The notes beneath the pieces are model-generated. The model did no database searches. It saw only the letters and a program-made list of their open reading frames with translations, and was not told the DNA's origin. Source: a bacterium (GTDB lineage Bacteria > Cyanobacteriota > Vampirovibrionia > Gastranaerophilales > Gastranaerophilaceae). From it: a DNA stretch of 50,433 bases. Of the stretch, positions 1 through 50,433 are shown one piece after another; position 1 is the stretch's first letter; the number at the start of each line of letters is the position of its first letter. The stretch lies in assembly GCA_017471365.1 (NCBI GenBank), contig JAFUUC010000002.1, forward strand, positions 1-50,433, read 5' to 3'. The translations under genes and the position numbers were made by a program.

Positions 1-2
1 TA

Positions 3-680
3 TTAGGAGACGGTACACCGATAATATTATCTTATGATAAAAAATGTATCTCAGATCCGGATAGTGTAAAGGTAGATAATAAACAAATCCACAGTTGTGT
101 AGCGGGTATTTATGACTTCAATGGCTCCAGAAAACCAAACTTGTATGGTGGTGATGAACATACAAGAAATGACCTTATATCTTTCAATGGAGCAAAACTT
201 GAATATTCTTATATAGAGATAGGTGGAGTTAAAATAATCAGCCAGGCTAAGGTTCCAACACCGGTAAGTTGCAGCGATTACAAAGGTCAACCAGGGTATA
301 GTATCAATGCTTGTGAATACAATAACAACGATGACTACTGGGTAGGAGCTATGGTAGAGTGTAAAAATCAGGGTGGCAGATTACCAAATGCAAGTGAATT
401 GGCAAAAATAGCTAAGGCAATATACAACGACAATTCAATCAGCGAATCAGAAGATTACAACTATAATAGCCCAACCGCAAATGAATGGGATAAGAGCGTA
501 ACAGCCAAACTGGGCATAGAAGACTCCGCTTCGTGGTTCTGTTTGTTTACTCAATTTGAGAATGATAAGTATACTGTAGCTAGCCGTTGCTTTTCTAATT
601 TACATACGGATTACACTACTGGTTGCTATCGCGGCGATTTTCAATACAACGATGATAGAGCAATCTGCGTAGCGGATTAG
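3..680 (+). CDS. Type IV pilin-like protein, C-terminal part (5' truncated by window edge)
   Basis: The reading frame is open from base 3, so the start codon and the prepilin leader lie outside the window; the first internal ATG (141) is not the true start. About 225 residues are visible. A segment reading CVAGIYDFNGSRKPN (about 102-146) matches the 'D.NG..KPN' signature common in pseudopilin-like proteins of gut Melainabacteria. The rest is Cys-rich (CSDY, INACEY, VECKNQGG, SRCFSN, TGCYRG, AICVAD), which suggests disulfides in an exported globular head. RLPNASELAKIAKAIYND and the W/C-rich end resemble lectin-like or sulfatase-modifying-like folds of adhesin pilins, but I cannot assign a ligand. 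The gene ends at a bidirectional terminator. The pilin assignment is inference from these motifs and from the prepilin gene at the other edge. Confidence 0.6.
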   Translation, partial: LGDGTPIILSYDKKCISDPDSVKVDNKQIHSCVAGIYDFNGSRKPNLYGGDEHTRNDLISFNGAKLEYSYIEIGGVKIISQAKVPTPVSCSDYKGQPGYSINACEYNNNDDYWVGAMVECKNQGGRLPNASELAKIAKAIYNDNSISESEDYNYNSPTANEWDKSVTAKLGIEDSASWFCLFTQFENDKYTVASRCFSNLHTDYTTGCYRGDFQYNDDRAICVAD

Positions 681-691
681 TTATTAAAAAA

Positions 692-725
692 AACAGGAAG
701 GTTATTTCTAACCTTCCTGTTTTTA
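692..725. terminator. Bidirectional rho-independent terminator
   Basis: Thirteen-base perfect arms (692-704 and 709-721) enclose a TTTC loop. A T-run follows on the plus side and an A-run precedes it, so it can stop both the pilin-like gene and the convergent minus-strand operon ending at 741. Confidence 0.9.
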
Positions 726-740
726 TTTTCTATTTAGTTA

Positions 741-2915
741 TTATCTGCCGCAGTTACAAGCAAGTTCACCACAACCGCATTTGCAAGACAGTGCTTCACA
801 GGCAGCTTCCATATTAACTTCAATACGTCCGTCTACTGCGATACCTTCACCGGTTTTTTCAGAAATTAACAACGGGTTGATATCAAGTTCTGTAATAAAA
901 CTAAAATCAGCAACCAATTGAGATAATCTCAACAAGGTTTCTTGGATTTGATCCATTTGGGCTGGAGTTGTACCTCTTGCACCTTCTAACAATTTGTATG
1001 CTTTAACTGATTTAATCATTTCTTCAGCATCCACATCTGTTAAAGGAGCAATTCTGAATGTTACGTCTTTCATTACTTCGATGAATACGCCGCCTAAACC
1101 GAACATCATCATATGACCGTATTGAGGATCTGTTGCAACACCGCAAACCATTTCGCGGTTGCCTTTAACCATTTCTTGAATGATAACGCCTTCAAGACCG
1201 TCAACAAGACCACGTTCTGTCAATTTTGCGATCAAATCTTGGTATTCGCTTCTCAATTGTTCAGCAGATTGGATATTAACTCTTACACCGCCAACATCAG
1301 TTTTGTGTGAAGTTGTTTTTGAAGTCATTTTCATTACAACCGGATAGCCGATTGAATCAGCAATGGAAACGGCTTCATCTTCAGTAGTCGCAAAACCTGA
1401 TTTGCAAACTCTAATTCCGTAAGCATCAAGAACATCGATACTTTCGCGGGTTGTAAGTTGTTTGCGACCTTCAGAAAGTGACTGTCTAATGATATTTGCT
1501 GCTTTTTCTTTGTCAACGTCGTATGAAGGGATTTTGCCTTCCGGTCTTTCCATCCATTTTCTTTGTTGATTTAGTCTGTTAAGTCCTTCAGCAGCTTCTT
1601 CTGCGTACATAAAGAATGGCATGTTAACATCCATATCAGAAAGTTTTGTGAAAAATTCTGATTTTGTCATAAATACGCCAATAACAGGTTTTTGAGGATT
1701 TGCGGCTTTAATTTCCATCAAAGCTTGAGCAACATCAATATCCTTCAAACCTAAGAATGGTAAGTAAATACAAATAATCATATCAACATTTTCATCAGCA
1801 ATAACTGTTTCTAATGTTTGTTTATAGTGTTCGATAGGAGCTGAAGCGATCATATCGATTGGGTTTTTAACAGATGCGGCAGAAGGTAAGAAGCTTCTTA
1901 ATTTATCTTTTGTAGCATCAGAAATTTTTGCTATCTGCATACCATATTCACAAACTGCATCAGTTGCCATAATACCAGGGCCGCCGGAGTTTGTAATAAT
2001 AGCTACTCTGTCACCTTTTGGAATAGGGCAGTTAGCGAAAACTTTAGCAGTTGAGAATAAATTTTTCAAAGAATATTCTCTAATAACACCTGACTGATTT
2101 AACAATGCGTTAGCTGCTTTGTCTGCACCTGCCAACGATCCGGTGTGAGAAGAAGCCGCAGAAGCTCCCGCAGCAGAACGACCTGCTTTCAATGCCAAAA
2201 TAGGTTTCTTTTTAGAAATTCTTGAAGCTAAATTGCGGAAGTTTGCAGGGTTTTGGATTGATTCCATATAAAGAAGGATTTGTTCAACGTCAGAATCATT
2301 TTCCCAGTATTCCATAGCAGTTTCAGCATTAACATCAGCCTGGTTACCGATTGAAATAAACTGTGCAAAACCTAAGTTTAAGTCTTTTAAAATATTTAAG
2401 ATACCGCCGCCTAAAGCACCGGATTGAGAAACAAAACCGATATGTCCACGTTCAGGCAAAGATTCCGCGAAACATCCGTCCATACGAACTTCAGGCAATG
2501 TGTTAACAACACCTAAGCAGTTAGGACCAACACATCTCATACCGTATTCTTGAACTTTTGCAAGAAGTTGTGCTTCCATTTCAGCACCTTCTTTTCCTGT
2601 TTCTTTGAAACCAGCAGTAATAATACAAAGTCCTTTTATTCCTTTTTCGTGACACTGGTCGATTGTTGATAGCACAAATTTTGCATTAACAACAATAATG
2701 GCTAAATCAACTTCTCCAGGAATTTCGAGAACTGAAGTATAAGCTTTCAATCCTTGTATTTCACCACCTTTTGGGTTTACAGGATAAATATTGCCTGTAA
2801 ATTTGTACTCAGTAAGTCTCTTCATAATGTCAGATCCGATTGTGTGTTCCTTTGTAGAAGCACCAACAACCGCAATTGACTTTGGTTTCATGATTTTGTC
2901 TAAATTTGCTGTCAT
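741..2915 (-). CDS. ADP-forming acetate/acyl-CoA ligase, fused alpha-beta (ACD type)
   Basis: This 724-residue protein is the single-chain form of NDP-forming acyl-CoA synthetase, which converts acyl-CoA, ADP and phosphate to acid, CoA and ATP. Visible parts in order: CoA-binding Rossmann domain (about 1-130, starting KSIAVVGAS), succinyl-CoA-ligase-like flavodoxin domains with the phosphohistidine motif ASSHTGSLAG (His257), and an ATP-grasp domain (about 480-700, GYPVVMKMTS, LEGVIIQEMV, DINPLL). This is a fermentative energy-conserving enzyme. The start has a good SD (AAAGGAAAGGA upstream). It is the last gene of a minus-strand group behind rlmN. An oddity is the C-terminus: the last 19 residues contain six cysteines (SCKCGCGELACNCGR), which is not part of the catalytic fold. 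Substrate (acetate or other acid) cannot be read from sequence. Confidence 0.9.
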   Translation of the reverse strand: MTANLDKIMKPKSIAVVGASTKEHTIGSDIMKRLTEYKFTGNIYPVNPKGGEIQGLKAYTSVLEIPGEVDLAIIVVNAKFVLSTIDQCHEKGIKGLCIITAGFKETGKEGAEMEAQLLAKVQEYGMRCVGPNCLGVVNTLPEVRMDGCFAESLPERGHIGFVSQSGALGGGILNILKDLNLGFAQFISIGNQADVNAETAMEYWENDSDVEQILLYMESIQNPANFRNLASRISKKKPILALKAGRSAAGASAASSHTGSLAGADKAANALLNQSGVIREYSLKNLFSTAKVFANCPIPKGDRVAIITNSGGPGIMATDAVCEYGMQIAKISDATKDKLRSFLPSAASVKNPIDMIASAPIEHYKQTLETVIADENVDMIICIYLPFLGLKDIDVAQALMEIKAANPQKPVIGVFMTKSEFFTKLSDMDVNMPFFMYAEEAAEGLNRLNQQRKWMERPEGKIPSYDVDKEKAANIIRQSLSEGRKQLTTRESIDVLDAYGIRVCKSGFATTEDEAVSIADSIGYPVVMKMTSKTTSHKTDVGGVRVNIQSAEQLRSEYQDLIAKLTERGLVDGLEGVIIQEMVKGNREMVCGVATDPQYGHMMMFGLGGVFIEVMKDVTFRIAPLTDVDAEEMIKSVKAYKLLEGARGTTPAQMDQIQETLLRLSQLVADFSFITELDINPLLISEKTGEGIAVDGRIEVNMEAACEALSCKCGCGELACNCGR

Positions 2916-2945
2916 TTTTTTTGTCCTTTCCTTTTTTAATTTATG

Positions 2946-3356
2946 TTATTTTCTCAAAAATAAACTTCTTTTTATTCTTGCAAAAAGCCTGTTTGATTCT
3001 GCTTCAATGGTTTTTTTATAAAAATCTGAGTTTTGGTGTCTTTCAATTAAATTATCAACAATAGTTAACCAATCTTTTGGATTTGAACTGCTCGTAAACG
3101 CTTGTGCAGTTGGTACTGTAGCTAATTTTACCTGAGTATGCATAACAACATATTTTACAGCTTTTCTATAATCCTTTTCTAACATATAAGGATGAGAACT
3201 ACCGTTTACGTTTAAAACGAGATGATCTATATCTGCAACTTTGGCATCAAGTACATCTTTTATGCGGTTAAATACTTTTGCTTGTTTCTTGCTTAAGCCG
3301 GAAGTTGTAACATACCCTGTAAAATATGGTTTATTCCGTATTGACTGTGTTTTCAT
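2946..3356 (-). CDS. Hypothetical protein, 136 aa
   Basis: I do not recognise the family. The protein is basic at the N-terminus (MKTQSIRNKPYFTGYVTTSG) and C-terminus (FARIKRSLFLRK), with no signal peptide or membrane segment, and is probably a mixed alpha/beta cytoplasmic protein (DAKVADIDHLVLNVNG, KAVKYVVMHTQ). The start has a strong SD (AAGGAAGG about 8 bases upstream). It lies 15 bases after the radical SAM gene and 30 bases before the acyl-CoA ligase on the same strand, so it is probably cotranscribed with both; its size and opening resemble small proteins seen beside many Gastranaerophilales genes, but that is only an impression. Confidence 0.75.
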   Translation of the reverse strand: MKTQSIRNKPYFTGYVTTSGLSKKQAKVFNRIKDVLDAKVADIDHLVLNVNGSSHPYMLEKDYRKAVKYVVMHTQVKLATVPTAQAFTSSSNPKDWLTIVDNLIERHQNSDFYKKTIEAESNRLFARIKRSLFLRK

Positions 3357-3371
3357 AGACGGTTTCCTTCC

Positions 3372-3986
3372 TTAGTACCCGTTTTCAATCCATTCCCTTA
3401 CACGGAATTTTGCACCGAGATCATTTGCGATTTTTTCACATTTTTCAAGATCTAAATGACGACCTTTATAACCTTCAACAACACTTGCAACAGTTGAAAT
3501 TCCTCCATCTGCACAAGCTTTTATAAAATTTTTAACTTCGTCATAAGCTCCTTTAAATACCGGTTGAGAAAGTTCATCATACTCACTTTCTGTTGCACCG
3601 TTAAGACTAACCGAAATCTCATCAATTAAGCCTTTTAACTCCGGTATAATATTGCGTTTATGAACATAATTTGCATGTCCATTTGTATTTATTCTGATTT
3701 TGGTATTTGGATAATTTTGTTTAACATATTTGGCAACATCCTTTAGAACATCCAGTTTCAATAACGGTTCACCATAGCCGCAGAAGATCACTTCAGAGGA
3801 TAAGGAGAATTTGTTTAGTTGTGCAATTACATCTACAGCAGTTGCATTTTCATTATCAAGCCACAATTTTTGACCGCAAACATCATCTTTATCCTTGCGT
3901 AGGCAAAAAATACAATCATTTGTACACTTATTTGTAAGGTTGATGTAAATCTTGTTGTCCAGTTCGTAAACCAAAATATTAGACAT
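3372..3986 (-). CDS. TatD-associated radical SAM protein
   Basis: A short (204 aa) radical SAM enzyme. The [4Fe-4S]/SAM motif CX3CX2C is CTNDCIFC near residue 21, followed by the GGE-type SAM motif CGYGEPLL and RINTNGH. Length and motif context fit the 'TatD family-associated radical SAM' group (TIGR04038 as I recall it), whose substrate is unknown; no tatD gene is in this window. I chose ATG 3986 because AAAGGA lies 7 bases upstream; a GTG further upstream (4004) would overlap the promoter. The gene follows rlmN by 71 bases and has its own promoter in that gap. Confidence 0.82.
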   Translation of the reverse strand: MSNILVYELDNKIYINLTNKCTNDCIFCLRKDKDDVCGQKLWLDNENATAVDVIAQLNKFSLSSEVIFCGYGEPLLKLDVLKDVAKYVKQNYPNTKIRINTNGHANYVHKRNIIPELKGLIDEISVSLNGATESEYDELSQPVFKGAYDEVKNFIKACADGGISTVASVVEGYKGRHLDLEKCEKIANDLGAKFRVREWIENGY

Positions 3987-4004
3987 GCCGTATCCTTTGA
4001 CCAC

Positions 4005-4033
4005 ATTATCATACAGACATGCCTAATTTGCAA
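4005..4033 (-). promoter_or_regulatory. Promoter of the radical SAM gene
   Basis: TTGCAA (4028-4033) and GATAAT (minus strand, 4005-4010) are 17 bases apart and precede an SD-led start at 3986. It gives the downstream genes a transcript independent of rlmN. Confidence 0.5.
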
Positions 4034-4057
4034 ATATAAAAACGAAAATAATCCTGA

Positions 4058-5080
4058 TTAATTCTTAATTTTTCCTCTTAACTGTCCGCAAGCTGCATCG
4101 ATATCCGCTCCACGTTCAAGTCTTACCGTTACTTTTTTACCGGAATGTTCCATCAGGTATTTAAATTTCATAATGGAATTATTTGAAGGTCGTTGATAGT
4201 CATTTTTTTCAGTTGGATTGTAAGGGATTAAATTAATATTACATTTTATATCTTTTAAGTAAGCAGCAAGTTGTTTTGCCGCATCAATCGTATCATTTAG
4301 ATCTTTGATCAAAAGATACTCAATGGTAATTCTGCGTCCGGTTTTATCTACATAATTTTTCAAAGCCTTATGAAGTTCATCCATAGGATATTTGTCTTCA
4401 ATTTTCATTAATTTAGATCGAATTTCATGATTTGGTGCGTGGAGAGAAATTGCCAGTGTTGACTGCATATCAAGTTGAGCAAGCTTATTAATTTGCGGAA
4501 TAATCCCTGATGTTGAAAGAGTTAAACGCCTTGCTCCAATCTGAAAATCTTCATTAAAGATTTGCATCGCTTTTAAAACATTATCGAGGTTAAGTAGAGG
4601 TTCACCTTGCCCCATAAAAACAATATTAGTAACCTTCAACCCTGTATCACGCTGAATCGTCAAAACCTGCTCAACAATTTCTTTATAATTAAGATTTCTA
4701 ATAAATCCACGTTTACCAGTTGCACAGAAAGAACAATTAACAGCACAGCCAACTTGAGAACTAACACAAGCAGTCAAATTAGCACGGTTATCAAATCTCA
4801 TCAAAACAGTCTCTACGCATTCGCCATCAGGATACTCAAGCAAATACTTTAACGTACCGTCGCAACTTTCTTGCTTAACCTTTATTTTTACATCAGTAAC
4901 ACAAGCAACAGACTTCAACTCATCTCGAAACTTTTTAGATAAATCGGTCATCTGGTCAATATCACCAACCGACTTTAGATAAATCCAATTGTGAATCTGT
5001 CTTGCTCGGAATTTTGATGCACCGAGTTTGGACGTTAATTCCTCTATTTCCGAAAGATTTAAGCCTGACAATACTTGCAT
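4058..5080 (-). CDS. rlmN: 23S rRNA (adenine-2503-C2)-methyltransferase / tRNA methyltransferase RlmN
   Basis: Full-length (340 aa) RlmN, the dual-specificity radical SAM methyltransferase that methylates C2 of A2503 in 23S rRNA and A37 of some tRNAs. Visible: N-terminal RNA-binding accessory domain (KFRARQIHNWIYLK), CX3CX2C cluster motif CAVNCSFC about residue 113, MGQGEPLLN, and the C-terminal catalytic Cys in DAACGQLRGK. There is no SD upstream of ATG 5080; instead a promoter ends 6 bases before it, predicting a leaderless mRNA. It heads the minus-strand group of radical SAM protein, hypothetical and acyl-CoA ligase. Confidence 0.95.
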   Translation of the reverse strand: MQVLSGLNLSEIEELTSKLGASKFRARQIHNWIYLKSVGDIDQMTDLSKKFRDELKSVACVTDVKIKVKQESCDGTLKYLLEYPDGECVETVLMRFDNRANLTACVSSQVGCAVNCSFCATGKRGFIRNLNYKEIVEQVLTIQRDTGLKVTNIVFMGQGEPLLNLDNVLKAMQIFNEDFQIGARRLTLSTSGIIPQINKLAQLDMQSTLAISLHAPNHEIRSKLMKIEDKYPMDELHKALKNYVDKTGRRITIEYLLIKDLNDTIDAAKQLAAYLKDIKCNINLIPYNPTEKNDYQRPSNNSIMKFKYLMEHSGKKVTVRLERGADIDAACGQLRGKIKN

Positions 5081-5086
5081 AAGTCG

Positions 5087-5115
5087 ATTATTGCATACAC
5101 AAAACTTTTGTTCAA
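5087..5115 (-). promoter_or_regulatory. rlmN promoter, predicted leaderless start
   Basis: On the minus strand TTGAAC (5110-5115), 17-base spacer, AATAAT (5087-5092), then 6 bases to the rlmN ATG. Transcription would start at or next to the initiation codon; no SD is present. Confidence 0.5.
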
Positions 5116-5119
5116 GAAG

Positions 5120-5434
5120 CTACCTTATACCTTGAAAAATCCTATACATTAGTCTAACTAAATCATCATCACGATCCATCGCCGCAAAAAGTTCGTTTTT
5201 AAGTTCTTCAATTGGTTTTAAATGTTCGAACATATATAGCTGATAAGGATAAACTTCGAATATTTCTGAAAGTTTTACAAGAGTTTCAACTGATGGTAAA
5301 AATTTCCCGTTCTCAATATAACTTATATTAGCAGTTCCAATGCCGACACGCTCTGCAAGCTGTTCTTGCGTTAAATTTCTGGATTTTCGTAACTCTTTAA
5401 CCTTTAAACCAAGTAATTGTTTTATATTACGCAT
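5120..5434 (-). CDS. XRE-family transcriptional regulator
   Basis: A 104-residue protein with one Cro/CI helix-turn-helix near the N-terminus (LGLKVKELRKSRNLTQEQLAERVGIGTANISYIENGKFLPSVETLVKLSEIF, given here in outline) and an acidic helical tail (EELKNELFAAMDRDDDLVRLMYRIF). ATG 5434 is preferred over a TTG at 5449; neither has a clear SD, and a GATAAT box 7 bases before 5434 hints at another leaderless transcript. The gene is divergent from the glycosyltransferase at 5575, and two AT-rich inverted repeats lie in the gap, so control of that promoter and its own is a reasonable inference. It may also be a solitary housekeeping regulator. Confidence 0.85.
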   Translation of the reverse strand: MRNIKQLLGLKVKELRKSRNLTQEQLAERVGIGTANISYIENGKFLPSVETLVKLSEIFEVYPYQLYMFEHLKPIEELKNELFAAMDRDDDLVRLMYRIFQGIR

Positions 5435-5474
5435 ATATATTATTATCAAAAATTAAGAGTACGTTTTAATCATA

Positions 5475-5525
5475 TAATATAGTATATTAAATCTTGACAC
5501 ATACTATTTTATACTATAAAATAGT
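5475..5525 (+). promoter_or_regulatory. Glycosyltransferase promoter with two inverted-repeat operators
   Basis: TTGACA (5494-5499) and TAAAAT (5517-5522), 17 bases apart, face the 5575 gene. A 23-base dyad with 11-base perfect arms (5503-5525, arms ACTATTTTATA/TATAAAATAGT) covers the spacer and -10 box. A smaller dyad (5475-5489, TAATATA/TATATTA) lies upstream. A repressor bound here would block RNA polymerase; the divergent XRE protein is the natural candidate. Confidence 0.6.
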
Positions 5526-5574
5526 GTAAAACCAAATAAAAAACATAATTTCATACAGTAAAATAGGAGAAATA

Positions 5575-7425
5575 ATGAATAAAATATCCGTAGTAATACC
5601 TATATTTAATGCCGAATCAACAATCTCAAGGTGTTTAGACAGTTTGCAAAATCAAACATTAAAAGAAATTGAAATAATATGTATAGATGATAAATCTAAT
5701 GATACAACATCAAGCATTTTAAGACATTATGAGGCCAAAGATAATAGGATTAGAATAATAACTTTTGAAAAAAATTATGGTTGTAACGTTGCAAGAAATA
5801 CCGGAATACAAAATTGTAATGGAGAATATATAGGGTTTGTCGACGCAGATGATTTTATAAGCGAAAATTATTTTGAAGAGTTATATAAAACTGCAAAAGC
5901 ACATAATAGCGATATTTGTGCAACCGATCAAGTAGTTATTTATAATTCAAGTAATTATAAAAATACTGGAATTAACATTGCAAGCACAATTATAAAAAAC
6001 ATACCAGAAAAAGGAAATATCATCACAGCGTCCGGAATAACTTGGAATAAAATTTATAAAAGGGACTTCATTATAAAAAATGGTATCAAATTTTATGAAA
6101 CCAAAATTGCCGGGGGAGACAATTATTTTACGGCAATGGCTGTTATACTTGCTAATAGCATAGCTATAAATCATACCGCAGAGTATTACTATGTACAATT
6201 AACTAATTCAATTGTACATAGGCCTAAGGATAAGAAATCCTTTGAAATAATAAAACTATATGAAACAATTGAGCAAAATATTAAAAACAATAGAAACTTA
6301 TCCCCAGAAGAGAAAAAAGAATGGTTGAAGATTATACAGATTAGAGAAAGGCGTGATTTTGAAACATTTAAACAAGCCATGTCACAAAAATATGTAAAAA
6401 AGTTTAAAAGGTTAATAAATCGTAAAATAAACAAAATATCATTCTTAGAAAAAATATTTTCTATAAAAAATTCAACAACTGACAACTTTCACAAAGTAAT
6501 ACGAATTTTAGGTTTAGAGATTAAGTATCGTTCTAAAAGTCGTATAATAAAACGCATGTCACACATTATAGAGCGTATGAACTATGAAAAAGAATTTTTA
6601 AAAATCCACGGAATAAATAAAGAAAAAATATCAAGCTATATATCAAATTTTAATTCGTACGGCATTACGCAAGACAAAAGAAAAACAAAAATAATTGTTT
6701 CCCTTACTTCATATCCGGAAAGAATGTACGATTTGCATTATTGCATATATTCACTACTTACACAAGAAACAAAACCAGATGAAGTTATTCTCTGGCTTGC
6801 GAAAGAGCAATTTCCGAACAGGGAAAAAGATATTCCTAAACAGGTTTTAGATTTAATTAAAAATGGGCTTTCAATAAAATTTTGTGAAGATATAAAATCT
6901 TACAAAAAATTAATACCTGCTTTAAGGGAATACCCAAATGATATTATTGTTACCGCAGATGATGATATTTTTTATGATTATAATTGGCTCGAAAAGCTTT
7001 ATAATGAGTATGAGGGTGATTGCGTCATAGCTCATCGATGCCATAGGATTATAATTGAGAATGAAAAAATTCTTCCATATCGTAACTGGGAAAAATGTGT
7101 TATCAAAAACAATCCGTCATTTTTAAATTTTGCAACTGGAGCAGGAGGTATCATGTACCCTCCGCACTGTCTACACAAAGAAGTTGCAAATGAAGCATTA
7201 TTCAAAAAATTGGCACCAAAAGCCGATGATGTTTGGTTCTGGGCTATGAGCGTGTTAAATAATACCAAAATAAAAACTGTAACTGAGCCAAATAGAGAAC
7301 TAAAATATGTTAACCCTGAAAGAGAACTCGGTTTTAATGAAGATGGAACACTGTGTGCAACTAACAAGTTTGAAAATGATTTACAGATTTCAAATGTTAT
7401 AGAATACCTAAATATTCAGCCTTAA
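5575..7425 (+). CDS. Two-domain glycosyltransferase (GT2 N-terminal + second GT-A-like C-terminal domain)
   Basis: 616 residues. The N-terminus (about 1-230) is a GT2 inverting glycosyltransferase: opening SVVIPIFNAESTISRCLDSL, CIDDKSND, and the metal-binding FVDADDF. A helical, basic linker with VIRILGLEIKY leads to a C-terminal domain (about 365-616) with KIIVSLTSYPERM, KPDEVILWL, and IIVTADDDIFY, which looks like a second GT-A fold with its own DDD motif. The same C-terminal domain ends the GT8 fusion at 24610-26553. No membrane segment is visible, so it is probably cytoplasmic and works on surface glycans. SD AGGAGA precedes ATG by 6 bases. Its stop overlaps the convergent phosphoesterase stop by 4 bases. 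Acceptor and sugar are unknown. Confidence 0.85.
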   Translation: MNKISVVIPIFNAESTISRCLDSLQNQTLKEIEIICIDDKSNDTTSSILRHYEAKDNRIRIITFEKNYGCNVARNTGIQNCNGEYIGFVDADDFISENYFEELYKTAKAHNSDICATDQVVIYNSSNYKNTGINIASTIIKNIPEKGNIITASGITWNKIYKRDFIIKNGIKFYETKIAGGDNYFTAMAVILANSIAINHTAEYYYVQLTNSIVHRPKDKKSFEIIKLYETIEQNIKNNRNLSPEEKKEWLKIIQIRERRDFETFKQAMSQKYVKKFKRLINRKINKISFLEKIFSIKNSTTDNFHKVIRILGLEIKYRSKSRIIKRMSHIIERMNYEKEFLKIHGINKEKISSYISNFNSYGITQDKRKTKIIVSLTSYPERMYDLHYCIYSLLTQETKPDEVILWLAKEQFPNREKDIPKQVLDLIKNGLSIKFCEDIKSYKKLIPALREYPNDIIVTADDDIFYDYNWLEKLYNEYEGDCVIAHRCHRIIIENEKILPYRNWEKCVIKNNPSFLNFATGAGGIMYPPHCLHKEVANEALFKKLAPKADDVWFWAMSVLNNTKIKTVTEPNRELKYVNPERELGFNEDGTLCATNKFENDLQISNVIEYLNIQP

Positions 7426-8156
7426 AAATGTCTTTCATCAGGGCTTAATAACAAATCAGATAATCTGTCTGCACCAATAAATCCTCTTTGAGACATTATT
7501 TCTGCCGCAGCTTTGTTATCGTATGTAATAAATCTATGACGAACCTCAAAAGACCCATTTTCAAAATCGATAATAGCGTAACAAGCTCTCGGTTTTTCCG
7601 TCAATGGTCTCCCTACACTACCGACATTAACAACAGTTTGCCCCGAATTTGTTTGATAACCGCAAGGTATATGAGTATGACCACATAATATAAGTTTTTC
7701 TCCAACGCCTGAAATTATTTCTTCAATTTCCTCTAGCGGCATCTCCGGTAAAATATCCTCATCATTTCTTCGTGGAGAACCATGAACTAATAAAACACTA
7801 CAACCGTCAACATCCAAACTTAGTTGAGGAGGTAAATTTGCTAAAAAAGCTCTGTGAGAATCGTCAAGAACTTTCATATCATCTGCAATTGCATTTGCCA
7901 TAACAGGTGCATGTTCTTCAAGAAATTCCATAATTTCCTGTCCATAATTCGCTATCATTTTATCAGTATTACCCTGAATAACAGTCCAAGTAGGTTGAGA
8001 CATAACATATTCAACAACCTCTTTCGGTTGAGGTCCTGCCAATGCTAAATCTCCAAGACAAAATACATGCTCACACCCTTGTTCAACCGCATCCCCCATA
8101 ACAGCTTCCAAAGCCTGAACGTTAGCATGAATATCCGATAATACTGCTACTTTCAT
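7422..8156 (-). CDS. Metallophosphoesterase (calcineurin-like, YfcE/MJ0936 type)
   Basis: A 244-residue single-domain phosphoesterase. All metal-binding blocks are visible in order: SDIHAN, GDLALAGPQ, QGNTD, LVHGSPRR and CGHTHIP. Family members are dinuclear-metal phosphodiesterases or phosphatases of small substrates; which substrate this one uses cannot be told. Cytoplasmic, no signal. SD AGGAG lies 9 bases before the ATG. Divergent from ispG across 38 bases, with overlapping promoters. Confidence 0.88.
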   Translation of the reverse strand: MKVAVLSDIHANVQALEAVMGDAVEQGCEHVFCLGDLALAGPQPKEVVEYVMSQPTWTVIQGNTDKMIANYGQEIMEFLEEHAPVMANAIADDMKVLDDSHRAFLANLPPQLSLDVDGCSVLLVHGSPRRNDEDILPEMPLEEIEEIISGVGEKLILCGHTHIPCGYQTNSGQTVVNVGSVGRPLTEKPRACYAIIDFENGSFEVRHRFITYDNKAAAEIMSQRGFIGADRLSDLLLSPDERHF

Positions 8157-8182
8157 ATAATTTTTCTCCTATTTTTACGTGA

Positions 8183-8216
8183 TACAATTATCTTATGATA
8201 AACAGAAGAAAATCAA
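8183..8216. promoter_or_regulatory. Overlapping divergent promoters of ispG and the phosphoesterase
   Basis: For ispG, TACAAT (8183-8188) ends 6 bases before the ATG; the -35 region is poor. For the phosphoesterase, minus-strand TTGATT (8211-8216), 18 bases, GATAAT (8187-8192). The two -10 boxes overlap, and the minus-strand -35 lies inside ispG, so the two promoters probably compete. Confidence 0.45.
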
Positions 8217-9247
8217 AAGAAATTTCAATCGGAAATGTAAAAATCGGTAACAATAATCCAATTAGTGTTCAATCAATGTGCAACACGGATACCCGTGATA
8301 TAAATTCTACAAGTCGACAAATTAAGGAACTATCAGATGCCGGATGTGAACTCATAAGGCTTGCCGTGCTAAACAAAGATGCAGCTGATGCAATTAAGGA
8401 TCTGGTTAAAATTTCACCGGTACCACTTATTGCTGACATTCATTTCGACTACAGACTAGCCATAAAATGTATAAACAACGGAATTTCTGCACTAAGGCTT
8501 AACCCTGGAAATATTGGCAAAAGGGAAAATGTTGAAGCAGTGGTTAAATTAGCAAAACAACAGAAAATTCCAATTAGGATTGGTGTAAATGCCGGTTCTT
8601 TAGAAAAGGAGCTACAAAATAAAAATATTTCACTTGCTGAAAAAATGGTAGAAAGTGCTATGGGGCATATAAAAATTTTAGAAGATTTAGATTTCGATTT
8701 GATAAAAGTTTCTCTAAAATCATCCGATGTAATAACAACCACTGAAGCATACCAATCCATAGCGAAAAAAATTCCATACCCGCTTCATATAGGATTAACC
8801 GAGGCCGGAACACTTAAAGGCGGCTTGATCAAATCATCTGTCGGGATAGGTACTTTGCTGGCTCAAGGTATTGGAGATACCATAAGAGTCTCCTTGACGG
8901 AAAACCCCGTTGAAGAAGTTCACGCCGGATATGGTATTTTAAAATGTCTTAATTTAAGAAAAAAGGGTATTAATTTTATATCCTGTCCAACCTGTGGAAG
9001 AACTCAAATAAATTTGATTCCCCTGGCTAAACAAGTTGAAGAACGTTTCAAAAATTATGACGAAAATATAACTATTGCCGTAATGGGTTGTGCAGTAAAT
9101 GGCCCGGGAGAAGCAAGCCACGCGGATTTTGGCATTGCGGGCGGAATTGGTGTAGGTTATATCTTTAAAAAAGGTGAAATTATTGCAAAAGTTCCAGAAG
9201 AAGAACTTTTAAATAAATTGGAAGAAATAATAAAATCCTCTAAATAA
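8195..9247 (+). CDS. ispG: 4-hydroxy-3-methylbut-2-en-1-yl diphosphate synthase (IspG/GcpE)
   Basis: Penultimate MEP-pathway enzyme: reductive conversion of MEcPP to HMBPP for isoprenoid synthesis. At 350 aa it is the short bacterial form. Visible: N-terminal TIM-barrel start (GNVKIGNNNPISVQSMCNTDT), PLIADIHFDYRLA, RIGVNAGSL, and the [4Fe-4S] ligands in SCPTCGRTQ and MGCAVNGPGEASHADFG near the end. No SD precedes ATG 8195; TTATG follows the -10 box directly, so a leaderless mRNA is predicted. Transcribed away from the phosphoesterase gene. Confidence 0.96.
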   Translation: MINRRKSKEISIGNVKIGNNNPISVQSMCNTDTRDINSTSRQIKELSDAGCELIRLAVLNKDAADAIKDLVKISPVPLIADIHFDYRLAIKCINNGISALRLNPGNIGKRENVEAVVKLAKQQKIPIRIGVNAGSLEKELQNKNISLAEKMVESAMGHIKILEDLDFDLIKVSLKSSDVITTTEAYQSIAKKIPYPLHIGLTEAGTLKGGLIKSSVGIGTLLAQGIGDTIRVSLTENPVEEVHAGYGILKCLNLRKKGINFISCPTCGRTQINLIPLAKQVEERFKNYDENITIAVMGCAVNGPGEASHADFGIAGGIGVGYIFKKGEIIAKVPEEELLNKLEEIIKSSK

Positions 9248-9283
9248 TCTATGTTTTTTTTATGTAAACAAATTATAATATAA

Positions 9284-9312
9284 TTGCAACACTGATAAAA
9301 AAACATTATAAT
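9284..9312 (+). promoter_or_regulatory. Promoter of the exported-protein gene group
   Basis: TTGCAA (9284-9289), 17-base spacer, perfect TATAAT (9307-9312), followed by an SD-led start at 9332. Confidence 0.7.
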
Positions 9313-9331
9313 GTTGCTAAAAGAGGTGAAT

Positions 9332-9655
9332 ATGAACAAAAAACTATTACTTATTGCTTTTTCTGTTGTGATGTTACAGTTGCAGTCAGGTGCTTCTGTT
9401 ACTGTAGATGAGGCTAGATCTCTTGATTATTTACACAATAGCGGTTATTCAATTCAAACAGCAGACATGGTTAGTGTAAGCCATGCTAGAGGCAACGGGG
9501 AAGAATATTATACAAATGATGAAAAAGTTTTTAGGCAGCAAAATGGATTTGTAAGATTTTGGAGAAAATTGTATGCATACTTTGATCCTGCTGCGGAAGA
9601 TTATTCGTTCTATCATCATGATACAGCAATTACCCCGTCTTACACTGATCTGTAA
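9332..9655 (+). CDS. Small exported protein of unknown function, 107 aa
   Basis: ATG 9332 is chosen over 9311 because AAGAGGTGA lies just upstream and because it begins a clean signal peptide (MNKKLLLIAFSVVMLQLQSG, cleavage near ASVTVDE). The mature part is short and polar, with HNSGYSIQTADMVSVSHARG and an aromatic C-terminus (FVRFWRKLYAYFDP). I do not recognise it. First gene of a three-gene exported group; its last 38 bases overlap the next gene in another frame. Confidence 0.7.
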   Translation: MNKKLLLIAFSVVMLQLQSGASVTVDEARSLDYLHNSGYSIQTADMVSVSHARGNGEEYYTNDEKVFRQQNGFVRFWRKLYAYFDPAAEDYSFYHHDTAITPSYTDL

Positions 9656-10229
9656 GGTTTTAGTCTTACTGCCGTTTCTTTTTAGCTTGATCTGTTCGAC
9701 TGCTTTTGCTAATGAACAGGTGGTTAGGTCTGCTGATGTATATTTTAAAAAAGCAATGGATTCAACTCAAACAAGCGAAAAATTAAACTATTTCCAAAAG
9801 GCTTATGACCGTTATTATATGGAAACGCAGTTGGAACCTTCTGATGTTTATTCCTACGTTCAAATTGCAAGAATATATTCAGATCAAAACCGGCCGGAAA
9901 TTGCTAGGAATTATTTTGCAACAGCATTAGGGATAGAACCTGATAACCCTTTTACAAATTATCATATTGGGAATTTTTGTTATAAACAAAAAAAATATAA
10001 GCTTGCTTTAGAATTTTATAATAAGGCTTACGGTATAGACGATAAATCTGATTTATACATAAATATGGCACTTATATACGAAAAATTTGGGGATTTATTA
10101 AAGGCGAATACCTATTATAAAAAAGCGTATGTACTTCAACCCTCTAATAATGAATTAGCTGATAAAATAAGAGAAATAGACAGTTTAAAATATAAAAATA
10201 CAGGCTACTATAATAAAAAAAGAAAGTAA
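9618..10229 (+). CDS. Exported TPR-repeat protein, 203 aa
   Basis: I start it at ATG 9618 (MIQQLPRLTLICK) because it leads into a hydrophobic export signal (VLVLLPFLFSLICSTAFA, cut before NEQ); an upstream in-frame ATG at 9573 would add residues read in the overlapping gene. The mature protein has about four TPR units (e.g. YSYVQIARIYSDQNRPEIARNYFATALGIEP-type helices, KYKLALEFYNKAYGID, ANTYYKKAYVLQP). TPR proteins serve as periplasmic or lipoprotein scaffolds; partners here are unknown. The SD is weak, so translation may depend on the overlapping upstream gene. The next gene begins one base after its stop. Confidence 0.8.
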   Translation: MIQQLPRLTLICKVLVLLPFLFSLICSTAFANEQVVRSADVYFKKAMDSTQTSEKLNYFQKAYDRYYMETQLEPSDVYSYVQIARIYSDQNRPEIARNYFATALGIEPDNPFTNYHIGNFCYKQKKYKLALEFYNKAYGIDDKSDLYINMALIYEKFGDLLKANTYYKKAYVLQPSNNELADKIREIDSLKYKNTGYYNKKRK

Positions 10230-10230
10230 A

Positions 10231-12129
10231 ATGAACTATAAACACATACTTACAATTGCATTATCATTGTGTTTACTGTGTTCACCGGCAATAGCACAAG
10301 ATCAGGTGGATACAGAGTTATCACTTAGTGTGTTTAATCCGCTAATCCTAAATAATTCTGAAGTCGTATTTAAACAATCAACATCGTACATAAACGCTTT
10401 AGATCCCGCATTTAACATAAGTCTTTATCCCGGAGGCAGGGGGGCAAACCAACTTGTTATTTATACCCCAAATTACGGTTTACACACAGGGACAAATGAA
10501 TTTGGAACAGAGGCAATCGTAGAAGGAAACACCGTAACATCCATGAGCGGAGCAGATTCAACAATTCCGGCAAATGGAATTGTAATAAGCGGTCATGGAA
10601 GTGCTAAAAATTGGATTACTCAAAATATTAATCCCGGTTCAAAGGTTTATGTGGACATTTTTTCAAACACAATAACCGTCTACACTACTTCAGAAAGCTA
10701 TATGTTTGAAGCAAAAAACAAAATATCGGAAGCACAGGGTATGATAAATTATTATAAAAATAACCTTTCCGGTTACAATTATAATCTTCCACAGAGCCAC
10801 ATACAAACCGCTCAAAACTATTTAAAAATAGCAGAAAATGACAAACAAAACGGAAATATCATAAAACAATATGCTTCGGAGGCAATTGACGAAGCTAATA
10901 TGGCGATAAAAACATCTTTACCTTATATACAAAATGAACTTAAGGGAATTTGGGTTCGTCCGACAGAAACAACTCAACAACAAATAAGTTCAACTCTTGA
11001 TAAAATAAAGGAAAATGGTTTCAACAACGTATTTTTAGAGACATATTTTCACGGTAAAACTATATTTCCAAGTCGTACAATGAACAAATACGGTTTTACT
11101 GTACAAAATCAAATATTTGAAGGCTTAGACCCGCTAGATATATGGATAAAAGAAGCTCATAAACGCGGTATAAAAGTTCATGTTTGGTTTCAATCATTTT
11201 ACGTTGGTAATGAACCACCATCATCAAACCCTACAAGTATTCTGGCTATTCGTCCTGACTGGGGAAACAAAATCAAAAAAGATGCTGACAATAACTACCC
11301 TACAAGATCCACAGCAGAACATAACGGATATTTTTTAGACCCTGCAAATAGGCAGGTACAAGAATTTTTGCAAGAATTGATTACAGAAATTATTACCTGC
11401 TACAAACCTGATGGTATAAATCTTGACTATATAAGATACCCCAATGCAAATGCGAGAAATGATGCAGGAGCATGGGGATTTACGGAATATGCAAGAAATG
11501 AATTTAATTCCATGTACGGAATTGACCCTGTAGAACTGAGTATTTCCGATGCTCAATGGTACGATTGGAACCAATATCGCAGAGATAAAATAACTCATTT
11601 TGTACGCACTATCGGACAGCTTGGCAGAATGAATCACGTATATATAAGTACAGTGATTTTTCCGGATATAGCATCTGCCCTCTCAACCAAGCAACAAGAT
11701 TGGAGATATTGGTCATATAACAACTATATTGATGGTTTTACTCCCTTATTTTTAACATATGATTCGAAGATGTTAGCATCAATGATGGATGATGTAATTA
11801 GAGTAAAATCACCGCAAACACAGCTTTATGCCGGTTTATTCGTAACATTTATGGGTGGAGCAAGCGAAGATTTAATAAGACAAATTTTTGAAACCAGGAA
11901 AATGAAAGCTGATGGTATAATTTTATTTGATTACGCTCATACAACCCCTGTATATACATCCAGCCTCATGGCTAGTGCATTCAATTCTATGGAAAATAAA
12001 AAAACAATCGCCACTGTTCAAAAAAAAAAGACCGCAAAAAAAGAAACGAAAAAAAACATCGTAAAAGTTAATAACACAAAAAGCCACGTAACGACCTCCA
12101 AAAACGGGAACTGGATATTTAGCAAGTAA
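10231..12129 (+). CDS. Exported family-10-like glycosyl hydrolase (GHL10/DUF187)
   Basis: 632 residues with a signal peptide (MNYKHILTIALSLCLLCS, ...AIAQ). Residues about 25-230 form an N-terminal region with SGADSTIPANGIVISGHG, followed by a helical linker. The catalytic-type barrel runs from about 240 to 585: ELKGIWVRPTETT, NGFNNVFLETYFHG, GIKVHVWFQSF, PANRQVQEFLQELITEI, PDGINLDYIRYP (acidic residue expected in catalysis) and TQLYAGLFV. The family is found in envelope-associated enzymes acting on peptidoglycan or polysaccharide; specificity is not known. The C-terminus is a Lys-rich tail. It begins one base after the TPR gene's stop, indicating cotranscription and coupled translation. Confidence 0.85.
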   Translation: MNYKHILTIALSLCLLCSPAIAQDQVDTELSLSVFNPLILNNSEVVFKQSTSYINALDPAFNISLYPGGRGANQLVIYTPNYGLHTGTNEFGTEAIVEGNTVTSMSGADSTIPANGIVISGHGSAKNWITQNINPGSKVYVDIFSNTITVYTTSESYMFEAKNKISEAQGMINYYKNNLSGYNYNLPQSHIQTAQNYLKIAENDKQNGNIIKQYASEAIDEANMAIKTSLPYIQNELKGIWVRPTETTQQQISSTLDKIKENGFNNVFLETYFHGKTIFPSRTMNKYGFTVQNQIFEGLDPLDIWIKEAHKRGIKVHVWFQSFYVGNEPPSSNPTSILAIRPDWGNKIKKDADNNYPTRSTAEHNGYFLDPANRQVQEFLQELITEIITCYKPDGINLDYIRYPNANARNDAGAWGFTEYARNEFNSMYGIDPVELSISDAQWYDWNQYRRDKITHFVRTIGQLGRMNHVYISTVIFPDIASALSTKQQDWRYWSYNNYIDGFTPLFLTYDSKMLASMMDDVIRVKSPQTQLYAGLFVTFMGGASEDLIRQIFETRKMKADGIILFDYAHTTPVYTSSLMASAFNSMENKKTIATVQKKKTAKKETKKNIVKVNNTKSHVTTSKNGNWIFSK

Positions 12130-12132
12130 AAC

Positions 12133-12161
12133 TTTACAATAAAATATGCTTCTAATATAAT
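12133..12161 (+). promoter_or_regulatory. glyS promoter
   Basis: TTTACA (12133-12138), 17 bases, TATAAT (12156-12161); about 30 bases of leader with SD AAGGATAG precede glyS. Confidence 0.65.
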
Positions 12162-12197
12162 ACTTTCGTAAGAAATACATAAAATTAAGGATAGAAA

Positions 12198-14189
12198 ATG
12201 AGTACATATTTATTAGAAGTCGGAACAGAAGAGTTACCTTACAAGTTTATTCCGCAGGCAATTGAGCAGCTAAATACAGGATTTTCTAATTTTTTAAATG
12301 ATAACAAAGTAAAATATTCTGATATAAAAGTTTATGCAACACCAAGACGTCTTGCTGTTCTTATATATGGACTTGAAAATCAAACAGCCGATGAAGAAAA
12401 AATAATAAAAGGTCCTATCGCTAATATTGCACTCGATCAAGACGGCAATTTAACAAAAGCAGGTGAAGGTTTTGCCAGAAAGAATAATCTTACAAAAGCT
12501 GATATATATGTACAGGACAACTATATACACGCAAAAATTATTATAAAAGGGAAAAGTATAAAAGACTTGCTCGCTCAAAATGTTGCTTCAATCTTTATGA
12601 AACTTCAGGGACCTCATTTTATGAGATGGGGAAATAATGATGAAAAATTTTCGCGTCCGATAAAATGGATTGTTTCTGTTCTTGATATGGAAGAAGTTAA
12701 AATAAAAATTATAGACAAAGAATCTTCTATTTACACTCGTGGTCACAGATTCGCTCAGCAGCAGATAACCATTGGTGATCCGAATGATTACATTGAAACA
12801 ATGCGTAATGCATGTGTTATTGTAGACCAAAATGAGAGAAAACAAGTTATAATCCAAAAGGCGAAAGAGGAAGCCGCAAAATTAGGAGCTGAGCCTTACT
12901 ATACAGATGATTTGCTTGAAGAAGTAACATTTATAACAGAATATCCGGTTGCTGTTGTTTGTGAGTTTGACGAGGAATTTTTAAAAATTCCACAAGAAGT
13001 TACCATTACAGTTATGGCTGTACATCAAAGATATTTTGCACTTAAAAAAGATGGCAAATTGATAAATAAATTTATAACAATGACAAATTATATTGGCAGA
13101 GAGTTTTCAAATATCAAAGCCGGAAATGTGCGTGTCATAAAAGCAAGACTTGATGATGCGGTATTTTTCTTCAAAGAAGATACTAAAAAGCCTTTAGAAA
13201 ATTACGTTGAAAGTCTCAAAGGTGTAACATTCCAAAAAGGAATGGGGACTATGTATGATAAAACTCAGAGATTAATTGAACTTTCAAAAGACATCTGCTC
13301 AGACTTAAAAATTGAGACTGCGAATGTTGAACGCACAGCCCTTTTATGCAAAGCCGATTTGACAACAAATCTTGTATTTGAATTTACTGAACTTCAAGGT
13401 TTTATAGGAGCTGATTACGCAAAAGTTGCAGGCGAAAATGAAAAAGTTGTTAACGGTATAAAAGAACACTACTTCCCGCTAAATGCCGAAAGCGAAACAG
13501 CAAAAAATATTGAGGGTCAAGTTGTCGGAATTGCAGATAAAATTGATACTGTTTGTGCAGTATTTGCAGCAGGCAAAAAACCTACGGGTTCATCGGATCC
13601 TTTAGGTGTAAGACGTGCCGCGTTAGGAGTTATTAGAACAATTTTAGATGCAGGTTTGAAAATTGATATTCTAAAATATATAAAACAAGCACTTAGCTTG
13701 CTTCCGGTTCACAGAGAAGGAGCAGATAAAGAAATTGCAGAATTTTTCATCCAAAGAATGATTATATTTTTATCAGAAAAATACAACAAAAATATTCTTG
13801 AAGCTTGTGCTACAAAAAATCCACTCTCCGATATAGCAGATTATGTCGAAAGAGTAAAAATCGTAAAAGATATTAATAGTGAAAAACTAAATGAAAATGC
13901 AAATCGCGTAATCAGAATTTTAAAGGATACTCAACATAAAGAAATTAATGAAAAATACTTCATTGAGCCGATTGAAAAAATTCTGTACGATGAAATAATG
14001 AGAATAGAAGATAATGTTGACTATAAAACATATCTTAGCGAATTAGAAAAACTCAATTCGACAGTGACAAAATTCTTTGACGATGTGCTTGTCATGGACA
14101 AAGATGAAAATGTTAAAAACAACAGGTTATCATTACTTTCAAAATTAAAAGAAAAATATGATTATCTGACCGATTTTAGCAAGTTATAA
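12198..14189 (+). CDS. glyS: Glycyl-tRNA synthetase beta subunit
   Basis: The beta subunit of the bacterial alpha2beta2 glycyl-tRNA synthetase, needed for tRNA-Gly binding. 663 aa, close to the usual length of about 690. Visible: N-terminal LLEVGTEELPYKFIP, VYATPRRLAV, GPHFMRWG, HQRYFALK, ARLDDAVFFFKED, KPTGSSDPLGVRRAALGVIRTI and a C-terminal DALR-type anticodon-binding region. SD AAGGATAG precedes the ATG. The catalytic alpha subunit (glyQ), usually adjacent, is not in this window. Confidence 0.96.
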   Translation: MSTYLLEVGTEELPYKFIPQAIEQLNTGFSNFLNDNKVKYSDIKVYATPRRLAVLIYGLENQTADEEKIIKGPIANIALDQDGNLTKAGEGFARKNNLTKADIYVQDNYIHAKIIIKGKSIKDLLAQNVASIFMKLQGPHFMRWGNNDEKFSRPIKWIVSVLDMEEVKIKIIDKESSIYTRGHRFAQQQITIGDPNDYIETMRNACVIVDQNERKQVIIQKAKEEAAKLGAEPYYTDDLLEEVTFITEYPVAVVCEFDEEFLKIPQEVTITVMAVHQRYFALKKDGKLINKFITMTNYIGREFSNIKAGNVRVIKARLDDAVFFFKEDTKKPLENYVESLKGVTFQKGMGTMYDKTQRLIELSKDICSDLKIETANVERTALLCKADLTTNLVFEFTELQGFIGADYAKVAGENEKVVNGIKEHYFPLNAESETAKNIEGQVVGIADKIDTVCAVFAAGKKPTGSSDPLGVRRAALGVIRTILDAGLKIDILKYIKQALSLLPVHREGADKEIAEFFIQRMIIFLSEKYNKNILEACATKNPLSDIADYVERVKIVKDINSEKLNENANRVIRILKDTQHKEINEKYFIEPIEKILYDEIMRIEDNVDYKTYLSELEKLNSTVTKFFDDVLVMDKDENVKNNRLSLLSKLKEKYDYLTDFSKL

Positions 14190-14295
14190 GCGAGTTTTAG
14201 AATTTGTTAAAAATTGTAAATAAAAACATCCAACCCGTCAATTATTAATCTTCAGGATATTTTAAAGTGGTACAAAGGCAAAAGGTTAGAGTCAA

Positions 14296-14607
14296 ATGTT
14301 TAGCAGATTTAAAAATCTAAAATTAGTTCAAAAATTAAGGGAAACTGTTAGCCCACGTTTGCGTTGGCTTTCTTTTGCTAATAGTGTTACTAATAAAAGT
14401 TCTGCGGATTATTTGCAATCAGTAAGTGGTGTAGAATTGCAATCTATGCAGGAAGCAAAGGAGTTGGAAATGATGATTAGAGAACAATTAAAGAAAGAGT
14501 TTCCGGGTATAGAAAACAAAAAGTCTTACGAACTGTTAGTTGATGCTGTGATGAATAATATGATGAAAAAACAGCTTGAAGAAACTGAAAATCTTGATAT
14601 TGAATAA
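14296..14607 (+). CDS. Hypothetical protein, 103 aa
   Basis: Unrecognised. The N-terminus is basic and amphipathic (MFSRFKNLKLVQKLRETVSPRLRW); the rest is predicted helical and charged (MQEAKELEMMIREQLKKEF, MMKKQLEETENLDIE). No signal peptide or membrane helix. The SD is weak (AAAGG about 10 bases away). Followed by a clear terminator, so it is a single-gene unit. Confidence 0.65.
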   Translation: MFSRFKNLKLVQKLRETVSPRLRWLSFANSVTNKSSADYLQSVSGVELQSMQEAKELEMMIREQLKKEFPGIENKKSYELLVDAVMNNMMKKQLEETENLDIE

Positions 14608-14622
14608 AATCTATTGATACAT

Positions 14623-14659
14623 AAAAAAAATAATATCCGTGTGGGTATTATTTTTTTTT
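14623..14659 (+). terminator. Rho-independent terminator
   Basis: AT-rich stem AATAATATCC / GGGTATTATT around a GTGT loop, followed by nine T. It closes the hypothetical gene ending at 14607. Confidence 0.85.
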
Positions 14660-14694
14660 GCTTATTTTTTTAAAATATCAAAAAGGAGATTTTT

Positions 14695-14925
14695 ATGGTT
14701 GCAATAATGGGGATTAATGTTCAAAATCGACAACAAGAAGCATCCAAATTACAAGATTTTCTTACTAAATACGGCTGCTTCATTCGAACCAGAATAGGTT
14801 TACATCCAATGGACGAATACAAATGCCTCAATTATGGAATTATATTAATTGAAGTTGTTGATAAAATTAATGAGATTTATGACGAACTATCAAAAAATTG
14901 GCAAGTTCAAATAATGAAGTTTTAA
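14695..14925 (+). CDS. TM1266-like iron-only hydrogenase system regulator (ACT-like)
   Basis: A 76-residue single-domain protein. The pattern VAIMGINVQNRQQEA, LTKYGCFIRTRIGLH, YGIILIEVVDKINEIYDEL and a final VQIMKF matches the small ACT/NikR-C-like family annotated 'putative iron-only hydrogenase system regulator' (TM1266 type). Family members usually sit with hydrogenase maturation genes (hydE/F/G); none is present here. SD AAGGAG precedes ATG. Biochemical role unproven in the family; the assignment rests on pattern and length. Confidence 0.68.
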   Translation: MVAIMGINVQNRQQEASKLQDFLTKYGCFIRTRIGLHPMDEYKCLNYGIILIEVVDKINEIYDELSKNWQVQIMKF

Positions 14926-14997
14926 GGTTTGTAAAAATAATTATATACTCCTAAACACAAATTAATTTTACATGTTTTGATACGGATGGAAAGTATC

Positions 14998-16467
14998 ATG
15001 ACTGATTCAGGGTTAAGAGTTCATACGAGTATTTTTTACATAAACGATTATCACGGCAAATCCATTAACATGGAAAGAACAATTACGGCATCGAAAGCTT
15101 TTGACAATTTTCACAAGAATGATAATACTGACACGCTAAAACTATCAAGTGGCGACATTATGTTAGGAGAAGATTTTAACACTAACAAAATTGCCGCAAC
15201 ATTTCAAAATATTATTGGCATAAATGCAAGTGCAATGGGAAACCATGAATATGATATGCAAGAAAAAATGGGGAGTATTCTACCGTTTGTAAAATATAAT
15301 CTGCTTTCAAGCAATATAAAAATTCAAAAACAAAGTCCTTTAAATAACAAAGTTAAATCTTATATTACAGAAGAGAAAAATGGGCATAAATATGGAATTA
15401 TCGGTACAACTCCAGTAGACTTATTTGTCCACTCAAAACAAGGTGTTATACAAAAGGATATAAAAGTTGATAATGTTAAAGACACCATAAATAATATTCA
15501 AAAAGCTTCTGACGAACTACAAAAACAAGGAGTAAACAAAATTATTTTACTTTCACACCTTGGGAATAATGCAGATAAAATCTTAGCCCGTCATACACGC
15601 GGCATAGACGTAATTTTAGGTGGTCACAGTCATGAGCTTATCTTTGACGTTAAAGAGGGAGAAAATCTTTTTTATAATAAAGATGGGGAACCCGTAATAA
15701 TAACTCAAGCCGGGCGAGACGGTAAAAATTTTGGGATATTAAATCTTGAATTTGATGAAAATGGTATTATTAGAAAAGTTCAGAACAACATAGGACATTC
15801 TAAAGATTTTCATCGTGATATGAGCGCGAAATATATCTTTGACAAAATGTTTGGCAGTCGTGAAATATACGGAAAAATAAAATCAGCACCACCGGCTCCA
15901 AATAATTACCTTATAGAAGCAAATCCTCACGCATATTTTATAACTGATTGCATAAAAAAAGACCTTGATGTCGATATAGCATTGCTTCCATCAGCAAATA
16001 TCAGAGGATTTTTTGAAGTAGGAAACGTTGATACAAGAATACTTTCAGATATTTTACCTTTTAAAAACAAATTATACAAGGTTAATTATAGTGAAAAAGA
16101 AATTGTTGAAGGATTAAAAGCAGGAGCTAAATCATTCAAAAATATTGCGAATAAACCCGGAATATTTTATGCCTCCGGACTTGAATACACCATGAACAGA
16201 AATGGAGAACTTTTATCCTTAAAATTTATTGATAAAAACGGAAAAGCAACTACTATAGATATAAACAATCCGCGAGAAGATAAATTTTATACAACAATAT
16301 TGAATGATTACTGTGCTTTAGGAAACGATAAATTTACAATGTTTAACCAACCGGATAGAATACTTGAAAAATATTCTTTCGATGCAACCAAATGTGTTGA
16401 GAACATCTTAAAATCTTCAAAAGAAGCTTTTGAAATCAAAGACGATGGTAGAATTTTAATTATTTAA
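14998..16467 (+). CDS. 5'-nucleotidase/UshA-like metallophosphatase without signal peptide
   Basis: 489 residues from ATG 14998, chosen because GGATGGAAAG lies immediately upstream (14984-14993); in-frame TTG 14977 and ATG 14986 are weaker. The N-terminal metallophosphatase domain shows INDYHG, SSGDIMLG, AMGNHEYDM, LSSNI, SHLGNNAD and GGHSHELI. The C-terminal 5'-nucleotidase domain (about 300-489) shows ALLPSANIRG and SDILPFKNKLYKV. UshA-family enzymes are usually exported and hydrolyse nucleotides or UDP-sugars; this protein has no hydrophobic N-terminus, so it appears cytoplasmic or exported another way. It overlaps the convergent membrane-protein gene by 12 bases. Confidence 0.85.
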   Translation: MTDSGLRVHTSIFYINDYHGKSINMERTITASKAFDNFHKNDNTDTLKLSSGDIMLGEDFNTNKIAATFQNIIGINASAMGNHEYDMQEKMGSILPFVKYNLLSSNIKIQKQSPLNNKVKSYITEEKNGHKYGIIGTTPVDLFVHSKQGVIQKDIKVDNVKDTINNIQKASDELQKQGVNKIILLSHLGNNADKILARHTRGIDVILGGHSHELIFDVKEGENLFYNKDGEPVIITQAGRDGKNFGILNLEFDENGIIRKVQNNIGHSKDFHRDMSAKYIFDKMFGSREIYGKIKSAPPAPNNYLIEANPHAYFITDCIKKDLDVDIALLPSANIRGFFEVGNVDTRILSDILPFKNKLYKVNYSEKEIVEGLKAGAKSFKNIANKPGIFYASGLEYTMNRNGELLSLKFIDKNGKATTIDINNPREDKFYTTILNDYCALGNDKFTMFNQPDRILEKYSFDATKCVENILKSSKEAFEIKDDGRILII

Positions 16468-17214
16468 AGGGAATTTTTTATTAACAATATTGGTCAAGCC
16501 CACAACATAAACATACTGAATAATATTCAATGCATACGCTGCGAAACATAAAGCCCCAAAACGCATAATTAAAGCCAGCTTTATTTTTTCAAAATCATTA
16601 CTATAAATAAATAATAAGCACACAACTAATAAAGCAAAAATCAAAATTAAAAAAGTCTTTATAAAAAGTTTTAATACCTCAAAGAATGATTTATCCAAAA
16701 TTTTAAAAATATATAAAGGATTAAAATATTCGATTTTGTACTCAAAATCTCTTGCATATATAGCAAAAATAACTCCCATAAATGGAGATAATAAAAGAAT
16801 TAACGAGTTATAAACATAATATCGGTTTGAATCGACAGGGAAAATTACAAACCCTAAAGCTGCGATCAAAGCAACATACATTCCCCACACAATAAAAAGC
16901 GGTAGTATTTTCACAAAAGTAGTTATACCTGACAAGGATATTTCGGGCAAATTATATTCTTCATCATAAGCATTGTGCATTACCTCAAAAACGTATCCTA
17001 TAGAAAATATCAGTAAAACTAACCCGATAACAAACGACCAATATAAACCAACATTTGTCAATTTTAAATGTCCAAAATAAGTCCCGCCATACCAGGCAAA
17101 AAATCTATTACCAAGACATATCGCCATTATCCCAAAGATTGAAAATAATGAAATATGATTAAACAAATTTTCCTTACCGGAGTATATTTTTTTTAAATAA
17201 TTTAAAATTCCCAT
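16456..17214 (-). CDS. Integral membrane protein, DUF4013-like
   Basis: 252 aa with about six hydrophobic segments (HISLFSIFGIMAICLG, YWSFVIGLVLLIFSIGYVF, PLFIVWGMYVALIAALGFVI, a long one near YNSLILLLSPFMGVIF, TFLILIFALLVVCLLFIY, and one near the end). GYVFEVMHNAYDEEYNLPEIS resembles the DUF4013 signature (a cytoplasmic loop with LPE), but I cannot confirm the family. Function unknown. ATG has a modest SD (CGGGA). Divergent from prfB and sharing its -35 box. Confidence 0.75.
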   Translation of the reverse strand: MGILNYLKKIYSGKENLFNHISLFSIFGIMAICLGNRFFAWYGGTYFGHLKLTNVGLYWSFVIGLVLLIFSIGYVFEVMHNAYDEEYNLPEISLSGITTFVKILPLFIVWGMYVALIAALGFVIFPVDSNRYYVYNSLILLLSPFMGVIFAIYARDFEYKIEYFNPLYIFKILDKSFFEVLKLFIKTFLILIFALLVVCLLFIYSNDFEKIKLALIMRFGALCFAAYALNIIQYVYVVGLTNIVNKKFPLNN

Positions 17215-17225
17215 TCCCGATAATA

Positions 17226-17276
17226 ATTATACCAGTATATGACATAATTGCAAGAAAGGAATTTTTATAATAAAAT
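17226..17276. promoter_or_regulatory. Divergent promoters sharing a self-complementary -35 box (prfB / membrane protein)
   Basis: TTGCAA at 17248-17253 reads the same on both strands. Rightward: 17-base spacer to TAAAAT (17271-17276), which ends 7 bases before the prfB ATG. Leftward: 16-base spacer to a perfect TATAAT (minus strand, 17226-17231) ahead of the membrane-protein gene. One hexamer may therefore serve both directions. Confidence 0.55.
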
Positions 17277-17283
17277 TCTGAAT

Positions 17284-18367
17284 ATGGAAACAGAGTTGAA
17301 ACAAGAATTGAATCTTATAAAGTCTCGAATAGACCAAATAAAGGAGTGTCTTTGACCCTAACAGGTTAGAACTTGAACTTAAAGATCTAGAACAAGAAAT
17401 GCAACAACCTGACATTTGGTCTGACACTTCAAAAGTGTCAAAGCTAGGACAAGAAATAAGAGAAAAAAAAGATATTATAGACAAACTTTCCAACTGGTCT
17501 CAGATCATTTCTGATTGCGAAGCAGCACTTGAACTGAAGGATAAAGAACTTATTACGCTAAGTTATGAGGAAGTCCAAAATTTAAAATCAGAAATAGAAA
17601 AATTTAAACTACAACAAATGCTTTCAGGCGAATATGACAGTGCTGATGCGATTTTGACAATAAATTCAGGAGCCGGAGGAACAGATGCTCAAGACTGGGC
17701 AAGTATGCTTTTAAGGATGTATCTTCGCTGGGTTGAAAAACGTGGTTGGAAATCAGAAATTTTGGATAAACTTGAGGGAGAAGAAGCCGGTATAAAATCT
17801 GCAACCATAAAAATTTGTGGTAAATATGCGTTTGGATATTCAAAAGCAGAAAAAGGGGTGCATAGGCTTGTTAGAATTTCTCCATTTAATGCAAACGGTA
17901 AAAGACAAACCAGTTTTGCATCTGTAGATGTTTCTCCGATAGTTGAAGATTTTGAAAAAACAATTTCAATTCCGCCGGAAGATCTTGAGATTACAACAAT
18001 GCGTTCTGGGGGAGCAGGAGGACAAAATGTAAATAAAGTTGAGACAGCCGTAAGGATTTTACACAAACCTTCGGGAATTGTGGTAAAATGTCAGCAGGAG
18101 CGTTCTCAACTTCAAAATAAAGAGTACGCAATGCAGATCCTTGTATCAAAACTCCTTGCAATAAAGGAAGCTGAACACGAAGAAAAAATGGCACAACTTA
18201 GAGGAGAAACATCTGAAATTAATTTTGGTTCTCAAATCAGATCATACGTTTTTCACCCATACAAGATGGTAAAAGATCATAGAACAGGATTTGAAGTTGG
18301 AAATATAGATTCTGTAATGGACGGGGATTTGGATGGTTTTGTAGAAAGTTGGTTAAGACAATTTTAA
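17284..18367 (+). CDS. prfB: Peptide chain release factor 2, with programmed +1 frameshift
   Basis: RF2 terminates at UGA and UAA. Twenty-three codons run from ATG 17284 to CTT (17350-17352), then an in-frame TGA (17353-17355); skipping T17353 continues the frame (GAC at 17354) to 18367, giving 360 aa, the normal length. The downstream frame alone would give a start inside RF2 and lose the N-terminus. Key parts: SPF tripeptide (RISPFNANG, near 198-200) for stop recognition and GGQ ([13 protein letters not shown], near 246) for hydrolysis. No SD precedes the ATG; the promoter is placed for a leaderless mRNA. The methyltransferase gene follows by 10 bases. Confidence 0.97.
17343..17356 (+). promoter_or_regulatory. 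Programmed +1 frameshift site of prfB (autoregulation)
   Basis: GGAG lies three bases before CTT TGA C, the classical RF2 arrangement: an internal SD-like sequence, slippery CUU and UGA followed by C. When RF2 is scarce the ribosome slips +1 and full-length RF2 is made. Confidence 0.95.
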
Positions 18368-18377
18368 AGGAGAGAAT

Positions 18378-19472
18378 ATGACTCAAGAAGTAACAAAGAA
18401 AGATATTTTTAAACATTATATTGCGTCGGTTTTAATTTACGGATTTATGTTTTTGTTTGTGACATTCTGCCCGCTTTTTAATCATTCTGCGGATCCTCAA
18501 ACATTTAATTACATATATTTCTTTTTCATTTATTATTTTTTATATATTGTTATTGCACCCTTTATATTGTTTAAATTTAAACCGCAAACGATTTTAACTT
18601 CTCGTAGTGTAGCGGTTTTTAGCTATATTAAAAGACAATTTTTAAAAAATATTTCGCAGGAAGAAAGAATTAAAAATATTGAACCTCGTGAAAATGAAAA
18701 ACAAGCTTTTGTAATCTTTTTTATACAGGCATTTTTTGGAGTATACTGCATAGATATTTTATGTACTAAAATTCTTCCATCAATCGGTTATGACTTTGAT
18801 TTTTTGAAAGAAGTCATTTCTCAAGCTGTGCAATATGCACAATTAAGTGGACCGATTGCGGGAGTTTTGCAGTTTTTAGATGATTCAAACGATATGTGGC
18901 TAACTTTGATGCTCGGAGTAACAGCTTTTGTAATGGCGATAAGTTATCTCAGCGAGCTTTCGTTTTTCAAAAACAGAATAAAATATGTAGATACAACACC
19001 AATGGGAATTTTCAGTTGCATTATGTGTTATTACCCTCTAAAAGCCATTAGCGATCGAATTATTCCAAGTTTTACAACTGAACACGTACCGGTTGAAAAT
19101 TTGTATATACGTATAACTTTTGGGCTTATACTTATAGTGGCAGAATTTATCATAATGTTGTCTGTTTTGAGACTGGGTACAAAATCTTCAAATCTTACAA
19201 ATCGCGGGATTGTAGCAAAATTCCCATACAATATAATCAGACATCCTGATTACACAATGCAAATTTTAATGCTGACTGTTCTAACTATTCCTTTTTATTT
19301 TAATACAGGATATGGAATACTAGAAAAATTTGTACTTACAATAGGTCTTGCCGGCTGGGTTGCAGTTTATTATGTTAGAGCGTTAACAGAGGAACGTAAT
19401 TTGATAAAAGACCCTGAATATCAAGAATATTGCCAAAAAGTAAAGTACAGATTTATTCCAAAATTGTTTTAA
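18378..19472 (+). CDS. ICMT/phospholipid-methyltransferase-like membrane protein
   Basis: 364 aa, polytopic, with about eight hydrophobic segments. The C-terminus carries the isoprenylcysteine carboxyl methyltransferase/PEMT hallmark: NIIRHPDYTMQIL (RHP.Y) and, after a hydrophobic hairpin, RALTEERNLIKDPEYQEYCQKV. In bacteria this family methylates lipids, thiols or unknown small acceptors using SAM. The N-terminal half adds four or five extra membrane segments compared with the minimal family, and has no recognisable motif. SD AAAGGAGAG precedes ATG; 10 bases after prfB, so probably one transcript. Confidence 0.78.
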   Translation: MTQEVTKKDIFKHYIASVLIYGFMFLFVTFCPLFNHSADPQTFNYIYFFFIYYFLYIVIAPFILFKFKPQTILTSRSVAVFSYIKRQFLKNISQEERIKNIEPRENEKQAFVIFFIQAFFGVYCIDILCTKILPSIGYDFDFLKEVISQAVQYAQLSGPIAGVLQFLDDSNDMWLTLMLGVTAFVMAISYLSELSFFKNRIKYVDTTPMGIFSCIMCYYPLKAISDRIIPSFTTEHVPVENLYIRITFGLILIVAEFIIMLSVLRLGTKSSNLTNRGIVAKFPYNIIRHPDYTMQILMLTVLTIPFYFNTGYGILEKFVLTIGLAGWVAVYYVRALTEERNLIKDPEYQEYCQKVKYRFIPKLF

Positions 19473-19473
19473 T

Positions 19474-20070
19474 TTAAAACCAATCAATAATAGTTTTGAG
19501 TTCTCCAAAGTCCAAACCGAGCATTTCTTTGCCGACTTTGGAGATCAAAAAATCCGGACTCAAATTGTATGCCTGAGGTTCAACGTTAAATCCTTTTTGC
19601 TTAAATAATTCAGAAGAAAGGCAAGCCTCTGCTTCGTCATAAACTTCGTGATAATTTAAACCTTCTTTAACACAAAATGGTATTTTTAAAAAATTTTTAC
19701 CGTTAGAATGCTCGTAATATGTAAGCCCAAATGTACGACAAATCAGCGGTCTAAAATTATAAACCGAACACCTGTCATTTATTAAAAAAGGGCAAACATA
19801 TTCAAATGTATTTCCTTTAAATTTTGCTTTCTCGTTTTTAATATTATGAATATTATCCTCGATGACAACTTTCAATTGCATAGGCAACAAATTCATACCA
19901 AATTTTAAAAATTGTGATTCAAGATCCGTACAAGGATATTCACCATTGCGACAACATAAGCTACAGCCTTCTTTGCAATGAATATACTCACTCTGTTCTT
20001 CAAAGTGAGTATTTATTCTTTGAGTTATAACTCTTATAAATTGGCAATAGCTATCGAAAACTTCATTCAT
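19474..20070 (-). CDS. YkgJ-type cysteine-cluster protein
   Basis: 198 aa from ATG 20070 (MNEVFDSYCQF). A longer frame to 20175 would overlap the ABC-transporter gene by about 100 bases and is unlikely; with the shorter start, the ABC stop and this ATG are one base apart. Cysteines lie in CKEGCSLCCRNGEYPC and in CPFLINDRCSVYNFRPLICRTFG, the pattern of the YkgJ/Fli family (PF03692), thought to bind zinc or an Fe-S cluster. Role unknown. Last gene of the polysaccharide operon. Confidence 0.85.
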   Translation of the reverse strand: MNEVFDSYCQFIRVITQRINTHFEEQSEYIHCKEGCSLCCRNGEYPCTDLESQFLKFGMNLLPMQLKVVIEDNIHNIKNEKAKFKGNTFEYVCPFLINDRCSVYNFRPLICRTFGLTYYEHSNGKNFLKIPFCVKEGLNYHEVYDEAEACLSSELFKQKGFNVEPQAYNLSPDFLISKVGKEMLGLDFGELKTIIDWF

Positions 20071-20071
20071 A

Positions 20072-21862
20072 TTATGCAACTGTTTCGGCCTGTTTTTTCT
20101 TAAATTGAGCTTCATACAAAGTTTTATAAGCTCCGCCTTCAATTTGTAAAAGCTCACTATGAGAACCCATTTCAACCATTTCGCCCATATTTACAACAAC
20201 AATCTTGTCAGCATTTTGAACAGTAGAAAGCCTGTGGGCAATAACGAACACTGTCTTATCCTGCATAAGATTGTCAATAGCTTTTTGTACAATGGCCTCA
20301 GCCTTATTATCAAGAGCAGAAGTCGCTTCATCAAGAATAATAATCGGAGCATTTTTCAAAAATGCACGAGCAATTGCGACACGCTGTTTTTGACCACCTG
20401 AAAGCAAAATTCCTCTTTCGCCAATTTGAGTATTAATTCCATCTTTCAAACTTTTAATAAATTCATCGAGATATGCCATTTTAATAGCAGTTTGAAGTTC
20501 TTCCTCTGTTGCATTTTCTTTTCCTAGCATAATATTTTCTTTTATCGTGCCTGAAAATAAGAAGTTATCCTGAAACACAACTGCAATATTTTGCCTCAAA
20601 GAATTTAATGTATAATCACGAATATCAACTCCATCCATTAAAATACTACCGGACTTTATATCATAAAACCTTGGCAATAAGTTTACAAGTGTTGTCTTAC
20701 CTCCACCGGAATTTCCAACAAAAGCAACCGTTTGTCCCTTTTCAACCGTAAGATTAATGTTTTTTAAAACAGGTACCTTAGGAATATATTCAAAGTTAAC
20801 ATTTTTATATTCAATTTTATAATCTCCTCTAGGAAGAACTTTTGCATTTGGTTTATCCTTTATGTCAGGTTCTGTATCAAGTACATTGAATATTTTTTCT
20901 ATAGCAAAAAATGAAAACTGAACAGAGTTTAAATTATTACCAATATTTTTAACCGGAGTATACAACAGAATTAAAGCGGTAATGAATGAAACGAAATTAC
21001 CACTGGTAATAGTTCCTGACATAATTAGGTGACTACCATAACCTATCGCAGCAGCGATACCAACAGAAACAATTACGTGCATCATTGGAGAAAGCCACTG
21101 AGTTTTTTGAACCATTTTTATTCTAATACCAAATATATTTCTCAAAATATTCTGGAATTTATTAATTTCGTGCTTTGCAAGATTATATGAAGTAATTGTT
21201 TTATTACCCGCAAAAGTCTCGTTATATGCAGTAATAATCGCCGAATCCGCCACCACCGCTTTATCCATTACACTCTTAATTCTTTTCTGTAGCTTTGCAA
21301 CAGGAGCAAAAGCACAACCAAGAACAACAGTTGCAATCAATGCCAGTTGCCAGGAATTATAAAATAATACACAAATTAATGAAATTGATGAGAATATTCT
21401 TTGAACAAAAACACTCAAATTATTTAATAATCCTGAACAAGCAGAATCTGCCATGTTGTTAAATTGGTAAACAACATCACCGGATTTTTTCTTGTCATAA
21501 AAAGATGTTGGTAATGTTAACAACTTCTTATATAAATCAAACTTAAGCCCAAGAGTAATTTTCCCTCCAACCCAAGTTGAAAGGTATGATGACAAATACT
21601 TCAATGCTCCTTGAATAGAAGTAAATGCAACGATACCCAACGGAATATACCACGGTGAATGTATACTTTTATCAACCATTACAAGATCCATATAAGGTTT
21701 TAATGCTAATGCAATAACCGCATCCAATGAACCTATAGGAATACAAATTAACATGGAACACAAAGCCCTAAACCATACCGGTTTTACATATGGCCACATA
21801 CGCTTATAATTCACAACAAAACGCATGTTCTTTATTTTATCAATTAGTTCTTTATTTAACAC
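20072..21862 (-). CDS. MsbA-like ABC exporter (fused membrane and ATPase domains)
   Basis: 596 aa from GTG 21862, chosen because TGGAGA stands 7 bases upstream; the TTG at 21889 has no SD. N-terminal six-helix ABC-transporter domain (about 25-330), then the ATPase: Walker A GNSGGGKTTL, Q-loop VVFQDNFLFSG, signature LSGGQKQR, Walker B IIILDEATSALD, H-loop IAHRLST. Closest by type to MsbA, the lipid flippase for lipid A or lipid-linked glycans. Set after manC in a glycan operon, it is likely to export the lipid-linked product, though a general lipid flippase role is equally possible. Confidence 0.9.
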   Translation of the reverse strand: MLNKELIDKIKNMRFVVNYKRMWPYVKPVWFRALCSMLICIPIGSLDAVIALALKPYMDLVMVDKSIHSPWYIPLGIVAFTSIQGALKYLSSYLSTWVGGKITLGLKFDLYKKLLTLPTSFYDKKKSGDVVYQFNNMADSACSGLLNNLSVFVQRIFSSISLICVLFYNSWQLALIATVVLGCAFAPVAKLQKRIKSVMDKAVVADSAIITAYNETFAGNKTITSYNLAKHEINKFQNILRNIFGIRIKMVQKTQWLSPMMHVIVSVGIAAAIGYGSHLIMSGTITSGNFVSFITALILLYTPVKNIGNNLNSVQFSFFAIEKIFNVLDTEPDIKDKPNAKVLPRGDYKIEYKNVNFEYIPKVPVLKNINLTVEKGQTVAFVGNSGGGKTTLVNLLPRFYDIKSGSILMDGVDIRDYTLNSLRQNIAVVFQDNFLFSGTIKENIMLGKENATEEELQTAIKMAYLDEFIKSLKDGINTQIGERGILLSGGQKQRVAIARAFLKNAPIIILDEATSALDNKAEAIVQKAIDNLMQDKTVFVIAHRLSTVQNADKIVVVNMGEMVEMGSHSELLQIEGGAYKTLYEAQFKKKQAETVA

Positions 21863-21919
21863 AAAATTTTCTCCAGTAATATCAATCAATAAAATCTTAT
21901 CACAAAAAAAAGTTACAAG

Positions 21920-23308
21920 CTATACACGTCCATAACAATCTTCATATCGGATAATATCATCTTCTGAAATATAATCACCCTGTTGAATTTCAATAATTTT
22001 TAAATCCTCATCATAAGGATTTTGCAATGAATGTTTTGCTTTCAAAGGGATATCAATACTATCGCCGGCATTCAAATTATATTCTTTATCTTCTTTAATA
22101 ACAAGAGCTTTTCCCTCTAACACAACCCAATGTTCGGATCGATGATTATGAGATTGAATTGAAAGCTTTTGTTTTGGCAATACACAAATTGTTTTAGTTA
22201 AATATCCTTCGCCACTATTCATACAAGTGTAATATCCCCAAGGTCTAAACACTGTTTTATGAAGTTTTGTTGTATCGCTTTCCTTTAATTTTAATTTTTC
22301 ATAGAGTTTTTTAACATTTTGAGACTTATCCATCTTACAAGCCATAATCGCATCTTCTGTTTCTACAAGAATAATATTATCTAAATCAGAAACTGCCACA
22401 ACTTCTTTTTGGGAATAAATAAAAGAATTATGAACATTTTCCGTTATAACTTTTCCGGTCAAAACATTTCCGTCACTATCTTTTGGTTTTACATCGTAAA
22501 ACGACTGCCAAGATCCAAGATCATTCCAATCAGATTGCAATTTTACAAGAGCAATCTTTTCGGATTTTTCCATAATCGCGTAGTCTATTGAAATTGAAGG
22601 CATGCTCTCATAAATATTGTAATTAATTTTCTTATCTTTTGAAAAATCCAAACTACCAAGAATTTTAAAAATTTCAGGCTGATATTTTTTAAATTCATCC
22701 AAAAGGACTGATATTTTCGCCATAAAAATACCGCCATTCCAATAGTAATTTCCGCTTTCTATATAAGATTTTGCTGTTTCATAGTCAGGTTTTTCAACAA
22801 ATTTTTCTACTTTATAACCTGTTTGCAAAGGTTTAAGAGTTTTAATATAACCATAACCTGTTTCAGGGTAAGACGGTTTTATACCGAATGTAACAATATA
22901 ACCTTCTTTTGCGAGCTTTTCACCTTCAAGAACAGTCCGATTAAAACCGTCAAAATCCTTGATAAGATGATCTGAAGGAACAATTAAAACAACATCATCC
23001 CCACCATCATTTTGTTTAAAATATTCAAGGGTACAAGCTATCGCAGGAGCGGTATTTTTCCCTAAAGGTTCTGCTATAACAACATTTGATTTATCTAATT
23101 TGTTTAGTTGCAGCTTTATATCCTGATAATGTTTAACATTAGTGACCGTTACAATATCCGAAGCTTGCGTAAAGTTATTTAACCTTATAAAAGTTTTTTG
23201 CAGCAAACTTAAATTATCATCGAAGTTCAAAAGTTGTTTCGGGTACATTTCTCTTGATAAAGGCCACAACCTGCTTCCTGAACCACCTGCTAATATTATA
23301 GATTTCAT
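21920..23308 (-). CDS. manC: Mannose-1-phosphate guanylyltransferase / mannose-6-phosphate isomerase
   Basis: 462 aa, the bifunctional type II form. N-terminal nucleotidyltransferase (MKSIILAGGSGSRLWPLSR, YPKQLL, EPLGKNTAPAIA, FVEKPD, YYWNGGIFM) makes GDP-mannose. The C-terminal cupin (about 345-462: RPWGYY, QSHNHRSEHWVVLEG, GDSIDIP) is the isomerase converting fructose-6-phosphate to mannose-6-phosphate. It begins immediately after the ugd stop. With gmd upstream, it feeds GDP-4-keto-6-deoxymannose. The phosphomannomutase needed between the two activities is not in this window. Confidence 0.93.
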   Translation of the reverse strand: MKSIILAGGSGSRLWPLSREMYPKQLLNFDDNLSLLQKTFIRLNNFTQASDIVTVTNVKHYQDIKLQLNKLDKSNVVIAEPLGKNTAPAIACTLEYFKQNDGGDDVVLIVPSDHLIKDFDGFNRTVLEGEKLAKEGYIVTFGIKPSYPETGYGYIKTLKPLQTGYKVEKFVEKPDYETAKSYIESGNYYWNGGIFMAKISVLLDEFKKYQPEIFKILGSLDFSKDKKINYNIYESMPSISIDYAIMEKSEKIALVKLQSDWNDLGSWQSFYDVKPKDSDGNVLTGKVITENVHNSFIYSQKEVVAVSDLDNIILVETEDAIMACKMDKSQNVKKLYEKLKLKESDTTKLHKTVFRPWGYYTCMNSGEGYLTKTICVLPKQKLSIQSHNHRSEHWVVLEGKALVIKEDKEYNLNAGDSIDIPLKAKHSLQNPYDEDLKIIEIQQGDYISEDDIIRYEDCYGRV

Positions 23309-24613
23309 TTAATTTCCCTTTCCGACTTGATGATATTCAAATCCTTTTTCTGACAAACGAACAGCATCATACTGATTTCTTCCATCAAAAATTACAGGAG
23401 ATTTTAATAGAGTCTTTATTCTTTCAAAATCAGGACGTCTAAATTCGTTCCACTCCGTCAATAAAAGCATTGCATCTGCTCCTTCAAGAGCTTCGTATGA
23501 ATTTTTTGTATAAGTAATTTTATCTCCAAAATAAAATTTAGCTGTTTCCATAGCTTTTGGATCATAGGCTTTTACTTTTGCACCCATTTCGAGCAATGCA
23601 TTAATGATAGTAATCGCCGGGGCTTCTCTCATATCATTAGTTTTAGGTTTAAAAGCCAACCCCCAAACACCAAAGACTTTACCGTTTAAATCAGAGCCAA
23701 ACTTTGCTTTAATTTTGTCGATAAAAAGAACTCTTTGCTTTTTATTAACATTGTCTGCCGCTTTTATAATACTCATATCAAAACGGTTTTCCTTGGCAGT
23801 ATTAACAAGGGCTTTGACATCTTTAGGGAAACAACTTCCACCGTAACCCAGCCCCGGAAACAAAAATTTGTTACCGATTCTGCTATCTGTAGAAATCCCA
23901 ACCCTGACCATTTCAGCATCCGCACCGATTTTTTCGCATAAATTAGCTATTTCATTCATAAATGAAATTTTAACGGCAAGAAATGAATTTGCTGCATACT
24001 TGGTCATTTCGGCAGATTTTACATCCATAACAATGACTCTATTCCCCGTACGGAAAAACGGTGAATAAATCTCCTGCATAATTTTTGTTGCTTCATCCGA
24101 ATTTGAACCAATAATAACTCTATCCGGATGCAAAAAGTCATCTACCGCATTACCCTGTTTTAAAAATTCCGGATTAGATACAACATCAAATGAGTATGTA
24201 GTATTCGCTTTTATAAGTTCTGTTACTTTTTCTGCTGTACCAACAGGAACCGTAGATTTATCTACAATTACCTTATAACCGTTCATTGCTTTTGCAATAG
24301 ATTTTGCTACCTCAAAAACATACTGCAAATCAGCTGATCCGTCTTCACCCTGCGGAGTTCCAACGGCTATAAAACAAACTTGAGAAACCTTAACCGCATT
24401 ATCAATATCATCAGAAAAAGTCAAACGATTTTCCAAAACATTAGATTTTACAAGTTCTTCTAAACCCGGTTCATAAATAGGTATAATACCGTTTTTTAAT
24501 TGATTGAGTTTTTCAACATTATTATCAATACAAATAACATTATTACCCATATCAGCCAGACAAGCTCCGGCAACTAATCCTACATACCCGGTTCCTATAA
24601 CGGTTATTTTCAT
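23309..24613 (-). CDS. ugd: UDP-glucose 6-dehydrogenase
   Basis: 434 aa. NAD-binding GTGYVGLVAGACLAD at the N-terminus, CFIAVGTPQGEDGSADL, STVPVGTAEKV, NPEFLKQGNAVDDFLHPDRVIIG, catalytic Cys in GYGGSCFPKDVKAL and a C-terminal UDP-binding domain with WGLAFKPKTNDMREAPA. It oxidises UDP-glucose to UDP-glucuronate for acidic polysaccharide. GDP-mannose dehydrogenase is a relative, but the 'FLKQGNAVDDFLHPDR' block is typical of UDP-glucose enzymes. Overlaps the GT8 fusion gene by 4 bases (ATGA) and abuts manC. Confidence 0.9.
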   Translation of the reverse strand: MKITVIGTGYVGLVAGACLADMGNNVICIDNNVEKLNQLKNGIIPIYEPGLEELVKSNVLENRLTFSDDIDNAVKVSQVCFIAVGTPQGEDGSADLQYVFEVAKSIAKAMNGYKVIVDKSTVPVGTAEKVTELIKANTTYSFDVVSNPEFLKQGNAVDDFLHPDRVIIGSNSDEATKIMQEIYSPFFRTGNRVIVMDVKSAEMTKYAANSFLAVKISFMNEIANLCEKIGADAEMVRVGISTDSRIGNKFLFPGLGYGGSCFPKDVKALVNTAKENRFDMSIIKAADNVNKKQRVLFIDKIKAKFGSDLNGKVFGVWGLAFKPKTNDMREAPAITIINALLEMGAKVKAYDPKAMETAKFYFGDKITYTKNSYEALEGADAMLLLTEWNEFRRPDFERIKTLLKSPVIFDGRNQYDAVRLSEKGFEYHQVGKGN

Positions 24614-26553
24614 GCTTTCAATTCCTCCAATTCCTTATTTTCCTTAAATATTTTTTCTTTTATTGACGGATAAGCTTCCAAAACTTTTCCCAACTGGTAG
24701 TCATTAAAATTCGCCGCAACATTTGTAGCTGACAAAGATCCGTCTTCACTCAAATTTAGCTCCCTATCAGGATTGATAAATACTAACTGATTCGGCTGAT
24801 CCAGAATTTTTATCTTGGTATCATTTAACACAGCCATTGCCCAGAACCATATGTCATCAGCAACAGGCGACAACTCACGGAACAATTCTGAATTACAAGC
24901 ATCTTTAGCTAAAGTATTCGGCGGGTACAAAACACCACCAACTCCGGTCAAAAAGTTTAAATAACTTGTACTGCCGTCCTCAACTGTATATATCCAATTG
25001 TTATATGGGAATATTTCTTGATTTTCATCATCTATCAAGATTTTATGACATCTATGGGCAATAATTGTTTTTCTATCGCTTCTTTCATACTCTTTATACA
25101 ATTTTTCGAGCCAATCATTACCATAATAGATATCATCATCAGCCGTAACTATTATATCTTCAGGAAATTCTCTCAATGAAGGAACTAATTTTGTATAAGC
25201 TTTTATGTACTCATCACACCACTTTATAGTCAAACCGTACGCCTTCAAATCTAAAACTTTTTTCGGAATATCCGCTTCTCCATTAGGGAACTGAGAGCTT
25301 GTTAACCACAATACAACACCGTCAGGTTTTAATGTTTGGTTTAGCAATGAATAAATTGCATAATGTACATCGTACATTCTTGCCGGATATGAGGTCATTG
25401 AAACAATAATCTTTTTGTCTCTTTTTTCTTCCGTATTCAAACCGTAACCTTTGAAGTTTTCTATTTCTGAAGCAACTTTTTCTTTATTAAAATTCCTCAA
25501 ATTGTCACGCATTCTAATTTCTTTGTACAAATTTTCTACACGAACGTTCAATTCTTTGTACTTTTTACTCAATAAACGTGTATTAATAAATTTAAATTTT
25601 AATCCCAATATCGTAACAACTTTTCTTACACCGTCATTTCTAACTGAAAAAACAGAGCGAAGAGTATTTTTTATAAAACTTTCTTTTCTCCTTCTGCGAA
25701 GCTCTTTATTCAAAAGATAAATTTGTCTATTTTTAATTTCGCAATCAGGAAGCTTTTTCAATTCTTTGAACCAAAGTTCAAAATCAACAGCCAAAGTTGT
25801 TTTCCAAGGTTTAATATTACTTGTTAAATGCAAAATGGTCGGATTATTTATTTTATCTTTTATGCCGGATATCGAAGTGTGATAATAATTTGCAATTTTA
25901 TTTATTGAATAGATATAATTAGAAAATAAATTAGCACGCATCATATTATATTCTGGAGACAAGAAAATAACTTTTCCGTCCATTGTAATATTAAATGCAT
26001 CCTGATCCATAAATGTTCTCAGTGTATCTTTCTTTTTATTTTCTAAAAGAGCTTGAGTAATATCATCTTCTCTCATTTTTTTGAGATTCAGCAACATAAC
26101 TCCTGAATTAAAATAACGTTTTGTGTTTATTCTTCTGTGCTGCTTAAAATGAAGTTCCCCAGCCATATCAATGACCGCAGCAACATAATTATCTTCTAAA
26201 TCTACATTGTACAAATTCGATAAATCTTTCAACACTAAAATATCACCGTCTAAATACAACATTTTATCAAGATCACTAAAAATTTGCGGCAAAGCGAATT
26301 TTAGCATAGCAGCTTTTGAAACATGCGAATGCCTTTCTCCAACCTCACCATAAGGATTTTTATCAATAACTATAACCTTAACCTTAACACCATCTTTAGA
26401 AAGAGATTCCAAAAGATCAATATTTTGTCTAGTCAACTCGCAAGCCACAACAAAAACATTAACTTCTCTTTTATTAGAACTCACAATGGAATTTATTGCC
26501 GTCATAGTTGGCAAAACATAATTATTATCAGCAATAAAACATACATTAATCAT
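24610..26553 (-). CDS. Two-domain glycosyltransferase (GT8 N-terminal + shared GT-A-like C-terminal domain)
   Basis: 647 aa. Residues about 1-260 are a GT8 retaining glycosyltransferase: INVCFIADNNYVLPTMTAIN, the DXD motif in MLYLDGDILVL, KRYFNSGVMLLNL, QDAFN and LHLTSNIKPW (H and GxKPW block). A linker with RKVVTILGLKFKF leads to the C-terminal domain (about 380-640) with KIIVSMTSYPARM, VVLWLTSSQFPN, IIVTADDDIYY, closely matching the C-terminus of the 5575-7425 protein. Two active sites on one chain suggest successive sugar transfers. SD GAGGG lies inside the upstream gene, and start and stop overlap by 8 bases. Confidence 0.87.
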   Translation of the reverse strand: MINVCFIADNNYVLPTMTAINSIVSSNKREVNVFVVACELTRQNIDLLESLSKDGVKVKVIVIDKNPYGEVGERHSHVSKAAMLKFALPQIFSDLDKMLYLDGDILVLKDLSNLYNVDLEDNYVAAVIDMAGELHFKQHRRINTKRYFNSGVMLLNLKKMREDDITQALLENKKKDTLRTFMDQDAFNITMDGKVIFLSPEYNMMRANLFSNYIYSINKIANYYHTSISGIKDKINNPTILHLTSNIKPWKTTLAVDFELWFKELKKLPDCEIKNRQIYLLNKELRRRRKESFIKNTLRSVFSVRNDGVRKVVTILGLKFKFINTRLLSKKYKELNVRVENLYKEIRMRDNLRNFNKEKVASEIENFKGYGLNTEEKRDKKIIVSMTSYPARMYDVHYAIYSLLNQTLKPDGVVLWLTSSQFPNGEADIPKKVLDLKAYGLTIKWCDEYIKAYTKLVPSLREFPEDIIVTADDDIYYGNDWLEKLYKEYERSDRKTIIAHRCHKILIDDENQEIFPYNNWIYTVEDGSTSYLNFLTGVGGVLYPPNTLAKDACNSELFRELSPVADDIWFWAMAVLNDTKIKILDQPNQLVFINPDRELNLSEDGSLSATNVAANFNDYQLGKVLEAYPSIKEKIFKENKELEELKA

Positions 26554-27952
26554 AAATATTCCCTCTCAAATAACTGTATAACTTTTCAGACAAAGCTCTA
26601 AAACTATATTCTTTTATAATTGACATACTATCATAATTCTTTTTATTAGAAACTGAGTTTTCTATCGATTTAGCCAATTCTTCAACTGACACCACCCCAT
26701 TTACTAAATGGCAATACTGTTCTTGATCTTTTGCGACAAAACCATTGCTGGTCAATATATTCTGTCCCAAACCCAAAAGCTGTGAAACACAACCGGAACT
26801 TTCGCCGTGCGGATTTGGTCTTAATTGAATAGCAAGATCAACAGAGTTCATCAATGTATAAAGGTGATCAGTCTCAGGGCTGTCAACTATTTCAATAAAA
26901 TCACAATCTTTGGTATCAATCTTGTTTGCTTCATATCCGCAAATGATAAGTTTATAAGCATTATTAAATTTTTTATTTAGCAAAATAATCGCTTCAACTA
27001 TTGCATCTGATAATTTTGACTTACCCGGAACACCAAAACTTGCAACAACATATTTATACTTACCTTTGCTCAGATCTTTCTTTTCTGCAACGATTTCTTC
27101 CACCGGCAAAAACATAACTTCAATGTTTAATTTTTCATATTCTTCCGGTGTTAATTCCGCCTGAATAAGGTCTTTTGCCCGTTCATTGTTGACAAAAATT
27201 TTCCTAATACCTGTTAAATTAATCAATGCACGAATACCAAAAACATTATTAGACATTGCAAAATTGTAAGTATCAGAATTAACTGTATCGATATCTTTCA
27301 AATATTCCGGATACCATTCTTTAATAAAAATTCTCCAAAATCTTGTAGCTTTGAAAAGTCCTGTCAACAAAGTTTCATGCAAATACAACGCTCTGTTTTC
27401 GTCGCCTTTTGATTTAATAGCTTCTTCCAATATCATCCTGTGGTGCCAACTATTACCCAAAACAAAAATTCTATAACCGTATTTTTCTTTTTCATTTGCC
27501 TTGTCATAAAAACTCAATGGAAAAACATTTGAAACTCGACCATCATCAAGCAAGTAATCATAATCACCAAAAGTTTTTATATCAGAAAAAATATCATATT
27601 TATCTTGCTCAACAATATGAGTTTTGTAAGTATAATGTGCAACACCGGTAGTTTCAGGAGGTAATACAGAAAAGATTGCAATTTTCTTATTTTTTGTCTC
27701 AGGATTTCTGAAATTTAGTATTTTCACCGCTTTATTTAATTGATATTTGGAATCATTCTCTTGCAATTCTTTAAGGTTTTTAGAATCTTGATAATACGGA
27801 AGCTTAAATTTTAAAATTTTCAGTCCTAAAAGAAAAATCTGCATATCTCCAGTATCCCATTTGACTTTTACAAATGGGATACCAAAAATATAACGTTTAA
27901 TCTTGCAATTAGAAACCGTTTTTTTAAAACCTAAAATTTCCTTTAATTTCAA
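26546..27952 (-). CDS. Glycosyltransferase, GT-B-like
   Basis: 468 aa. The N-terminus has two copies of the short linker motif seen in several glycan enzymes (KRYIFGIPFVKVKW and LLGLKILKFK). The central part (IAIFSVLPPETTGVAHYTYK) starts the N-terminal GT-B lobe, and the C-terminal lobe shows KYVVASFGVPGKSK, KLIICGYEANK, QLRPNPHGESSGCVSQLLGLG and a final FRALSEKLYSYL, consistent with a GT4-like family. Specificity cannot be inferred. Between gmd and the GT8 fusion, tightly spaced. Confidence 0.82.
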   Translation of the reverse strand: MKLKEILGFKKTVSNCKIKRYIFGIPFVKVKWDTGDMQIFLLGLKILKFKLPYYQDSKNLKELQENDSKYQLNKAVKILNFRNPETKNKKIAIFSVLPPETTGVAHYTYKTHIVEQDKYDIFSDIKTFGDYDYLLDDGRVSNVFPLSFYDKANEKEKYGYRIFVLGNSWHHRMILEEAIKSKGDENRALYLHETLLTGLFKATRFWRIFIKEWYPEYLKDIDTVNSDTYNFAMSNNVFGIRALINLTGIRKIFVNNERAKDLIQAELTPEEYEKLNIEVMFLPVEEIVAEKKDLSKGKYKYVVASFGVPGKSKLSDAIVEAIILLNKKFNNAYKLIICGYEANKIDTKDCDFIEIVDSPETDHLYTLMNSVDLAIQLRPNPHGESSGCVSQLLGLGQNILTSNGFVAKDQEQYCHLVNGVVSVEELAKSIENSVSNKKNYDSMSIIKEYSFRALSEKLYSYLRGNIYD

Positions 27953-27965
27953 GATTTTACCCTCT

Positions 27966-29009
27966 TTATACTAAAGATAATTTATCACTTTTCATGCGTT
28001 CAATATCTTTTTCCATCATCATCTTACAAAGTCCTTCGTAGGAAACTTTTCTTTTCCAACCAAGAATCTTTTCAGCTTTTGAAGGATCACCGATAAGGAT
28101 ATCAACTTCAGCAGGTCTGAAGAATTTAGGGTTAACTTTAACAACAGTTTTACCGGTTTTTCTGTCAACACCAACTTCATTAACACCTTCACCCTGCCAT
28201 TCAATATCGAATCCTGCCACTCTTCCAGCAACTTCGACAAAATCCCTGATCGGATGAGTTTCACCTGTTGAAAGAACATATGTATCAGGTTTTTCCTGTT
28301 GAAGCATCAACCACATACCTTCAACATAATCACCTGCAAATCCCCAATCTCTTTTGGCATCAAGGTTACCCAGTTCTAAAGGAGCATCAGTTTTGCCGGT
28401 CACAAGCTGAGCAAAGTGGTCTGTAATCTTTCTTGTAACAAACTCTTTTCCTCTCATAGGACTTTCATGGTTAAACAAAATACCTGAACAAGCAAAAATA
28501 CCAAAACTTTCTCTATAATTTACGGTCATCCAGTGTGCCATTAATTTTGCACAACCATATGGACTTCTCGGATAAAACGGAGTAGTTTCGCATTGTGGAA
28601 TCGCTTGAACTTTTCCAAACATTTCAGAAGTTGAAGCCTGATAAAATTTTGTATTTGGTGAAAATTCTCTTATTGCTTCTAAAATATACAATGGTCCCAT
28701 ACCGTCAGCCTGAGCTGAATAAACCGGCTCAGCCCAAGAAGCTGCGACAAAAGATTGAGCTGCCAAATTGTAAAATTCATCCGGCTGATAATTTTTCAAA
28801 AGTCTACAAATATTTGAAAATTCTAACAACTCAAAATCTACAAGTTCAACCTGATCAAAAATCCCGTGTTCTCTCAATTTTGAGAAAGTATCAGTTGCAC
28901 CGCGTCTGTACAAACCAATAACCCTGTATCCTTTTCCCAACAAGAATTTCGCAAGATATCCGCCATCTTGCCCGGTAATACCAGTAATCATAGCTGTTTT
29001 TTGTGTCAT
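27966..29009 (-). CDS. gmd: GDP-mannose 4,6-dehydratase
   Basis: 347 aa short-chain dehydrogenase/reductase. NADP-binding ITGITGQDGGYLAKFLL, catalytic Ser/Thr near STSEMFG, YxxxK in SPYGCAKLMAHWM, FNHESPMRG and RDWGFAGDYVEGMW. It makes GDP-4-keto-6-deoxy-D-mannose, the branch point to GDP-fucose, GDP-rhamnose or perosamine. No fcl, rmd or per gene follows here, so the final sugar is undecided. SD AAGGAGA precedes ATG, which overlaps the upstream GT4 stop by 4 bases. Confidence 0.96.
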   Translation of the reverse strand: MTQKTAMITGITGQDGGYLAKFLLGKGYRVIGLYRRGATDTFSKLREHGIFDQVELVDFELLEFSNICRLLKNYQPDEFYNLAAQSFVAASWAEPVYSAQADGMGPLYILEAIREFSPNTKFYQASTSEMFGKVQAIPQCETTPFYPRSPYGCAKLMAHWMTVNYRESFGIFACSGILFNHESPMRGKEFVTRKITDHFAQLVTGKTDAPLELGNLDAKRDWGFAGDYVEGMWLMLQQEKPDTYVLSTGETHPIRDFVEVAGRVAGFDIEWQGEGVNEVGVDRKTGKTVVKVNPKFFRPAEVDILIGDPSKAEKILGWKRKVSYEGLCKMMMEKDIERMKSDKLSLV

Positions 29010-30286
29010 AATTTTCTCCTTTTTTCCTCATTTTTATACATTATATCTACTATATTTTTAACGGTTTTTCCCCATGAAAATTCTTTAGATCTTTCAAATC
29101 CCCTTTTTCTATTTTCTTCACGCAGCTTAGAATTAAAATAATACTTTTCGTAAGCTTCTACATGCTGCTCGTCACTGTTCCAGTCTACCATGACAGCAGT
29201 ATCTTCCACAACCTCCGGTAAAGATGATGAATTTGACACCACAACAGGACAAGCACAACTCATAGCTTCCAAAGGAGGTAAACCAAAACCCTCATACATT
29301 GAAGTGTAAACAAACCACTCAGCACCACTGTATAATGCCGGCAAATCCTCGTCTTCAACATATCCCGCCCTTAAAATTTTGTCTTTGTAATTGTCAAAAT
29401 TACTAAATTCTTTTTCTAACTCAAACAAAAAATTTTCCCAAGAGCCACCCCCCAAAACAAAATACAAATCCTCAATATTATTTTTTTGAAGAAAATGTAT
29501 AAATGTCTTAACAGCTCTAATTAAATTTTTGCGAGGCTCAAGTGTACATAAGCTAAACACATATTTTGCATTTTCAGGTATATTGTATTTCCCCTTAACT
29601 TCTCTAATTCTTTCAAGCGTTTGAGGTTTAAAATGTTCATCGCTCGCCAGCAAAATTGAATTTACATGATCAGGATTAATAATCGAAAAATGCGTAAGAA
29701 AATCTCTTTTTGTACATTCTGAAATCGGGAAATAATAGTCCTTTGAATTTAAAGAATTTAATAATCTTGCATGCCAACTATTCTTGTCATGGTGAGGATA
29801 AAATTCGGGGAACAATACCGGAATTAAATCATATAATATAAGATATCTATCAAGGTTAGATGCATTTTCAACTTCCTGCGGAATACAATGTACCGGCGAA
29901 AAATATACATCAAAGTTTTTATATTTATTTTTTTGAATTAATTTTACAAAAGGCGAAAGAAAACCAGATAAAATTTGATATATAAACTTTTTAAAATATT
30001 TCTTATTATCACGAGCTTTTGTCCTGCGGAATTTATAGTTTTCATACGATTTTACAATCGGATTTTTTTTATCCCAAACAAAGAACTCAAAATCAAAATC
30101 CGGTAAATACTTTTTTACAACTTTTTCAATTATTTCTTTATCTTTTTCAGTGCAAGACAAAGTAACATTTTGAGTTTTAGTAAGTTCTTTTAAAACATTA
30201 AATGCAACAAAATACAGCCCACTTCTTGCAGACGTTTTTTCAAAACCTATTTGTAACATCGTTGCATCAAATAATATTTTTAGCAT
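29006..30286 (-). CDS. Glycosyltransferase family 4
   Basis: 426 aa. C-terminal nucleotide-sugar lobe shows KYVFSLCTLEPRKNLIRAV, LPALYSGAEWFVYTSMYEGFG and the E-x7-E block EGFGLPPLEAMSCACPVVVS, SSLPEVV. N-terminal lobe less conserved (DYYFPISECTKRDFLTHF). Family members include mannosyl-, glucosyl- and rhamnosyltransferases; with GDP-mannose enzymes beside it, a mannose or deoxymannose donor is plausible. Overlaps the GT32 gene by 7 bases and gmd by 4. Confidence 0.9.
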   Translation of the reverse strand: MLKILFDATMLQIGFEKTSARSGLYFVAFNVLKELTKTQNVTLSCTEKDKEIIEKVVKKYLPDFDFEFFVWDKKNPIVKSYENYKFRRTKARDNKKYFKKFIYQILSGFLSPFVKLIQKNKYKNFDVYFSPVHCIPQEVENASNLDRYLILYDLIPVLFPEFYPHHDKNSWHARLLNSLNSKDYYFPISECTKRDFLTHFSIINPDHVNSILLASDEHFKPQTLERIREVKGKYNIPENAKYVFSLCTLEPRKNLIRAVKTFIHFLQKNNIEDLYFVLGGGSWENFLFELEKEFSNFDNYKDKILRAGYVEDEDLPALYSGAEWFVYTSMYEGFGLPPLEAMSCACPVVVSNSSSLPEVVEDTAVMVDWNSDEQHVEAYEKYYFNSKLREENRKRGFERSKEFSWGKTVKNIVDIMYKNEEKRRKL

Positions 30287-31209
30287 TTACCCCTTAAAAA
30301 ACCTTCTATTTTTTCTCTTAATCTGCGTCTACAACCTTTAATCGGCACAAAAAACGTTAACAACTTTGCAATAAACTTTGCTTTTCTGTATAAAAATCTT
30401 TTACACAAACAACTATACCTGAAAGATTCAACCTCATCAATATTTTTTTGCATTTTTTCGCCCCACCAGGAAGCTTGGTTCCAATGAATTGCTACAGTAT
30501 TTTCACTAAAAGCATCCATTTTAAATTCATTCCAGGAAGGACAAAAATATTCGCAAGGATAAACAAAAATTCCATATTGAGAATTTTCATAAATTTTTTG
30601 ATTTTTATATAAATCTATTTTATCTAGTTTATTGGTCCAAACCTCAGGATTGTAATACTTCTGAGCCAACTCGTCATAACCTTCGTTATACGAAATTCTA
30701 TTAAACCCCGTAAGTTTTTTTAAATGTTTAGACAACAAAATCGGATCAATAAAATAATCCACCTTGAAAACTTCATCCGAATTGTAAAAATCCAATGAAG
30801 TTTTAAACATAATATGCCCTTTTTCGCCGCCCATAACAGCAGATTCTAAAATATTTTCACCGTTTAAAATATCACCTTCTATGCTACAGAAAAACGGTTT
30901 ATCCAAATATTTATCAAAATTACCTACAAGCTGTACATCCGTATCAAGGTAAATTCCCCCATAATGATATAAAGCATAATGTCTCACATAATCCGCAACA
31001 AAAGCCCACATTTTTCGCTTATAACATTCTCTCAAAAATTTTGAATCTTTAAGCATTTGCTGAAATTCCGACATTTCACAATGCCAAAGTTTTATTTTAT
31101 AATCAGGGCAATATTTTAACCACGATGCATAACAAAGACGGAAAATTGAATTATCACCCTTTTCCCATATATCAACATTATCAAAAAAGTAATGAATTAT
31201 TTTTTCCAT
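30280..31209 (-). CDS. GT32-type glycosyltransferase (DXD sugar-binding protein)
   Basis: 309 aa from ATG 31209 (MEKIIHYFFDN), the usual opening of this family; an ATG at 31275 would add a non-homologous 22 residues. Visible: IIHYFF, YKIKLWHCEM, KRKMWAFVADYVRHYALYHYGGIYLDTDVQLV, where DTD is the metal-binding motif. C-terminus is basic (CRRRLREKIEGFLRGK). Members include capsular polysaccharide and LPS transferases. First gene of the glycan operon. An AAGGAGAG lies about 20 bases upstream, which is far for an SD. Confidence 0.85.
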   Translation of the reverse strand: MEKIIHYFFDNVDIWEKGDNSIFRLCYASWLKYCPDYKIKLWHCEMSEFQQMLKDSKFLRECYKRKMWAFVADYVRHYALYHYGGIYLDTDVQLVGNFDKYLDKPFFCSIEGDILNGENILESAVMGGEKGHIMFKTSLDFYNSDEVFKVDYFIDPILLSKHLKKLTGFNRISYNEGYDELAQKYYNPEVWTNKLDKIDLYKNQKIYENSQYGIFVYPCEYFCPSWNEFKMDAFSENTVAIHWNQASWWGEKMQKNIDEVESFRYSCLCKRFLYRKAKFIAKLLTFFVPIKGCRRRLREKIEGFLRGKC

Positions 31210-31302
31210 AAAACTAAAAACTAAGAAATACTCTCCTTGCCCTAAGATAGCAAAAACACGATAAAATGAAAGCATTTGTTAATTTTTATATACCGTTAAT
31301 AT

Positions 31303-31331
31303 TTGCAATTTTTCCCTATTACTTTTAGTAT
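31303..31331 (+). promoter_or_regulatory. Promoter of the aldo/keto reductase operon
   Basis: TTGCAA (31303-31308), 17-base spacer, TAGTAT (31326-31331), then leader with AAGGAGG before ATG 31352. Confidence 0.5.
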
Positions 31332-31351
31332 AGGTACGTAAGGAGGTTATT

Positions 31352-32344
31352 ATGCAATATGTAAAATTAGGAAACACCGGTGTTGATGTTTCAAGGATTT
31401 GTCTTGGTTGCATGAGTTTTGGCAAACCTGGTTCAGAAAATGGAGTTTTTCCTTGGGCTAAAGACTTTGAAGCTTCTAAACCAATTTTCAAAAAAGCTAT
31501 TGATTTAGGTATCAATTACTTTGACACTGCAAATGTTTATCAACTCGGAACTTCGGAAGAAATTACCGGTAAATTAATCAGAGAGTATGGTCTTGACCGT
31601 GATGAAATAGTTGTTGCGACTAAAGTACACTTCGCAATGAGAGAGGGCAAACCTAACGGAGCCGGATCTTCTCGTAAAAATATTATGGCTGAAATTGACC
31701 ATTCTTTAAAGAGGTTAGGACTTGATTATGTTGACCTTTATCAAATTCACAGACTTGACCACGAAACACCAATGGAAGAAATTATGGAAGCTTTGCACGA
31801 CGTCGTAAAATCCGGTAAAGCAAGATATATTGGTGCTTCAACAATGTTTGCCTGGGAGTTTGAAAGGTTAAATCAAATTGCTGAAAGAAACGGCTGGACA
31901 AAATTTGTATCTATGCAAAACCAGTATAATCTCATATATAGAGAAGAAGAACGTGAAATGATGCCTCTTTGTCAGGATAGAAAAATAGCCGTAATTCCTT
32001 GGTCTCCACTAGCAGGTGGAAGATGTGCCCACCCTTGGGGAACAATTACTGAAAGAAACAAAGTTGATGCAGTGTCACCTGTGGTATGGGGTGCAACAGA
32101 TACTCAAGACAAAGTGGTTGTTGATAATCTTGAAAAAATCGCCTCCGAACTCGGATATTCAATGGCACAAGTTTCACTTGCCTGGATGTTATCAAAACCA
32201 TATGTAACATCACCAATAGTTGGTTGTACTTCAGCAAGGCACGTTGAAGAAGCTGTGCAAGCTATCGATATCAAACTTAGCGATGAAACAATAAAAGCTC
32301 TAGAAGCTCCATATGTTCCACATATTAAGACAGGATTATTTTAG
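31352..32344 (+). CDS. Aldo/keto reductase
   Basis: 330 aa, NADPH-dependent oxidoreductase of the YajO/Tas-type. Visible: VKLGNTGVDVSRICLGCMSFG, the catalytic Asp-Tyr block INYFDTANVYQLG, Lys in VATKVHF, His in DLYQIHRLDH, RYIGAST, VIPWSPLAGG, and SPIVGCTS near the C-terminal cofactor site. Substrate unknown. AAGGAGG precedes ATG. The flavoprotein gene follows by 12 bases, so they probably share one message. Confidence 0.93.
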   Translation: MQYVKLGNTGVDVSRICLGCMSFGKPGSENGVFPWAKDFEASKPIFKKAIDLGINYFDTANVYQLGTSEEITGKLIREYGLDRDEIVVATKVHFAMREGKPNGAGSSRKNIMAEIDHSLKRLGLDYVDLYQIHRLDHETPMEEIMEALHDVVKSGKARYIGASTMFAWEFERLNQIAERNGWTKFVSMQNQYNLIYREEEREMMPLCQDRKIAVIPWSPLAGGRCAHPWGTITERNKVDAVSPVVWGATDTQDKVVVDNLEKIASELGYSMAQVSLAWMLSKPYVTSPIVGCTSARHVEEAVQAIDIKLSDETIKALEAPYVPHIKTGLF

Positions 32345-32356
32345 AAAGGAGACAAA

Positions 32357-32992
32357 ATGAAGGTATTATTATTCAATGGTTCACCACACAAAAACGGTTG
32401 TACATACACCGCTTTATCAGAAATATCTAAAACTTTGAAAGAAGAAGGGATCGATTCTGAAATTTTCCAGATTGGTATTGACCCAATTGCTGGTTGTAGA
32501 GCTTGTTATGCTTGTGGAAAAATTGGACGCTGTGTAATTAACGACAAAGTAAATGACTTCATTGATTATGCAAAAGATTTTGACGGATTTATTATTGGTT
32601 CACCTGTTCATTATGCTTCAGCTTGCGGTGGTGCAGTTTCTTTCCTAGACAGAGCATTCTTTACTGCATTCCAGTCCGGCAGAGGCGACGTATTCTTACA
32701 CAAACCGGGTGCAGCAGTAGTAAGTGCAAGACGTGCCGGGACAACTGCGACCTTTGATCAATTAAATAAGTACTTTACTATAACCCAAATGCCTATAATT
32801 TCCGGCAGATACTGGAATATGGTTCACGGAGCTACACCTGAACAGGTTCTTGAAGACAAGGAAGGACTTCAAAACATGAGAATACTTGCTCGTAACATGG
32901 CCTGGCATCTAAAGTGCAAACAAGCAGCAGATCAAGCCGGAATCCCTATGCCAAAGCAAGAAGATACCGTATTCACAAACTTTATAAGATAA
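32357..32992 (+). CDS. Flavodoxin-fold iron-sulfur flavoprotein / FMN reductase
   Basis: 211 aa. FMN-binding start VLLFNGSPHKNGCTYTAL, then a compact cysteine motif CRACYACGKIGRC (C-x2-C-x2-C-x5-C), as in Fe-S flavoproteins and related NADPH-dependent FMN reductases, and IIGSPVHYASACGGAVSFLDR. Such proteins pass electrons between reduced carriers and small acceptors; here perhaps with the aldo/keto reductase. A good SD (AAAGGAGA) precedes ATG; the gene ends at a strong terminator. Confidence 0.88.
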   Translation: MKVLLFNGSPHKNGCTYTALSEISKTLKEEGIDSEIFQIGIDPIAGCRACYACGKIGRCVINDKVNDFIDYAKDFDGFIIGSPVHYASACGGAVSFLDRAFFTAFQSGRGDVFLHKPGAAVVSARRAGTTATFDQLNKYFTITQMPIISGRYWNMVHGATPEQVLEDKEGLQNMRILARNMAWHLKCKQAADQAGIPMPKQEDTVFTNFIR

Positions 32993-32996
32993 TAAC

Positions 32997-33027
32997 AAAA
33001 ACCGGAATAAATTTATTCCGGTTTTTA
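32997..33027. terminator. Bidirectional rho-independent terminator
   Basis: Fifteen-base arms (AAAAACCGGAATAAA and its complement) form a perfect hairpin with terminal A- and T-runs, between the flavoprotein gene and the convergent gene at 33040. Confidence 0.9.
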
Positions 33028-33039
33028 TAATTCAATTTT

Positions 33040-33363
33040 TTATTTTACAAATCTTTTAATATTAGTTATTCTTATTTTATTTAAACTATCTCTTATACTT
33101 TGCTGTCCGGCTTTATAGCCTTCTTTATAAAAGCTGTCTGTTCTGAGGGAATCTTTCATTTGCAAATATTCTCTACGCCAAACATCATGATATTTCCCTC
33201 CGGTTTGCTCCATTACTCTGCGATAACGATTAGGATCAACGTGTTCAATTTCCTGTTGATACTCTTTTTTGTAATGATTATCACAGGATCTTTGTGCAAC
33301 AGCAATAAGAGTCCAAGCTAAAGCAGCCATTCCTAATACTCGATATTGTCTGGGTATACGCAT
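33040..33363 (-). CDS. Small membrane-anchored or exported hypothetical protein, 107 aa
   Basis: Starts at ATG 33363 (MRIPRQYRVLGMAALAW) with AAAGGAG 8 bases upstream, better than the upstream start at 33408. One hydrophobic N-terminal stretch (VLGMAALAWTLIAVAQ) could be a signal or an anchor, followed by a highly charged helical domain (HYKKEYQQEIEHVDPNRYRRVMEQTGGKYHD, outline) ending in KRFVK. Family not recognised. Borders the repeat patch at 33.4 kb. Confidence 0.65.
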   Translation of the reverse strand: MRIPRQYRVLGMAALAWTLIAVAQRSCDNHYKKEYQQEIEHVDPNRYRRVMEQTGGKYHDVWRREYLQMKDSLRTDSFYKEGYKAGQQSIRDSLNKIRITNIKRFVK

Positions 33364-33424
33364 ACAGTAAACTCCTTTATTTATGTGTATTTTAACATAA
33401 AAAATCAATTATGCCGCCAATACA

Positions 33425-33777
33425 GTCTTGAGTTGCTCGCAATAAACGGATCTGCCTATTTTGCTTTTAGTTGCTTTGAGTCGCAAGAGCAGTAGGTTGG
33501 GCATACTTGCCCAACAATTTGAAACCGAACCAAAACGGATGATTTTTTATTGGCTGAGATTTAGATTGTGGCTGGATTTTGCTAATTTGCTAAAATTTCA
33601 ATGTCCGTTCAAGTCCAAACAAAGTTCGTTATGGTTCATCTAGTTTTTGAATATTCAAACGACTTTCAACAGCTAAAACTCAAATGGATTGCCACGCTTC
33701 GCTCGCAATGACGAGAATGCCTTTCCGACCAAAGCGGACATTAAATCCCATTGCTCAAACTCCCAAACAAAGCTTCT
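33425..33777. repeat. Composite direct repeat, long copy
   Basis: Begins with a 23-base sequence (33425-33447, GTCTTGAGTTGCTCGC...) and ends with a 25-base sequence (33753-33777, GCTCAAACTCCCAAACAAAG...), both found exactly at the ends of the 119-base copy at 34711-34829. In between are ATTTTGCTTTT and other shared pieces, and extra sequence including a REP-like hairpin. No credible gene lies within; the open frames here are chance. Confidence 0.8.
33688..33709. repeat. REP-like imperfect palindrome
   Basis: ATTGCCACGCTTCGCTCGCAAT folds with ATTGC/GCAAT ends. It is the core of a repeat type that I recall from many bacterial genomes, often read as 'cgtcattgcgagcgaagcg'. Confidence 0.55.
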
Positions 33778-33805
33778 TGACAAAATGTCTGCTATAGAGT
33801 ACACT
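33777..33805 (+). promoter_or_regulatory. Toxin-antitoxin promoter, predicted leaderless start
   Basis: TTGACA (33777-33782), 17 bases, TACACT (33800-33805), then 6 bases to the toxin ATG. The first base of the -35 box is the last base of the long repeat copy. No SD is visible. Confidence 0.55.
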
Positions 33806-33811
33806 ATTAAT

Positions 33812-34135
33812 ATGGAGCAAAGAATTGTAAAAATTGTTCAACTATCTAACGGCAAAAGTCCATTTATTGATTGGCTTGAATCATTAGATAAAGTTACAAA
33901 ATCTCGTATTCAATCGAGGTTAACGAGATTATTAGAAAACAATTTTGGCGACCATAAGAGAATTGATAATGAAATATCTGAACTTAGGTTGAAATTTGGC
34001 TCAGGTTACAGAATTTATTACGCAGAAATTGATAATATTGTTGTCTTATTAATAACAGGCGGGAATAAATCAACACAAAGCAAAGATATCCAAAAAGCAA
34101 AAGAAATACTTCAAGAATGGAGAAATATACAATGA
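33812..34135 (+). CDS. RelE/ParE-superfamily (HigB-like) toxin
   Basis: 107 aa from ATG 33812 (MEQRIVKIVQLSNGKSPFI); longer in-frame starts run into the repeat. Visible: FIDWLESLDKVTKSRIQSRLTRLLENNFGDHK, ELRLKFGSGYRIYYAE, VVLLITGGNKSTQSKDIQKAKEI, the pattern of the 'addiction module killer/phage Gp49-like' group. Such toxins are ribosome-dependent mRNA nucleases. The gene precedes the antitoxin, as in higBA, and overlaps it by 4 bases. The AT-rich accessory setting between repeats suggests acquisition. Confidence 0.88.
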   Translation: MEQRIVKIVQLSNGKSPFIDWLESLDKVTKSRIQSRLTRLLENNFGDHKRIDNEISELRLKFGSGYRIYYAEIDNIVVLLITGGNKSTQSKDIQKAKEILQEWRNIQ

Positions 34136-34437
34136 AAAAACTTAAAAATACAATAGATTTAGAAAGTTATATAGTTAATAACTTAAAATCTGATGAAGAT
34201 ATTAAGTTATACTTAAATTCATGTCTAAAAGACTATTTAGAGGACGGCGATTTTAATTCATTCTATCGTGCGTTAGAAATTGTAATTAAAGCAAAGGATA
34301 CAATCGCAGGATTTGCGAAGAAAGTCGGCATGAGCAGAACTCACCTTTATAGTATTTTTAAATCAGAAAAAGAACCAAAATTTTCGACAATTGCAAAAAT
34401 ATTTCAAGAACTCGGCTATGAACTTAAAGTTGCTTAA
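34132..34437 (+). CDS. HigA-like antitoxin (addiction module antidote protein)
   Basis: 101 aa from ATG 34132, preceded by GGAGA inside the toxin gene and overlapping its stop (ATGA). N-terminal helical part (NTIDLESYIVNNLKSDEDIKLYLNS) and a C-terminal helix-turn-helix (DTIAGFAKKVGMSRTHLYSIFKSEKEPKFSTIAKIFQELGY, in outline). It is the cognate antitoxin and autorepressor; a hairpin terminator follows 44 bases downstream. Confidence 0.88.
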   Translation: MKKLKNTIDLESYIVNNLKSDEDIKLYLNSCLKDYLEDGDFNSFYRALEIVIKAKDTIAGFAKKVGMSRTHLYSIFKSEKEPKFSTIAKIFQELGYELKVA

Positions 34438-34480
34438 TTTTGGAATTCTCGAACTTACTAAAAATCAACAAACATAATAA

Positions 34481-34513
34481 AAGACAGGATAAAATTCTTA
34501 TCCTGTCCTTTAT
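34481..34513. terminator. Terminator of the toxin-antitoxin operon
   Basis: Ten-base perfect stem (34483-34492 and 34498-34507), AATTC loop, T-rich tail. A copy of the tRNA-Leu tail follows it, as it does at two other terminators in the patch. Confidence 0.8.
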
Positions 34514-34540
34514 TCATGAGCATGAAGATGCTTGAGTTGT
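34509..34540 (-). repeat. Degenerate tRNA-Leu 3'-end copy
   Basis: TTTATTCATGAGCATGAAGA followed by TGCTTGAG is a diverged copy of the 3' end of the tRNA-Leu gene and its flank at 34877-34901. Confidence 0.55.
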
Positions 34541-34653
34541 AGTTGAGAGCAGGAAGCTCGAAACGTACAAATCAAGTATGCCGATTTATCGGCTGACGAG
34601 AGTATTTCTGTTTCAACAAAACAGAAATACAACGAGTGTCTGATTGCTAATTT
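34541..34653. other. Noncoding spacer with two short hairpins
   Basis: No gene seen. CCGAT/ATCGG (34581-34592) and a 12-base perfect stem (34602-34613 with 34619-34630, loop CAACA) are present. They may be remnants of structured sequence; no T-run follows, so they are not simple terminators. Confidence 0.4.
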
Positions 34654-34689
34654 AAAAGAGGGTTAGACTTTTTGTCTTAACCCTCTTTT
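34654..34689. terminator. Hairpin terminator in the tRNA-Leu tail repeat
   Basis: AAAAGAGGGTTA-GAC pairs with GTC-TTAACCCTCTTTT around TTTTT (one small bulge). A- and T-runs flank it, and a tRNA-Leu tail copy adjoins it. Confidence 0.7.
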
Positions 34690-34695
34690 AAGTTT

Positions 34696-34829
34696 GGGCA
34701 TGAAGAGACTGTCTTGAGTTGCTCGCAATAAACTGGACTACGCATTTTGCTTTTTGTGGCTTTCAGCCACAAGCAAAATAGGCTCCGCCCTCTGCTCGCA
34801 ACTCGCTCAAACTCCCAAACAAAGCTTCT
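34696..34829. repeat. tRNA-Leu tail copy plus short copy of composite repeat
   Basis: 34696-34710 (GGGCATGAAGAGACT) is identical to 34887-34901, the 3' end of tRNA-Leu. It continues into the 119-base copy of the composite repeat (34711-34829), whose two ends match the long copy at 33425-33777 exactly. Confidence 0.75.
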
Positions 34830-34850
34830 CATCTCACTCAAACAAAGGAT

Positions 34851-34880
34851 AAAAGACGGTAACAAAAGTCACCGTCTTTT
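34851..34880 (-). terminator. tRNA-Leu terminator
   Basis: Ten-base perfect arms AAAAGACGGT / ACCGTCTTTT (34851-34860 and 34871-34880), 5 bases beyond the tRNA-Leu 3' end on the minus strand. Confidence 0.85.
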
Positions 34881-34885
34881 ATTCA

Positions 34886-34964
34886 TGGGCATGAAGAGAC
34901 TCGAACTCCCACGCTTTCGCACTAGTTCCTAAGACTAGCGTGTCTACCATTCCACCACATGCCC
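34886..34964 (-). tRNA. tRNA-Leu (anticodon UAG)
   Basis: Minus strand folds as a full cloverleaf: acceptor GGGCATG / CATGCCC with discriminator A, anticodon stem CTAGT/ACTAG around CTTAGGA (anticodon 34929-34931), a long variable arm (TGCGAAAGCG) and T-arm with TTCGAGT. CCA is not encoded. Its 3' end is duplicated upstream on the plus strand. Confidence 0.93.
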
Positions 34965-35009
34965 ATATTCAATTGTCAAAGCATAAAAACACTTCTACAA
35001 TTAGAAAAA

Positions 35010-35099
35010 TGGAGGAGGAGGTGGGATTCGAACCCACGGAACGCTCGCACGTTCGACGGTTTTCAAGACCGCTCCGATCAACCGCTCTGGCACTCCTCC
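35010..35099 (-). tRNA. tRNA-Ser (anticodon UGA)
   Basis: Minus strand: acceptor GGAGGAG / CTCCTCC, anticodon stem GCGGT/ACCGT around CTTGAAA (anticodon 35063-35065), long variable arm (CGAACGTGCGAGCGTTCC), T-arm GTGGG-TTCGAAT-CCCAC. The 3' end reads TCCA, so CCA may be encoded; the T discriminator would be unusual for tRNA-Ser. Confidence 0.93.
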
Positions 35100-35160
35100 A
35101 AAACAATCTTTCTTCGTGTAACTCTATTCTATGTAATAAATCAAATTTGTCAAGAGATTG

Positions 35161-36660
35161 CTATAAATCCTTATCAGAACCCTTAATTGGTGCTCCAACA
35201 ACTCTCTCCAATTCAGCGGCATTTGTATTATATTGAAGCAACGTATTATAATAATCCAATTGAGCGTTTAAATATGTGTTCTCTGAATCCTTAAACTCGA
35301 TCGCATCGCCAAGTCCAACTTGATATCGTCTAAAAGCTTGATATTGTTGCTCTTTTGCTGCTTGCATCGCTAGTCTAGATACTGCTATACCATCATGTGA
35401 ATTTAACAAATTTATATATGCACTTTTTACCTCAAGATACACATCTTGCTTTTCTTGCTCATAATCCGCAACATATTTTTTCAATGTTGCACTTGCTTCA
35501 TCCACCTGTTTTTTTAAATACATTAAATTCATATTTGAATACTGTAACTGTACACCAAATTGATAACCGTAATCGCTATTAATTTCGCGACCTCCATATT
35601 GGTATGAACCAAATGCCCCAACATCAGGAGTAAATGCCCTTTTTGCACTACGTAAATTCATCTCCGCTGCATCAACTCTCTTTTTCGCAGATAATAAAGA
35701 TGGGCGTGATGCCTGTGCGGTTTGAATGAGATCTTCAAAATTTACGGCATATTCTTTATTATTAAGTTCGTCTGTTAACACAACTCCTGCCAATTCTGGT
35801 ATTCCAACCGCATTTGCCAATTCAACCGCAGCTAATTCAAGGGTATTTTTTGCTTTAATTAAATTAAGCTGTGCTTTTCCTAAATTATATTCAGCATATG
35901 TCACATCTATTTTCGCTTTTTTACCAATGTCATAATATGCTCTTGCTTGTTTTAATTGAAGTTCATAATCATTAACCGTTTCCTCATAAACAGACTTTTG
36001 AATTTTGGCAAAAAGCATATTGTAATAAGCAACTTTTACATTATAAACAACATTTTCTATCGCAGTTTCTGCATCAAATCTTGATGATTCATAAGTTTTT
36101 TGAGCAGTATCAGCCGCAGCCTTAGTCTTTCCAAAATCAAATAAAAGCATATTCGCTGACAAAGTCGGGACATAATACATGTTGTATTTTTGCGGAATCA
36201 ATCTAGCCATAGCACCGCCCATTGTCATAAACATATCGTTTCTCGAATAACTTATTCCGGCAGACAACGTAGGAAAATAATTACTCCAAGCTTGACCTAC
36301 ACGTGATTTATAAATTTCTGAATTACTTATAACAGACATTATTAAAGGATGATGAGTAATCGCAAGTTTTATACAATCATCCAAAGAGACCTCATCCGGT
36401 ACAGAAACATCATTGTATTTAATATTACTGTCAATAACCGGAAATTTTGTTTCATACATTCCCTCTGCTTCTTGCGATGAACTTGCTTTTTGTTTAGCAT
36501 TCAAATTTAATTTTTTAAGTTCTGTTTTACGATTAACTTTAGAATTATCCGGTTTTACAATTTGAACAGGCTTTTGAACTTCTTTATTCTTTTTAGCATA
36601 AGATACTGTTCCGGTTGCAAAGACAAATATTACCAAAAGTATATTTAAAATTTTTCTCAT
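35161..36660 (-). CDS. TolC-family outer-membrane efflux channel
   Basis: 499 aa from ATG 36660 (MRKILNILLVIFVFATG, signal cleaved near SYA), chosen because GGAG is 8 bases upstream; ATG 36666 is only 2 bases from it. The mature protein has a polar N-terminal extension, then two OEP repeats with the usual long helices (VSLDDCIKLAITHHPLI, AQNLNL-type coil, IKQARAYYDIGKKAKIDVTYAEYNLGKAQL in outline). It forms the outer-membrane duct of the tripartite pump; third gene of the operon. Confidence 0.93.
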   Translation of the reverse strand: MRKILNILLVIFVFATGTVSYAKKNKEVQKPVQIVKPDNSKVNRKTELKKLNLNAKQKASSSQEAEGMYETKFPVIDSNIKYNDVSVPDEVSLDDCIKLAITHHPLIMSVISNSEIYKSRVGQAWSNYFPTLSAGISYSRNDMFMTMGGAMARLIPQKYNMYYVPTLSANMLLFDFGKTKAAADTAQKTYESSRFDAETAIENVVYNVKVAYYNMLFAKIQKSVYEETVNDYELQLKQARAYYDIGKKAKIDVTYAEYNLGKAQLNLIKAKNTLELAAVELANAVGIPELAGVVLTDELNNKEYAVNFEDLIQTAQASRPSLLSAKKRVDAAEMNLRSAKRAFTPDVGAFGSYQYGGREINSDYGYQFGVQLQYSNMNLMYLKKQVDEASATLKKYVADYEQEKQDVYLEVKSAYINLLNSHDGIAVSRLAMQAAKEQQYQAFRRYQVGLGDAIEFKDSENTYLNAQLDYYNTLLQYNTNAAELERVVGAPIKGSDKDL

Positions 36661-36662
36661 AA

Positions 36663-39600
36663 TCATATCTCCAAATCTTTATCGGTAATTTCATGTTTAG
36701 GAAATTTATCAACAAATTCCTGTACGATAACATAAAATGCCGGAGTCAAGACAGCACCCAAAGTCGCTGCTGCCACCATACCGCCAAAAACAGTTGATCC
36801 AACTGAAATTCTTGAATTTGCACCCGCACCGGATGCAAAAATCATTGGTAATACTCCGATAATAAAAGCTAACTCCGTCATCATTATTGCTCTAAAACGA
36901 AGTTTTGCAGCTTTTAGTGCAGCCTCTTTTATGCCTAAACCGTGTTCTTCGTGTTCTATTTTTGCAAATTCAACAATTAATATTGATTGTTTTGCCGCTA
37001 AACCAATTAATGTAATCATACCAACTTGAGAATAAATATCAAAAGCCTGATTTATCATCAACTGAAATATCAAAGCACCTAAAGCTGCGACCGGAGAAAT
37101 TAACAATACTGCAAACGGTATTGTGTAACTTTCATACAACGCAACAAGAAAAAGATATACAAATATAAGAGCAAATGCTACTATCATAACAGTCTGTCCG
37201 GATGCCTCCCTTTCTTGAGCAGAAGTACCCGACCAATCAAAAGTCATATCAGATGGAAGAACTCGTTTTGAAACTTCCTCCATTGCATTCATCGCATCTC
37301 CGGAACTCTTACCGGCAGCCTGCTGACCTTGAATTTGTACAGATTTATAAAGGTTGTATCTTGTAATAGAAGCAGTACCTATTGTTTGACGAAGTGATAC
37401 TATAGACAACACAGGAACTTGAATACCTTTTTTATTCGTAACATAAATTCCTTGCAAATCTGTTGCTTTATCTCTAAAACGACTTTGAGCCTGCAATTCA
37501 ACTTTAAATACACGTCCATATTTATTAAAATCATTAACATAATATGTTCCAAGCATTGATGCCAAAGTTGCATAAAGTTCTTGCAAATCTACGTCTTGAG
37601 CCAGTGCTTTTGCATAATCAATATCAAGAATATATTGAGGAACGTTAGCCTGAAAAGTGGTATTTACGTTAGATAAAGTTTTATCCTGATTAGCTTCCGC
37701 AATAAGTTTATTAGCCCATGTTTCCATTTCCTGTGGAGTATATTCACCCTGAGAAAGCATCTGATACTCAAAGCCACCCATCATACTCATACCCATAATC
37801 GCAGGAGGGGAAAATGCCATAATAGACGCATCTTTTGTATTTGCCGCAATAACTCTGATTTTATTCAAAATAGCTGTATGTGACAAATCTGTCGGACGTC
37901 CTTGTATTTTTCTTTTTATCCATCTTAATGGACCGATTTTACGGTATTTATAATCCTTGAGCAAAATAATTGCAGTCGAAGAATTTGAGGCACCGTTTCC
38001 GCCAAAAACTGTAAATCTTTCTTTATCCACACCGTCAATTTCACTAACCTGAGCAACAAATCTTCGGGATATTTCCTCAGTTCTAGGTAAAGATGCTCCA
38101 TCCGGCAAAGTAATTGTTGCTAGCAAAACTTTTTGATCTTCATCCGGAATAAAACCTGTTGATGTGATTCTAAAAGCAAACATTGTTAATAAAATTATTC
38201 CGATATAAAAACTTATAACGAGTTTTTTATTATAAACAAACTTTTCAACATATTCCATATAAAAATTTTCAAGTCTATCAAACATTTTGTTGAATTGAAC
38301 AACAATTCTCAAAGTTCTCATACCAATACGTTTTTGAAGTCTTTTTAATCGCCAGCCTAAAGAATGATCTTTGTTGTCCACAAGCTTATCATCTTTTCTT
38401 CCCAGAAAATGTGAACACATAGCTGGAGACAAAGATAATGCACAAATCGCAGAAATTGCAATTGAAACAGCAATACAAACCGCAAACTGTTTATACATAA
38501 CACCGGTCATTCCGCCCATAAATATGATAGGAACAAATACTGCCATCAAAACCATTGCCATTGCAACAAGCGACGGTCCAACTTCTTCCATTGTCAATTG
38601 AGTAGCAACAATCGCTGACTTTCCTTCATCAACGTGACGCTTTACATTTTCGATTACAACAATAGCATCGTCAACAACAACACCAACTGCCAGCACCAGT
38701 GCAAACAATGAAAGCAAATTTATTGACATCCCTAAAGCTTTTAATGCGAAGAAAGTCCCAATTAAAGATACAGGAATAGTTGCACAAGGAACAAGCGTTG
38801 CCATTCCATCTCCGAGAAAAAGATAAATAATCAATACAACAATCAAAGCTGTTAAAAGAATAGTAAATTCAACTTCTGACATAGACTCATGAATATAATC
38901 CGCATCATCTTTAATTGTGATAATTTTTAGACCATTACTCATTCTGGAATTTAACTCATCAACTTTTTTATGAACGGCCTTTGACATATTAATAACATTC
39001 GCATCCGGAAGTTGAGAAATTACAATAACAGCAGAAGGCTTACCGTTAACTAACCCTAAATTTTGGTAGGTTTGAGCACCGAGTTCAACTTTTGCGATAT
39101 CTTTAATTTTGACATTTGAACCATCAATATTTGAACGTATTATTATATTTTCAAATTCTTTAACATCTTGCAATCTACCCTTCGTTTTCAATGTAATTTG
39201 CAAAGCTTGTTCATCATCTGTTGGTCTTTGACCTAATGCTCCTGCCGTAACTTGCGTATTCTGAGCATTAATAGCCGCACGAACTTCGCTTGTAGAAATG
39301 TTTAAACCCGCCATTTTTTGCGGATCTAACCAAATTCTCATTGAATAATCGCCAGCACCATAAACATCTACGTCCGCAACACCATCAACACGTTTCAATT
39401 CATCTTTCACATAAATTGATCCGTAATTGGTCAAATCCAGTTGCGACCAATTACCACGTTCAGGGAATAAAGTTAAAATCACCGCTCCTGATCCTGAAGA
39501 TCGACTTATTGCCGTAACACCGGTTCTTTGAACATCTTCCGGCAATTGTGATTGAACCTGCTGAATACGGTTTTGAACATTCATAAGGTTAACGTTTTTG

Positions 39601-39917
39601 TCTGAACCAACTTTGAAATACATTCTCAACTGGTACATACCGTCATATGACGTGGAAGTCATATAGGTTAAATTTTCAACCCCATTCAATTTTTGTTCAA
39701 GAACAGTTGCGACGGTTGATTCAACAACTTCTGCACTGGCACCCATATAGTTTGCACTAACCATAATTTGCGGCGGCGTTACATCTGGATAACTTTCTTG
39801 TTTTAAGCTTGCAAGAGATATCAAACCCATAATAACAATACAGATCGATATAACGAGTGCAAAACGTGGTTTTAGTATAAAAAAGTATAATTTTGCCTTG
39901 TCCAATATTTTTTTCAT
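36663..39917 (-). CDS. RND efflux transporter, HAE1 family (AcrB-like)
   Basis: 1084 aa, the expected size. Twelve membrane segments and two large periplasmic loops. Proton-relay residues are present: two Asp in TM4 ([16 protein letters not shown]) and Lys in TM10 ([13 protein letters not shown]). Other family blocks: [11 protein letters not shown] start, MISIGNGASNS-type loop, [17 protein letters not shown], and the C-terminal FYVIVQEF. Pumps hydrophobic compounds out using the proton gradient. Its ATG overlaps the preceding MFP stop (TAATG), and its stop overlaps TolC's region. Confidence 0.96.
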
Positions 39918-41083
39918 TATTTTGATTCCAACTTCTTTTGATATTCTTCAGCCGTTATAGTTTTTACTTTTTGACCTTCCTGCCTGATGCTTTGAACTCC
40001 TGAAATTACTACTTTATCGGTTAGTTCAAGTCCGCTTTCAACAATCCAGTTGTTGTCAATTACATCAGAAACGGTTATATCTTTTCGGACAATTTTATTA
40101 TCTTTATCAATCGTCCAAACATAATAACCACTCATTGCATCCCCCTTTGTACAAGCTTGAGGAACAGTGATAAACTGAACTTTTTGGGGTGCTACAAGAG
40201 AAACTTTCATGTAATTCCCCGGAACAAGCCAACCATCAGGATTCTCAAAAGTTGCTCGCATTTGTATGGATCCGGAATTTTTATCTATCTGGTTATCTAT
40301 AAAATCTAATTTACCAATTTTTTTGTACCAATTTCCATCTTCAAACTGAACTTTTACTTCCACGTCTTTCAAGTTATCACTTGCTTTTAAGAGTTTTATA
40401 AAATCAGAACTTCTTAAACTAAAAGTTACATAAACCGGATCAATACTCGAAACATTAACCAAAGGACCTGAAGTCAAAGTGACATAGTTTCCTTCCGTTA
40501 TATTAACTTTACCAATTCTGCCATCGACCGGAGATTTTATAGTTGTGTAGCTCAAATTAACTTTTGCAAGCTGCAATTTTTGTCTTGCTGCGTCTAAAAG
40601 TGCTTGATTTTGGTTTCTATCAGCAACACTCTGGTCAACATACGAGTGACTAACAAGATCTTCTTTAATCAAGGCATTTGCCCTATTTAATTCCTGTTGA
40701 GAATTTTTTAATAGTGCTTCGTATTGATTTACATTTGCCTGAGAATTCCGAACTTCAAGCTGGTATTCTTGAGGATCTATTTGAAACAATACCTGATCTT
40801 TTTTTACATAATCACCTTCATTAAAATATTTTTTATTCAGGAAACCGGAAACACGAGCCATAACATCAATAGAATATTTTGCTTCAACCCTACCGGTTGC
40901 TTCAGCACTTATGTTAGTCTCAACATTTTCCGGGTGACCGGCAACAACTTCTTTTGGCATTTTCATCATCTGCATTTGAATCATACCGGTGACAAAACCG
41001 GAAGTTTTGTTATAAATGATAGGCAATATAATTATTAACAGTACAACAGCTGCAAGTTTTTTTCTTGTCATTTTAAATTTCAT
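39917..41083 (-). CDS. Efflux RND periplasmic adaptor (membrane fusion protein, AcrA-like)
   Basis: 388 aa. N-terminal membrane segment ([16 protein letters not shown]), then barrel-sandwich and hairpin: [41 protein letters not shown] (outline), a coiled-coil hairpin, [22 protein letters not shown], and a beta-barrel with [30 protein letters not shown]. Bridges the RND pump to TolC. GGAGAGAG precedes the ATG. First gene of the pump operon, behind a promoter with dyad operators. Confidence 0.95.
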
Positions 41084-41104
41084 ACTCTCTCCATAAGGTC
41101 TGTA

Positions 41105-41156
41105 TCCTTTAATAATTATAAAGGAACACGAAGGGCTTTGTCAATTAAAATGACAA
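41105..41156 (-). promoter_or_regulatory. Efflux-operon promoter with two dyad operator candidates
   Basis: Minus strand TTGACA (41139-41144), 18 bases, TATAAT (41115-41120). Dyad A (41138-41156): TTGTCA-7 bases-TGACAA over and upstream of the -35 box. Dyad B (41105-41125): TCCTTTA-7 bases-TAAAGGA over the -10 box and start point. Both suit a TetR/MarR-type repressor, which is not encoded next to it. Confidence 0.65.
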
Positions 41157-41183
41157 TTATGCAGCAACAAAATCAGAAACGAC

Positions 41184-43736
41184 TTAGCGGGGAAGTTGTT
41201 TAATGATTGTCTTTTTGACTTCTTTTGTTTCTTCCTGTTTATCATTAACAGCTTTATCTACAGTTTCTAATGCTCTTTGAACTTTTAATGCTTCTTTTTG
41301 AGCAGCTTTTTCAATAGCTTTTTTTTCTCTTTCGGCTTTTGATTCGGCTTTTGATTGAGCTTTTTGAACAGCTAAAAGCTCTTTTTCTTTAGCTTTTTGA
41401 AGTTTTACTTGTTCTTTTTCTAATTTTTCTTGCTCATTCTGTTGCTGTTTCAGAATCTTTGCCTGTTCTTTTTGTTGAACCTTTTGCAGTTTTAATTCTT
41501 CGCGAGCTTTAAGTTTTTCGGCTTTTTGCTGCATTTTAAACTCTTTTGCAGCTGCTTTTGTTTCTTTTAATAAGTCTTTTTCAGACACCTGTTGAATATC
41601 AACTTTTGGTCTTAAACCTATATCAGGAATTTCCGAATTTTGAGGTTCAGCAGGTTTTAAGGTAATAATTTCGGCATCTTTTTCAATTTCAGGATCAACT
41701 TTTGGCAATAAGGAAGGATCTACTTGTGCCTGTTTTTCTGTTACTGGTAAAGATGTTTTATTTTCTTCTTCGATTATCTTTTTTAAATTCTCGGCATTTT
41801 CCTCATTTATAGCGGATGGTTTTTCTTTTTCAACCGTATCATTCACAACTTCTTGTTTAACATTATCAGGAACAGTAATATCGCCTTTATTAGCGGATGA
41901 AGAATCATCTAATAAAGAATTTGTTGCAAGCATTTGAGCTAAAGAAGATTCATTAACCGATGCAAGAGTATCTTCTTGTGATGTGGTGGTTTTTAATTTA
42001 ACTTCCGGAGTTGCCTCAATCGTTTTTGCTACATCGTCTCTAGTTTCCTGAGAAGCTTCCAGCTGTTCAACTGCCGATTCTGATAATTTAAAATAATATT
42101 TTTTATATGGATAATCTTTGATAGTTGTCAATTGATAATCAGGATTTTTGTAAACAAAGCATAATCCCATATCATCAAAAGTAGTTCTGATATAATCATA
42201 TTGATTATCAATATCTTCTACTGTAATAATAGCTCCTGAAGACAGCAGCTTTACAAATCCGGTTTCATAAAATGCTTTAAATTTATTGTAATCTTCTGTA
42301 GTAAGTTTTTCTTTTGAAAGAATTTGTTCATAAGGTTTCAGGGCATTTTTAGCTTTGTCTAATTGGGCAATAATAGGATTTTGATATGCTTTTTCAAGAT
42401 CAGATTTTGCTCCATCTCCCATTGCAATATCTATTAGAGCTTTCAAATAGTAAACATAATTTTCGAGAGTTTTTTCTTTTGAAGAAAGCACCCTTACATC
42501 AGCATTATAAATATCATTAATATTACTCAATATTGTGTCCAAATCAGCTACTGATTTTTCAAAATCATTTTTCTTGTAGTTTGTTAAAGCTCTTAAATAA
42601 AGAACAGAATTATAATTCGAAACTCTTTTGTATAATAATTTAGTCGCACCATCCAAAACCTCAGGATAATCACCTTTTATATATTGTGCGATAAGTTTGT
42701 AATACAAACTGTTATAATCATTGGTTTTTAATTTTACAGCCTTATTAAAATTCAGAATAGCTACATCAACATTACCCAATTGCAGCTCATTCATCCCGAT
42801 ATAAAAATAATATAAATAGCAATTTTTATTGTACTTTAGTGCCTGATTAAAATAACTTATGGATTTTCTTGCATCTTCTTGTGAAAATGTAGTTTGTGCT
42901 TTGTCAAAATAAATATTACCAAGACTTGCCATAGACTCGAAATCATACGGATTTTTTTTCAACGCATTTTCAAATGCTATAATTGCATCGTCTTCTTTTT
43001 CCAAACCTTCAAGAGCAACACCATTCAAATAGTAGCCCATATAGTATTCGGGATAATTAGAAATTACGTACTGGCTTTTAAACACTGCGTCGCGGTAATT
43101 TTCTTTTTCTATATCCTCAATTGCACCATAAATATACACATCCACCCCTTCAGGGTTTAAAATTTTACCATATTTTTGCGGACAATTAATTTGAGATATT
43201 TCATTTTTCTTAGGTTGTGGCAAATAAATATGAGAATTATACTCAACAGCTTTTGCGTAAGACAATTCATACGAATTATCATTCAATGCCTTTTGAGCAT
43301 ACATAAGTTTTGAATATAAAACTCCCAATTCCGGATTTTGGAGTTGTTCTGTTTTATCTGCTCCCAAAACAACTGCACTAATATACTTGGTATTAGTCAT
43401 AAATTTGTCATCGGCAGCTTTTAAATCCACCGCTGTCTGATAGTCGTTTTTTGCTAAATTGTACTGTCTCAGTGCATAAAAAGCATCTCCACGATATTTA
43501 TAAGCTTCGTATTTTCTTGGTTTTGAATTTATATAGGCAGTTAAATAAACAATCGCAGATTGAAAATCTTTTTTGTTAATTGCCTCGATAGCTTTTTCAT
43601 AAGTTTCTTTATTCACCTTTATATTTTCATCTTGAACAATTGCTGTTTCAGGTATGCTGTTTTGAGCGTAAACCGTACAAACAGTTCCCAATAATACCAT
43701 CGATGCAACTAAACAGAGTTTCTTTTTATTGTCCAT
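41184..43736 (-). CDS. Large exported TPR protein with Lys/Glu/Gln-rich coiled-coil tail
   Basis: 850 aa from ATG 43736 (MDNKKKLCLVASMVLLGTV, signal, cleaved near VYAQ); the GTG/TTG codons upstream are not better. Residues about 30-480 hold at least eight TPR units (e.g. AIEAINKKDFQSAIVYLTAY, YEAYKYRGDAFYALRQYNLA, AIIAFENALKKNPYDFE, AILNFNKAVKLKTNDYN), then a segment with aromatic motifs (QYDYIRTTFDDMGLCF). From about 700 to the end the chain is KE/KQ-rich (KEQAKILKQQQNEQEKLEKE), a probable long coiled coil. Function unknown; periplasmic scaffold or secretion accessory is possible. Divergent from tag. Confidence 0.85.
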   Translation of the reverse strand: MDNKKKLCLVASMVLLGTVCTVYAQNSIPETAIVQDENIKVNKETYEKAIEAINKKDFQSAIVYLTAYINSKPRKYEAYKYRGDAFYALRQYNLAKNDYQTAVDLKAADDKFMTNTKYISAVVLGADKTEQLQNPELGVLYSKLMYAQKALNDNSYELSYAKAVEYNSHIYLPQPKKNEISQINCPQKYGKILNPEGVDVYIYGAIEDIEKENYRDAVFKSQYVISNYPEYYMGYYLNGVALEGLEKEDDAIIAFENALKKNPYDFESMASLGNIYFDKAQTTFSQEDARKSISYFNQALKYNKNCYLYYFYIGMNELQLGNVDVAILNFNKAVKLKTNDYNSLYYKLIAQYIKGDYPEVLDGATKLLYKRVSNYNSVLYLRALTNYKKNDFEKSVADLDTILSNINDIYNADVRVLSSKEKTLENYVYYLKALIDIAMGDGAKSDLEKAYQNPIIAQLDKAKNALKPYEQILSKEKLTTEDYNKFKAFYETGFVKLLSSGAIITVEDIDNQYDYIRTTFDDMGLCFVYKNPDYQLTTIKDYPYKKYYFKLSESAVEQLEASQETRDDVAKTIEATPEVKLKTTTSQEDTLASVNESSLAQMLATNSLLDDSSSANKGDITVPDNVKQEVVNDTVEKEKPSAINEENAENLKKIIEEENKTSLPVTEKQAQVDPSLLPKVDPEIEKDAEIITLKPAEPQNSEIPDIGLRPKVDIQQVSEKDLLKETKAAAKEFKMQQKAEKLKAREELKLQKVQQKEQAKILKQQQNEQEKLEKEQVKLQKAKEKELLAVQKAQSKAESKAEREKKAIEKAAQKEALKVQRALETVDKAVNDKQEETKEVKKTIIKQLPR

Positions 43737-43764
43737 TTTTAACACCACCAATTCTGTTAATAAG

Positions 43765-43809
43765 ATTATATATCTAAATATTGAAACATGAAATATACTA
43801 TTATAAAAT
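43765..43809. promoter_or_regulatory. Overlapping divergent promoters: tag (+) and TPR protein (-)
   Basis: tag: TTGAAA (43781-43786), 17 bases, TAAAAT (43804-43809), then 7 bases to the ATG. TPR gene, minus strand: TTTCAT (43788-43793), 17 bases, TATAAT (43765-43770). The two promoters interlock. Confidence 0.55.
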
Positions 43810-43816
43810 AGTATCT

Positions 43817-44359
43817 ATGAAAAGATGTTTTTGGGTAGATGAAAGTTCTGAATTGTATAAAAAATACCACGATGAGGAATGGGGTGTTCCAAAGTATGAT
43901 GATCATGAACTCTTTGAACTTCTTATTTTAGAGTCGTTTCAAGCGGGTTTGTCCTGGTTCATCGTCCTAAAAAAGCGTGATGCATTTAGACTGGCATTTG
44001 ATAATTTTGATGTTGAAAAAGTTGCTTCATACAATGAAAAGAAAATAAACGAACTCCTCCAAAATGAAGGTATAATCAGATCCCGCGGGAAAATTAATGC
44101 TGCCATCAACAATGCAAAAATATTCTTGGAAATTCAAAAAGAATACGGAAGTTTTTCAAATTATATCTGGGGATTCTCAAAAGGTGAAATTATAAAAAAC
44201 AAGGACGACAAATTTGAAGTATCCACTCCGCTATCAGATAAGATTTCAAAAGACTTAAAAAAACGTGGAATGAAATACGTCGGAACCGTTATTATTTACT
44301 CTTATTTGCAGGCAATAGGTATAGTAAATGATCATGAAACAACTTGTTTTAAGTATTAA
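43817..44359 (+). CDS. tag: DNA-3-methyladenine glycosylase I
   Basis: 180 aa from ATG 43817 (MKRCFWVDE), the family's usual opening; a TTG at 43781 would add residues within the promoter. Visible: KRCFWVDES, YHDEEWGVPKYDDHELFELLILESFQAGLSW, and the zinc-site end NDHETTCFKY. It excises 3-methyladenine from alkylated DNA. No SD: the -10 box lies 7 bases before ATG, so a leaderless transcript is predicted. Confidence 0.95.
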   Translation: MKRCFWVDESSELYKKYHDEEWGVPKYDDHELFELLILESFQAGLSWFIVLKKRDAFRLAFDNFDVEKVASYNEKKINELLQNEGIIRSRGKINAAINNAKIFLEIQKEYGSFSNYIWGFSKGEIIKNKDDKFEVSTPLSDKISKDLKKRGMKYVGTVIIYSYLQAIGIVNDHETTCFKY

Positions 44360-44454
44360 TAATCTTTATCGGCAGTAGCAAATTTTTTTATTTTTAATTT
44401 ATAATAAAGAACGGAACTGCATGAACCGGACTTTTATTTTTTAAGCATATAGTA

Positions 44455-44970
44455 ATGTCATTAAAAGAATCTATTATAAAAAATGCCAAGAAAGCTTGTG
44501 AGTCACTTGGCAAAAATAACAAAGCAACTTACACAGTAATGGCGGTGGCGGTGACTAATGGAATTTTCAAACCGATAACATCTCTTACTGATAAAAAAGA
44601 AGCACCCGAAACAAAAAAATATGCCGCTTTGAGAGAATTTTTAACAGAAGTAGTCGCCGTTCCTACATACTGGGCATGCGGAGAACTTGCTGCTTGGGGA
44701 GGAAGCAAATTATTCCGCAATCCGGTAAAAGTAGAAAGAGCAAAAACAAATCTGCGATTTTTAGGAGTATGTACGGCTGCTCTTGCAATAATTCCAGCAG
44801 GCTGCTCTTTATTTGTTAAACCTTTTACAGACCTAATTTTTAGCAAAAATAAAAAAGTTGAACCAGAAACAAAACTAACCACAACTGTTTTACATAATTA
44901 TAATTTTAAAGGCAATTATCATAAATATTCTATGAACACATTTACTAACAGAGGAGGGCTGAAAATATGA
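44455..44970 (+). CDS. Lineage-specific membrane protein, paralogue A
   Basis: 171 aa. Contains KKEAPETKKYAALREFLTEVV, matching DPKTKKYSAMKEFLYQIS in the next gene, flanked by hydrophobic segments (VVAVPTYWACGELAAWGG, LGVCTAALAIIPAGCSLFV, then PFTDLIFSKNKK). Probably two or three membrane helices with a cytoplasmic charged loop. No signal peptide or known domain. No clear SD. Its stop overlaps the start of the next gene by 4 bases. Confidence 0.72.
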   Translation: MSLKESIIKNAKKACESLGKNNKATYTVMAVAVTNGIFKPITSLTDKKEAPETKKYAALREFLTEVVAVPTYWACGELAAWGGSKLFRNPVKVERAKTNLRFLGVCTAALAIIPAGCSLFVKPFTDLIFSKNKKVEPETKLTTTVLHNYNFKGNYHKYSMNTFTNRGGLKI

Positions 44971-45527
44971 TAGGTTCAATTTTATCCAGCCAAACTCTGT
45001 ATGCTCTAACACAAAATACCGCAGCACAAGTATCCATTGAAACAGGTTTAAAAACCATAGGTCGTCCTGGATTTATACTTCTTGATAAAAATATAGATCC
45101 AAAAACAAAAAAATATTCTGCAATGAAAGAATTTTTATACCAAATTTCTTGCCTTGGGATTTCTTTGGGAATAGTAATACCTCAATTTAAGAAAGGTTCA
45201 TTTAAAATTGCTCGAAAAATATTTAAAGACGAACCGGTATTCAATGTATTTAAGAAAACCAAAGATTTTTTGAAATATTACAAACTCGATGAAACACAGA
45301 AACTTTTAAAACTTGAAGAAATAAATAAAATTCATAATACAAATTATAAAAAAGAAGACATAAATGAAGATCTTGCAAAAGGTACAATTGAAGCTCTTTC
45401 AATAATCGGATCAATGCTTGGACTTTCTATCTTTGCTCCATTAGTATCAAGACCATTTATTCGACCAATACTAAAACTCGTCGGATTGAATGAGAAAAAA
45501 CAAGATAGTTTGAATATCAGTGCTTAA
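44967..45527 (+). CDS. Lineage-specific membrane protein, paralogue B
   Basis: 186 aa. Shares the K-T/S-KKYSAMKEFLYQ motif and a C-terminal RPFIRPILKLVG with paralogue A's VKPFTDLIF. Hydrophobic pieces: ISCLGISLGIVIPQF and SIIGSMLGLSIFAPLVSRPF; the middle (KKTKDFLKYYKLDETQKLLKLEEIN, outline) is charged. SD GAGG lies in the end of gene A, which overlaps it (ATGA), so the two are translationally coupled and may act as a pair. Confidence 0.75.
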   Translation: MIGSILSSQTLYALTQNTAAQVSIETGLKTIGRPGFILLDKNIDPKTKKYSAMKEFLYQISCLGISLGIVIPQFKKGSFKIARKIFKDEPVFNVFKKTKDFLKYYKLDETQKLLKLEEINKIHNTNYKKEDINEDLAKGTIEALSIIGSMLGLSIFAPLVSRPFIRPILKLVGLNEKKQDSLNISA

Positions 45528-45530
45528 ATA

Positions 45531-47291
45531 TTATTTTCCAATAGCTTCTATGACATAACGATTTCTGAAATCTTCAAGCTGAGATGAAAATTCTGTAACA
45601 TCTTCACCTTTCAATTTATTTTTCAATACGTGACGAGGCATAGAAGAATTCATTGATTGAATCATATTAGTAGAAATATTAGAACAATGATCAGAAATTC
45701 TTTCCAAATCATTTAAAACTTCAGCATATGCAAAATTTCTTCTAATATGAACTTTTTCTTGTTTAACACGCTTGATATGGTTTTTCTTTGCTACATAAGC
45801 TATATCATCCACAATCTGTTCAAACGGTTCAACTTCATGTGCTGTATACATATCATTATAAACAAATGCCTTAACCGTAATATCAAAAACTTCCTTTACC
45901 GCATTAACAACTTTTTTGAGTTCTTCTACCGTATCAGGAGCCAAAACCCATTCCTTTCTATGCATTCTATCAGCTATATGCAAAATGTGAATTGAATGGT
46001 CCGCAATCTTTTCAAAATCTGAAATAGAAAGAATCAGTTGAGAGATTTTATTGCTATCTTCATCTGTAAGTTCCCGCCCTGATAGTTTTTGTAAAAATGT
46101 TTCTAATACATCCTGATATTTATCAATTCTTATTTCATGCTTATTAATAATTTCAGAGACTTTTGGATTGTATTGCTTCAACATTCTTACAGACATAACA
46201 AGAACATCTCTTGTCAATTTAGCCATATCAGCAGTAGCTTTATAGCACTGTGCAATTGCAATAGACGGAGTTAATAACAGACGCTCATCAAGAATAACTT
46301 CTTTTTCATCTTCTTTTTCTTTAATCAATACATAAGAAATTTTTTCAAGATATTTAATAAACGGGAATTGACAAATAGCAGCAAGAAGGCTAAAAACCGT
46401 ATGAACAACCGCGATTCCTAAAGGATTAGCTGCCTGCCTTAAAGGTTCACCTACAAAGTGTAACAATAATTCAAATACTGTAAGAAATATTACCGCACCA
46501 ATAACGTTAAAAGTAACATGTACAGCCGCAACCCTTTTAGCATTAGTATTAACACCAATACTTGAAAGCACTGCTGTAATACAAGTTCCTATATGTTGCC
46601 CGGCAATAATCGGAGCTGCAATAACGTAAGAAATACTCCCTGTCATAGATAAAGCCTGCAACATACCTACAGAAGCCGCGGAACTTTGAATTATTGCAGT
46701 AACAACAAGCCCCACTAACAAACCTAAAAACGGATTAGAAAATAAGGTCAACGCCTGTGTAAAATGAGGATCATTTGCTAAAGGTGCCATTGATGAAGAC
46801 ATCAACCCCATTCCAAACATCAAAATCGAAAATCCGATCAAAAATGTTCCAAAAGATTTTCTTCTGGATAGACGGCTGGTTGTAGTCATCAACATTATAA
46901 CCCCAATCAAAGCCAAAATTGGGGAGAAAGATTCAGGTTTTAAAAGCCTTATAAAAAAGTTCGTACTCTGAATCCCTGACAAACTCAAAATCCAAGATGT
47001 AACAGTAGTTCCAATATTTGAACCGATAATAATACTAATGGTTTGAGCAAGTTTCATAATACCTGAGTTTACAAACCCGACAAGCATAACGGTTACGGCA
47101 GAAGAACTCTGTATTGCAATAGTCATGCCTGCACCAACCAAAAGTCCTTTGAACGGGTTGGAGGTTAACTGTTCTAAGAGTTTTTCCATACGTCCGCCTG
47201 CAATTTTCTCAAGCCCCGCAGACATAACAATCATTCCGTAAAGGAAAAACGCAAGTCCTCCACACAATGTAAATATTGAAAATATATCCAT
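45531..47291 (-). CDS. Na/Pi cotransporter family protein (NptA-type) with PhoU domain
   Basis: 586 aa. Two inverted Na/Pi repeats with the QSS motifs GMTIAIQSSSAVTVMLVGFVNSG and VVTAIIQSSAASVGMLQALSMTG in about eight membrane helices, followed by a cytoplasmic PhoU-like helical bundle (about 345-586: SISDFEKIADHSIHIL, LNDLERISDHCSN). Imports phosphate with sodium or acts in phosphate signalling. AAGGCGG precedes ATG. No pho regulon genes lie beside it. Confidence 0.92.
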   Translation of the reverse strand: MDIFSIFTLCGGLAFFLYGMIVMSAGLEKIAGGRMEKLLEQLTSNPFKGLLVGAGMTIAIQSSSAVTVMLVGFVNSGIMKLAQTISIIIGSNIGTTVTSWILSLSGIQSTNFFIRLLKPESFSPILALIGVIMLMTTTSRLSRRKSFGTFLIGFSILMFGMGLMSSSMAPLANDPHFTQALTLFSNPFLGLLVGLVVTAIIQSSAASVGMLQALSMTGSISYVIAAPIIAGQHIGTCITAVLSSIGVNTNAKRVAAVHVTFNVIGAVIFLTVFELLLHFVGEPLRQAANPLGIAVVHTVFSLLAAICQFPFIKYLEKISYVLIKEKEDEKEVILDERLLLTPSIAIAQCYKATADMAKLTRDVLVMSVRMLKQYNPKVSEIINKHEIRIDKYQDVLETFLQKLSGRELTDEDSNKISQLILSISDFEKIADHSIHILHIADRMHRKEWVLAPDTVEELKKVVNAVKEVFDITVKAFVYNDMYTAHEVEPFEQIVDDIAYVAKKNHIKRVKQEKVHIRRNFAYAEVLNDLERISDHCSNISTNMIQSMNSSMPRHVLKNKLKGEDVTEFSSQLEDFRNRYVIEAIGK

Positions 47292-47360
47292 ACTATCCGC
47301 CTTGATTAAAAATCATTTGCTACACAGGATGATTGTATAGGAAAAAACTTTTTTCTTCAA

Positions 47361-48008
47361 CTAATTAAAATCCAATAAAATTTTACAGGACGAAACCAAA
47401 AGTCCATAAGCCCACTTTATAATAATTATTCCGCCAACAACACCTATTAACGGATCAAGAATGTTCCAGCCAAAGTATTTTCCCAATAGTAATGCACCTA
47501 TTGCAAGAACAGAAGTCAGTGCGTCTGCTGCAATATGCAAGTATGCCGCTTTAAAATTAAGATTTTCGTGTTCGTGTACATGCTCATGCAAACATGCACA
47601 GGCATGATTATGGAAAGGATTTTCTCCCTTCATAATTAGCATGCATAACAAATTTACAATTAATCCAAGAATTGCGACAAAAATGGCATCTTCAAAACCA
47701 ATACTAAGCGGATTGAAAAATCTAGATATCGATTCACAAATAATAGCCAAACCAGTTAAACCAAGTAAAATAGAACTAGTATATCCGCCAATAGCGTTAA
47801 ATTTTTCGGTTTTATCTTTATATTTTATGGCAAACATACATACAAAAAGGGTTATTCCAAAAGCCAAAGCGTGCGTCCCCATATGAAACCCATCCGCTGT
47901 CAATGCCATTGAATGCGTAACAATACCATAATAAATTTCTGCCACCATCATAAAAAGTGTAACGATAATTACTAATATTGTTCGCTTCTTTAATACTTCA
48001 TTATTCAT
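47361..48008 (-). CDS. CDF-family cation efflux protein, DmeF-like, lacking the C-terminal domain
   Basis: 215 aa with six membrane segments. The start (ILVIIVTLFMMVAEIYYG), TADGFHMGTHALAFGITLF, GLIVNLLCMLIM, HIAADALTSVLAIGAL and GKYFGWNILDPLIGVVGGIIIIKWAYG fit the DmeF (Co/Ni) branch of CDF antiporters, with metal-site D and H residues in TM2 and TM5. A Cys/His loop (HNHACACLHEHVHEHE) lies between TM4 and TM5. The chain stops right after TM6 (KILLDFN), so the usual cytoplasmic metal-binding C-terminal domain is absent. Confidence 0.88.
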   Translation of the reverse strand: MNNEVLKKRTILVIIVTLFMMVAEIYYGIVTHSMALTADGFHMGTHALAFGITLFVCMFAIKYKDKTEKFNAIGGYTSSILLGLTGLAIICESISRFFNPLSIGFEDAIFVAILGLIVNLLCMLIMKGENPFHNHACACLHEHVHEHENLNFKAAYLHIAADALTSVLAIGALLLGKYFGWNILDPLIGVVGGIIIIKWAYGLLVSSCKILLDFN

Positions 48009-48020
48009 AACTTCACTTCA

Positions 48021-48064
48021 TATTACCCCCTATTTTGTAAATTTTCAACCTTTTTGCTATAATA
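48021..48064. promoter_or_regulatory. Divergent promoters of the CDF gene (-) and Lrp gene (+)
   Basis: Rightward: TTGTAA (48036-48041), 17 bases, TATAAT (48059-48064). Leftward: TTGAAA (minus strand, 48044-48049), 17 bases, TAATAT (48021-48026), leaving a leader of only a few bases before the CDF ATG. The Lrp product may control the region. Confidence 0.55.
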
Positions 48065-48088
48065 AGCTAAACAAACAAGGAGAAGATT

Positions 48089-48571
48089 ATGAGAGAAGAA
48101 TTGTTATCAATTATTGAAAAAAACAGCCGTATAGGAATAAAAGATCTCGCAGTTTTACTCGGTGTTTCAGAAATTGATGCGGCAAATGAAATTACAAATC
48201 TTGAAAATGAAGGCATAATTTGCGGCTATCATACCCTCATAGACTGGGAAAAAACGTCTATTGAAAAAGTTACCGCACTCATCGAAGTTCGAGTTACACC
48301 TCAAAGAGGACAAGGATTTGATAAGATTGCACAAAGAATTTACAATTATCCGGAAGTAAAATCCGTCTATTTAATTTCCGGTGGTTTTGACCTTATGGTT
48401 ACATTAGAAGAAAAAACTTTAAAGGACATTGCGGCTTTTGTAACAGATAAACTTTCCACTTTAGATAGTGTTCTTAGTACCGCAACCCATTTTATATTAA
48501 AGAAATACAAAGATCATGGAACAATTCTTGATAAAAATGACGAAGATACTCGAGAGGTTGTTACTCCATGA
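48089..48571 (+). CDS. Lrp/AsnC-family transcriptional regulator
   Basis: 160 aa. N-terminal helix-turn-helix (LLSIIEKNSRIGIKDLAVLLGV, DAANEITNLENEGIICGY) and C-terminal ligand-binding RAM domain (LIEVRVTPQRGQGFDKIAQRIYNYPEV, VYLISGGFDLMVTLE in outline). Binds an amino acid to control metabolism. SD AGGAGAAG precedes ATG. Overlaps the aminotransferase gene by 4 bases (ATGA), so it is likely to regulate that gene or itself. Confidence 0.93.
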   Translation: MREELLSIIEKNSRIGIKDLAVLLGVSEIDAANEITNLENEGIICGYHTLIDWEKTSIEKVTALIEVRVTPQRGQGFDKIAQRIYNYPEVKSVYLISGGFDLMVTLEEKTLKDIAAFVTDKLSTLDSVLSTATHFILKKYKDHGTILDKNDEDTREVVTP

Positions 48572-49731
48572 AAAAAATTACCAGTGAGAAAGTTGAACAA
48601 ATTAAGCCTTCGGGGATTAGAAAATTTTTTGATATCGTCAGCGAAATGAAAGATGCAATTTCACTTGGTGTCGGAGAACCGGATTTTCAAACCCCTTGGC
48701 ACATTAGAGAAGAAGGAATTTATTCTTTTGAACGAGGAAAAACTTTTTACACCTCAAATTCAGGTTTAAAAGATTTAAGAAACGAAATTAGTAACTATGT
48801 CGACACTCATTATAATGTAAAATATAATCCTGACAACGAAATTCTTGTTACCGTTGGAGGTTCAGAAGCAATAGATGTCGGACTTCGTGCAATGCTTAAT
48901 GATGGAGACGAGGTAATCATTCCTCAGCCTTCTTACGTTTCTTATGCTCCTTGTTCCTTTTTGGCAGGCGGGAAAAATATTATTATAGATCTGAAACCTG
49001 AAAACGAGTTTCGGCTGACACCTGAAGAACTGGAAAATGCTGTTACCCCAAGAACAAAAGTTCTTATTCTTCCTTATCCTAATAATCCGACAGGAGCAAT
49101 TATGGAAAAAGAAGACCTTGAAAAAATTGCCAAAATAATACAAGAAAAAGATATTTTTGTTCTGTCCGATGAAATATATGCGGAATTGACATATAAAGGT
49201 CAACACGTCTCAATAGCTAGTTTTGACGGACTGAAAGAGAGAACACTTTTAATTAACGGATTTTCTAAAGCTTTTGCAATGACAGGGTGGCGGCTTGGTT
49301 ATGCCTGTGGTAATAAAGAACTTATTAAACAAATGACTAAAATTCACCAGTTTTCTATAATGTGTGCCCCGACATTAAGCCAATACGCTGCAATCGAAGC
49401 ATTAAAAAATGGTGATGATGACGTTAAAATAATGAGAGAAGCCTACAATCAGCGTCGCAGATTTTTGCTCGATGCATTTAGAAATATGAACCTGGAATGC
49501 TTTGAACCTTTTGGAGCATTTTATGTTTTCCCTTGTATAAAAGAATTTGGGATGAGCAGTGAAGAATTTGCTACTAAATTATTACAGGAAGAAAAAGTTG
49601 CAGCCGTACCCGGAACAGCATTTGGTAACAGTGGCGAAGGATACTTGAGAATATCTTATGCTTATTCACTTGAAAAATTAAAAATCGCAATGGAAAGAAT
49701 GAAAAGGTTTATAACAAAATTACGGGGTTAA
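48568..49731 (+). CDS. Aminotransferase class I/II (PLP-dependent)
   Basis: 387 aa. PLP lysine in INGFSKAFAMTGWRLGYACG, aspartate for the pyridine ring in LILPYPNNPTGAIMEKE-type block, YAEL and R in LRISYAYS for the carboxylate. Members transfer amino groups from aspartate, alanine or other amino acids to 2-oxoglutarate; the substrate here is not clear. Cotranscribed with the Lrp regulator. Stops in a 4-base overlap with the convergent XRE gene. Confidence 0.92.
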   Translation: MKKITSEKVEQIKPSGIRKFFDIVSEMKDAISLGVGEPDFQTPWHIREEGIYSFERGKTFYTSNSGLKDLRNEISNYVDTHYNVKYNPDNEILVTVGGSEAIDVGLRAMLNDGDEVIIPQPSYVSYAPCSFLAGGKNIIIDLKPENEFRLTPEELENAVTPRTKVLILPYPNNPTGAIMEKEDLEKIAKIIQEKDIFVLSDEIYAELTYKGQHVSIASFDGLKERTLLINGFSKAFAMTGWRLGYACGNKELIKQMTKIHQFSIMCAPTLSQYAAIEALKNGDDDVKIMREAYNQRRRFLLDAFRNMNLECFEPFGAFYVFPCIKEFGMSSEEFATKLLQEEKVAAVPGTAFGNSGEGYLRISYAYSLEKLKIAMERMKRFITKLRG

Positions 49732-49931
49732 TCCGGCGTAAATTCAAACAACTCCTGCGAATTACATTGAAGAATATTACAAATTTTGTTTAAGGTATCA
49801 AAATCAATACCCTTAGTTTTGTTGTGATAAATCTTATTCAACGCATTTTGACTGATACCTGTAAGTTTCGACAACTCCGAAACCCGCATTCTTTGCTCGC
49901 CTAGGATAGCAGACAACCTGTTTTTTATCAT
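49728..49931 (-). CDS. Small XRE/Cro-type regulator, 67 aa
   Basis: A whole-protein helix-turn-helix of HTH_26 size: MIKNRLSAILGEQRMRVSELS, KLTGISQNALNKIYHNK, DFDTLNKICNILQC. No SD; TAAAAT (minus strand 49938-49943) ends 6 bases before ATG, so a leaderless mRNA is predicted. Divergent from the prepilin gene, whose promoter has a TACAT/ATGTA-rich dyad, so it may control that gene. Alternative: a stray phage-type regulator. Confidence 0.85.
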   Translation of the reverse strand: MIKNRLSAILGEQRMRVSELSKLTGISQNALNKIYHNKTKGIDFDTLNKICNILQCNSQELFEFTPD

Positions 49932-49937
49932 AAAAAC

Positions 49938-49991
49938 ATTTTAACAATATAAATCTACAGGATTGACTTTTACATCTAAGCATGTAATAAT
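49938..49991. promoter_or_regulatory. Divergent promoters: XRE gene (-) and prepilin gene (+)
   Basis: Rightward: TTGACT (49963-49968), 17 bases, AATAAT (49986-49991). The sequence continues with a CATGT...ACATG dyad (49981-49998). Leftward: TAAAAT 6 bases before the XRE ATG; its -35 box is poor. Confidence 0.5.
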
Positions 49992-50045
49992 AACATGTAT
50001 AAATGTATTTATAATTAATATAAATTTACAGAAAGGAAGTTAAAA

Positions 50046-50433
50046 ATGATTTACAAAAAAGCAGGTTTTACATTAGCAGAGGGTGCTACGCACACAAACA
50101 CGCCACCATTGAAAAGACTTCCCTCCCTAGCTAGGGAGGGAATGAGGGTGGGTCTGTTCCCCGTAAGGGGCAAGGCAGCTTTTACATTAGCCGAAGTCCT
50201 GATCACCCTTGCAGTCATCGGCGTAGTTGCAGCAATGACACTACCGACTTTGATCGCAAAGATCAACGAAAAAGCTGACTTAAACCAAAAAACTGTAATC
50301 GAAGCTAAACTTATTCAAGGACTAAACATGTTAGATCTTCACGGAGGTATGAATGATACTTATTCTTCTACTGCTGAATTTGTAGAAGAATTAGGCAAAT
50401 ACATGAAGATTACAGCCGTATGTGACGGAACAA
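50046..50433 (+). CDS. Type IV prepilin-like protein with an insertion in the leader peptide (3' truncated)
   Basis: Open from ATG 50046 to the window edge (at least 129 residues); SD AAAGGAAG lies upstream. The chain opens MIYKKAGFTLAE, then 34 residues from an inserted repeat (GATHTNTPPLKRL, PSLAREGMRVGLFPVRGK), then AAFTLAEVLITLAVIGVVAAMTLPTLIAK, the classic prepilin N-terminal helix. A prepilin peptidase cuts before the F of FTLAE; here the motif occurs twice (F8 and F46). Cutting at the second site gives a normal mature pilin. The remainder (KADLNQKTVIEAKLIQGLNML...YSSTAEFVEELGKYMKI) is an alpha-helical stem and start of the head. Similar pilin-like genes are abundant in Gastranaerophilales. 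Confidence 0.85.
   Translation, partial: MIYKKAGFTLAEGATHTNTPPLKRLPSLAREGMRVGLFPVRGKAAFTLAEVLITLAVIGVVAAMTLPTLIAKINEKADLNQKTVIEAKLIQGLNMLDLHGGMNDTYSSTAEFVEELGKYMKITAVCDGT
50061..50194 (+). repeat. In-frame palindromic insertion with duplicated prepilin-peptidase motif
   Basis: Direct repeats of 20 bases (50061-50080 and 50175-50194, 18 of 20 identical, both encoding A-G/A-FTLA-E) bound a 114-base period, i.e. 38 codons with no frame change. Inside is a perfect 24-base palindrome (50119-50142, centre CTAG) within a larger dyad whose outer arms are CCACC (50103-50107) and GGTGG. Confidence 0.85.

Follow-up and report, generated by a model that had tools for sequence, protein, structure and literature searches.

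About one gene in ten in the Gastranaerophilaceae, a family of uncultured, non-photosynthetic cyanobacterial relatives from animal guts, is of a leaderless type, and we put at roughly 0.9 the probability that the promoter of such genes places the mRNA start on the start codon, as their upstream sequences indicate. The earlier note had proposed this reading for six genes of the window, the stretch of 50,433 nucleotides analysed here; it is supported by a sharp peak in spacing, promoter hallmarks, exclusion of SD sequences, depletion inside operons, and positions kept across species.

In the mechanism that we envisage, RNA polymerase with the housekeeping (sigma70-type) factor would bind a -35/-10 or an extended -10 promoter. 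Because the -10 box ends 6 bases before ATG, the normal start, 7 bases past the box, would be the A of the start codon; the mRNA would then open with 5'-AUG, leaving no space for an SD sequence, and the ribosome would initiate at this terminal AUG, as a 70S particle if other bacteria are a guide. The layout coexists with a larger SD-led class in the same genome. We infer the mRNA 5' end and translation from 5'-AUG on the strength of known promoter geometry and of what is seen in other bacteria.

Spacing of the -10 Box

The window is one contig of a 1.81-Mb assembly in 109 contigs (GC 33%). Genes were called by hexamer bias in a sample of 0.98 Mb of this genome, start codons were picked computationally, blind to any upstream signal, and a -10 box was defined as TA...T with at least four of six matches to TATAAT. 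The earlier note had suggested a genome-wide count against controls, and in that count the boxes cluster sharply at exactly 6 bases: 98 of 853 genes have one ending there, whereas neighbouring spacings, taken as decoys, average 16.2 (Poisson p ~3e-43). A second signal-blind choice of starts gave 93 of 816 against 15.2, and internal in-frame ATGs have a box at spacing 6 in 1.7% of cases, compared with 11.8% at gene starts. The same single peak at 6 is found in a genome of the same genus (37 of 365 genes) and in one of another genus of the family (30 of 371); when the three genomes are pooled, spacing 6 occurs in 165 of 1589 genes, with 31 expected. The layout is thus carried by ~10% of all genes, and by ~13% of those not directly behind a same-strand neighbour.

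The rule of 6 to 7 bases that had been proposed holds at 6 and is diluted at 7, which is weakly enriched (30 genes against 16 in the 853-gene sample, p 0.001); spacing 5 has 10 genes in the same sample. Individual 7-spaced genes can hardly be separated from chance by the genome count alone, and for this reason the two in the window, prfB and tag, rest on conservation as well. A further apparent peak, at spacing 11, did not hold up, since half of its boxes overlap a spacing-6 box and the remainder is background.

In an unlikely alternative, the promoters are real but initiation falls 1 to 5 bases ahead of the ATG, so that the mRNA would carry a very short leader and not begin strictly at 5'-AUG. 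Such leaders would fit the wobble of one or two bases in start-site choice by RNA polymerase, the small excess at spacing 7, and the switching of tag between 6 and 7 among species, but the peak occupies a single base, at 6, where T at -1 and A at +1 make up a favoured start pair; spacings 8 to 10 have no excess, and the bump at 11 comes from the overlapping boxes.

The Boxes as Promoters

The spacing-6 boxes are sigma70-type promoters and not ribosome-binding elements, because they come with a -35 at 17 bp, a T at -1, a near-absence of SD, and a near-absence inside operons. Among the 165 spacing-6 genes of the three genomes, 45 have a -35 hexamer (at least four of six matches) at a 17-bp spacer, as against 3-17 genes (roughly 8 on average) at each of the other spacers between 10 and 25; the TG extension of the -10 is present in 61. 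T stands at -1 in 79% of spacing-6 genes and in 46% of the remaining genes, the T-A step being the pair that RNA polymerase favours at its start point. An SD sequence accompanies the box in 2 of 93 genes, compared with 375 of the 723 genes without a box (p 4e-24), and the excess of the box is 1.9% in genes that follow a same-strand gene at a distance below 40 bases and 10-17% in all others.

That the AT-rich box is instead a translation element (an S1 or AT-rich ribosome-binding site) is very improbable. AT-rich upstream signals are known in Bacteroidetes and in other non-SD genes (PMC5397173, PMC9581028), but an element of this kind would be expected in operon-internal genes too and would not avoid operon interiors, as the box does, nor would a -35 spaced by 17 bp or a TG extension be required.

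In SD-led genes genome-wide, -10 boxes are scattered about 15-40 bases upstream and beyond. For the SD-led genes of the window, a promoter 25-35 bases upstream had been claimed; the -10 boxes lie ~19 to 47 bases upstream, a wider range. Divergent intergenic regions are slightly shorter for leaderless genes (median 128 versus 155, p 0.04), a difference too weak to build on, and an idea of compact divergent promoters was dropped.

The Six Genes in the Window

The six SD-less genes had been described as having a -10-like box 6-7 bases before ATG, four of them (rlmN, prfB, tag, and the toxin gene) with a -35 hexamer at 17 bases; the boxes of all six are present letter for letter, and the sequence likewise matches for the four hexamers. 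The promoter of rlmN (TTGAAC-17-AATAAT-6-ATG) spans 5081..5115 on the reverse strand, with the -35 at 5115-5110, the -10 at 5092-5087, and the ATG at 5080; the coding sequence (340 aa, Pfam RlmN_N and Radical_SAM) occupies 4058..5080 on the same strand. Its position is not fixed across the genus, with a leaderless-type box in some relatives and an SD or operon layout in several others, and rlmN is the weak case among the six.

On the forward strand, ispG (8195..9247, NF001540 and TIGR00612 above cut-off) is preceded at 8180..8194 by an extended -10 (TGA-TACAAT), identified by sequence match and conservation, in which the TACAAT box starts at 8183 and ends 6 bp before the ATG at 8195 (TACAAT-6-ATG). 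A phosphodiesterase-like gene (7422-8156) diverges from ispG, the two being separated by 38 bases (8157-8194), and the ispG promoter overlaps the leader of this SD-led neighbour.

The prfB promoter (TTGCAA-17-TAAAAT-7-ATG; 17248..17283, forward strand) is likewise identified by sequence match and by conservation in the genus. The gene (17284..18367, forward strand), recognized from its frameshift arrangement and the GGQ motif in its translation, consists of a first open reading frame of 23 codons that ends in CTT TGA and continues in the +1 frame. This type of frameshift is the standard arrangement of release factor 2, and since the ATG at 17284 opens the frameshifted first frame, the promoter is correctly placed before the true start. 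The combination of leaderless-type promoter and programmed +1 frameshift (KECL-TGA; 17284-17353) is kept in 28 of 30 species.

Upstream of the toxin gene, the promoter (TTGACA-17-TACACT-6-ATG) lies at 33777..33811, a sequence match on the forward strand, and the gene itself at 33812..34135. The 107-aa product has no Pfam match in its own sequence; other leaderless 107-aa proteins that resemble it match PF05973, and an HI1420-type antidote gene (PF21716) starts downstream at 34117, overlapping the 3' end of the toxin gene. With this neighbour and these similar proteins, it is probably a HigB/Gp49-like toxin. Strong promoters of the leaderless type (TTGACA-like, 17 bp, TACAxT, 6 bp, ATG) are found repeatedly in front of small toxin genes like this one, at window 33812-34437, L063:17069-17389, and L032:12281-12601.

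The gene for 3-methyladenine DNA glycosylase I, tag (43817..44359, forward strand; PF03352, 7e-77), follows a promoter at 43781..43816 on the same strand (TTGAAA-17-TAAAAT-7-ATG), identified by sequence match and conservation in the genus. On the reverse strand, a small Cro/C1-type HTH regulator of 67 aa, the XRE gene (49728..49931; PF13443, 5e-21), has by sequence match a TAAAAT box 6 bp before its ATG (49932..49943).

Gene Functions and Conservation

Forty strict spacing-6 cases were scanned with curated models at cut-off. Names above cut-off include DnaA, DnaG, HolA, RuvC, UvrC, Mfd, LepA, PrfA, HisS, MnmG, MnmE, MtaB, Der, FtsY, HydF, NadB, ProB, homoserine dehydrogenase, IspG, IspD, Gmk, KdsA, AnmK, and AroQ, plus others. 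Leaderless HTH genes and Gp49-type toxins were also found by Pfam. The list, to which PrfB belongs together with some regulators and toxins, agrees, as a description, with the characterization of the class as housekeeping and regulatory genes.

When orthologues were paired with the same-genus genome, the box at 6 of the window genome was kept in 12 of 22 pairs; where the window genome lacks it, the partner has one in 11 of 167 pairs (p 2e-7). At five decoy spacings, no box was kept in the same pairs, which are reciprocal hits with a mean protein identity of 63%, some of them therefore paralogues. Within the genus, 28 of 30 genomes have the -10 of prfB at 6 (26 genomes) or 7 (2 genomes), the other two having an SD; for tag the figure is again 28 of 30, with 18 genomes at 6 and 10 at 7; and the -10 of ispG lies at 6 in 27 of 29. 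Among genomes named Candidatus Gastranaerophilales (Melainabacteria), many of them from rumen and gut, 32 of 54 carry the ispG box at 6, and 11 have an SD-like leader before ispG. The DNA between and around the promoter elements diverges freely among species while the spacing persists.

Distribution across Taxa

An annotation-free pattern, TGNTANAAT-N5-TATG, was counted in raw DNA, with the reversed pattern and the same pattern at spacing 8 as controls. The window genome has 41 matches, against 2 for the reversed control and 5 at spacing 8. Across the sampled genomes of the family (about 95), matches number 10-57 each, mostly 30-50 and typically ~40, with 0-7 (typically 2-3) for the reversed control and mostly 2-10 (about 5 typical) at spacing 8. 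Another family of the order, f6, lies in between, with 12-16 matches against 0-3 for the control, as does one genome of family f7 (17 against 2); counts in the remainder of the order are low. A pattern combining -35 and -10 occurs 22-72 times per genome in the family and near control level in other families of the class.

Outgroups were assessed by pattern counts. Photosynthetic cyanobacteria show no such excess, their pattern counts being about at control level, and the genomes of Orenia, Desulfosporosinus, Geobacter, and Halothermothrix have no clear excess over the reversed control. GC differs between the compared groups, so that within-genome controls weigh more than raw counts.

Chance matches, to which an AT content as high as this (GC 33%) and a consensus as short as TANNNT are prone, and which would make up about one in six of the strict set (16/98), may explain single unconserved genes but are excluded for the class, where they have next to no probability in view of p ~3e-43 against neighbouring spacings, the low reversed and spacing-8 controls, and the conservation of spacing across species.

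Known Leaderless Systems and Implications

Leaderless genes as a kind are already known, and the family-wide occurrence in the Gastranaerophilaceae is new as far as the searchable literature shows: among searchable papers, none was found on leaderless or SD usage in Melainabacteria or Vampirovibrionia. Leaderless mRNAs in Deinococcus, as treated by de Groot in 2014, reportedly include those of many housekeeping genes with a -10 box immediately before the ATG. Deinococcus belongs to an unrelated phylum, and its likeness to Gastranaerophilales is one of description.

Zheng et al. (2011, PMC3160421) detected the TANNNT signal ~12 bp upstream in some 206 of the 953 bacterial genomes they surveyed, and the view that this is not a usual route in SD-using bacteria was therefore too strong. 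For predicted leaderless transcription, StartLink+ (PMC9581028) cites a share of 21.6% of bacterial species. The TA-led genes of the 953-genome survey (PMC3160421) share with those described here a TANNNT box ~12 to 7 bases upstream, the lack of SD, a mixture with SD-led genes, and variation between relatives; the Gastranaerophilales family has clear -35 and extended -10 elements. In the survey, leaderless genes exceed 20% in both Actinobacteria and Deinococcus-Thermus, and many Cyanobacteria are described as lacking SD-led and leaderless genes alike; a family of that phylum with ~10% leaderless-type genes would thus be a sizeable leaderless class where many genomes have been described as having neither route. 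Mycobacterium tuberculosis and M. smegmatis (PMC3898074, PMC4633059) similarly have transcripts starting at or beside AUG with a leadered class alongside, and toxin-antitoxin genes are part of the mycobacterial leaderless set (PMC8485053). The mycobacteria differ in being Actinobacteria of high GC with a larger share, mapped by experiment; here GC is low, the share smaller, and the evidence that of sequence.

A more doubtful proposal, which we offer tentatively, is that this gut Cyanobacteriota family acquired, once it had split from its relatives, a stable set of leaderless core genes of low copy number, which would be translated apart from the other genes, by the 5'-AUG route. If this were true, the set would span replication initiation, both release factors, tRNA modification, and repair, it would shift together when the state of the ribosome changes, and in prfB a separate frameshift control would come in addition to the leaderless start. 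The concentration in one family means that a gain of the leaderless route could be studied between close relatives. In these common gut bacteria, gene callers built around an SD may put the start codon in the wrong place in roughly one gene in ten.

Genus g29 of the same family (G182, G192, G194, G206, and others) has 10-21 sites per genome, against mostly 30-50 in its relatives; its leaderless class may be shrinking or using other promoter forms. In ispG of Geobacter and relatives (L253-L257, L264, L266, L270, L272, L273), TTGACTTT...TACTAT stands mostly 8 bases before ATG, which suggests a near-leaderless layout evolved separately in another phylum. At many contig ends of genome G134, a near-identical promoter-start unit, TTGAAATTTT...GATAGTGTATAATGGGAATATG, is present in many copies, which suggests a multicopy, possibly mobile, leaderless gene.
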